A stretch of 35,640 nucleotides of DNA from a virus. The translations under genes were made by a program, and so were the position numbers. A model generated the notes under the pieces. The model was given only the letters and a program-made list of their open reading frames with translations. It was not told the origin of the DNA and made no database searches. Every line of letters begins with the position of its first letter. Positions within the stretch are counted from its first letter, which is position 1. Positions 1-35,640 of this stretch are shown here, one piece after another. Where the stretch lies: IMG/VR virus record IMGVR_UViG_3300045131_001801, positions 1-35,640 of that record; one strand, 5' to 3'.

Positions 1-45
1 CGAGCCGAAGCGGCCGCGGCAAGCCAGGACGGGGGGTATGAGGAA

Positions 46-110
46 GGCTGAAAGAGCCTGAAGAAAGCCGTAAGGTTCTGAAAAGCCGCGACTTGTGAAG
101 AGTGTTGAAG
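46..110. repeat. Phased CTGAA/TGAAG short repeats near left edge
   Basis: Related words of the form CTGAA-(G)A-AGCC begin at 48, 58 and 78, and TGAAG recurs at 96 and 106, so most copies are spaced by about 10 bases or multiples of it. Nothing else in positions 1-177 looks like a gene on either strand. Helically phased short repeats just outside the last early gene could be protein-binding sites at a transposable-phage end, but this is inference and no matching inverted set was found at the right edge. Confidence 0.3.
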
Positions 111-177
111 CCGCACCGCGCTTTGAGGGAGAAATGGGGTGTAACCACCCAATGGACAACGGTTTAAGGATTGGACG

Positions 178-210
178 CAGGGAGCCTGCATACGATGTGC
201 AGGCTCCCTG
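178..210 (-). terminator. Hairpin ending the early operon
   Basis: A perfect 13-bp stem (178-190 with 198-210) encloses a 7-base loop. It lies seven bases beyond the methyltransferase stop codon on the minus strand. The T-tract after it on the minus strand is poor, so it may stabilise the mRNA end or act with Rho rather than terminate on its own. Its arms end in TGCA-N7-TGCA, the same architecture as hairpins at 27551 and 35528. Confidence 0.6.
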
Positions 211-216
211 CTGTGC

Positions 217-999
217 TTATGCAGTGATGATGATCTCTCCGAACCGGCGCGAGGACTGCCCCTTGTTGGACATGGCCGCCGCCGTTGTGACCGCCTTAAT
301 TGCGCAGCCCGCAAAGGCCGCGCGGTTGGCCTCACAATCGTTCAGCGTGACGACCCATCTACCACGCAGGCGGGATAGCGCCTCGCGCAGCCTGGCCACG
401 TCTGACGCGCCCCATGCGCGATACGCTCTAACCTCGCCCTCGGTGTAGGGCGGGTCGCAGAAGTGCAGCGCCTCGGGGCAGTCGTACAACGCCATGCACC
501 GTTCCCATGACAGGTGCTCAACCGTCACGCGGTTCAGGCGCTGGTGGAACGAGACCATCTTCCGCAGCAGGTGGCGCTGCGTGGAAAAGCCCAGGCGCTT
601 GACCCCAAAGGAATCGTTATCCCCGCCGAAGCTGTAGAAGTTTCGGTATGCCCAAGAGGCCGCCCGCTGGATCTCCGTCGTGCCTGGCTGCGCCTTGGCA
701 TCTACGAACAACTGACGGCTATCGACCACCTGACGCAGCTCGTGAACGACTGCTGGAAGATGGTGTTTGACCTGCTTGTAGAGGTTGATCAGGTCGCCGT
801 CGATGTCGTTGATGACCTCATGTTCGCTGGGCTTCTTCGCGGCCAGAACAGCCGCGCCTCCACAGAAAGGCTCGACGTAGACTCTGTGGGGAATGCTGTC
901 GATGATCGGCAGCAGGTGCTTCAGCATTCGAGACTTCCCGCCCGGCCTCTTGACCAGGGGTTTTGTAATCACGTGAACTAATGAAAAAGGGGCTTTCAA
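217..999 (-). CDS. D12-class DNA adenine N6-methyltransferase (Dam-like)
   Basis: This 260-residue protein should transfer methyl groups from S-adenosylmethionine to adenine N6 in phage or host DNA. The SAM-binding region is visible near residues 17-50 (KRPGGKSRM and EPFCGGAAVL) and the catalytic DPPY motif lies near residue 182. Length is normal for the D12/Dam family. The start is TTG at 999, because an AAAGGAGG ribosome site lies just upstream and no ATG fits. It is the last gene of the leftward early operon, separated from DUF3164 by a 141-bp structured gap. Mu also carries a DNA-modification gene (mom) under tight control, so an anti-restriction or regulatory role is likely. Target sequence is unknown. 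Confidence 0.9.
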   Translation of the reverse strand: MKAPFSLVHVITKPLVKRPGGKSRMLKHLLPIIDSIPHRVYVEPFCGGAAVLAAKKPSEHEVINDIDGDLINLYKQVKHHLPAVVHELRQVVDSRQLFVDAKAQPGTTEIQRAASWAYRNFYSFGGDNDSFGVKRLGFSTQRHLLRKMVSFHQRLNRVTVEHLSWERCMALYDCPEALHFCDPPYTEGEVRAYRAWGASDVARLREALSRLRGRWVVTLNDCEANRAAFAGCAIKAVTTAAAMSNKGQSSRRFGEIIITA

Positions 1000-1021
1000 G
1001 CACCCTCCTTTGCGATATAAT
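994..1021 (+). promoter_or_regulatory. Candidate sigma-70-type promoter with perfect TATAAT
   Basis: A perfect TATAAT lies at 1016-1021 on the plus strand, with a weak -35 match (TTTCAA, 994-999) at 16-bp spacing. Transcription would begin near 1028 and run against the early operon through the structured gap at 1040-1137. In an otherwise GC-rich neighbourhood the AT-rich box stands out, but the -35 is poor and a chance match is possible. Confidence 0.4.
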
Positions 1022-1027
1022 GCGCGC

Positions 1028-1140
1028 CTCTTTTACAAGTCTGCCACTGGGCAGAGTAACGTTTGGCGAGCGTGTTTCGGCACTGGTAATGCCTAATCGG
1101 TTGGAAGGGGGTGAAAGCCCCTGAAGATCTACTCTGCTCT
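1028..1140 (+). ncRNA. Candidate structured RNA in the gap before the methyltransferase
   Basis: The gap between DUF3164 and the methyltransferase holds nested complementarity. An 8-bp closing stem pairs 1051-1058 with 1130-1137. Inside are small hairpins at 1079-1093 (GGCA, 7-base loop, TGCC) and 1106-1122 (AGGGG, 7-base loop, CCCCT). A separate hairpin (1040-1045 with 1050-1055) shares bases with the closing stem, so the two are mutually exclusive. Unpaired bases are purine-rich on the plus strand, and a TATAAT box lies upstream in that sense. Read on the minus strand it would instead be a leader of the methyltransferase. I do not recognise a known RNA family. Orientation and function are inference. 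Confidence 0.35.
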
Positions 1141-1812
1141 TTATTGAGCTGCTTGCGCGTCGGCAGTGCCTGCGCTCTTAACCTCCTTTCGTGGCATCAG
1201 CTTTGCGATGTCGAGCAGGATCTGGACAGGATCAGCCTCGCGGCTCTCGCGCGTCTCGACGTAGATGTACGTCTTTGACAGCGCGGCGAACATGGAGTCC
1301 TGAAGCAGCTCCTTTGCCTGCCTGAATTTTTCGCTCTTGAGGTTAAGCTTGCATACCCGCAGCGCAGCCGTGCGGTTGATCTCTCCGCTGCGCGTGTCCA
1401 GAAGGCTGTTGACGATCTGCACGATGTCGTCCTTCTCCTGGCCTTCGGTCAGCTCGGCCACGAACTCCTCGAGCATCTGCTTGGCCACGTGCGCCCGCTC
1501 GTCCATTCCGCTGAACGTCCGGTTCTTGCACTGCACCGAGACCAGTCCGTCGTAGGAGAACACCGTCGAGTTTCCTCCCTTGGCCTTGAAGTCCTTGATA
1601 CCAGCGTCGGCCAGCGCCAACTGCTCGAGCTGGTCGAGGTCGCGTAGGGTTTCCACCTTCACGCGCTCGAGCACGGCCTGCGCGTCTAGGTAGCGCTTGG
1701 CTATCCGTCGCACGGTCTGGTCGCGCTTGCGGTCGTAGCTTGAAACCATCCGCGTCGGGATTGCATCCCCAAAGCGGTCGGTCATATACTTGCTGTTTGC
1801 GGTCTTTGCCAT
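1141..1812 (-). CDS. DUF3164 family protein
   Basis: This 223-residue protein matches the DUF3164 family typical of Mu-like phage early regions. Recognisable features are a helical N-terminal half, a central FKAKGGNSTVFSYDGLVSV segment near residues 75-93 (the family's GGK-G-N-T--S-DG pattern), and a C-terminal YIYVETRE strand. The family usually lies close to the A and B transposition genes, as here, where MuB-like is 11 bp upstream. Molecular function is unknown; a role in transposition or replication is inferred only from context. Confidence 0.85.
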   Translation of the reverse strand: MAKTANSKYMTDRFGDAIPTRMVSSYDRKRDQTVRRIAKRYLDAQAVLERVKVETLRDLDQLEQLALADAGIKDFKAKGGNSTVFSYDGLVSVQCKNRTFSGMDERAHVAKQMLEEFVAELTEGQEKDDIVQIVNSLLDTRSGEINRTAALRVCKLNLKSEKFRQAKELLQDSMFAALSKTYIYVETRESREADPVQILLDIAKLMPRKEVKSAGTADAQAAQ

Positions 1813-1823
1813 GTGGTCTATCC

Positions 1824-2876
1824 CTACTTTCCGGTTGATAGAGCCTGCACCAGGTCGTACGCCTGTACGAAATGATCCCAGCTCATCGCCTTCTTTTGGT
1901 TGGAGGCCAGATTGCTGGCCGATTGGAGAAATTTAACGTACTGCCCGAGGCCGCTGCGCTTGAGCATGGTCGTTATTACCTCTGCCGCGACACCCTCTGG
2001 ATCCGACAGACCGAACGCCTTGGCTATCTTCGTCACGTCGCCCTTCGACGGATAATCGGGAAGCACAAGCTGGATGATCCCGCGCCGCCTGAACTGGTCA
2101 AGGATCATCGCCTGCTTGCCGCGCTCAATCTCGTCCTGGAACACCTTCGTCCCGCTGAACACGATGCCGCATCCGGTGCGGTCGTACAGCTCGCGAAGCC
2201 ATTCGATGATCCGCACAGCCGTGTTGCCGTTGCAACTGATCAGCGGCTGGTGCATCTCGTCGAAGATCAGCAGCATCTTGTCGTCAATCGCGTCGAAGAT
2301 GCGCGTGCGGATCTCCGTCGTGGTCGCCCTGGGCGAGATGTAGCACGCCGACGCCACCTCGCGCTGTACCTGCCACAGTCCGGGCGCTGCTGGCATGCGG
2401 ATGTATTTCGTCTGGCCGTGATTGTTCCGCCGCGCGAATTCCTGCAAGCACGTCGTTTTCCCGATCTGTGAAGCGCCGTAGATGAAGACGGGAAGCTGCC
2501 CGACCAGCGCGTGCCTGCACACCGCGTCGATCTTCTTCCACGTCTCCGTCTCGACGAATCCGCAGGTCTGGCGTCCGCCTCGCGCTTCCGCCAGCGCGTG
2601 GTAGCGCTTAACCGACTCGACCAGGTTGTCGTACTTCGCCCCGTAGCGCCCCATGAACAGCCGGTGCGCCGTGGTCGAGTCCTTGTTGATTGCCTTGCCC
2701 ACATCCTCCAGCGACCAGCCGTGATCCATCGCGTAGCTGTACAGCCACCAGATTTCCTGTTTGTCGGTCTCGCTGATCTCGCCCTCGGTCGCCAGGCGCT
2801 CAAGCGCCTTCTGCACCTGGTCGCCCGGAAGGCTCATCCGCTGCACGTTGATTACTTCTGCTTTTGACTCGCTCAT
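1824..2876 (-). CDS. MuB/TniB-like AAA ATPase, transposition target selector
   Basis: ATP-dependent DNA-binding protein that should select target DNA and activate the transposase encoded just upstream. Counting from ATG 2876, the 350-residue product has an N-terminal helix-turn-helix-like region (about 40-75), Walker A GASQIGKT at 134-141 and Walker B LLIFDE ending at D206-E207. A C-terminal helical part follows. The frame is open to 2978, but ATG 2876 is preferred because AGGGAGAA lies eight bases upstream and the extension has no family similarity. MuB is about 312 residues, so the length fits. It follows the transposase by 22 bp. Confidence 0.9.
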   Translation of the reverse strand: MSESKAEVINVQRMSLPGDQVQKALERLATEGEISETDKQEIWWLYSYAMDHGWSLEDVGKAINKDSTTAHRLFMGRYGAKYDNLVESVKRYHALAEARGGRQTCGFVETETWKKIDAVCRHALVGQLPVFIYGASQIGKTTCLQEFARRNNHGQTKYIRMPAAPGLWQVQREVASACYISPRATTTEIRTRIFDAIDDKMLLIFDEMHQPLISCNGNTAVRIIEWLRELYDRTGCGIVFSGTKVFQDEIERGKQAMILDQFRRRGIIQLVLPDYPSKGDVTKIAKAFGLSDPEGVAAEVITTMLKRSGLGQYVKFLQSASNLASNQKKAMSWDHFVQAYDLVQALSTGK

Positions 2877-2898
2877 GATACGTTCTCCCTGTCCTCGT

Positions 2899-5001
2899 TT
2901 ACGAAAGGGCCTCAAGCCCGCCCAGATCCATACCTTCACACCCAACGGTCGCGTCGCCAAACGCCGCCGAAAGGTCATCCAGCGAAACGCCCCTGATCGC
3001 CGCGCGGCGCTCAGCGCTCTGCGCCTGCTCGCGCTCGTCGGTCAGCGCGTTCGCCCCGCCCGCCTCGGCCAGCACCTCCGTGTTGTTGCGCATGTCGGCC
3101 AGCCGCGCCTTGGCGATCTTCGCCCCGCGCCTCGCCAGCGGCGCGAGCCGCTCGTTCAGGTCGCGCCGCGCCCGCCCGATCTCGCGCCCGATTGCCTCCA
3201 CGTCCATCCGCGCCACGGTGTTCTGCCTCAGCACACGCCCGACATATTCCCCGTGCTCGCCGAGCACAAAGGCTGTCTCGGGGTTGAACGGGTTGATCAG
3301 CCAGTAGTACGCCGCGCCCTCGACCAGCTCGACCGCCATGCCGTACTGATCCACGCAACTGCTCAGCCGGTACCGCATCGGCTCTGGATCAATCGTCCGG
3401 TCGACGAAGATCACCTCACCCGTCGCCGGGCACGGGCGCTTCTCGGCCAGCTCCTTGCCGCACAGCAGCGCGAACGCGTAGTCCGGCAGCCGCACCAGCT
3501 TGGCCGCTCCCTGCGCCCACACCTGGAGCGGCGACTTCCGGGCGATCCGGTGGCAGCCCTCGCGCACGATCAGCGCGGACAGGCCCGCCCGCGCCGCCTC
3601 CGGCAGCGCGTACCATTCCTCCTCGCCGTGCCAGTCGTCCGTGATCGACGCCCGCCACTGCCGCTGCATGTGGCCGTCCCAGCCCTCAAGCTCATGCTCC
3701 GTGCGCGTCGCGATGCCCTTGTACGCCTCGCTGACCGCCTCGCGGAAAAGACCCATGTCCCACACCGGGAACGCCAGCCGACGCGCCAGCTCGGGCGGCA
3801 TGGCCTCGCTCGCGAGGATCAGCTTGCCCGTCAGGCTCTCCAGCGCCCCCGTATCCTCCGGCGCGTTCAGGCGCTCGTTGTTGCCCGTCTGCGCCGGAAT
3901 ATGGTCGAGCCGGTTGTGTGCCAGGTTATGGCTGCTCTCCAGGTGCGCCTTCGCGTTCGGGTTGCCGCCGCCCTTCGCGCCCCACTGCGCCAGGCTCGCC
4001 ACCTTGTGGTCGATGCCCGCGCGGGCCACGCGGATCGCGCCGCCGCTCAGCTCGTTGAGCAGCAGGTCGTAACGCTTCTTATCCAGGCTGGCCGTCCCGT
4101 TCTCGATGTGCAGCTCGCACCCGTCCGGGTGATACCCCACGTTGATCAGGATGTGCGCCAGCATGAGCCGCATGTCCCGCTGCCGCAGGTTCACCCGCTG
4201 CTGCGTCTCGTCATCGTATACGTTGGGCTTCAGGCCGAACGCCACCTTGTGGCCGCTCGCCACGTCCAGGCACGCCAGCTCCCACACGCGCACAAGCTGC
4301 TTTTCGTGGAGTACCTTGCAGTCGTGCTTCAGGTCGTCGAACATGTACTGCTGCCCCGGCTCCATGCCCGCCCGCGTCGTGCGCACGTGGACGCTCAGCC
4401 GCTTCGCCGCGTTCAGACCCTCACGCGCCCCGAGCTTCTCGATCAGCGCGGGCTGGTGCCGCAGGAAGTTCTTATAGCTCCACCCCTCCGGCAGCGGCAT
4501 GTTTGCCGGAGGCTTCGGCGGCAGCGGAAGATGCGACAGCTCGTAATGCTCCGCCCACACGTCGCGCCAGTCCACGTCGCCGATCCGGCTGCCCGCCTTG
4601 TACTCCGCACAAAGCTCGATGTACGCCGACCGGTACGAACGCGCGTGCCCCATGCAAAGCGTCTTCCACGCCTCGATCACGGCGGGCGTCATCCAGCGCG
4701 ACTTGCCGAGGCCGCGCTGCTTCGCCTTGTTCACCAGCACGTGCCAGTCGCCCGTCGCCCGGAACGCGTAATACTTGCTCTCGAGCGTCTTGTAGCTCCA
4801 GCCGCGCCGGTGCCCGTTCGCCCCCGCCACGTTCGCCAGGTGCGCCAGCGCCCCGGCCTGATCGGCCAGGCACACCCTCACCACGGCCAGCAGGTCAAGC
4901 ACCTCGCACTTGACGTCGTCGTCCAGCCGGGCGAACTCGCCCAGGTCGCACTGCGGGATCGCCGCAACGACCCCCGCACTCTTCGCTGTCGTCAGTCTCA
5001 T
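2899..5001 (-). CDS. MuA-like DDE transposase
   Basis: The 700-residue product should catalyse strand transfer during integration and replicative transposition, acting as a multimer on the phage ends. N-terminal helical DNA-binding domains (about 60-200) are followed by the RNase H-like core and a beta-barrel C-terminal part. Catalytic positions appear as D222 (YMFDDLKHD), E300 (HIENGTAS) and E355 (AHLESSHN). Spacings of 78 and 55 compare with 67 and 56 in MuA (D269, D336, E392), so the second acid seems to be Glu rather than Asp. The start at ATG 5001 has an excellent AGGAGG site. It lies immediately upstream of the B-like ATPase gene. Confidence 0.93.
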   Translation of the reverse strand: MRLTTAKSAGVVAAIPQCDLGEFARLDDDVKCEVLDLLAVVRVCLADQAGALAHLANVAGANGHRRGWSYKTLESKYYAFRATGDWHVLVNKAKQRGLGKSRWMTPAVIEAWKTLCMGHARSYRSAYIELCAEYKAGSRIGDVDWRDVWAEHYELSHLPLPPKPPANMPLPEGWSYKNFLRHQPALIEKLGAREGLNAAKRLSVHVRTTRAGMEPGQQYMFDDLKHDCKVLHEKQLVRVWELACLDVASGHKVAFGLKPNVYDDETQQRVNLRQRDMRLMLAHILINVGYHPDGCELHIENGTASLDKKRYDLLLNELSGGAIRVARAGIDHKVASLAQWGAKGGGNPNAKAHLESSHNLAHNRLDHIPAQTGNNERLNAPEDTGALESLTGKLILASEAMPPELARRLAFPVWDMGLFREAVSEAYKGIATRTEHELEGWDGHMQRQWRASITDDWHGEEEWYALPEAARAGLSALIVREGCHRIARKSPLQVWAQGAAKLVRLPDYAFALLCGKELAEKRPCPATGEVIFVDRTIDPEPMRYRLSSCVDQYGMAVELVEGAAYYWLINPFNPETAFVLGEHGEYVGRVLRQNTVARMDVEAIGREIGRARRDLNERLAPLARRGAKIAKARLADMRNNTEVLAEAGGANALTDEREQAQSAERRAAIRGVSLDDLSAAFGDATVGCEGMDLGGLEALS

Positions 5002-5014
5002 TTTGTTCTCCTCC

Positions 5015-6010
5015 TTATTTCTCTATCATTTTTTTGAGCGCGTCTTTCAGATTCTTAGCCACAAGCTCCACAATGTCATAAAGATCCTCAATATGCGCCC
5101 GTGGCAGCACAGAGAAGCTCTTATTACTAATTCCTTCCACGGTCAGCGTATTCCGGATCGTGGTCCAGGTGCTCTCTGCCGCCTCGATAATCGCCAACCC
5201 GTTATCATCCGCCACCTGCCTCGTCCTCCACTCCATAAAATCGGTCTGGTCGCTCTCCGGCCACACCTCGAACGGCTTATGCTGCAAGTGCGCGTGTTCG
5301 GACTGGTAGATCGCCACCAGATAGTTGCTCGGTCTGTAGCCGCCCTTGTCCTTTTTCGGTTTGATGCGGTATTTATCCAGAAGCTCTGCCATGGTCATGT
5401 TGCCGATGAAACTCCTGATCGCTTCGGCGAACTGACCTCTGTCCTGATCCGCACGCATCAGGAAATCTCCCCTGTCGCTTTGGGCGGGAAGTTGCACGGT
5501 GCCGCCCGTCTCGCGCAGGAAAGCCTCCGACAGCTTGCAGATGTACTGGGCTTGACGTTTGCTAAACCCCTCGAAGCGCGTATCAACCCAGATCTCATAA
5601 CGACCGTGCCTCATAATGCTCTTGGCCGCGCTTAGCGCGAGTCCCGTCACAACCAAGGTGAAAGTGCTGGCCAAACTCAGCTTTTTTGATTGAGCCAGGC
5701 TGCGATCAATGCACAGCTCGATATCGCGTAGCTTCGTCTCGTCTCCCGGATGCTTGAGGATCGCCTCCGCTGCCGTCTCCGGCGGCAGCACCTCGGGCCG
5801 CAGCGCCACGGCCTGCTGCCGCTCCCACGTCTTGATGTTCTCCGCGTTCGATTCCTCTGTCGGCTCTGGCTTGCTCTTCGTGGCAGCCTTCTGCATCTTC
5901 GCCGCCGCCTTGTGCGCCTGCGCCAGCGTCGGACGCGCCAGCGCCTTCGCCCCTGACTTATTTCCTTTTACCTCATCCCTCTTACCCTTGCCTTCTGCCT
6001 TCTTTGCCAT
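5015..6010 (-). CDS. Hypothetical early protein with DUF3102-like segment
   Basis: The 331-residue protein has a Lys/Ala-rich, low-complexity N terminus (1-50). A central segment follows (about 145-180: RHGRYEIWVDTRF then SKRQAQYICKLSEAF). It resembles the DUF3102 pattern, in which a short GEW-like helix is followed by a helix-turn-helix reading S-RTAQ-Y--L-E. A DNA-binding role next to the transposase is therefore plausible, but unproven. The first residues are encoded by a degenerate heptamer tract (5968-6002), giving the basic KGKRDEVKG-type sequence. The gene lies 13 bp upstream of the transposase start. Confidence 0.7.
   Translation of the reverse strand: MAKKAEGKGKRDEVKGNKSGAKALARPTLAQAHKAAAKMQKAATKSKPEPTEESNAENIKTWERQQAVALRPEVLPPETAAEAILKHPGDETKLRDIELCIDRSLAQSKKLSLASTFTLVVTGLALSAAKSIMRHGRYEIWVDTRFEGFSKRQAQYICKLSEAFLRETGGTVQLPAQSDRGDFLMRADQDRGQFAEAIRSFIGNMTMAELLDKYRIKPKKDKGGYRPSNYLVAIYQSEHAHLQHKPFEVWPESDQTDFMEWRTRQVADDNGLAIIEAAESTWTTIRNTLTVEGISNKSFSVLPRAHIEDLYDIVELVAKNLKDALKKMIEK
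5968..6002. repeat. Degenerate heptamer tract inside 5' coding end
   Basis: Five consecutive 7-bp units on the plus strand read TTACCTC, ATCCCTC, TTACCCT, TGCCTTC, TGCCTTC. The tract lies within the first 15 codons of the minus-strand gene ending at 5015 and encodes a Lys/Glu/Gly-rich stretch. It belongs to the same family as tracts at 8204, 10014, 22429 and 27596. Confidence 0.7.
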
Positions 6011-6049
6011 GATGCTGTACCCTCTTCGATGTTTCGTTTGTTGTGGTCA

Positions 6050-6376
6050 CTAGCCCTGCACACTGAGTGCGAGCAAATCAATCAGTTCGTCGCTCGTGAT
6101 CGTCGCCTTGGCCGCGCTCATCCGGTCGCGCGTCCCCTTCGGGATCGCCGAGAACGCCTCAAGCAGCGCGTCACGCAACGCCTCCATCGTCTCCGCGTCC
6201 GCCGTCACGCCCAGCGCCCGCTCGCCGCAAGCCATCTCGCCCGCGCCCTTGCGCAGCGCGTCCGCCGCGAGCTGCGCCGTAAAGAGCGCCCGCTGCAACG
6301 TCTGGATCGCGGCCTTCGCCAGCGCCGCGCCCGTCGCCTCCGGCTTCGTTGCCGGATCTGTCTTCGTTGTCGCCAT
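6050..6376 (-). CDS. Hypothetical early protein, 108 aa
   Basis: An acidic, mainly helical small protein without a recognised domain. It begins at ATG 6376 with a GGAGG site inside the end of the upstream gene; the upstream stop codon and this start are only three bases apart, so the two are probably translationally coupled. A threonine/proline/alanine-rich N terminus (1-18) precedes predicted helices containing an isolated cysteine near residue 50. Membership of the early operon is its only functional clue. Confidence 0.65.
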   Translation of the reverse strand: MATTKTDPATKPEATGAALAKAAIQTLQRALFTAQLAADALRKGAGEMACGERALGVTADAETMEALRDALLEAFSAIPKGTRDRMSAAKATITSDELIDLLALSVQG

Positions 6377-6379
6377 CGC

Positions 6380-6769
6380 CTAATCCTCCGTGTTCATCCG
6401 CGACCTGACGAACTCCTCGAGCGTCAGGAACGCGGCAAAATGATCCGCCTTAAACTCGTCTCCCCGGCGCACCACGATGCGCCACCGGTTCAGCTTCCCG
6501 CCCTTGCGCTTGCCCACGCGCCTGCCCACCGGTACCCGCGCCGAGTTGATCGCCAGCAGCGTCCCGTCGTCCACGTAATAGTTGAACTGCCGCTCGCTGA
6601 TCCCCGTGCAGGCGTGCGCCTCGCGCACCGTGCAGGTCGCCTTGTTCGGCAGCCCCAGCGCAGGCGCGGCGCAACGCGCCTGCAAGCCCCCCGCAGGCGG
6701 CGTGCGCCCCTCGTCCCGATCCGCCTCCAGATGCGGGAACATCGTCAGTTGTCCGGGCAGATCGCGCAT
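6380..6769 (-). CDS. Small HTH (excisionase/MerR-like) DNA-binding protein
   Basis: The 129-residue product has a segment around residues 40-85 (NKATCTVREAHACTGISERQ then YYVDDGTL) with the spacing of a winged helix-turn-helix of the excisionase/MerR type: a helix starting T-VREA, a turn at TGIS, a recognition helix ERQFNYYVD, then basic beta strands rich in Arg/Lys (GRRVGKRKGGKLNRWRIV). This suggests a DNA-binding regulator or transposition accessory factor. Start ATG 6769 has a GGGAGGT site. It overlaps none of its neighbours but is only 3 bases from the next gene. Confidence 0.6.
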   Translation of the reverse strand: MRDLPGQLTMFPHLEADRDEGRTPPAGGLQARCAAPALGLPNKATCTVREAHACTGISERQFNYYVDDGTLLAINSARVPVGRRVGKRKGGKLNRWRIVVRRGDEFKADHFAAFLTLEEFVRSRMNTED

Positions 6770-6772
6770 CGC

Positions 6773-7012
6773 TCACCTCCCGAGAATGGCTTTAACCGCC
6801 TGGCCGCCGCCGAAACCCATCAGCACAAACCCTGTCCGGATGAAAGCCTTCTCCAAGACAGGGAAGGCCACACAGGCCGCGTAAACCAGCCACCCCAGCA
6901 CCAGCACCGACCCGCCTATCAGGCACACGCCCGCCACCAGCAGGCAGCGCTCCTGCTTGCGCAGCCGCGCCTCGACATCCATCCCGCCCGCGCTCCATAC
7001 GTTCTTGCCCAT
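6773..7012 (-). CDS. Small membrane protein, 79 aa
   Basis: Starting at ATG 7012 (GGGAGGG site upstream), the protein has a short polar N terminus, a hydrophobic helix (CLLVAGVCLIGGSVLVLGWLVYAACVAF, about residues 24-51) long enough to span the membrane once or as a hairpin, and a second moderately hydrophobic C-terminal segment rich in glycine. It is an early-operon product of unknown role. Superinfection exclusion or inhibition of a host membrane function are typical roles for such phage proteins, but nothing specific supports either here. Confidence 0.6.
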   Translation of the reverse strand: MGKNVWSAGGMDVEARLRKQERCLLVAGVCLIGGSVLVLGWLVYAACVAFPVLEKAFIRTGFVLMGFGGGQAVKAILGR

Positions 7013-7026
7013 CGCCCGGCCCTCCC

Positions 7027-7383
7027 TTAGTAGATGCACCAGTCAATCAGCCTCTGCGCCTCGCCGGTCAGCCCGCCGCGCCTCACGCCGATCAGCGCGA
7101 AGCGCCTGCCCGCCGCCGACGCCGCCACGCCCACCGCGTAGACCAGCGCGTTGATCCGCCCGACCGCCGAATCCGGCCTGACGTAGACCGCCACGCAGCC
7201 GCACCGCTTCGCCGAATCCGACGCCATCATCTTCAGCAAGTCATCCATGCCCCGCGCCGCGTTCATTACCAGCACATCCAGGCTCAGCCCGTGCGCGTCG
7301 ATCACCTTCAGCAGCGCGTGGCACTGCTCGGTCGGAGCGCCCCGCGCGTACGCGTCTCCGAAACTGTTGATGTTGCTGCTCAT
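7027..7383 (-). CDS. Hypothetical early protein, 118 aa
   Basis: The reading frame is open to 7458, but ATG 7383 (MSSNINSF) has a GGGAGGTG ribosome site and overlaps the upstream stop codon by 4 bp, so it is chosen. The product contains alternating hydrophobic strands and helices (for example LDVLVMNAARGMDDLLKMM and CVAVYVRPDSAVGRINALVYAVGV), consistent with a compact alpha/beta fold. No family is recognised. Confidence 0.6.
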   Translation of the reverse strand: MSSNINSFGDAYARGAPTEQCHALLKVIDAHGLSLDVLVMNAARGMDDLLKMMASDSAKRCGCVAVYVRPDSAVGRINALVYAVGVAASAAGRRFALIGVRRGGLTGEAQRLIDWCIY

Positions 7384-7862
7384 GACGCACCTCCCGCAAA
7401 AAGTCCCATCGGCTGGGGCGTCGCCATTTTGGCGGCGATGCACCCCGCCGTCTTGCACACGTAATAGCGCTCGACCGTCCGTCCCGCGCCGTCCTTGCGA
7501 CCGCCCGCCCGAGTGCCAGGCTGATCACAGAACCGGCAGCGCGGAATGCGGCAGTCTCCGCACTCGTCCTCGTTCTCTTTGGCCACGCTTTTAATCACGG
7601 CCACAGTCTTCAGGATGTTCTCCGCATCGCTCTTGGCGTCGGGATCTTCCTCTGTGTCCGTCTCGAACGGGTTAACCGGCGCGGCCCCCTCGGTCTCTGC
7701 GTCAAGCGCCTTTGCCAGATCTACGCGCAGCTCGCGGAGCACCTCCGCGACCTCGCCCTCGTACGCGTCCATCATTTCGATGAGCGTTTCAGACGCGCTT
7801 CGGCCAAGCACATACACCGCGTCGCCGAGCAGCACTTCCATTTTCCGGAACGGCTTAGCCAT
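7380..7862 (-). CDS. Hypothetical early protein with Cys-rich C-terminal region
   Basis: The 160-residue protein has a helical acidic N-terminal two thirds and a C-terminal part with six cysteines (CGDC, CRFC, then CKTAGC, about residues 108-150), arranged as paired C-x2-C and C-x4-C ligands that could form a zinc ribbon. Start ATG 7862 has a GGAGGTGG site and overlaps the upstream Lar-like gene by 8 bp. Nucleic-acid or protein binding is possible through the zinc ribbon; function unknown. Confidence 0.6.
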   Translation of the reverse strand: MAKPFRKMEVLLGDAVYVLGRSASETLIEMMDAYEGEVAEVLRELRVDLAKALDAETEGAAPVNPFETDTEEDPDAKSDAENILKTVAVIKSVAKENEDECGDCRIPRCRFCDQPGTRAGGRKDGAGRTVERYYVCKTAGCIAAKMATPQPMGLFAGGAS

Positions 7863-8184
7863 TGGCCACCTCCAGCTTGCCCGCGTCGAACTCCATCGGG
7901 ATCACGCCCCTCTGCTTCAGCCGCTCGACGATCTCAGCGAACTCCGAGCGCTCGCTCTGCGTGCGACGGTTCCATTCATCAACCGCCCTGCCCTTATCCT
8001 GATAGGTGCATGTGCATGGGGCCACCCCGCATACATCCAAGGACGCGGAGCACATGATGGTGAAGAATGACCCGACAACACTAATCCTGAGCTTAGCTGG
8101 GTTCCCGCAGAACGGGCACGGCTTTAGAGCCTCACCGCTTACCGCGCCTGTCGCGTTTTCAGATGTCATTATTTTCTGTCCCAT
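7855..8184 (-). CDS. Lar-type (restriction alleviation family) Cys protein
   Basis: A 109-residue protein with the hallmark LKPCPFCGNPA near residues 20-30, a second cysteine group (C-SASLDVCGVAPC) and the closing A-DEWNRR motif (about residues 70-75). This combination defines the Lar-like family named after the Rac prophage restriction alleviation protein, although most members are untested. A zinc ribbon is expected. About 30 extra C-terminal residues follow the family domain. Start ATG 8184 with GGGAGAA upstream. Together with the methyltransferase it hints at protection from host restriction. Confidence 0.75.
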   Translation of the reverse strand: MGQKIMTSENATGAVSGEALKPCPFCGNPAKLRISVVGSFFTIMCSASLDVCGVAPCTCTYQDKGRAVDEWNRRTQSERSEFAEIVERLKQRGVIPMEFDAGKLEVANG

Positions 8185-8203
8185 CGCCTTTTCTCCCTCT
8201 TCA

Positions 8204-8238
8204 CTATTAGCTATTCGCTATTAGCTCTTAACTCTCAC
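8204..8238. repeat. Degenerate heptamer tract between genes
   Basis: Five 7-bp units on the plus strand read CTATTAG, CTATTCG, CTATTAG, CTCTTAA, CTCTCAC. The tract fills the 50-bp gap between the Lar-like gene and the stop codon of the upstream minus-strand gene, overlapping that stop codon. Confidence 0.75.
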
Positions 8239-8555
8239 TTCGTTGTTGCTGCCAGCTCCGCATACGGCATCGCCTGCTGCGCCGCGTAGTGCAGAGCGCC
8301 ACTCGCGCCGCGCTGCGTCTCGACCCACCGGCCCCTGGCCCCGCGCTCCGCCACGCTCCACGTCCAGACGCCCGCCGCCCGCCATACCCGCGCCCGGCGC
8401 AGGCCGTGCGCCGACGAAGCCATCCAGCCGCGCCGCCAATACCAGCGCTGCCACGCCCCGTCCACTAGCTCCCATCCCGTCTTGGGCGTCCATCCCGCGT
8501 CGGCGGTCTTGTACTTCGGCATGGGTCGGCGGTATTCGGTCAGGGCGCAGCTCAT
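8235..8555 (-). CDS. Hypothetical early protein, 106 aa
   Basis: Start ATG 8555 (MSCALTEYRRP) overlaps the upstream gene by 4 bp and has a GGTGGATC site; the longer open frame to 8735 overlaps that gene completely and is rejected. The product is unusually rich in Trp and Arg (WTPKTGWELVDGAWQRWYWRRGW region), suggesting beta strands with exposed aromatic residues. No family recognised. Its stop lies in a heptamer repeat tract. Confidence 0.55.
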   Translation of the reverse strand: MSCALTEYRRPMPKYKTADAGWTPKTGWELVDGAWQRWYWRRGWMASSAHGLRRARVWRAAGVWTWSVAERGARGRWVETQRGASGALHYAAQQAMPYAELAATTK

Positions 8556-8785
8556 GGCAGATCCACCCGGAAATGGTTGCCCTTGAAAATGATCACCTTG
8601 TCGTCTGGAGTGATGAATCCCGTGCAAGAGCGCAGGTAGCTGTTGACCCTCCATGCGCCCCCCGTCTTCCGCTTCTCCAGCGTCCCGGATATTATGGCGA
8701 CGGTGAGCCCCTTCCGCACGTAAGCCACGCGGCACGGAGCCCCGCCCTTGATAGCGTCCAGTCTGTCAATGTCGGCCTGCTTCAT
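8552..8785 (-). CDS. Hypothetical small early protein, 77 aa
   Basis: A small protein with an N-terminal helix followed by a beta-rich region (AIISGTLEKRKTGGAWRVNSYL, then KVIIFKGNHFRV). Start ATG 8785 carries a GGAAGG site and overlaps its upstream neighbour by 4 bp, and its stop overlaps the downstream gene, so it is embedded in a translationally coupled chain. Function unknown. Confidence 0.6.
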   Translation of the reverse strand: MKQADIDRLDAIKGGAPCRVAYVRKGLTVAIISGTLEKRKTGGAWRVNSYLRSCTGFITPDDKVIIFKGNHFRVDLP

Positions 8786-9000
8786 TCGTCACCGCCTTCC
8801 TCGATGATGATCGTCTCCGCGAACGGAGCGGCCCCGATTGCCATCAGCGTGGCCAGCGCCTGAGCCTTGGCGCGGGGCAGCGTCGCCGCTTCGCGCGGGC
8901 GTGCCGTCCAGTAGAGCTTGAGCTGCCCGTCCGCGATTCTCCGGATCTCCGCGTACTTCCCGTCCGTGACCCGCTTGACCGTATAGAGCTGCTCAGGCAT
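8782..9000 (-). CDS. Hypothetical small early protein, 72 aa
   Basis: A small alpha/beta protein with an N-terminal strand pair (LYTVKRVTDGKYAEIRRI) and an acidic C terminus. Start ATG 9000 has a GCGGAGGTGG site and overlaps its upstream neighbour by 8 bp. Its C terminus (IIIEEGGDE) overlaps the next start. No family recognised. Confidence 0.6.
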   Translation of the reverse strand: MPEQLYTVKRVTDGKYAEIRRIADGQLKLYWTARPREAATLPRAKAQALATLMAIGAAPFAETIIIEEGGDE

Positions 9001-9235
9001 GGGCCACCTCCGCTACTACCGCGAACCGCCTGCCCGCCTTCTCGTCGCCGAAGCGCTCCGCGAAGAGCGTCATGAACGCCTTGACGACCACAGCCTCCAC
9101 CGCCGTGAATTTCGATCCGTCCCCGGCGTCAGACCACCGCAGGTGCCACCGTGTGCCGGTGTCGTCCGTGACCTCGGCGAGCCTGACATGCTTCCCCGTG
9201 CGCCTGTCGCGCACCGACCATTTGCGCTCAGGCAT
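8993..9235 (-). CDS. Hypothetical small early protein, 80 aa
   Basis: Start ATG 9235 (MPERKWSVRDRRTG) overlaps the MazG-like gene by 8 bp; the longer frame to 9397 is a shadow of that gene. The product is basic at the N terminus and seems to form strands (RLAEVTDDTGTRWHLRWSDAG) followed by a helix (AVEAVVVKAFMTLFAERFG). Its start (MPE-) and its position resemble those of its neighbour at 8782-9000, but no clear homology was established. Confidence 0.55.
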   Translation of the reverse strand: MPERKWSVRDRRTGKHVRLAEVTDDTGTRWHLRWSDAGDGSKFTAVEAVVVKAFMTLFAERFGDEKAGRRFAVVAEVAHA

Positions 9236-9671
9236 GGGGCACCTCCGCCTGATCCGCCGGAGGCCTGGGCCACTTCCATGTCGAGCGCAGCAGGCACTCG
9301 ACAATAGCCTGGGCGACGGCTGCCGTCTGCACGGCCTCGACCAGCGCATGCCTGAACGGGTCGGCGTCCATCTCCGACTTCGGCCAGCGCAGGTCATTCG
9401 CCGCCTGGCACAGCTCGCCGAACTCCTCGCCGAGAATCGCCATCCACACCTGCGGGTCGTGATTCTGCTGTCCCCATTTGGAGTCCTGTCTGCCGCGCTC
9501 CGCGCCGATCAGCACGCGGGCCTGTTCCGCATGCGGGTCGGCTGGAGTTGCGGGAACTCCCTCGGCGATGCACATGACGAGCATCCTGCGGATACCAAAC
9601 GACACGAACGACTGACGGTCGCTGTCAATAGCAGACAGAACCACCTGCGCAAATTCTGGCGCATCACGCAC
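9228..9671 (-). CDS. MazG-like nucleotide pyrophosphohydrolase-related protein
   Basis: The 147-residue product carries a segment (residues about 58-130: ERGRQDSKWGQQNHDPQVWMAILGEEFGEL and later ALVEAVQTAAVAQAIVE) that matches the helical MazG-like/NTP-PPase pattern seen in many phage proteins: a QD-KWG motif, an ILGEEFGE metal-binding helix and a long helix of A/V. Such enzymes hydrolyse (d)NTPs or ppGpp-like nucleotides; substrate here is unknown. The start is GTG 9671, overlapping the upstream stop by 8 bp. Confidence 0.7.
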   Translation of the reverse strand: MRDAPEFAQVVLSAIDSDRQSFVSFGIRRMLVMCIAEGVPATPADPHAEQARVLIGAERGRQDSKWGQQNHDPQVWMAILGEEFGELCQAANDLRWPKSEMDADPFRHALVEAVQTAAVAQAIVECLLRSTWKWPRPPADQAEVPHA

Positions 9672-10101
9672 GGGCCACCGCCTTCCCCTTCATCTGCCGC
9701 GCCAGGAGCTGCACGCGCACGGCGCTCTTGATCACCTCGACGGCCTTGACCGCGTCCTCGTCGCTGAGCGTGCCGACCAGCGCCACGAAGTCCATGGCCA
9801 TCCCCGCCGCCCGCTTGAGCGGCGTCTCCTCAGCAGCCTCCAGCTCCTGGCCGCACAGCTCCCGGATCTTCTCCAGCGCCAGTTGCCAGTTCGCCCCGTT
9901 GCCCTGGTCTGCCACCGTCCGCACGTCACGCGCCAGCGCCGCCGCGCCGCTGCACACCGTGCGCGAGCACGCCCCGCCGCTCTCGCACTGGCACCGGCAC
10001 ACGTCCGCACCTTTTACCTCTGACCTCTTACCTGTTACCTCATACTTCTCAACCATCTCCGAGTGCATCCTGTCTACCGTCGCCTGTGTCTTCTTGTCCA
10101 T
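9664..10101 (-). CDS. Hypothetical early protein, 145 aa
   Basis: Starts at ATG 10101 with a GGGAGAA site. Residues 19-32 (KYEVTGKRSEVKGA) are encoded by a degenerate heptamer tract. A Cys cluster follows (CRCQCESGGACSRTVC, about 36-51) and then a long mainly helical region (WQLALEKIRELCGQELEAAEE; DEDAVKAVEVIKSAVRVQLL). A metal-binding site from the Cys cluster is possible. No family recognised. Confidence 0.6.
   Translation of the reverse strand: MDKKTQATVDRMHSEMVEKYEVTGKRSEVKGADVCRCQCESGGACSRTVCSGAAALARDVRTVADQGNGANWQLALEKIRELCGQELEAAEETPLKRAAGMAMDFVALVGTLSDEDAVKAVEVIKSAVRVQLLARQMKGKAVARA
10014..10048. repeat. Degenerate heptamer tract inside 5' coding end
   Basis: Five 7-bp units on the plus strand read TTACCTC, TGACCTC, TTACCTG, TTACCTC, ATACTTC. 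The tract lies in codons 18-30 of the minus-strand gene starting at 10101. Confidence 0.75.
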
Positions 10102-10122
10102 CGCCGTTCTCCCTCGTTTGTT

Positions 10123-10150
10123 GCGGGCGGGCGCGAACGCCCAGGCCCGC
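10123..10150 (-). other. GC-rich stem-loop in early-operon gap
   Basis: The 63-bp gap between two early genes contains a stem of 11 bp with a 2-base bulge and a 4-base loop (UUCG on the minus strand). There is no T-tract. It could be an mRNA-processing or attenuation element between the first two regulatory genes and the rest of the operon. Confidence 0.4.
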
Positions 10151-10164
10151 CGTTGTAGACTGCG

Positions 10165-10578
10165 TTAAACCACCATCGCGAGGCGGCTCTCGACCATCGC
10201 CAACAGTACGGTGTCCAGCCGCTCCGTCAGAAAAGCGCGTGTGCCCCGCGTGATCAGCAGCAGCGCGTTGCTACCTGCCGCGTCGTACTCCGCCAGCGCG
10301 CGGACTATGGCGGAGTCGCTCGTCGCGCGGGGAACGCAGAAGACTTCGTGCCCGACCATCGTCAACACGCACCTGATGAAACTCATGAGCGCGTCCTCCG
10401 TCATGCCGCCGAGTACCACGGGCGATCCCTCAAACGCGCCTTTCACCGACCCGACAAACTTCCCGTTTTTCAGACATTCCCTGAGCGTGGTCGCTTCGGG
10501 TTTGATCTTCGCCGTCAGCTCACGGAGCATCTTGTCCGTCGTCTTCTCAACCGCCTTCTTGCCGTTCTTCTTACTCAT
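10165..10578 (-). CDS. Hypothetical early protein, 137 aa
   Basis: Start ATG 10578 (MSKKNGKK) has an AGGAGAA site; the open frame extends to 10635 without support. The N terminus is Lys-rich. The rest alternates helices and strands (for example ALMSFIRCVLTMVGHEVFCVPR and GSNALLLITRGTRAFLTERLDTVLLAMVESRLAMVV), suggesting a compact alpha/beta domain. No family recognised. It is the second gene of the early operon, which in Mu-like phages is often regulatory. Confidence 0.6.
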   Translation of the reverse strand: MSKKNGKKAVEKTTDKMLRELTAKIKPEATTLRECLKNGKFVGSVKGAFEGSPVVLGGMTEDALMSFIRCVLTMVGHEVFCVPRATSDSAIVRALAEYDAAGSNALLLITRGTRAFLTERLDTVLLAMVESRLAMVV

Positions 10579-10621
10579 CTTCGTTCTCCTCGTTTGTGAG
10601 CCCGCCAAGGCTCGTTGTCCT

Positions 10622-10876
10622 TCAGACCGTGGCACCCGCCACGCAAATCGGTTTCTTGACGGCCTTCGGAGACCCGCGCTTTATGTTCGCCGCCACCTCC
10701 AGCGTTGCCGCGCCGCCGGGCCTCCACCCGTACTCTGCGTAAAGCCTGCTCAACAGGGTCCGGCTGAAACGCTTCCCGTGCATCACCAGCGACAGGTGCC
10801 CCCGGCTCACGTTCAGGCTCCGCGCCGCCTCGTTCAGCCCCCGCACGACCGTCACCTTCCGCTCAATCATTTCCAT
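10622..10876 (-). CDS. Small HTH regulator, Cro/Ner-like, first early gene
   Basis: An 84-residue basic protein with a helix-turn-helix (about residues 10-45: LNEAARSLNVSRGHLSLVMHGKRFSRTLLSRLY), where A-SLNVSRGHLS is the turn and recognition helix. It is the first leftward gene, divergent from the XRE-type repressor, the position of ner in Mu and cro in lambda. It is therefore inferred to turn down early transcription and/or the repressor. Start ATG 10876 has an AGAGG site. Confidence 0.75.
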   Translation of the reverse strand: MEMIERKVTVVRGLNEAARSLNVSRGHLSLVMHGKRFSRTLLSRLYAEYGWRPGGAATLEVAANIKRGSPKAVKKPICVAGATV

Positions 10877-10939
10877 GGTTTGCCTCTCGCTCCCTTTTCT
10901 GCTACCGTTTCTTGTGTCTGTTTCGGGTCAACGTCGCGA

Positions 10940-10967
10940 ATGTTAGCAAATGCTTGCAGGTTTGCAA
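10940..10967 (-). promoter_or_regulatory. Candidate early promoter (minus strand)
   Basis: On the minus strand a -35-like TTGCAA (10962-10967) and a -10-like TAACAT (10940-10945) are spaced by 16 bases. The start would be near 10933, giving a leader of about 55 bases to the Cro/Ner-like gene. The inverted repeat at 10952-10969 overlaps the promoter, as expected for repressor control. Confidence 0.5.
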
Positions 10968-10990
10968 GCGGAAAATAGCAGGTGCTCGCA
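10944..10990. promoter_or_regulatory. Candidate repressor operators
   Basis: Two 15-bp direct repeats, TAGCAAATGCTTGCA (10944-10958) and TAGCAGGTGCTCGCA (10976-10990), match at 12 of 15 positions and start 32 bp apart, about three helical turns. Between and over them lies a perfect inverted repeat GCTTGCA-GGTT-TGCAAGC (10952-10969). Two further TTGCAAGC words occur at 11156 and 11167 inside the repressor gene. These are natural binding sites for the divergently encoded regulators. Confidence 0.6.
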
Positions 10991-10992
10991 TT

Positions 10993-11400
10993 ATGTTTGC
11001 AGACGAATTGAAAACTGCCCGCTTAGGGACTCGGTTATCAGGCCGTGAAGTCGCACGCCTGACAGGCATATCTTCTGCCTACTATTCGCAGCTCGAAACT
11101 GGTGCGCGGGGTGAGCCGCCCGAGCCTCTTAAAACCAAGCTTTTTGAGGTGCTTATTGCAAGCACTTTGCAAGCGAACGGTTCTAAGAATAGCGCACCTT
11201 TGAGCGTCGAAGGCATCACGGTTGACTACGCCAAGATGAAAGACCAAGTGATTACGCTGTTTCACGACAAGCTCAAATGGCAGGAAGAAACAATTGCCAA
11301 TCAGAAACTGGTGATCGAAGCGCTTAAAGGACAGATCGCGGCTCTTGAAAAAAGGTTCGCGGATTGGGAGAAGTGGGGAGTTCCAATCACAAAATCGTAA
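10993..11400 (+). CDS. XRE-type repressor with C-terminal coiled coil
   Basis: The 135-residue product has an N-terminal HTH of the XRE/Cro-CI type (about 5-45: ELKTARLGTRLSGREVARLTGISSAYYSQLETGAR) and a C-terminal coiled-coil-like helix (about 90-125) suited to oligomerisation. It lacks a LexA-like peptidase domain, so induction by RecA-dependent self-cleavage is not expected. Start ATG 10993 has a modest AGGTG site; the upstream extension to 10912 would read through the operator. It is divergent from the early operon and is the likely lysogeny repressor. Confidence 0.75.
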   Translation: MFADELKTARLGTRLSGREVARLTGISSAYYSQLETGARGEPPEPLKTKLFEVLIASTLQANGSKNSAPLSVEGITVDYAKMKDQVITLFHDKLKWQEETIANQKLVIEALKGQIAALEKRFADWEKWGVPITKS

Positions 11401-11443
11401 AAGCTCACCGCCGTTGCGCTTCTTCAAATCAGGGTGGAGACGA

Positions 11444-11818
11444 ATGAAATACCGTGACATGATCGCGTTCTTTGACGCGCAGATTAAAGAGGTCGGGTCC
11501 AGAAAGTTCACCGCCGAGATGTTTCTGGACGTGCTTGCCAAACCTGACGGATGCGGCAAGAAAGCCGACATGGTTTGCACGCACTTCGCATGTAACCTGA
11601 AGTGGATCGAGATGGACGACGAGACCGCCTGCGAGGTGTGCCTGCGGCTCGCGTGCGCCCGCTGGTATTGCGACCTTCCGCAGTTGGCAAACGTCAGTGA
11701 AGATGACTTTGACTATCCCGCGAAAATGCGCGAATGGCTTGTGGAATACTGGAACGACACGGGCAAAGAGGACTGGATCTGTGAGGGTATTTTGGGACTA
11801 ACGATCCACGATAAATAG
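11444..11818 (+). CDS. Hypothetical protein after the repressor, 124 aa
   Basis: Start ATG 11444 with a GGTGGAG site, 43 bp after the repressor and followed by a strong terminator, so the two form a short transcription unit expressed in the lysogen. The product is acidic, with seven cysteines scattered through residues 38-114 and the helical ending MREWLVEYWNDTGKEDWICEGILGL. No family recognised. Its co-expression with the repressor makes it a candidate lysogenic-conversion or immunity gene. Confidence 0.6.
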   Translation: MKYRDMIAFFDAQIKEVGSRKFTAEMFLDVLAKPDGCGKKADMVCTHFACNLKWIEMDDETACEVCLRLACARWYCDLPQLANVSEDDFDYPAKMREWLVEYWNDTGKEDWICEGILGLTIHDK

Positions 11819-11828
11819 CTAAACAGAA

Positions 11829-11851
11829 AAAGCGCATCACCTGTGCGCTTT
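11829..11851. repeat. Palindromic hairpin, GCA-N7-TGC type
   Basis: A perfect 8-bp stem (11829-11836 with 11844-11851) around a 7-base loop, ten bases after the preceding stop codon. It shares its core (AAGCGCA-N7-TGCGCTT) with the REP-like elements at 12294 and 13069. Confidence 0.55.
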
Positions 11852-11870
11852 CTCCGTTTCTCCAAAAATG

Positions 11871-11906
11871 ACCGCCCTGCACTGACCGTGCCGGGCGGTT
11901 TTTTTT
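11871..11906 (+). terminator. Strong intrinsic terminator of the repressor unit
   Basis: An 11-bp stem with one T-C mismatch (11871-11881 with 11889-11899), a 7-base loop and an eight-T run (11899-11906). It isolates the lysogenic repressor unit from the late genes. The loop-closing bases again follow GCA-N7-TGC. The 368-bp stretch 11819-12186 holds this terminator, two palindromes and no credible gene; the late promoter must lie within it, but no convincing -35/-10 pair was found. Confidence 0.85.
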
Positions 11907-11962
11907 GTGCCCTGATCCGGTTAAATCTGACCCCGTTTAAAAGCATCCTGATGTCAAAAACG

Positions 11963-11987
11963 CAAATACGCACCGCGTGCGTATTTG
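11963..11987. repeat. Palindromic hairpin upstream of late genes
   Basis: A perfect 10-bp stem (11963-11972 with 11978-11987) with a 5-base loop and arms ending GCA/TGC. It lies in the non-coding region before the late operon and could be a REP-like repeat or an activator site. Confidence 0.45.
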
Positions 11988-12186
11988 GAGTTCGTTTTTC
12001 TATGCGTTTGGCTAGCCGCGTCTAACATTTTGAAGACAAGCCGAAATCATTGGGCATTTTTAATACTTTGCATACCGCGCACAACCCCGCGCGCGTAATA
12101 AGGCAATCTGCCAAGATGCCCTCACTTCAAGCGGGACACCGCAAACAGGATCAAAAGTCATGCATCGTTAAACCTACCAGAGGACC

Positions 12187-12786
12187 GTGAAGACCATGGA
12201 TAAACGGCAGAAAACCGAGCGCGCTCGGGCTGATGGAAGCGGGTCGTTCTCCCCCCGTTCAATCGCCACCCCGCGCCGCTCACTTTCGCAAAACGCAAAA
12301 GCGCACGCCGCGTGCGCTTTTGCGGTTCTCGCTTCGGCGCTCCCCTTCGCCGCCCTCGCCGGAGAGTCCGGAAGCACCACAACCGTCGTGCTCGACGTGG
12401 CCAAGAACGGGGCGCTCGGCGCGTTCCTCGCCGCCGCCGTGGTCTGGCTCAACGGCCAGTACAGGCAGCGCAAGGCCGACGCCCCTACGCCGCCCGAGCG
12501 CAACCCGCCCCTGGGCGAGGAGGCCGCCAAGACGTACGTGACGAAAGGCGAGCTGGAGCGCTGCCAGGGAGTGTGCCGCAAGGACATCATCGACCTCCGC
12601 GCCAAGATCGACGCGAACGACGAGCACGCCGAGAAGCGCTCGATCTCCACACACCGCCGCATCGACGAGCTGCTCATCTGCCAGCAGAAGACCAACAAGG
12701 GACTCGGCATGCTGATCGGCATCATGGTCGGCAAAGGCATCGCGCCCTCATCCATGGCCAGCGTAACCCTCAACGAGGAGGCATAA
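12187..12786 (+). CDS. Membrane/coiled-coil protein, DUF2730- or holin-like position
   Basis: About 199 residues from GTG 12187 (or 196 from ATG 12196; AGAGGA upstream). It has a basic N terminus, a hydrophobic signal-like segment (about 39-58, ending ALAGE), a second hydrophobic helix (about 75-90, GALGAFLAAAVVWL), and then a coiled coil around residues 118-165. This is the layout of DUF2730-type proteins found just before terminase genes in Mu-like phages; a holin-like role is an alternative. The first hydrophobic segment begins inside a REP-like palindrome (12294-12324), so repeat DNA is part of this coding sequence unless translation starts downstream. Confidence 0.6.
   Translation: MKTMDKRQKTERARADGSGSFSPRSIATPRRSLSQNAKAHAACAFAVLASALPFAALAGESGSTTTVVLDVAKNGALGAFLAAAVVWLNGQYRQRKADAPTPPERNPPLGEEAAKTYVTKGELERCQGVCRKDIIDLRAKIDANDEHAEKRSISTHRRIDELLICQQKTNKGLGMLIGIMVGKGIAPSSMASVTLNEEA
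12294..12324. repeat. REP-like palindrome inside coding sequence
   Basis: A perfect 12-bp stem (12294-12305 with 12313-12324) and a 7-base loop. A 17-base core plus flanks is shared with the copy at 13069; the two match at about 31 of 34 positions, apart from loop and arm differences. Here it encodes the start of a signal-like hydrophobic segment. Confidence 0.75.
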
Positions 12787-12791
12787 CCCCC

Positions 12792-13064
12792 ATGCTCACC
12801 GACGCCAAACGCAACCTCTACCGGCTCGCCCTGCTCCGCACGCTGAACAACTACGGCGGCGTCGAGGCGCAGCAGCAGCAGCTTGTTGTGGATCTCCAAA
12901 TCTCCGACATCCCCGACGCCACGACCGAGCACACCGCCGACGCGCTACAGGAAATGCTCGATAACGACTACGCCGCCAAGCGCAAGGACTTCTGCCGCGG
13001 CTGGCTCTGGAGCATCACGCCCGCAGGCCACAAGGCCGCCGTCGCGCTCGCCCTCGAAAACTGA
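12792..13064 (+). CDS. Small winged-helix-like protein (Mu gp26-like position)
   Basis: A 90-residue protein beginning at ATG 12792, five bases after the previous stop codon. Residues 5-30 form a helix (KRNLYRLALLRTLNNYGG), followed by a Gln-rich turn, a second helix (TADALQEMLDNDYAAKRKDF) and a short hairpin (WLWSITPAGHKAA), the pattern of a winged helix-turn-helix. Mu and its relatives encode similar small proteins between the membrane/coiled-coil gene and the small terminase. Role unknown. A longer open frame from 12312 overlaps its neighbour and is not used. Confidence 0.65.
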   Translation: MLTDAKRNLYRLALLRTLNNYGGVEAQQQQLVVDLQISDIPDATTEHTADALQEMLDNDYAAKRKDFCRGWLWSITPAGHKAAVALALEN

Positions 13065-13065
13065 A

Positions 13066-13099
13066 AACGCAAAAGCGCACGCGGCGTGCACTTTCGCAA
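13066..13099. repeat. Second REP-like palindrome copy
   Basis: Imperfect palindrome (arms 13069-13079 and 13087-13097, 7-base loop), almost identical in sequence to the copy at 12294 and located directly after the stop codon of the small winged-helix gene. Confidence 0.7.
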
Positions 13100-13126
13100 A
13101 AACCGAATTCTTCAACAACGCGAGAA

Positions 13127-13645
13127 ATGAAAATACGCTCCGACAGCCTGTACGCGCAACTCACCCGGTTAGGGTCGCTGGACGACTTCTTCGGCTTCGT
13201 GGCCGCAGACGCGCCCGGCTATGACGCGCTGCATACATGGCTGTCGGAGCGGGGCCTCCGCTCAAGCAACGGAGCGCTGCACAACATCATCACGCACCAC
13301 ATGGGCACGTGGCGCATCAACAAGGCCGTCCAGGCCGCCGACGAGGCGGTCGTGGATCTGCCCGCCAACGTCGACGCCACCATCCGCAACCGCCTGCACG
13401 GCCTGCGCCTCGACCTCGCACTGCGCGACCTCTCCGAAAAGACCGCCGTCTCCCTCCTCAAGCTGGATCTCGCCGAGCGCGAGCTGGCCTCCAAGAACCA
13501 GAGCGCCCGCGACGCTGGCGTTCAGGAACTCATTGACCAGGCTAAGGGCAACCCCGCCGCCGAGGCCGCGCTGGCCGCCTTCCTCTCCGCCCTCGACACA
13601 GCCGCGAAGGCGAGCGCAGCGAGTCAAGAGGCGGTGCCCGCATGA
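13127..13645 (+). CDS. DUF3486 small terminase subunit
   Basis: The 172-residue product matches DUF3486 (Mu gp27): an N-terminal helix-turn-helix region (about 10-60, including FGFVAADAPGYDALHTWLSERGLRSSNGALHNII) that should recognise the packaging site, then long helices for oligomerisation (LRLDLALRDLSEKTAVSLLKLDLAERELASK). The gene lies directly before the large terminase and overlaps it by 4 bp. Its own ribosome site is weak. It should act with the large subunit to start DNA packaging at a phage end. Confidence 0.8.
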   Translation: MKIRSDSLYAQLTRLGSLDDFFGFVAADAPGYDALHTWLSERGLRSSNGALHNIITHHMGTWRINKAVQAADEAVVDLPANVDATIRNRLHGLRLDLALRDLSEKTAVSLLKLDLAERELASKNQSARDAGVQELIDQAKGNPAAEAALAAFLSALDTAAKASAASQEAVPA

Positions 13646-15651
13646 AGAAGTCCCTCTCCACCCTCGCCCGCATCCGCGCCGCCGTCGCCCCCCAGGCGAA
13701 GCCCGTCAACGTTCCCCTGGTCAAGTCCCTGCGCGACTTCCAGCGCGACCAGTGCTCCGTCAAGGTCGGCTCGGTCTATGTCCCGTACGACATGATCGGA
13801 CGCCCGGCCCTGGAGCTGGCCACCACGTGGGTAGACGAGATCCTCAACTCGGGCCGCTCCGACTGCCGCATCAAGATCAAGGGCGGCGCTCAGTGGGGCA
13901 AGACCGTCTGGGCGCTCAACACCTACGCCTATCTGCTCGGCGTCAAGTTCCTCGGCGTCGGCTACTACCTGCCCGACCAGGCGCTCGTCGACGGCATCGT
14001 CGATACCAAGTTCAGGCCCGACGTGGTCAACAAGATCTCTTGGTTCGCGCAGCTCCTGAGCATCGGCAAGACGATCAACAAGTCCGGCAAGCAGGTCGAG
14101 CGCAAGGGCGCGATCATGGCCACGGACGGCACGCGCACCGCCCTCGGCTATTTCCTCGGCTGCAACCGCGTGCCGACCACCTACACGCACGACGTGCAGA
14201 TCGTCGACGAGCGCGACGACATCAACGAGCGCAACGAGAAGTTCCTGGACGGACGCCTGACCTCCAGCCCGGTGCGCCTGCGCATCGACATCGGCACCGC
14301 CCGCTATGACAAGGCGGGAATGGACAAAGAGTTTGAAGACTCGACCCAGCACTGCGCGGTGATCCTCTGTCCGTGCTGCGGGACAAACGTGTCGCCCGAG
14401 GACGAGTGGCCCGGCGTGTGCCGCGTGATGATGGACGGCCACAACACCGCCGATACAGATCCGCGCCTGACGCTCGCCGGTGACTTCAAGCGCAACGGCG
14501 AGGACGGCGAGACCGCCGCCACGCACAAGCCCGGAAACAAGTACTATCTCGCGTGCCCTCACTGCGCCTATCCGCTTGAGCGCAGCTCCGTGCAGTACGT
14601 CGCCCGCCGCCCCGAAATGGCCGCGATGGGCAAGTACGGCATCGAGGTCTCGCAGATCAGCACGCCCGCCATCGGACTGACGCAGATCGTCGCCGCCTGG
14701 GCCAGCGCCGTCGCCGACCCTGACAAGATGGTCGCCTTCCGCTGCGACCGCTGGGCGCGTCCCAAGAGCAGCACGCAGGGCCTCGACACCGGCATCATGG
14801 ATCGCTCGCGCAAAGACCAGGACTACGCCCTCAGCGTCGTGCCCACTGGCCTGCCGCGCTTTGCCGGCCTGGACACCGGCGACCGCCTGTGGTTCGTCGC
14901 CCGCGAGTCGGAGAGCGCCGCCTGCAAGCGTATCGCGTGGGCCGAGCAGATCAGCCCCACCACGGCCCGCGTCCGTGTGCCGCAGCTCTTCGACGCCTGC
15001 GGCCTCTCCTGTCTCTTTGTCGATATCGGCAACGAGCGCGACATGGCCCGCGACATCGTGATGCTCATCAACCGACTGTCGGACACCGCGCCGCTCAAGC
15101 CCGACGACAAGGCCCGCCGCATCGACTTCGGCAACGGCCTGGTGTGGGACGGCGAGGCCTCCGTCTGGCGCGGCCTTCGCGCGGCCTGCGTGCAGTTCTC
15201 CGGCAAGCCCGGTTCAGGCATCGTGCACGACATCTATTTCACCCAGGAGGGCCGCCCGTACCCCGTCATCAAGACCAACCGCGACGAGGTGATCCAGCGC
15301 GTGGTCGACGAGTTCCTCACCTACGACGACGGCCTTGTCGCCGTGGTCGACGGCAGGGTGCGCACCGAGCCCGTCATGCGCATGCCCTCGCTCGCTCCCG
15401 GCGCGAACGCCGCCGTGGCCGCGCTCCAGGAGCATTTCATTTCAGGCTCGCGCAAGGTCGCGGGCTCGGACGGCAAGACGCTCTCGTTCATCGACGGCGT
15501 GCCCAACCACTACCTGCTCGCCAACGCCTACAGCGCCCTCGCCGAGGCCGTCGCGGGCAGCACGCTCTACGCGTTCAACTCCGCAAAATCACAGACCGCG
15601 ACGCGCCACGAGAACGGCGCAGGCTATCGCGGCAGGGGGAGCCTACCGTGA
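13642..15651 (+). CDS. Terminase large subunit, GpA/Mu gp28-like
   Basis: A 669-residue DNA-packaging motor and nuclease. Walker A GGAQWGKT lies at 81-88, Walker B VQIVDE ends at E190, and a zinc-binding insert has cysteines at 243, 246, 305 and 308 (CPCC, CPHC). RNase H-like nuclease aspartates are seen at 411 (FAGLDTG) and 461 (CLFVDIG). The zinc insert and motif spacing resemble the GpA-type large terminases rather than the Mu gp28 form. Start ATG overlaps the small subunit by 4 bp (ATGA). Packages prophage DNA into the head. Confidence 0.9.
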   Translation: MKKSLSTLARIRAAVAPQAKPVNVPLVKSLRDFQRDQCSVKVGSVYVPYDMIGRPALELATTWVDEILNSGRSDCRIKIKGGAQWGKTVWALNTYAYLLGVKFLGVGYYLPDQALVDGIVDTKFRPDVVNKISWFAQLLSIGKTINKSGKQVERKGAIMATDGTRTALGYFLGCNRVPTTYTHDVQIVDERDDINERNEKFLDGRLTSSPVRLRIDIGTARYDKAGMDKEFEDSTQHCAVILCPCCGTNVSPEDEWPGVCRVMMDGHNTADTDPRLTLAGDFKRNGEDGETAATHKPGNKYYLACPHCAYPLERSSVQYVARRPEMAAMGKYGIEVSQISTPAIGLTQIVAAWASAVADPDKMVAFRCDRWARPKSSTQGLDTGIMDRSRKDQDYALSVVPTGLPRFAGLDTGDRLWFVARESESAACKRIAWAEQISPTTARVRVPQLFDACGLSCLFVDIGNERDMARDIVMLINRLSDTAPLKPDDKARRIDFGNGLVWDGEASVWRGLRAACVQFSGKPGSGIVHDIYFTQEGRPYPVIKTNRDEVIQRVVDEFLTYDDGLVAVVDGRVRTEPVMRMPSLAPGANAAVAALQEHFISGSRKVAGSDGKTLSFIDGVPNHYLLANAYSALAEAVAGSTLYAFNSAKSQTATRHENGAGYRGRGSLP

Positions 15652-17288
15652 CCGCAAGCCGCATGTACTACGCGCCCAAAAAGACGCGCCCCGAACTCAG
15701 CTCGCAGCGCGTCGTCAGCGTGCAGCGCTCGCGCTTCAACCCCCTGCGCGGCTTCGATCCCGCGAAGCTCGTCAGCGCCATCGAACAGTTTGACGCGGGC
15801 TATCTCGGCCCGCTGGCCCGCATCGTGGACGCCCTAGAGCAGCGCGACGACACGTGGAAAACCGCCGCACGCAAGACGAAGTCATCCGTGTCGCGCTGCC
15901 AACACCAGATCCTGATCGTAGAGGGCCACGAGGGCGAGCCCGCCGCCGAGGCTCACAAGGCCACGCTTGAAAAGTTCTGGTCTTCCGTCCGCGTGTCCGA
16001 CGCGTTTAAGCGCAACCAGGAGGGCGGGCGCTCGCTCCTGGTCAAACAGATGATGGACGCGGTCGGCTCCGTCTACGCCTGCCACGAGATCGTGTGGCGT
16101 CCGCTGCCCGGCGGCGGGCTGTCCGCCACCTTCATCCGCATGCCGCTCTGGATGTTCGAGAACACGACCGGGCGCCTGCGCTACCTGCCGACTGACGGAG
16201 CGGTCTACGGCGTGGACATGCCCGAGTCCGAGTGGCTCGTGACGGTGGGCGACGGCGTGGGCATCGCCTGCGCCGTGGCCTGCATGAGCAAGCGCCTGGC
16301 GTTCGAGGACTGGCTCATGTACTCCGAGCGCTGCGGCATGCCCGGCCTGCACGCCACCACGCCCAGCAAGCGCGACAGCGACGAGTGGAAAAGCCTCGTC
16401 GCCGACGTGGGCAACTACGGGCGCGACTGGAACCTGGTCAGCAACACCGACGTGAAGCTCACGCCCGTGCAGCTCTCCACCTCCGGCACGCTGCCCTATC
16501 CCGAACTCGTGGCCTTCGCCAACAAGGCCATCGCCGCCCTGTGGCGCGGGGCCGACCTATCGACGATCAGCGGCGCGGGCGGCGACAGCACCGGCGCGAG
16601 CCTTCAGGGCGAAGAGTCCGACCTCCTTGAGCAAGACGCCTGCGAGATGATCAGCGAGACGTTGCAGGCGCAGGTCGACCGGCACGTCATCCGCATGATC
16701 CACGGCGACGAGGAGCCCCTCGCCTACATCCAGATCATGCCCGAGGCCCGCCCGAACCTGAAACAGGAAATGGAGATCGATAACCACCTGTCCGCCAAGG
16801 GCGTCAAGCTCTCCAAGAATGAGGCCCTGCGCCGCTACCAGCGCACCGAGGTCGACCCCGCCGACCCCGAGGACGCCGCGCTGACCGCCTCCGCCGCTCC
16901 GACCTCCGCCGCTCCGACCTCCGACCTCCGGCCTCCGGCCTCCGGCCTCTCCCTGGCCAACGAGGCGCTCGCCGGAAACCTCAAGGGCGCGTCCGCAGCC
17001 CTCGCCGCCAAGAAAGACACGGCCCTCGCGGCGAGCGCACGCGAGGCCATCCTGAAGGCCCTGGACGCAGACCTGCAGCCCATGCGCGAGCGCCTTGCAA
17101 AAGCCCTGCAAGCGCCCGACGACAAGCTTGAATCCGAACTTCAGGCGGTGGTCGCCGACATGCCCGCCCTGCTTGAGAAGGTCAGCGCGTCTGGCCAGCT
17201 CGACAAGGCGATTGAGGAGACGATCACCGCCACCCTGTTTAACGGCTTCGCCGCCGCAACCGCCGCCCGCAAAGGAGCCCGCCCGTGA
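15648..17288 (+). CDS. DUF935 portal protein (Mu gp29-like)
   Basis: The 546-residue product should form the ring through which DNA enters and leaves the capsid. Family features include SQRVVSVQRSRFNPLRGFDP near residues 19-38, AAEAHKATLEKFW, FEDWLMYSERCGMPGLHATTP, and the motif WRGADLSTI (about 298). The C-terminal part (about 425-440) is low complexity and encoded by a CCTCCG heptamer tract. Start GTG 15648 overlaps the terminase stop (GTGA) and has AGGGGGAG upstream; a longer open frame upstream is a shadow of the terminase gene. Confidence 0.9.
   Translation: MTASRMYYAPKKTRPELSSQRVVSVQRSRFNPLRGFDPAKLVSAIEQFDAGYLGPLARIVDALEQRDDTWKTAARKTKSSVSRCQHQILIVEGHEGEPAAEAHKATLEKFWSSVRVSDAFKRNQEGGRSLLVKQMMDAVGSVYACHEIVWRPLPGGGLSATFIRMPLWMFENTTGRLRYLPTDGAVYGVDMPESEWLVTVGDGVGIACAVACMSKRLAFEDWLMYSERCGMPGLHATTPSKRDSDEWKSLVADVGNYGRDWNLVSNTDVKLTPVQLSTSGTLPYPELVAFANKAIAALWRGADLSTISGAGGDSTGASLQGEESDLLEQDACEMISETLQAQVDRHVIRMIHGDEEPLAYIQIMPEARPNLKQEMEIDNHLSAKGVKLSKNEALRRYQRTEVDPADPEDAALTASAAPTSAAPTSDLRPPASGLSLANEALAGNLKGASAALAAKKDTALAASAREAILKALDADLQPMRERLAKALQAPDDKLESELQAVVADMPALLEKVSASGQLDKAIEETITATLFNGFAAATAARKGARP
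16911..16952. repeat. CCTCCG-type heptamer tract within portal gene
   Basis: Consecutive 7-bp units GCTCCGA, CCTCCGA, CCTCCGG three times, CCTCTCC, preceded by a 15-bp direct repeat. In frame it encodes the Ala/Pro/Ser linker of the portal protein. Confidence 0.7.
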
Positions 17289-18349
17289 GTAAGATCCTCT
17301 TCGCTCTCGCTAACACCGCGCCCGACGTGCAGCTCATCGCCTGCGCCAACGAGTTTCACGTGTCCGAGGACAAGCCCATCCGCATCCCGTACGGCAGCTA
17401 CCCGTACGGCACCTACAAGATGAGGGACGGCAAGACAGTCTTCATCACGCAGCTCTTTGACCGCTCCGCCGCCGAAGCCTGGAACGTCGCGCTCTGCAAC
17501 TCCGTCGCGAAAGGCCGTCGCGGATACCCCATTTACCACGGCCACCCCGACGCCGACGAGCCGGAGATCGCCGCCAAGTATCCCGACAAGCGGGCCAAGG
17601 GCTGGGGCAACAAGATGACCGTCGGCGACGACGCGGCAGAGCTGTTCGTCGCGTGGAACGAAGCGCCCGACAAGAGCTTCGACTTCTTCTCGCCGCTGTG
17701 GGTCGGGCCTGCCATCTCGCAGAAGGGCAGCGACGTGGTCACGCACATGGTCAAGTGCCGCTCCATCGCCCTGACCAATAACCCCAACATCATTGAATTT
17801 CGGCTGCCGAATGAATCGGTCGCCACCGAGGAACAACAGACCATGAACGAACTCCAGAAGTTCATCGCGGCGCTGCTCAAGATCGACCCGAGCAGCACCG
17901 AAGAGCAGTTCAAGGCGGCGCTCCAGAAGCTGGCAGACGATAATGCCGCTCTGAAAGCCGCAGCCGACGCCAGCAAGGCAGAGGCCACCACGGCGGAGAC
18001 CGAGAAGGCCGACGTGGAAGTGAAGCTCGCCAACGAGCGCAAGGCCCGCATCGACATCCTGCTCACGCAGGCGGTCGCGGACGGCCGCGTGACGCCCGCA
18101 GGAAAGAACGCCTGGCAGGCGAATCTCGAAAAGGACTTCGACGCCTTCTCCGTCGCGCTCGCGAACGAGAAGCCCGCGATGAAGACCGAGTCGCAGACCG
18201 CAGGGCGCAGGCCCGGCGCTGCTGATCAGTCCGTGCAGGGCAAGATCATCGCCCTGGTCAACGAGGCCAAGGCCAACGGCATGTCGCACGACGCGGCCTA
18301 TGCCCACGTCAAGGCGAACAACGCGGCGCTCTTCGCGCTGCCTGCGTAA
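17285..18349 (+). CDS. Mu I-like prohead protease with C-terminal scaffold
   Basis: A 354-residue head-maturation protease/scaffold. The N-terminal half (about 1-185) resembles the Mu I family: YPIYHGHPDADEPE near 79-92 carries the conserved histidines, followed by AWNEAPDKSFDFFSPLW and a strand with a Ser (KCRSIALTNNPNI). The C-terminal half is an Ala/Lys/Glu-rich coiled coil typical of scaffolds. Start GTG 17285 overlaps the portal stop (GTGA) with AAAGGAG upstream. It should cleave the scaffold after prohead assembly. Confidence 0.87.
   Translation: MSKILFALANTAPDVQLIACANEFHVSEDKPIRIPYGSYPYGTYKMRDGKTVFITQLFDRSAAEAWNVALCNSVAKGRRGYPIYHGHPDADEPEIAAKYPDKRAKGWGNKMTVGDDAAELFVAWNEAPDKSFDFFSPLWVGPAISQKGSDVVTHMVKCRSIALTNNPNIIEFRLPNESVATEEQQTMNELQKFIAALLKIDPSSTEEQFKAALQKLADDNAALKAAADASKAEATTAETEKADVEVKLANERKARIDILLTQAVADGRVTPAGKNAWQANLEKDFDAFSVALANEKPAMKTESQTAGRRPGAADQSVQGKIIALVNEAKANGMSHDAAYAHVKANNAALFALPA
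17843..18349 (+). CDS. Nested in-frame scaffold protein (Mu Z-like)
   Basis: ATG 17843 lies in frame within the protease gene, with GAGGAA nine bases upstream. Translation from here gives 168 residues (MNELQKFIAALLKIDPSS to the same stop), exactly the helical scaffold domain without the protease. In Mu the scaffold Z is produced from an internal start of gene I in the same way; here it is inferred from the good internal ribosome site and the domain boundary. Confidence 0.65.
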   Translation: MNELQKFIAALLKIDPSSTEEQFKAALQKLADDNAALKAAADASKAEATTAETEKADVEVKLANERKARIDILLTQAVADGRVTPAGKNAWQANLEKDFDAFSVALANEKPAMKTESQTAGRRPGAADQSVQGKIIALVNEAKANGMSHDAAYAHVKANNAALFALPA

Positions 18350-18408
18350 CGCACAACTCACAGGCCCGCCCTCGCGGCTTTGCCTGGTCACAAGGAGCAC
18401 AGCACATC

Positions 18409-18813
18409 ATGAAGAAATGCATCGCACTCGCCGGGGCCATGATCGCCCTGGCCAACATCGGTGAGGGAGCCCACAGCAACGGCTACCTCACGCGCGTCGC
18501 CGAGGGCGCGGTTGTCAAGGGCCAGATCCTGAAGAAGGGCACGACCGACCGCGAGGTTAAAGCCTGCGCCGAGCTGACCGACGTGGGCCTCTACGTCGCG
18601 CTCGACAGCGCAGCGACCGGCGAAATCGTACCCGTCGCCGCGCTTGGCAACGCCAGCGGCACCGTGCTCGTCACGGCCTCCGGCGCGATTGCCGTGGGTG
18701 ACGCGATCAGCCCCACGGGCACCGCCGTCACGACCGGCCTGACCTGCGGACGCGCCCTTGTCGCGGCTGCGGACGGCGACCAGTTTGAAATGGCGCACAA
18801 GGTCTGCGCATAG
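18409..18813 (+). CDS. Capsid decoration-like protein (DUF2190-type)
   Basis: The 134-residue protein has an Ala/Gly/Val-rich beta sequence (LTRVAEGAVVKGQILKKG; DVGLYVALDSAATGEIVPVAALG; TVLVTASGAIAVGDAISPTGTAV) typical of DUF2190-like capsid cement proteins, which stabilise the head by binding outside the capsid shell. It lies between protease/scaffold and major capsid, the usual place for this gene. The hydrophobic N terminus may look like a signal peptide but is more likely a buried strand or helix. AAGGAG upstream. Confidence 0.65.
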   Translation: MKKCIALAGAMIALANIGEGAHSNGYLTRVAEGAVVKGQILKKGTTDREVKACAELTDVGLYVALDSAATGEIVPVAALGNASGTVLVTASGAIAVGDAISPTGTAVTTGLTCGRALVAAADGDQFEMAHKVCA

Positions 18814-18820
18814 TCGGAGC

Positions 18821-18838
18821 GGAGCCGCTTCCGGCTCC
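18821..18838. other. Short hairpin before the major capsid gene
   Basis: A 7-bp stem (18821-18827 with 18832-18838) with a 4-base loop lies between the decoration gene stop and the AAAAGGAAA site of the capsid gene, without a T-tract. It may protect or segment the highly expressed capsid mRNA. Confidence 0.35.
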
Positions 18839-18877
18839 GGCTCTTCGCTCTCACCTCCACAAAAGGAAACCCTCACA

Positions 18878-19867
18878 ATGAGCAAACGTCTCTTCACCTC
18901 CTTCGGTGCCCTCGCCCTGGCGACGGACACGGGCAGCAACGCCCCCGGCCTGATCTGCATGGCCAACGAGTCTCGCTTCAACGCGAGCTTTCTCAGCACG
19001 CCGCTGACAGCCTACACGCTGGGCTGGACGAGCGGCGAGGATCTCGAGGCCATCCTCGAGGCGCTCGCCCCCGAGTGCCCCACCCCGCGCCGCTTCAGCT
19101 ACAAGAAAGCGACCAACGCCGAGCAGTTCCTGGGCGAGTCGGACGACTCCGACATCCGCGCCATCGGTGCCGAGTTCAAGCGCGTCGCCTACACCGGCAG
19201 CGAGGCCGAGGCCAAGACCTACAACAAGGGTCTGACCGTCCGCCTGGATCTCGACGAGGAGTCCGACGATCCCATGATCGAGGAGCGCCAGACGGCCATG
19301 CTGATGAAGCGTTTGCTGCGCATGGAGATCCGCCGCGCGGTCGCCCTGCTCGACGCCGCCGGAGTGAATCTCGCCTCCACCTGGGGCAGCGCCTCGCCGG
19401 TCGACGCCGACATGGAAATCATCGGCGACCTGATTCTCGCGGGCGACTCCAGCGGCGTGCGCCCGACCCGCGTGGTCTACGGCGACAACGCCTGGAGCAA
19501 GCGCATGCTCACGCTCCGCGCGGGTCTCGTCGCGGGGTGCGTCGCGAACGCCGGGTTCACGCCCGAGCAGCTCGCGTCGTTCCTCCAGGTCGATATGGTC
19601 AAGGTCTGCAAGGAGCGCGTCCAGGCCACCAAGACCACCAAGGCGAACCTGCTCGGCAGCAACGGCGTCTACATGTTCAACGCCCAGTCGGGCGCGGGCA
19701 AGGACGACCCGAGCAACATCAAGCGCTTCGTCACGCCCATGGGCGGAGGCAAGTTCAAGGTGTACCGCCAGGAGGTCACGAGCAAGCTGATCGACATCAC
19801 GGTCGAGCACTACTCGAACATCGTCTGCACCTCCACGCTCGGCATCCGCAAGCGCACGGTCTCGTAG
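18878..19867 (+). CDS. Major capsid protein
   Basis: The 329-residue product lies directly after the protease/scaffold and decoration genes, where Mu encodes its major head subunit T. The composition, mixed alpha/beta with a long helix (about 125-160) and a conserved beta-rich C terminus (GGGKFKVYRQEVTSKLIDITVEHYSNIVCTS), fits an HK97-fold capsid protein. Start ATG 18878 has AAAAGGAAA upstream; a longer open frame from 18758 overlaps the decoration gene and is rejected. Assignment is from position and size; I see no family-specific motif. Confidence 0.75.
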   Translation: MSKRLFTSFGALALATDTGSNAPGLICMANESRFNASFLSTPLTAYTLGWTSGEDLEAILEALAPECPTPRRFSYKKATNAEQFLGESDDSDIRAIGAEFKRVAYTGSEAEAKTYNKGLTVRLDLDEESDDPMIEERQTAMLMKRLLRMEIRRAVALLDAAGVNLASTWGSASPVDADMEIIGDLILAGDSSGVRPTRVVYGDNAWSKRMLTLRAGLVAGCVANAGFTPEQLASFLQVDMVKVCKERVQATKTTKANLLGSNGVYMFNAQSGAGKDDPSNIKRFVTPMGGGKFKVYRQEVTSKLIDITVEHYSNIVCTSTLGIRKRTVS

Positions 19868-19945
19868 CCGTGCGGCGGGCGGCCCCGTGACTGCGGACAG
19901 CCGCCCGCCACTTTCCCCCTTTTCCCTTTCCCAGGAGAACGCACC

Positions 19946-20404
19946 ATGTCCACGCAAACCTCAGTCTGGCGAGCGCCCACCGAAAAGGACTTGTCCTCTT
20001 CGATCAGCGCATCTGAGATCGAAGCCTACCGCACGGCCTGCGCCGACGAGGAGCAGGGCGACCCCATCGCCAACCTGCTGACGCGCGGCACCGACCACGT
20101 GCGCGGCTACCTGCGGGCAAACAGCAAGATCGTCATGGGGCCGAAGGGCACGCTTCCCGAAAGCCTGATTGCTCCCTGCATGGACTTCTGCGCCTTCGAC
20201 GTGGTCAAGCGCGTGCCCCGCGCCAACACCGAGGATCGCCGCACGGCCCGCCGCGACGCGGTATCCCTATTCGGGCGCGTGCAGACCGGCGCGTTCGACG
20301 TGGAGTCGTACGGAGCCGAAGAGCCCCAGGGCTCAGCCGTCAGTTCGGAACTCGCATCCTCCTCCCGCCGCCGCGTTACCTCGCTCACCATGGACGGACT
20401 CTAA
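19946..20404 (+). CDS. Head-tail connector, gp36/DUF1320-like
   Basis: A 152-residue helical protein following the capsid gene. LSSSISASEIEAYRTACADEEQGDPIANLLTRGTDHVRGYL and later SLIAPCMDFCAFDVVKRVP resemble the DUF1320 pattern (Mu gp36), in which helices of a neck protein position arginines around the portal exit. Start ATG 19946 has AGGAG upstream. It should form a ring joining the portal and the tail. Confidence 0.7.
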   Translation: MSTQTSVWRAPTEKDLSSSISASEIEAYRTACADEEQGDPIANLLTRGTDHVRGYLRANSKIVMGPKGTLPESLIAPCMDFCAFDVVKRVPRANTEDRRTARRDAVSLFGRVQTGAFDVESYGAEEPQGSAVSSELASSSRRRVTSLTMDGL

Positions 20405-20415
20405 CAGCCTCCCCC

Positions 20416-20447
20416 CCTAACAGTCTAACAGCCTAACAGCCTAACCT
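20416..20447. repeat. CCTAACAG octamer tract before a gene start
   Basis: Four 8-bp units CCTAACAG, TCTAACAG, CCTAACAG, CCTAACCT end four bases before the ATG at 20451, replacing a Shine-Dalgarno site. A second tract of nearly the same sequence precedes the gene at 22012. Confidence 0.8.
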
Positions 20448-20450
20448 CCC

Positions 20451-21005
20451 ATGCCCATCGACCCCACAGACGATATCTACAACGCCAACCTCGCGGACGC
20501 CTCCGTCAGCGCCGTGCAGCTCGCCGTCAAGGCCCGCCTCCGCGCCTGCCCCTGGTTCGCCCCGATCAATATCCTCTACACGCAGCAGGGCAACATCGTC
20601 AACGAGATCGACATCGCGCTGGGCACCATGAGCAAGGGCTTCGGCGCGGGCCTGTGCGTCGTGGTCGGCACGCCCAACGCCGACGACAGCACCGACAACG
20701 TCGCCTGCCTCGACCTCGACCCCTTCTACATCGCCGTCGACGTTTACTCCGACCCGCTCACGGTCGACGGCCCAAAGGGCGTGCGCAAGTCCGTGGACGG
20801 CGTGGCGCTCAACGTGCTGCGCCTGCTCAAGGGCTGGACGCCGGTCGGCTTCAAAGGCCCCCTATCCGCCTTCCGCCCCACGATTTCCAACGTGCCCGAC
20901 TCAACCGGCTCGGGCATCGTCATCCGGCGCGTCGCCCTCAGCGGCGCACTGACACTCCCCGTCCTCCGCCTCGAAGGCGAAGGCATGTTTCCCGTCGCGG
21001 AATAA
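20451..21005 (+). CDS. Tail terminator-like protein (gp37/DUF1834 position)
   Basis: The 184-residue product follows the connector and precedes the tail tube, the place of the Mu gp37/tail-terminator gene. It has an N-terminal helix (VSAVQLAVKARLRACPWFA), beta strands typical of a tail-end protein (CLDLDPFYIAVDVYSDPL), and a helical segment (SVDGVALNVLRLLKGW). It should cap the tail tube. There is no Shine-Dalgarno site; a pyrimidine-rich repeat tract precedes the ATG. Confidence 0.55.
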   Translation: MPIDPTDDIYNANLADASVSAVQLAVKARLRACPWFAPINILYTQQGNIVNEIDIALGTMSKGFGAGLCVVVGTPNADDSTDNVACLDLDPFYIAVDVYSDPLTVDGPKGVRKSVDGVALNVLRLLKGWTPVGFKGPLSAFRPTISNVPDSTGSGIVIRRVALSGALTLPVLRLEGEGMFPVAE

Positions 21006-21017
21006 AGGACTCACATC

Positions 21018-21962
21018 ATGGACAGAAACCTTGTACTCAAAGGCCCGGCAGTCGTCATCCGGGGCGGGCACACCTACTTCACCAAGGGCGAGATCACCGT
21101 CAAGGTGAACAAAGAGACCTACAGCATCGAGAGCAACATCCTCGGCAGCGCGGGCAAGCGCGTCACGAGCAAGAGCTGCACCGTCTCGTTCGTTCCCCAG
21201 GGCATGCTCGACACCGTCGCCGCCTATTTCCCCTGGGGACAGGGCGACCTCGGCGCGAGCATCTTCGGCGCGACCGACACCACGCTCGTGATCCACACGC
21301 TCTCGGGCCGCAAGCTCACTTTCGCCGCCTCCGGCAACCTCGGCGTCCGTACGATCCACTGCGGAACGGATGCGACCGCGCTGGGCGAGATCTCCTTCCT
21401 CTGCCTCGGCAAGCTCGACACCGCAGACAGCACCGCAGACAGCCGCATCAAGGTCGAGGAGGCCGCGTTCGCCTCTACCGGCCTTGACCGCGCCAAGATC
21501 CGCACGCCCGGCTATCAGGCATCGCTCGCCATCGGCGCGGCCACGCCCGTTGTCATGCAGGGGCTGGAAGGGTTCGACATCAATATCGAGCCGTCCTTTG
21601 ATCCCGACAGCGTCAACGCCTACGGGCTCGTCGGGCAGACCCTCAGCGGGATCGCGGCGAACGCGACGTTCAAGCCCTGCAACATGACGGAGTCGGGCGT
21701 GCTCTCCCTGCTCAACATCCAGGGCAGCGGCTGCCAGGAGATCGGCGACGACCTAGGCCCCGCCGACGCGACGCTCACCATCGCCCCGATCAGCAACACG
21801 GCCAAGGGTGTGACGGCGATCCTGTACGGCGTCGGAGCCGAAGAGGCCGAGTTCAAGTTCGGGCTCAAGCAGAAGCGCGTGCAGGGCGTCAAGTTCGACG
21901 CCTCCCCGATCCTCGATACCACCTTCAAACTGTTCAGCGTCGCCTTTCCGTCATGGACGTGA
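21018..21962 (+). CDS. Major tail tube protein
   Basis: The 314-residue protein is mainly predicted beta strands with repeated hydrophobic/polar alternation (GHTYFTKGEITVKVNKETYSIE; DTTLVIHTLSGRKLTFAASGNL; KGVTAILYGVGAEEAEFKFGLK). Such a protein right after the tail terminator and with no sheath gene beside it fits the tube subunit of a non-contractile tail. Two similar halves seem to start with GLEGF- or LKGPA-type segments, so a duplicated tube fold is possible. Start ATG 21018 with AAAGGA. Confidence 0.6.
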   Translation: MDRNLVLKGPAVVIRGGHTYFTKGEITVKVNKETYSIESNILGSAGKRVTSKSCTVSFVPQGMLDTVAAYFPWGQGDLGASIFGATDTTLVIHTLSGRKLTFAASGNLGVRTIHCGTDATALGEISFLCLGKLDTADSTADSRIKVEEAAFASTGLDRAKIRTPGYQASLAIGAATPVVMQGLEGFDINIEPSFDPDSVNAYGLVGQTLSGIAANATFKPCNMTESGVLSLLNIQGSGCQEIGDDLGPADATLTIAPISNTAKGVTAILYGVGAEEAEFKFGLKQKRVQGVKFDASPILDTTFKLFSVAFPSWT

Positions 21963-21972
21963 CCGCCGTTTT

Positions 21973-22004
21973 CCTAACAGTCTAACAGCCTAAACCCCTA
22001 ACAG
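21973..22004. repeat. Second CCTAACAG octamer tract
   Basis: Four 8-bp units CCTAACAG, TCTAACAG, CCTAAACC, CCTAACAG lie between the tail tube stop and the ATG at 22012. No Shine-Dalgarno site is visible. Confidence 0.8.
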
Positions 22005-22011
22005 CCTTCTT

Positions 22012-22410
22012 ATGATCATCAAGATCGGCACGACAGAGTTCGCAAAAGGCGTCAACCGCAACGAGCCCGCCAAGGTGCAGGGGCTGGAGGGCTCCCGCGT
22101 GCTCAACGTCGTGCCGCTCACGCGCAGCGCCGTCGCGGGCGTGTACGACCACGGCAACGTGTCGCACGCGCTCAGCGTGCAGGTCACGCGGCACCACGCC
22201 TCGGCGGGCGCGGCCCTCGACTTCGTGCTGTCGCACCCGGATGCCGTGCTCGCCCTCACCGGCGATGTGACCATCGAATCACCCAGCGGCAACAAGTGGA
22301 AGCTCACCTCCGGCAAGATCGAAAAGCACAGCCTCGCCCGCTGGATCGGCAAGACCACCGTCCACGCCTACACTCTGCGCGGCGGCACCTTGACCGCCGT
22401 CACCTCATAG
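22012..22410 (+). CDS. Small tail-associated protein, 132 aa
   Basis: A small beta-rich protein (SRVLNVVPLTRSAVAGVYDHGNVSHALSVQVTRHH; LTGDVTIESPSGNKWKLTSGKIEKHSL) between the tail tube and the first fibre-like gene. The place is where siphophages encode tail-assembly chaperones, but those are helical, so a structural role is as likely. The ATG at 22012 lacks a Shine-Dalgarno site and follows an octamer tract. Confidence 0.6.
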   Translation: MIIKIGTTEFAKGVNRNEPAKVQGLEGSRVLNVVPLTRSAVAGVYDHGNVSHALSVQVTRHHASAGAALDFVLSHPDAVLALTGDVTIESPSGNKWKLTSGKIEKHSLARWIGKTTVHAYTLRGGTLTAVTS

Positions 22411-22418
22411 GAGCCCCC

Positions 22419-24131
22419 ATGCGCCGTCAACTATTAACTCTTAGTTATTACCTCTTAACTCTCTCCCCCGTCTTCTCCCAGTCCGTGATTCGCACGCTCG
22501 CCTGGGAACTCGACACCGCCCGGCCCGCGCTCCAGGAGTGGGCGCTCGTGCGCGGCGAGACCGTTGACATCGAATGCCGCTATCTCGCGGGCGCGTCGGC
22601 CATGGACGTGCGCGGAGCGACGGTCGTGCTGCACGCCCGTACGAACGGCATGCCCGCCGACCTCTCGTTCCAGGTCACGGGCCGCGTCGGGCGCGTCAGC
22701 TCCACCAACCTCGCGGCGGTTGGCTGGGTCACGGTGCGCCTGCGTCCGGATCTCGACCTTCCGCACGACGTGACGCGCTGCACCTTCAGCCTCGACACCT
22801 CCCTCGACGCCGCCCGCAACCTCGTGGCCACCGGCCTGCTGCGCCTGTCCGGCGACCCCACGGGCGTCACGCCTATGGCGCTCGCCGCCGGAGTATACGA
22901 CGCCAGGGGCAGCGCGCAAACCGTCAGCAACGCGCTTGCGGCGGCCCTGCAATACGCGCTGACATCCTCCATCCCTGCGCAGATCGCCAACGCGACACCC
23001 GCCGTGCTGGCCGCTGCGGCCTTGGCGACCAGCCAGACGGTGGCGCTTGCGATCAGCAACCTTCCCCCGTCCGGACTATCGGCTGTGACCGTGACAGGGA
23101 TCGTCACGGCGGCAGTCAGCAACTCGCTCGCGTCGCTTCCGCCCGCGCCGACCGGCGTGCCGGTGTGGATCGGCACGGACGGCAGCGATTTCGCGACCGT
23201 CGAGCCGGGGCCGGTATTCGTCGCGTGGAATAGGACTCAAGCAGGTTGGCACGCGACTCCTGAAGCGGAAGGCATAGACACCTCCGTTCTTCCCTTCCCG
23301 CTCGCACTCGGTGAATACGGTTTATTTATTGTACTCAGGAACCCCGATGACACCTTCGGCATATATTACGGATCGGACTGGCGGAAAGATTCGGTAGATG
23401 ATTTTTCAATCACGAATTTCACCTTGTTGAACGTCAACGATCAAAGAGGGGTGGATGTGCATTACAGGCGTGCGGCGACAAACTATGTCACCCGCCTCGC
23501 GACGACAAACGACTTGTCCCTGCTCCTTACGACCGCCAGTCTCGAAGAATGGTGGGACACGAAACAGGCGATCATCAACAACCAGTCATTTTTATCCGCG
23601 CTGCGCCTCGCGACTCCGGACGGCTCGCGCTGGATCGACGCCACCGGAGCCGTCTGGACGGTGACGGTCGCCCCAGCCACAACTACCAACATGTCGTTAT
23701 CGCCAGGCTTCGGCTACGTCAATGCTAATTCCGACTTCGTAGCGCCGTCTCAGAGCCAATACACGCTCCCGTTTGTCGACGGTGACTGGCAGGGCTATAT
23801 CGTCAATTCTGCGACCGGAGAGTACGGCGTCTACCAGTCGGTTGACGGCATGGAGTGGCGCAATTCCGACTATGCTGGAAATGTCCTCGACCTGACGAAT
23901 CTGACCGGCTGGGCCGGCGCGTACACCCACGTCGGCTACGCCACGGTCAGCATTCAGGCAGTCGGAACCGCAGTCACCTCACGCGTAGACACCGTCGCCC
24001 TGCTGTCCGACATCGCCGGACTGTCAAGCGCCTGGACAAACTCCCTGCTCTACGCGAGCAACGGGACAAACTACTACCCGCGCTGGGACTCGGCGCTGCA
24101 AACCTACGTGGTCATGGGGGTGCCTCAATGA
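22419..24131 (+). CDS. Fibre/baseplate-like protein with repeat-encoded N terminus
   Basis: A 570-residue protein from ATG 22419 (AGGAG upstream). Residues 1-22 (MRRQLLTLSYYLLTLSPVFSQ) look like a signal peptide, but codons 4-15 are a heptamer repeat tract. Residues 25-155 form an IgG-like beta domain (RGETVDIECRYL; VRGATVVLHARTNG; GWVTVRLRPDLDL) similar in layout to the N-terminal domain of BppU-type baseplate proteins. An Ala/Thr-rich helix with VSNALAAALQYAL and a C-terminal beta part follow. A virion adsorption part is the best guess; export is the alternative. It overlaps the next gene by 4 bp. Confidence 0.65.
   Translation: MRRQLLTLSYYLLTLSPVFSQSVIRTLAWELDTARPALQEWALVRGETVDIECRYLAGASAMDVRGATVVLHARTNGMPADLSFQVTGRVGRVSSTNLAAVGWVTVRLRPDLDLPHDVTRCTFSLDTSLDAARNLVATGLLRLSGDPTGVTPMALAAGVYDARGSAQTVSNALAAALQYALTSSIPAQIANATPAVLAAAALATSQTVALAISNLPPSGLSAVTVTGIVTAAVSNSLASLPPAPTGVPVWIGTDGSDFATVEPGPVFVAWNRTQAGWHATPEAEGIDTSVLPFPLALGEYGLFIVLRNPDDTFGIYYGSDWRKDSVDDFSITNFTLLNVNDQRGVDVHYRRAATNYVTRLATTNDLSLLLTTASLEEWWDTKQAIINNQSFLSALRLATPDGSRWIDATGAVWTVTVAPATTTNMSLSPGFGYVNANSDFVAPSQSQYTLPFVDGDWQGYIVNSATGEYGVYQSVDGMEWRNSDYAGNVLDLTNLTGWAGAYTHVGYATVSIQAVGTAVTSRVDTVALLSDIAGLSSAWTNSLLYASNGTNYYPRWDSALQTYVVMGVPQ
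22429..22463. repeat. AACTCTT heptamer tract encoding a hydrophobic N terminus
   Basis: Five 7-bp units AACTATT, AACTCTT, AGTTATT, ACCTCTT, AACTCTC begin ten bases inside the gene at 22419 and encode QLLTLSYYLLTLS. Confidence 0.8.
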
Positions 24132-24856
24132 TTCGTTCGATCGTGATGCTGATCGCCGTTGCCGCTCTGCGCTCGCTGGCTAATCCGATTCCCGGCAGCG
24201 CCTGGCTGATGACCGATGGTGTAGAGGTCTATCCTAGCAACACCGTGGCGACCCCCGCCCAGGTGTCGCAGGTAGAGGGCACCGCGACCGAAGCGAGAGG
24301 CGTCGCTGAGGCTGCGGCTGCAATGGCCGCAGCGTGCGCCTCGAAGGTGGAGCTATTCAGCAGCAACTACGTCGTCACCTCGACCGTTTACGTGCAGAGC
24401 GTCGGTGCCGTCGCCTACGATCCCAGCAACCAGACCATGCGCGTCATCGGGCTGTCAGCGACGGCCACCAACCTGGTGATTGTGGCGACTGTGGCGCAGC
24501 TTCCGCTTGTCCCGCCCGCGCTGGACTGGCGGCAGACGCTCGGAAGCGGAGGGGCCTGGTCGAACGTCACGGCGACGGTACAGAGTGTGGATGTCCCGGA
24601 GGGTGCCACAAACGCCGTCGCCGCGTACGCGTTCACGCTGGCGCGTCCTGACGGCGGCAGCGCCTACTTCCGAGTTGTCGACAACTCAACCGGAGCGAGC
24701 GGCAGCGGCCTCTACTGGGTTGTCTTCGGCGGGCTGGTGGTCGACGGGCATAAGGGGGCGTCGGGAACAATCACCAACGTGGTCGGAAGCGTAACGAACT
24801 TCTATCGCAAGGTGGGCGGGATCATCGTCGAGCCCGAACCGCTGGGAGGGTTCTGA
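24128..24856 (+). CDS. Exported/fibre-associated protein, 242 aa
   Basis: Start ATG 24128 overlaps the previous gene (ATGA). Residues 1-19 (MIRSIVMLIAVAALRSLAN) form a clear signal-peptide-like segment. An Ala-rich helix (EATEARGVAEAAAAMAAACAS-like, about 48-70) is followed by a beta-rich domain with many Val/Thr/Asn residues and a Gly-rich end. The helix plus beta domain layout is fibre-like. No family recognised. Overlaps the next start by one base. Confidence 0.6.
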   Translation: MIRSIVMLIAVAALRSLANPIPGSAWLMTDGVEVYPSNTVATPAQVSQVEGTATEARGVAEAAAAMAAACASKVELFSSNYVVTSTVYVQSVGAVAYDPSNQTMRVIGLSATATNLVIVATVAQLPLVPPALDWRQTLGSGGAWSNVTATVQSVDVPEGATNAVAAYAFTLARPDGGSAYFRVVDNSTGASGSGLYWVVFGGLVVDGHKGASGTITNVVGSVTNFYRKVGGIIVEPEPLGGF

Positions 24857-25713
24857 TGCACTGGCAGCTTGCGCTTATCATCGCGTTCATTTTGCTCTAC
24901 CTGCTGGTTCGGGCGGCGGAGTCGCGGGCGTTGTGCGACATGTGGTCTGAGCTGCGCCGACTTTGGCGCGTAGCCGGTGTTCCGGGCCGTGCGCTGGCCA
25001 TCGCCGCCCTGATCCTTGCGACGCAGTCCGCTGGCAGTAAGGGCATCGCCCCCGTCACGAAACTGATGCGCATGGTCTTCTGGACGCCCGGATCGCCGTG
25101 GCAGCTTATGACGGCTGCGTCCGACGCCGACGCTGCTGCTGCCGCTGTAGGGCAGGCAACAGACGATCTGACCGCGGCATCCGCTGCCACCAACTCGGCT
25201 ATATGGACGCTGTCTTTCGACTGGCATGCGCCCGAGCGGCTGCCGTACCACGATCAGCAGAACGTGCTCGCCTACGTGCCGTGGGTGTTCCCCACGAACA
25301 TCGGCGGCGTGGCGTATGAGGATCATTGCGTGGCGTTCAACGCGGTCGCCTCCACGAATCCCGCCGTGATCATGATCGAGTATGCCCGCCGGTTAGACGA
25401 CGGCACGGTCGAGCGGCACACCTCCGGCGTGGTCACCTCCAGCTATCCGCACACGCGCACCGTTGCCCTGGAGTCCGGATCGTACGAATGCTACTGGTTC
25501 CGTTGCGCGGTTCCTGTCCCCTACACCAACAGCGTCAGGGACTGGAGCGGCGAGGCGCTATTCGGAGCGCCGTACGACAGCGGCAAAGGATTCGATCTGT
25601 TGGGCACACTGGTGGTCGATGACGGCAATGAAGTGTGGGTCGGTGCGAACACCAACATGGTGTTCTGTGGCACGACCAACATCGTCCGCAACGGGGCGAT
25701 CACGGAGGACTGA
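24856..25713 (+). CDS. Membrane-anchored protein, 285 aa
   Basis: The protein begins with a strong transmembrane helix (WQLALIIAFILLYLLVRAAE, about 3-22), a second hydrophobic segment follows at 45-58 (GRALAIAALILATQ), then an Ala-rich helix (about 87-112) and a beta-rich C-terminal domain with Tyr, Trp and Asn (for example RTVALESGSYECYWFRCAVPVPYTNSVRDW). The helix plus beta domain resembles the preceding two gene products, so the three may be paralogous fibre-like modules with different membrane anchors. GGGAGG precedes the ATG. Confidence 0.6.
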   Translation: MHWQLALIIAFILLYLLVRAAESRALCDMWSELRRLWRVAGVPGRALAIAALILATQSAGSKGIAPVTKLMRMVFWTPGSPWQLMTAASDADAAAAAVGQATDDLTAASAATNSAIWTLSFDWHAPERLPYHDQQNVLAYVPWVFPTNIGGVAYEDHCVAFNAVASTNPAVIMIEYARRLDDGTVERHTSGVVTSSYPHTRTVALESGSYECYWFRCAVPVPYTNSVRDWSGEALFGAPYDSGKGFDLLGTLVVDDGNEVWVGANTNMVFCGTTNIVRNGAITED

Positions 25714-25714
25714 C

Positions 25715-25960
25715 ATGAAAACGATTATCGCCATAGCTGTGATGTTTTCCACCATCGTCCAGGCCGCTCAACCACAGCAACCCGCGCTGACCGGCAAGCG
25801 CCGCGCAGAGTTCCAAGGATCCAAAATCATCGAAAAAGCCGAGCGGAAAAAGACCGGAAAGAAAGGCGCGACCAACGAGTGGGAGTCAGCCCGTTCGTTT
25901 CCCATCATGTTCGCCCGACCCACTCTCATCAAAAAACCTAAAAAGGAGACCAGACCATGA
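25715..25960 (+). CDS. Small exported basic protein, 81 aa
   Basis: Start ATG 25715 has GGAGG at the end of the previous gene; a longer upstream frame is a shadow. A signal peptide (MKTIIAIAVMFSTIVQAAQ) is followed by a very basic mature part rich in Lys and Arg (AERKKTGKKGATNEWESARS, KKPKKETRP). Unknown function. A basic periplasmic peptide could bind the cell wall or nucleic acid. Overlaps the next gene by 4 bp. Confidence 0.6.
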   Translation: MKTIIAIAVMFSTIVQAAQPQQPALTGKRRAEFQGSKIIEKAERKKTGKKGATNEWESARSFPIMFARPTLIKKPKKETRP

Positions 25961-26364
25961 AACGCACACTCGCAATGCTCGCACTCGCCTCGGCGATGAT
26001 ACTCGGTTCAGGCTGCACGTCGGTCACAGAGGGGAAAATCAAGGCAGGCGGAAGCTGGGCTAAGGAGTACTACAACTCAGCCAACGTCGCCGAAATCTGG
26101 ACGATTGAGAATACGAATACCAATCAGGTGTGCGAGTTCACCGTCAAGAATTTCACACGCTTCACGATGAACACTCCGGTTCCTCCGAAGTCGGTTATTC
26201 CTCGCGATCCGACGTGGGGCGAAGGTCTGTTCGATATGATCAAGACGGTCGCTCCGTACGCGTTCATGGGTTATATCTTCAGCGGAGCAAACTTGGGCGG
26301 TGGGACTACGGCAAGCTCGACGACGATTAACCAGGCTGCGGCAGCGACAGCCGTGACGCCCTGA
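25957..26364 (+). CDS. Lipoprotein, 135 aa
   Basis: A signal peptide with lipobox LGSGC places the lipid-bearing cysteine at residue 21 (MKRTLAMLALASAMILGSGC). The mature part has a beta-rich region (AEIWTIENTNTNQVCEFTVKNFTRFTMN) and a Gly/Ala/Thr-rich C terminus with a weak hydrophobic segment (APYAFMGYIFSGANLGG). AAAGGAG precedes the start. Surface or periplasmic lipoproteins in prophages often cause superinfection exclusion or help lysis (Rz1-type); neither is established here. Confidence 0.65.
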   Translation: MKRTLAMLALASAMILGSGCTSVTEGKIKAGGSWAKEYYNSANVAEIWTIENTNTNQVCEFTVKNFTRFTMNTPVPPKSVIPRDPTWGEGLFDMIKTVAPYAFMGYIFSGANLGGGTTASSTTINQAAAATAVTP

Positions 26365-26377
26365 TAGGAGTCCGTCC

Positions 26378-26527
26378 ATGCGCAACCCAAACCTTTTCTT
26401 CGCCCTGATGGCCGCGTGCTTCCTCGCCGCGATCTGCGGCAGTTGCTCAGGCTGCGCCCTTTTCGTTCCCGAGGGTGAGGCGACCTTCTGGTCAGAGCCC
26501 GCCTCTGCGACGGAGGCGCAGCCATGA
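26378..26527 (+). CDS. Small lipoprotein, 49 aa (Rz1-like size)
   Basis: ATG 26378 with AGGAG eight bases upstream opens a 49-codon frame ending at TGA 26525-26527. The product has a hydrophobic signal (MRNPNLFFALMAACFLAAICGSC) with several cysteines that could serve as the lipidated residue (AICGSC or SGC), and a short acidic mature tail (VPEGEATFWSEPASATEAQP). It overlaps the DUF1353 gene by 4 bp. Size and neighbourhood are like Rz1-type spanin lipoproteins, although the tail is acidic rather than proline-rich, so that is only a suggestion. Confidence 0.6.
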   Translation: MRNPNLFFALMAACFLAAICGSCSGCALFVPEGEATFWSEPASATEAQP

Positions 26528-27054
26528 GCGAAATCAACACCCTCTCTTACGAGGTAGCCCCGCCCGGATCTCCGGACAAGTTCCGGCTGACCGAAGACGC
26601 GCACTCCGTCTGGTCGGGCGTGCCGCGCTGGATCTGGGAGATCGTCGTGCGCAAGGCCGTGCGCCTCGACAACGGCTATGTCGTGGCCTATCTGTGCGAG
26701 GGCAAGCGCGAGCTGCACGCCTGCATCTTCCGGGGTTTTTACTTCGCCATCAGTGTAGCGCCCTCCTTCCGGCGCTCGCTGCCCGCCGCCGTCTTTCACG
26801 ACTGGCTGTACGCCAACGCCGCATTGCTGGCCGCCGCGTGGGGCTGCCCTCGCCGCACGGTGCTGCACCTGGCAGACCACTGGTTTCTCGCCCTCATGCG
26901 GGCCACGGGCTTCCTGCTCAAGCGCACGTACTTCTGCGCTGTGCGCATCTGCGGCTTCGCCTTCAATTCGCTTTTCGGACAGTCCGAAAAACGCGCCGAC
27001 CCTCCTGGTGCAGGGCCGCGCGAAACAAACAAGGAGGATACACACCATGCTTAA
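26524..27054 (+). CDS. DUF1353 family phage protein
   Basis: The 176-residue product matches the DUF1353 pattern: an N-terminal beta part (VVRKAVRLDNGYVVAYLCEGK), a GFYFAISVAPS segment, then AAVFHDWLYANAALL (the family's HD-LY motif, about residues 95-110) followed by ADHWFLALMRATGF and an aromatic helix (TYFCAVRICGFAF). DUF1353 proteins occur across tailed phages, often in or near the lysis region, and their function is not established. The HDWLY and ADH-F motifs resemble a metal or catalytic site. Overlaps the small lipoprotein by 4 bp and the next gene by 8 bp. Confidence 0.75.
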   Translation: MSEINTLSYEVAPPGSPDKFRLTEDAHSVWSGVPRWIWEIVVRKAVRLDNGYVVAYLCEGKRELHACIFRGFYFAISVAPSFRRSLPAAVFHDWLYANAALLAAAWGCPRRTVLHLADHWFLALMRATGFLLKRTYFCAVRICGFAFNSLFGQSEKRADPPGAGPRETNKEDTHHA

Positions 27055-27547
27055 GTTGATGACCTTTGCCGCAGGCCTTGCGCTGTGCGGCATTCTTTTC
27101 AGCCCGCAGTTGGCTGCGGCGGGGCCTGTGCCTTTCGACGGCGACATCACGATTGCCGCCGCCGACACCTCGGCGACCGAGGGCGTGCCTCTGTCCGCCG
27201 CCGCCTGCGAGATCGAGCGCATCGTGTTTTACAACTCGGGCGCGGCGACCTGCGCGGTCAGCGTGGCCGTGACGGATATCGGCGTCTCGACCGCGCTCGA
27301 CACGTTCGCGCTGGCCGCCACGTCAGGTGCCAGCCAGTACCCGCCGGGGCGGCAGCGGGTCACGTATGAGCAGACCGCAGTCGTAACCGGCAATGTGGCA
27401 ATCGTTCGGCTGACTTCTAGCACGAACTGGGTGCCGATCCTTGCCCGCGACCTGACCATTACGGTCGCCAAGCCGACCAACGCAACGGACTGCGTGTACT
27501 TCTACCGCGTCTACACCCGTGACCCCGGACGCCTCCCAGGCAATTGA
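27047..27547 (+). CDS. Exported or structural protein, 166 aa
   Basis: Start ATG 27047 with AAGGAGGA upstream. A signal peptide (MLKLMTFAAGLALCGILFSPQLAAAG) precedes a beta-rich mature domain with alternating Val/Thr/Ala (FDGDITIAAADTSATEGVPL; TCAVSVAVTDIGVSTALDTFALAATSGA; DLTITVAKPTNATDCVYFYRVYTRD). Such all-beta secreted proteins are unusual for a virion. It is the last gene of the 22419-27547 block, which closes with a hairpin. Confidence 0.6.
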   Translation: MLKLMTFAAGLALCGILFSPQLAAAGPVPFDGDITIAAADTSATEGVPLSAAACEIERIVFYNSGAATCAVSVAVTDIGVSTALDTFALAATSGASQYPPGRQRVTYEQTAVVTGNVAIVRLTSSTNWVPILARDLTITVAKPTNATDCVYFYRVYTRDPGRLPGN

Positions 27548-27550
27548 CCT

Positions 27551-27585
27551 GCGGGGCGCGTGCAGCCTACATGCACGCGCCCCGC
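27551..27585 (+). terminator. Hairpin closing the exported-protein block
   Basis: A perfect 14-bp GC-rich stem (27551-27564 with 27572-27585) and a 7-base loop lie three bases after the stop codon. The bases following are C-rich rather than T-rich, so termination efficiency is uncertain. The loop is flanked by TGCA-N7-TGCA, as at 178 and 35528. Confidence 0.6.
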
Positions 27586-27595
27586 CCCGCTCCCC

Positions 27596-27630
27596 AACTA
27601 TTAACCATTAACTCTTAACTATTAACTCTC
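27596..27630. repeat. AACTATT/AACTCTT heptamer tract up to a start codon
   Basis: Five 7-bp units AACTATT, AACCATT, AACTCTT, AACTATT, AACTCTC abut the ATG at 27631 directly. No Shine-Dalgarno site is present for that gene. Confidence 0.85.
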
Positions 27631-28425
27631 ATGTTGTTCTCCTCGCCCACCTCCATCGACGCCGCGCTCAAACACCAGCACGCCAAGACCGTGCTGCCCA
27701 CGTCGCTGTCGTCGGGCGAGATCGCCGAGCAGTGGCCCGCCGAGGTGCGCCGCCATTCCGTCTTTTCCGCCCGCACCACACACGAGGGCTACATCAAAGA
27801 CTTCGCCCGGATGCTCAAGAACCTCGTGTCCGGCGACGCGGTTGAAGATCCGGCCACGGGAGAGCTTCGCCCGCGCGGCAAGGGCGAGGGCTTCAATCCC
27901 AGCCTGGTGCGCACGCGCATGCAGAACTACCTCAAGGAGACCGGCTATACGCCCGACACCGGCACAGAGGGCAGCCTGACCGATCTCTCCAGCGACCGCC
28001 GCGTTGACCTCATCATCGACACGCAGACCAAAATGGCGCAGGGTTACGCCCGCCACGAGGCCGCGCAAGATCCGGACGTGCTCGAGGACTTCCCCGCCGA
28101 CGAGATGTACCGGCAGCGCGACAGCAAGACCAAGCGCGACTGGGACATCACGTGGAACGCCGCCCGCGAGTCCCTGGGCGAAGCCACCAGCGCCAGCCTG
28201 GCCACCGGCAGGGACGGCCCGTTCGTCGCGCTCAAGAACGATCCCATCTGGACGGCCATCAGCCGCTTCGGCAACCCCTATCCTCCGTTCGACTACAGTT
28301 CCGGCATGTGGATTCGCGACGCGGACTACGATCTCGCCGAGCGCCTCGGCGTGCTCAAGCATTGGAAACCCGATCCTCGGCACTCTCCCTTTTTTAATCC
28401 CGCACAGGAGGGAGGCGTTGAATGA
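27631..28425 (+). CDS. MuF-like minor head protein, displaced
   Basis: The 264-residue protein resembles the C-terminal half of MuF/gp30-type head morphogenesis proteins: a region with DTQTKMAQGYARHEAAQDPDVLEDFPADEMYRQRD, then DWDITWNAA, a KNDPIWTAIS segment and the end FGNPYPPFDYSSGMWIRDADYDLAERLGVL, like the NPYPPF-SGM signature at the end of this family. In Mu the F gene lies between portal and protease; here it lies 10 kb downstream of them. It should sit inside the head near the portal. No Shine-Dalgarno site; overlaps the next gene by 4 bp. Confidence 0.65.
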   Translation: MLFSSPTSIDAALKHQHAKTVLPTSLSSGEIAEQWPAEVRRHSVFSARTTHEGYIKDFARMLKNLVSGDAVEDPATGELRPRGKGEGFNPSLVRTRMQNYLKETGYTPDTGTEGSLTDLSSDRRVDLIIDTQTKMAQGYARHEAAQDPDVLEDFPADEMYRQRDSKTKRDWDITWNAARESLGEATSASLATGRDGPFVALKNDPIWTAISRFGNPYPPFDYSSGMWIRDADYDLAERLGVLKHWKPDPRHSPFFNPAQEGGVE

Positions 28426-29024
28426 TCAGCTCATCCATCCGTATCCGCGACACGCTGACGCCCGCCATGGTGGCAGCCGGTGCCCAGGTGCAGCCGGGCC
28501 GTCTTGCTAAAATGGCATGCCGTTATGCGGAGGCCGTTTTCAAATCCCATTTTGAAAAGCTGTCTCGCGTGCGCCACCGCGCTGGCATGGCCCATAATTT
28601 TTATGATACGGCGTCGAGGTCGACCTACAGTCAGGCCAGCGGAGATACCGCCTTCGTCATTGTACGGGCACCCACAGGCCTGCGGCAGCGCTACAAGGGC
28701 GGCACCCTTAAGCCCACCAAGGTCTACAAGCTTCGCAACGGGCGCACGTACAGCGCCCTGTGGATACCGGTCGGCGCGGCGGTCGGACGCACCGGCGGCG
28801 ACTTCCGTGGCCAGCTCGCCGTGATCTGGAACGCGGGCACGCAGAAGGGAGTGGCCATCGACAGGAAAACGAAGGCCGTGCTCTTCGCGCTGGTGGGCAG
28901 CGTGCGACAGGAGCCCGACCCGAGCGTTGTGCCCGACATGAACGACCTGCGCCGCGAAGTCATCACGAATGTCGCCAAAAATCTCGGTCTCGCCTGGCAG
29001 CGGAAACAAACACAGGAGCAGTAA
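28422..29024 (+). CDS. Virion morphogenesis-like protein (Mu G position)
   Basis: The 200-residue product follows the MuF-like gene with a 4-bp overlap and GGAGGGAGG upstream, the order F-G of Mu. It contains an N-terminal helix (RLAKMACRYAEAVFKSHFEKLSRV), a beta region (DTAFVIVRAPTGLRQRY; RTYSALWIPVGAAVGR) and a basic helical C terminus. It is comparable to phage virion-morphogenesis or tail-completion proteins. The assignment is by order and rough layout only. Confidence 0.5.
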   Translation: MISSSIRIRDTLTPAMVAAGAQVQPGRLAKMACRYAEAVFKSHFEKLSRVRHRAGMAHNFYDTASRSTYSQASGDTAFVIVRAPTGLRQRYKGGTLKPTKVYKLRNGRTYSALWIPVGAAVGRTGGDFRGQLAVIWNAGTQKGVAIDRKTKAVLFALVGSVRQEPDPSVVPDMNDLRREVITNVAKNLGLAWQRKQTQEQ

Positions 29025-29025
29025 A

Positions 29026-30342
29026 ATGGCGAACGATGATGTGCAACTATCAGCCGCGATCAAATTCGAGACCGACACGGCGTCCGTATCGAACGCGAAG
29101 AAGGCGCTCGACGAGGTGAAAAGCGGCGCGGACGGCGCGGCGGCGGCGGCTGGCAAGGTCAAGCCTGCGGCGGGCGCTGATCAGGAATTCAAGAAGGTCG
29201 GGGCCTCTGCATCGGCCACATTCCAGGCGGTCAACGTCGCTGCTGCGGCTGCCGAGGGAAACATGATGGGCGTCGGCCAGGCCGTGACGTCCCTGGCCGG
29301 AGGGTTTCCCAAGCTCGCCGCCGCGCTCGGGCCGATAGGCCTCATCGTCGGGGCTTTCACCGTTCTCTACAACATCATCGAAAAGGTGCGCGATGCGCGT
29401 GAAAAATTCGAGGCCGGTATCCGGGCGATCAAGCTGGGCAATCTTGAGTCGCAGATCCGGCGCAACGTCGAGGCTTACGACGCCGAATCCAAGGCGATCC
29501 AGCGAGTGGCCGACGCGCGTCAGCAGTTGTCCGACATCGAGCAGGGTAAAGACGACGCCAGGCTCCGGTCGGAGCTTGCGGCGCTGGAGCTTGAACAGGC
29601 GAAGGAAAAGGCCGCGCTAAATCCCGACGACGACATCGGCTCGCGGAAGATCGACCTGAAGTATGCCCAGCAGCGGGCCGGGCTTCAGGAGGCTTCTGAC
29701 GGGCGGCGGGCGGAACGCGAGTCGACGCAGATCTCAGCGGCTGCGAGTGACGAGGCCACGAAGATCAAGGAGGCGCAGAAGCTGAAGGACGACCTGATAG
29801 AGCAGTTCTCCAGGCTCGGCGCACAATACTCGCATGTCGTTTCGAGCAGCCGGACAAAATCAGATGATTGGTACGAGCGGCTGATCCCTGGTCGGAACGA
29901 CGCGTTTCAGGCGTCGGCTAGGGAGTCCGGAGATATCGCGGCGCGGATGAAGTCCGTGTCCGAAGCCATACGCAAAGCCGACGACGACGAGCGTTCAGCA
30001 AAGGCAAAAAAGACAGGTCTGGAGGGCATGCGGTCAGTCGCCGACATTGACGCCCGCACGCTGGGATTGGTATCGGGCACGCGCAAAACGAATGACGCAA
30101 TGGCGGCTGGATCGATAGCCCGCGACGAGGCCAAGCAGATCGACGGGCTGTTCGCCGAACTCAACACCGTGACGACAGGCGGCGACAACACGTTCAACCG
30201 TTGGGCCGAGCAGCAGATCGCCGCCAAGCAAAACGAGAACGCGCTGACCGCAGACTTCATGCGGACGATGCTCGAGCTTTCCAAACAGAACGTCCAGCAG
30301 CTTCAGGCCGGTGTCGAACGCGCCCGGCGTCAGGGAGGTTGA
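29026..30342 (+). CDS. Short tape-measure protein candidate
   Basis: The 438-residue product is mostly helical with long coiled coils. The N terminus (VQLSAAIKFETDTASVSNAKKALDEVK) matches the common start of tape-measure proteins. A hydrophobic glycine-rich segment at about 81-122 (MMGVGQAVTSLAGGF, then AAALGPIGLIVGAFTVLYNII) fits the membrane-insertion region of such proteins. Charged coiled coil continues to the end. Tape measures set tail length at about 0.15 nm per residue, giving roughly 65 nm, a short tail. Start ATG 29026 with AGGAG; the frame upstream is a shadow. Confidence 0.6.
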   Translation: MANDDVQLSAAIKFETDTASVSNAKKALDEVKSGADGAAAAAGKVKPAAGADQEFKKVGASASATFQAVNVAAAAAEGNMMGVGQAVTSLAGGFPKLAAALGPIGLIVGAFTVLYNIIEKVRDAREKFEAGIRAIKLGNLESQIRRNVEAYDAESKAIQRVADARQQLSDIEQGKDDARLRSELAALELEQAKEKAALNPDDDIGSRKIDLKYAQQRAGLQEASDGRRAERESTQISAAASDEATKIKEAQKLKDDLIEQFSRLGAQYSHVVSSSRTKSDDWYERLIPGRNDAFQASARESGDIAARMKSVSEAIRKADDDERSAKAKKTGLEGMRSVADIDARTLGLVSGTRKTNDAMAAGSIARDEAKQIDGLFAELNTVTTGGDNTFNRWAEQQIAAKQNENALTADFMRTMLELSKQNVQQLQAGVERARRQGG

Positions 30343-30346
30343 GACC

Positions 30347-33193
30347 ATGGCGACAGTCGATTATCAGATTTGCCTGGCGCAGGCCACGGCGGGTGCCGAG
30401 ACCTGGACGTCCATCAGCGCCCTGGGCGGCTCGCGCCTGCGCAGGGAGCTGCGCGTCTGCGGCATGGACTATGCGGAGTTCACCGTCAACAGCGCCACGG
30501 CGTTGACGGACACGCCCGCGTTCGCCTACAAGGCCACCGTGCGCCTGCGCCGCGTCGTGGACGGCACGCCCTCGTATTGGTTTGTCGGTCGCATCATGAC
30601 GCAGCCGAAGAAAGGCTCGGGCGCGTCCGAGAAATACACCGTGCGGATCGAAGGGCCGTGGAGCTGGTTCGAGAACACGACGTTCCGGCAGCCGTGGGCG
30701 GCGTCGGGCGGCGGGCTTGTGAAGCCTCGCGTGATCCTCTTCTGCGACCAGTCCGGAGCGCGGATCACGACCGGCTCTCAGATCGTCGCCGCCGCAGAGT
30801 TCGCCAGGGCGGCGGGCTGCCCCATTGCGGCGGTCACCTCCGCCACAGTGGCCACCGGCTACACGCCGCCGTTCGACGAGCAGATCAACATCAAGGTCGC
30901 CGACGTGGTTTGCAAGGCTATGGCATTGCACCCGCACGCCTCATGCTGGTTCGATTACTCGCAGCGCGACGCGGTGTTTCACGTCGCCACGCGCTCGGCT
31001 CTGACTGCCGTGGAGTACTCCGTCGCCGGGCGCAAGGATATCGAGATCGGCGAGCGCACCGACATGCAGGTGCCAGCCATCGCGCTGTGCTACGAGCAGA
31101 GCGGCAGCGTCGACGGGCAGCCCTTCGTCAACACCACGCTCGACTGGGCACCCGTGGTCTCCGGCGAGAGCACCGCCGCCCGCGACGCCCGCCTCGCGCA
31201 GGTCGACGTGCTGTGGGCCTGCTACAATCTCCAGGGGGCGCAGGTCACGACCGTCTCGCAGAGCATCGTGGCCGAGGCCTTCCCGTCCACGTACACGCTG
31301 GCCTGGTGGCGTGCCCGCGCCCCGACGCTCTCGGAGTTCGCCGACGCCGACATCTCGATCAGCAACGTCCGGAGGCTGTACCTCTCCTCTCTGTCTAACC
31401 TCTTGGTCTCCGGCGAAAAGCAAACCTGGATGACCACGGTCAGCGTTGAAAAGGAACACATCCGCGCGGACGTGTCCTACGTCAAGCGGGCGCTGATCGA
31501 CGGCGTGAGCACCGTGATTGACCAGGGCGTGAAGTCGATCACGCTGGAGGTGTGGGTCACCGGCGCGGCCATCGGAGAGACGGTCTATCGCACGCCCGTG
31601 TCGGTCGACGAAGGCGAGCCCGTGCCCTCGGGCATCGCCGCCCAGCTCTACGCCGAATGGTCGCAGCTCCACTACCAGGGCACGCTCGTTCTGGTCGGAG
31701 ACGACCTGCCCGGCGACGCCGTGCCCGGCAAGGCCCTGAACCTGACGGGCGGAGAGACCGCCTGGGCGAGCATGGCCGCGATGATCATCTCCAGCAGCGA
31801 GGACGCCGACACAAGCGAGACGGAAATCGCCTTCGGCATACCCGACTGGACTGACATTGATAGCCGCGTCGCCTTCGCCCGCGCGACCCGCACGCGCAAC
31901 CCCGCCGAGTCCCGCGTGTGGCAGATGGGGCCGTCCGCCACGGGCGTGTCCGGCAGCGTCGCGGCCACGGTGATCCGCGACGGCAACGTCGACGCGGGCT
32001 ACGTGCGGCAGCTCTTCGCGGCGACCGGCAGCGTGCGCCACAAGATCATCATCGATGCCGACGCGTTCAGCAAGTCAACCGACGCCACGGCCGCCTCCGT
32101 CATCCAGCCCCGCGAGATCCTCGTCCCCTTCATCGACGCGTCGGACGGAGACAAGGTCAAGGCCCGCCCGTGCCAAGTCCTGGCATCCGCCCCGTACGGC
32201 ACGGCCGTAGCGGTCGGAGCCTCCGAGCTGGCCACCGCCACGCCCGCCGCCGTCGCCGCCACGGGCGCTGTGGGCGAGTCCCTGAAGGCCGCCCGTGAAG
32301 ACCATGTCCACGCCGGGGCCGCGCTCTCCGACGCCACGCCGAGCGCCGTTGCGGCCTCTGGAGCGGCGGGCGATGCCACCGCAGCCGCCCGCGCCAACCA
32401 CGTGCATGCGGGCGTACAACTGTCATCCGCGACGCCCGAGCCTATATCAGGCACCGGCAGTTCCGGATCAGGCACATCGGCGGCTCGCTCCGACCACACG
32501 CACGCGCTTACCCTCACAGTTCCAGGCCCAGGCCCTGACACGGGAACCACCGTTCCGGACGGCGGTTCCGAGCTGATGCCTGCGCCCTCCGGTTTCTTGG
32601 GGCTGGACGCGGCTTATTCCCGCCGCGACCATTCGCATCCCGTCAACGTATCCGCTGCGCTTCCCGCCGCCGTGGCCGACACCGCGTCTGCCGGGGTATC
32701 CCTGCGCTACTCCAGAGAGGATCACGTCCATGTCGGCGGCTCCGGATCTCTCGATACGGTTGCCCCGCTTGCTGACGGCACTGCGGCGGTGGGCGTGTCA
32801 ACCAAGGGAGCGCACGGGGATCATGTCCATCCGTCCAACGTCGGAGCGACAGCGCCATCCGCCCCTAACACGGCTGCCGCTGCCGGTTCATCGCTGGTCT
32901 ACGCCCGCGTTGATCATGTCCACCCGGCCCGCGCTACCGGGCTAGGCTCCGTCGTCACCATGGCCAACAGCGGCACGGCTGCCGCACAGACCGCCTTTGG
33001 TTGGCTGGTCGGCAACGCCGGACGGAACCCCGTCAAGCGCTGGTTTCATCGGGTCTGGTATCGGTCTACTGCGGGCAGTGAGGCACTGATAGGCACACAG
33101 CACTACGAGATCAACGATGCCGTCACGGGCGCTCTGATCGAGGTCGGCCCAGAGTCTGATTATGTCATCCATGTCCCGGAGCTGGGCGTCTGA
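30347..33193 (+). CDS. Tail hub/fibre protein with DHxH repeats
   Basis: A 948-residue protein. The N-terminal two thirds (1-620) is a mixed alpha/beta baseplate-like domain (for example VRLRRVVDGTPSYWFVGRIM; KYTVRIEGPWSWFENTTFRQPW) similar to siphovirus hub proteins. Residues about 645-860 hold seven tandem units ending in [S/A]RxDH[V/T/S]H, such as AREDHVHAG, ARANHVHAG, ARSDHTHAL and ARVDHVHPA. The HxH motifs coordinate metal in fibre tips of other phages and should form a trimeric metal-bound shaft. A beta-rich tip follows. Start ATG 30347 has AGGGAGGT. Receptor binding is the likely role of the end. Confidence 0.75.
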   Translation: MATVDYQICLAQATAGAETWTSISALGGSRLRRELRVCGMDYAEFTVNSATALTDTPAFAYKATVRLRRVVDGTPSYWFVGRIMTQPKKGSGASEKYTVRIEGPWSWFENTTFRQPWAASGGGLVKPRVILFCDQSGARITTGSQIVAAAEFARAAGCPIAAVTSATVATGYTPPFDEQINIKVADVVCKAMALHPHASCWFDYSQRDAVFHVATRSALTAVEYSVAGRKDIEIGERTDMQVPAIALCYEQSGSVDGQPFVNTTLDWAPVVSGESTAARDARLAQVDVLWACYNLQGAQVTTVSQSIVAEAFPSTYTLAWWRARAPTLSEFADADISISNVRRLYLSSLSNLLVSGEKQTWMTTVSVEKEHIRADVSYVKRALIDGVSTVIDQGVKSITLEVWVTGAAIGETVYRTPVSVDEGEPVPSGIAAQLYAEWSQLHYQGTLVLVGDDLPGDAVPGKALNLTGGETAWASMAAMIISSSEDADTSETEIAFGIPDWTDIDSRVAFARATRTRNPAESRVWQMGPSATGVSGSVAATVIRDGNVDAGYVRQLFAATGSVRHKIIIDADAFSKSTDATAASVIQPREILVPFIDASDGDKVKARPCQVLASAPYGTAVAVGASELATATPAAVAATGAVGESLKAAREDHVHAGAALSDATPSAVAASGAAGDATAAARANHVHAGVQLSSATPEPISGTGSSGSGTSAARSDHTHALTLTVPGPGPDTGTTVPDGGSELMPAPSGFLGLDAAYSRRDHSHPVNVSAALPAAVADTASAGVSLRYSREDHVHVGGSGSLDTVAPLADGTAAVGVSTKGAHGDHVHPSNVGATAPSAPNTAAAAGSSLVYARVDHVHPARATGLGSVVTMANSGTAAAQTAFGWLVGNAGRNPVKRWFHRVWYRSTAGSEALIGTQHYEINDAVTGALIEVGPESDYVIHVPELGV

Positions 33194-34011
33194 TGCAACT
33201 AACCTTCAAGTCTACTGTTTCTGGCCGCCCGCTGATCAAAAATCCAAACGGCACGTTGCGCCTTGGACGCTGGTGGGGCTTTACCCCGGATGCCCAATAT
33301 TTCACGTCTGAGGACATGGAGTCGGCCACGAACTTCAGCTCAACCCTCATAAGCACCGCTGTATCCAACGCTAAAACGGCCGGAAGCTGGATAACCCAGA
33401 ACAGCTCAGACGGCTCGTATTTTGACGCATACGCCATGACGGCTTTTTCGGAGGACTATCCATATTACGACCCCACTTACAAATGGGCCGCCGGATACGG
33501 ACGCGTCGCGCTGTATTCGTACACCATCCCGGCGGCGCTACAGGCCAGAACAGTCAGGAGCGTCGTTACCCGTCTCTACTTCGGAGGCTGCACACTTCTG
33601 GAGTTTGGGGCAGTCGCCCCGGACTATGTTCCGTATCCACTCACAGCGTCTCCGTGGTCGTACGCATCAGCGACGTGCGGGCTCAGGTTTTCATCGTCGA
33701 AGCCAGCATCTCCTAACGCTGTATCCTCCGCCCACACAAATGTCCTTTTTTCCGACCTGACAAATGCGGCCATTAGCGCAGGCGCAAATATTATTTTCGA
33801 CGGTTCAAACTATTGGACTATTTTTAACGGAGGCTACGTAGACGTTGGAACGCCCACAGCCGTTAAGACTGTGTGCCAGGGCGCTGCAAAAATCTGGTTA
33901 TGCGCCTGGCCGAACAGCGTGTCCGCCTTCACACTGCCGTCAGGCTACTCCAAAGCTGAGCACAACCAGAGCGCCAGGTGCGGCGTACCGGCTCTGTATA
34001 TCTACGCCTGA
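33193..34011 (+). CDS. Fibre-tip-associated protein, 272 aa
   Basis: Start ATG 33193 overlaps the previous stop (TGATG). The product is rich in Ser, Tyr, Ala and Trp with beta-strand character (RLGRWWGFTPDAQYF; RVALYSYTIPAALQ; LYFGGCTLLEFGAVAPDY) and no recognised motif. Composition differs from the upstream genes, with lower GC at third positions (for example aat, tat and ttt codons), so it may be a recently exchanged receptor-binding part. Located directly after the fibre gene, it may be a fibre tip or assembly protein. Confidence 0.6.
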   Translation: MQLTFKSTVSGRPLIKNPNGTLRLGRWWGFTPDAQYFTSEDMESATNFSSTLISTAVSNAKTAGSWITQNSSDGSYFDAYAMTAFSEDYPYYDPTYKWAAGYGRVALYSYTIPAALQARTVRSVVTRLYFGGCTLLEFGAVAPDYVPYPLTASPWSYASATCGLRFSSSKPASPNAVSSAHTNVLFSDLTNAAISAGANIIFDGSNYWTIFNGGYVDVGTPTAVKTVCQGAAKIWLCAWPNSVSAFTLPSGYSKAEHNQSARCGVPALYIYA

Positions 34012-34018
34012 AAACGCT

Positions 34019-34231
34019 ATGTCAACACTGATAAAAACTTACGAATCGCTGTCGTCCGCAGAACTTGAGATCCTAGCGTCCGTGTCCGCTTCAGGCCTGC
34101 CTTCGGATAGGCCTACCGGAGTCGGCGTGCTTTCCTCTGGGGAGATCGAGACGGCGGGCGGATCAATCAGCGTTCCGACTGAATTGAGTGATCCGACTGA
34201 CATTTTGCCAGCTATCGAAATCGAAGAATAA
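34019..34231 (+). CDS. Small acidic protein, 70 aa
   Basis: ATG 34019 opens a 70-codon frame eight bases after the previous stop, without a clear Shine-Dalgarno site. The protein is acidic and Ser/Thr-rich (for example SSAELEILASVSASGLPSDRP, then SVPTELSDPTDILPAIEIEE). No domain recognised. Base composition again is less GC-rich than the phage average. It lies between the fibre genes and the amidoligase cassette; it could belong to either. Confidence 0.45.
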   Translation: MSTLIKTYESLSSAELEILASVSASGLPSDRPTGVGVLSSGEIETAGGSISVPTELSDPTDILPAIEIEE

Positions 34232-34306
34232 TTGTCCGGTTCTGCTTGTCTTCGCGCGCGCGAAGAGCGAACGTACGCACCCACGAAGCAAAACGGGAGA
34301 ACGGCA

Positions 34307-35197
34307 ATGAACGCGATTGAGACAATGCAGAACCTGACCTACGGAACCGAACTGGAATACACCGGCATCACGCGGCAACGCGCCGCAATGGCGATTCAGA
34401 GCGTGCTGGGAGGCACCTTGAGCCACACCGGAGGCGGCTATGACGAGTGGACGGTCACCGCTCCGGACGGGCGCAAATGGAAGGCGGTCAGCGACGGCAG
34501 CCTAGGCGATTACGCCAACAGCGCCGAGGTGGTAACGCCGATCCTTCGCTTTGCCGACCTCGACGCGCTACAGGAGGTGGTACGCGCCCTGCGCAAGGCC
34601 GGAGCCAAGGCCACCAGCGCGACCAGCCAGCACGTCCACGTCGGGGCCGCGCACTTTACCGCCAAGCAGCTCGCCAACCTCGCCCGCATCTTTTTCAAGC
34701 AAGAGGCGCTGATCCTCGCCGCCGCAGGCACGACCGCCCAGCGCCTCGCCCATTACACCAAGCCCACCGACGCCGGTTTCATCGCCCGCTTGGAGGCCGC
34801 CAAGCCCGCGACGCTGGACGCCCTCAACCGCGCTTGGTTCAACGGACACAACCCGCGCCCAGATCACTACGAGTCGCACCGCTACCACGCTCTCAATCTT
34901 AACAACATCTGGCGCACGGGCACGGTCGAGTTTCGCCTCTTCGAGGGCACGACGCACGCGGGCGAGGTCAAGGCCAACATCATCCTGTGCTTGGCTATCG
35001 CAGCCAAGGCGCTGCTGGCCCGCTCGGCGAGCGCCAAGAACGCCCGCACGCTCGACACCGCCTCTTCAAAATACGACTTCCGCGTCGTTCTGCTCGGCCT
35101 CGGCCTGATCGGCGACGAGTTCAAGAACGTGCGCAAGCACCTCCTGAAGCGCCTGTCCGGCGATTCGGCCTGGAAGCGCCAGACCCGCGCCGCTTGA
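34307..35197 (+). CDS. Amidoligase (glutamine synthetase-like fold, Amidoligase_2 family)
   Basis: The 296-residue enzyme should make amide bonds between a carboxylate and an amine using ATP. Visible motifs are YGTELEY at 12-18, with Glu15 and Glu17 as metal ligands, GSLGDYANSAEVVTP around 64-78 (Glu74), HVHVG at 109-113, and TVEFRLFEGT at 206-215 (Glu208, Arg210). Together these match the COOH-NH2 amidoligases of the glutamine synthetase superfamily. Start ATG 34307 has GGGAGA upstream. Substrate unknown; the family is linked to peptide or cell-wall modification and often occurs in phage or mobile elements next to small unknown proteins. The following 86-residue gene may be its partner or substrate. 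Confidence 0.85.
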   Translation: MNAIETMQNLTYGTELEYTGITRQRAAMAIQSVLGGTLSHTGGGYDEWTVTAPDGRKWKAVSDGSLGDYANSAEVVTPILRFADLDALQEVVRALRKAGAKATSATSQHVHVGAAHFTAKQLANLARIFFKQEALILAAAGTTAQRLAHYTKPTDAGFIARLEAAKPATLDALNRAWFNGHNPRPDHYESHRYHALNLNNIWRTGTVEFRLFEGTTHAGEVKANIILCLAIAAKALLARSASAKNARTLDTASSKYDFRVVLLGLGLIGDEFKNVRKHLLKRLSGDSAWKRQTRAA

Positions 35198-35245
35198 CAT
35201 TAACCGGGCGGCGGGCGACAATGCCCGCCGCCAAAGGAGATCCCC

Positions 35246-35506
35246 ATGAAGCTTAAAGTTTACGGATGGGCGAACGGACGCCCTGTTAAAACCGCCTGCG
35301 ACATCCTCCAGGGCGAAGACGCCCAGGGGGTTGTACGTGCCATGATGCAGACGCCATTTGCGGCCAACTTGACGCCGCGTGAGTACATGCAGCGCACCCT
35401 TGCGGGCATTGGCCGTGGGGGCGCTGTGTTGCCCCAGGACGCGGCAGCAGCAGCCGAGGCATACTTGGCCGCCCTAACCGACGCGGGCCTCACAGAGCCC
35501 GCCTGA
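35246..35506 (+). CDS. Small protein next to amidoligase, 86 aa
   Basis: A small protein with a CAAAGGAG site six bases upstream of ATG 35246 and a 48-bp gap after the amidoligase gene. Sequence MKLKVYGWANGRPVKT suggests an N-terminal strand pair; two helices follow (EDAQGVVRAMMQTPF; PQDAAAAAEAYLAALTDAG). No family recognised. Short proteins beside amidoligases may serve as substrate or accessory factor. That link rests on position only. Confidence 0.6.
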   Translation: MKLKVYGWANGRPVKTACDILQGEDAQGVVRAMMQTPFAANLTPREYMQRTLAGIGRGGAVLPQDAAAAAEAYLAALTDAGLTEPA

Positions 35507-35527
35507 AGCGCCCTTGCATGAAAGCAG

Positions 35528-35567
35528 CAGGCCGCTTGCATTCAACGTGCAAGCGGCCTGTTTGTTT
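35528..35567 (+). terminator. Intrinsic terminator after amidoligase cassette
   Basis: A perfect 13-bp stem (35528-35540 with 35548-35560), a 7-base loop and a T-rich tail (TTTGTTT). It lies 22 bases after the small gene's stop codon, closing the cassette. Same loop and arm design (TGCA-N7-TGCA) as the hairpin at 178 at the opposite end. Confidence 0.85.
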
Positions 35568-35634
35568 CCCCGAATCCTGAAACGGCTGTCACATCGCCTC
35601 AAATCGCGCGGCGGGCCTTGCAAGGAGTCCCAGC

Positions 35635-35640
35635 ATGACC
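35635..35640 (+). CDS. Start of a next gene, truncated by window
   Basis: ATG 35635 with AAGGAG ten bases upstream suggests another rightward gene that begins here. Only two codons are visible, so its product cannot be told. It lies beyond the terminator at 35528, so it may have its own promoter or be host sequence. Confidence 0.4.

Follow-up and report, generated by a model that had tools for sequence, protein, structure and literature searches.

Phages are known to encode exported or lipoprotein products of the envelope, examples being lom and bor of lambda and llp of T5. The structural operon of Mu-like phages is transcribed late. Among tail components, BppU of the TP901-1-like phages (PF10651; PDB 4v96) and the 80alpha baseplate (6v8i) represent multi-domain tail proteins with an N-terminal Ig-type domain, and tail collar or short tail fibre proteins carry a domain of their own (PF07484). 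Within the DUF1353 family, TtaP has been shown to act as a phospholipase A2, its active site being of the His-Asp/Asp type (PMC11525133). Absence of signal peptides has been used as support for a phage origin of fibre-like proteins (PMC6199706). With a rule-based signal detector (not SignalP), the positives in Mu and in the Mu-like siphophages B3 and D3112 are lysis genes and a few small membrane genes, plus a weak call on the Mu protease. Fibre, cement and tube genes of the three phages are all negative, and the only hydrophobic tail gene of B3 and D3112 is one short gene close to the end.

The window, i.e. the whole stretch of DNA analysed here, is a virus record of 35,640 bp. It encodes DUF3164, a MuB-like ATPase, a Mu portal, a Mu protease and a gp36-like protein, and the phage is therefore regarded as Mu-like. 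Its head genes stand in an order similar to that of B3 and D3112 (terminase, portal, protease, small gene, capsid, connector), but in those two phages signals are absent from the small head genes, and MuF and gpG adjoin the portal. Terminase relatives occur at 24 viral-contig loci and in prophages in genomes of one bacterial phylum. This phylum is probably Verrucomicrobiota, since the Verru_Chthon_A family (TIGR02600) has matches, all below the curated cut-off, in 30 of 59 of its genomes and in 0 of 14 controls. An Rfam scan of the whole window gave no match.

Eight closely packed genes (g1 to g8) occupy positions 22419-27547. The preliminary description of this DNA had their coordinates, frames and coupling right. 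It placed them between the tail tube and the MuF/tape-measure genes, which is confirmed with the correction that the borders are the tail-tube region and MuF/gpG/tape measure. Features are given below; L and G numbers are our handles for relatives.

18409..18813, + strand: probable capsid cement protein with a signal-peptide-like N-terminal MKKCIALAGAMIALANIGEGA extension, outside the block (by-eye alignment with the Phage_cement_2 protein of L047, Pfam 2.3e-9; phrog_673, 3.3e-8)
21018..21962, + strand: tail tube-like protein, upstream neighbour kept in relatives (homologues in L009, L007, G006 and G010)
22419..24131, + strand: g1, predicted signal peptide, BppU N-terminal-type Ig domain, coiled coil and variable fibre-like C-terminus (family n=32; BppU_N profile; baseplate folds)
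22430..22471, + strand: 7-nt tandem repeat coding for the hydrophobic core of the g1 signal (LLTLSYY-LLTLSPV; direct repeat family D3, copies at 8203, 10010 and 27597)
24128..24856, + strand: g2, predicted signal peptide, helical linker and beta domain, fibre-like (homologue L095:11363-12142, 1.4e-15; positional counterpart L094:11308-12045)
24856..25713, + strand: g3, N-terminal membrane helix, helical linker and beta domain, fibre-like (from sequence; positional counterpart L094:12038-12949)
25715..25960, + strand: g4, predicted signal peptide, then a very basic 60-residue chain (detector; basic exported counterpart L094:12946-13623)
25957..26364, + strand: g5, predicted lipoprotein, lipobox GSGC (detector; lipoproteins in the same stretch of L009, L094, L098, L099 and L047)
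26378..26527, + strand: g6, predicted 49-residue lipoprotein, lipobox CSGC (from sequence)
26524..27054, + strand: g7, DUF1353, predicted phospholipase A2 (H92-D93, D118), no signal (Pfam PF07087, 2.5e-5, above cut-off; residues located in the sequence)
27047..27547, + strand: g8, predicted signal peptide and small beta protein (similar predicted-exported small beta proteins adjoin the capsid gene, lying between it and gp36 or nearby, in L007, L047, L055, L094, L098 and L099)
27551..27585, + strand: GC-rich hairpin at the end of the block (-34 kcal/mol, z = -4.5)
27631..28425, + strand: MuF-like protein, downstream neighbour kept in relatives (34% identity to the L009 and L007 homologues)

Five of the seven block junctions overlap by 1-8 nt, and the other two have gaps of 1 nt (g3/g4) and 13 nt (g5/g6). 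The detector finds signals in six of the eight block genes versus one of the 37 other genes of the window (Fisher p = 2e-5), the single outside positive being the gene at 18409-18813; with g1 added by eye the block count is seven of eight (p = 1e-6). The earlier claim of a signal, lipobox or membrane helix in seven genes thus holds for six by the detector, g1 requiring homology or reading by eye, and the eighth gene was correctly named as DUF1353 (g7). For g6 the detector scored a type I signal, and the lipoprotein assignment comes from an SGC motif resembling a lipobox, which g5 also has. A chance origin of the signals was ruled out by comparison with core virion genes. The hairpin reported at the end of the block is real, though it has no T run. 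Internal promoters and T-tailed terminators on the + strand are no more numerous than in shuffles, and a simple scan, whose consensus may not be that of this host, finds no + strand consensus promoter in or immediately before the block. As to features of a moron, the block has the terminal hairpin and no such promoter (the host's promoters may differ), and the module is recurrent, not sporadic. Polymorphic toxins were also considered; the block has no visible toxin domain.

Related prophages, to which the preliminary description looked for the block, do have it. The prophage L094, from a bacterial genome, contains in turn tube, two short open frames, g1, a g2-like gene, a g3-like gene with membrane helix, a basic exported protein, a lipoprotein, DUF1353, MuF, gpG, tape measure and hub, an order nearly identical to that of the window. 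In L009 the genes after the tail tube encode, in this order, a g1 homologue with a signal, a protein of HNH/GDSL type, a lipoprotein, a peptidase resembling papain, DUF1353, an exported beta protein and MuF. Variants of the module occur in L095, L097, L098 and L099. Among the small block genes a clear homologue is seen for g2 alone, in L095; the sequences of the others change too rapidly to be paired by similarity, and these genes are equated with their counterparts by position and features. No direct homologues of g1, g5 or g7 are found among 50,697 phage records, and the tail tube and g1, each used as a single-protein query of viral contigs, gave no match.

A profile built on g1 N-termini finds further members in the phylum that is probably Verrucomicrobiota (22 of 388 genomes), others being in phage contigs. 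The family of 32 (27 genomic places listed, of which 26 proved to be open frames, plus phage copies) is partly non-independent, as several genomes carry two members. An N-terminal signal peptide, lipobox or membrane helix is present in 26 of the 32, with starts that were partly hand-picked; with fully automatic starts 14 of 19 are positive. By comparison, only five of 139 core virion genes from the same loci are signal-positive, every one with a weak core. The signals show a basic n-region and a hydrophobic core, which has a KD of at least 2.1 in 25 of the 26 signal-type members (range 2.1-3.1), and most have a small-x-small site 4-8 residues ahead of the domain's invariant Trp. The core of the window g1 has a mean KD of 1.42, the weakest in the family, and its signal therefore rests partly on homology. 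Five mutually similar members (L073-L077) have a hydrophilic N-terminal extension in place of the signal, followed by the same domain, and in L084 gp36 runs in frame via a hydrophobic stretch into the g1 domain without the usual start codon.

Perhaps the hydrophobic ends do not work as signals at all, the proteins staying in the cytoplasm for normal virion assembly and using these ends for trimerisation or insertion into the target envelope. The weak window g1 signal, encoded as it is by a 7-nt repeat, and the existence of signal-less family members would fit. This is nevertheless the least probable reading: charged n-region, core and small-x-small site stand at a fixed place before the domain across diverse members, g5 and g6 have lipoboxes, and the fibre, tube and head genes of Mu, B3 and D3112 lack such N-termini, bar the weak protease call.

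The BppU_N profile matches one of 16 g1-family members at 4.6e-5 and L094 at 1.4e-4, slightly below the curated cut-off. The window g1 itself has no Pfam match, and it is therefore placed as BppU-type through its family. An AF2 model of the domain, made with the relative L045 aligned with the window g1 (four sequences), has a pLDDT of 63; its best PDB fold match is the 80alpha baseplate (E 3.5e-4), followed by other baseplate and neck proteins including TP901-1 BppU, and its best viral fold matches are 'BppU domain protein' entries. AF2 on full-length g1 from one sequence was unusable (pLDDT 34), a sequence-profile search of the PDB with the g1 family gave weak matches at best, and a viral scan with a g1 sub-family alignment was empty. 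Collagen or phage-tail repeats are present as well. Profile and predicted fold both assign the conserved domain of g1 to the type found in the tail baseplate protein BppU, and g1 is predicted to be present in the virion. The evidence supports g1 as a BppU-type tail protein with a predicted Sec signal, differing from BppU and 80alpha in that signal ahead of the domain, in its Mu-like phage module and in a host that is probably one of the Verrucomicrobiota.

From their sequences, g2 and g3 seem to be smaller fibre-like proteins that accompany g1. Adjoining g1 in L098 is a protein of 657 residues (L098:7977-9950) with a Phage Tail Collar domain (2.3e-19); it matches 1032 phage records, and among the matches listed most are annotated as tail fibres. 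Unlike collar and short tail fibre proteins it has a strong, evident N-terminal signal, whereas of 11 tail proteins checked at six isolate matches 10 have none, the eleventh scoring falsely within the collar domain itself. The 18409-18813 protein has no Pfam match of its own. Cement proteins (Pfam PF09956, above cut-off) of L054, L040 and L016 have an N-terminal membrane helix, as do the cement proteins assigned by position in L055 and L056; those of L047 and L100 do not. The charge flanks of the anchored cement-position proteins of L054, L055 and L056 point to a cytoplasmic C-terminus, not to export. Thus the generalization in the preliminary description that virion proteins lack signal peptides is upheld by Mu, B3 and D3112 and repeatedly broken by the relatives studied here. 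The signals on fibre and outer-shell proteins suggest that these phages may send some parts out of the cell separately.

Genes g4-g7 look like an envelope sub-module consisting of a small basic exported protein, two lipoproteins and DUF1353. Judged by its residues g7 is a probable phospholipase A2: like TtaP it has HD and a downstream D, and L009 and L094 share the 15-residue spacing of TtaP. It departs from TtaP in a longer spacing (26) and in being set within a phage block of predicted exported proteins. The earlier alternatives, an envelope or lysis module or else anchored fibres, are each supported in part, the evidence favouring a mixture of fibre-type g1-g3 and envelope-like g4-g7.

Pfam recognises no lysis enzyme among the tested genes of the window, and g4-g7 may therefore provide lysis functions. 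Carried further, these four genes would do most of the breaching of the envelope in place of a canonical endolysin/spanin set, with g1-g3 and g8 as passengers. The phospholipase activity of TtaP lends this some weight, as does the relative L040, which by eye has an M15-like endolysin upstream of the terminase. It seems decidedly unlikely as the whole explanation, as DUF1353 was found in few relatives only and the exported BppU and collar proteins are left unexplained. There is also no embedded Rz/Rz1 arrangement of g5/g6; g4 is basic with no evident coiled coil, and Rz/Rz1 spanins were rejected as an identification.

The reading we favour, tentatively and at somewhat less than even probability, is a conserved late-operon module of exported outer virion proteins that dock late onto virions outside the cytoplasm, plus envelope-opening g4-g7. 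It starts from what can be read in the DNA, namely gene content, synteny, signals and relationships to BppU, collar, cement and DUF1353 proteins; export, late timing, docking and a lysis role are what we infer. The block genes would be expressed late within the structural operon. The BppU-type tail fibre g1 and its partners g2 and g3 would pass through the inner membrane by the Sec route, reach their folded form in the periplasm and attach via the BppU-type domain to particles leaving the cytoplasm, while lipoproteins g5/g6 and the probable phospholipase g7 would help open the envelope; the small beta protein g8 would be another exported outer virion protein. Export is well supported by sequence, and loading onto virions would be a further step.

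Late loading is favoured because a baseplate-docking domain on an exported protein fits a meeting with virions once the cytoplasm opens. It is supported by the excess of signals in the g1 family over core virion genes, by the virion-type identity marked by BppU_N, baseplate folds, collar domain and tail repeats, by the location of the block within the structural operon, where L094 has the genes in the same order, and by the membrane helices on the cement proteins of L054, L040 and L016. The L073-L077 domain without signal fits a virion protein whose production works with or without export. Some points disfavour its simple form: a Sec-exported protein cannot reach a cytoplasmic baseplate before lysis; the tail hub, a separate gene at 30344-33193, has its own DHVH-type fibre repeats and no signal, so that adsorption need not use g1; and the charge pattern of the L054, L055 and L056 cement-position proteins faces the cytoplasm.

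In a close rival, not far behind late loading, the exported fibre-like proteins and lipoproteins remain on the host envelope and never enter the virion. There, in a role like that of lambda Lom/Bor or T5 Llp, they might hide receptors to keep progeny from sticking to debris, bar other phages from the cell or serve as adhesins. Signals and lipoboxes in the block genes and g1 family, the repeats of the signal-less hub, and the GDSL hydrolase and papain-like peptidase of the L009 block are all consistent with such display. It is rated somewhat less probable than late loading, as the conserved part of g1 is a BppU baseplate-docking domain, unneeded on a surface protein, the sister group L073-L077 makes this domain without a signal, and the genes lie within the virion operon, where the simple scan found no + strand promoter in or just before the block. 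A further reading, less likely than not, is a two-compartment assembly, with a cytoplasmic core of head, portal, tube, tape measure and hub, and fibres, small beta and some cement proteins added at the membrane or periplasm on exit, so that the finished virion would exist only outside the cytoplasm. The exported proteins here differ from Lom, Bor and Llp as well, being tail-protein homologues in a conserved multi-gene set.

The block had been put forward as an undescribed system. The protein families are already known, and the label is apt only for the export of proteins of virion type; in the literature surveyed, where most subscription papers fell outside the scope, no description of export signals on such families within a conserved module was found. 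If the reading is correct, a phage lineage with export signals on BppU-type, collar and possibly cement proteins would break the rule used in PMC6199706, and annotation would misfile such phage genes as host surface proteins. It would suggest either that virions mature outside the cytoplasm or that the host displays phage fibres.

Capsid cement proteins, or proteins in the cement position, carry an N-terminal membrane helix at five related loci:

L054:8279-8779
L040:12170-12667, minus strand
L016:9717-10217
L055:4315-4839, minus strand
L056:13473-13988, minus strand

The L054, L055 and L056 proteins have basic residues C-terminal to the helix, which suggests that their cement part is turned toward the cytoplasm.

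In the window, a probable DUF2730/releasin-like membrane protein with a coiled coil is encoded next to a winged-helix gene and the terminase. This resembles the phage Mu gp25-gp28 arrangement, but there is no recognised endolysin close by. Two GC-rich inverted repeats, 91% identical (GCAAAAGCGCACG...CGTGCGCTTTTGC), are located around the releasin-like and winged-helix genes:

12187-12786, releasin-like gene
12290-12323 and 13064-13097, inverted repeats

Further right lie the following:

30344-33193, tail hub, whose C-terminal part carries repeats on the pattern ATP.AVAA.G..G....AR.DHVHAG
34232-35197, Amidoligase_2 gene (1.3e-55), close to the structural region's right end

The hub repeat region is fibre-like and has no signal.

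At the related locus L084 (1066-3288), a single frame runs from the head connector gp36 into a protein of the g1 (BppU-type tail protein) family via a hydrophobic stretch, with no ATG, GTG or TTG at the junction; this is either a gene fusion or an assembly error. The block of another relative (L009:9360-12129) contains genes for a papain-like C1 peptidase and for an HNH/GDSL-hydrolase protein that has a hydrophobic segment at its N-terminus.

Tandem repeats with a 7-nt (once 8-nt) unit are found in the window at:

8203-8244
10010-10051
20400-20453
21973-22010
22430-22471
27597-27638

They also occur in L034, L087-L090, L095 and L097, and throughout these loci and the window they lie on gene starts or shortly upstream, the unit varying from phage to phage. 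In g1 of the window and L095 G1/g2, tandem repeats encode the signal peptide hydrophobic core, with a 7-residue period. Such repeats may be an origin of signal peptides.
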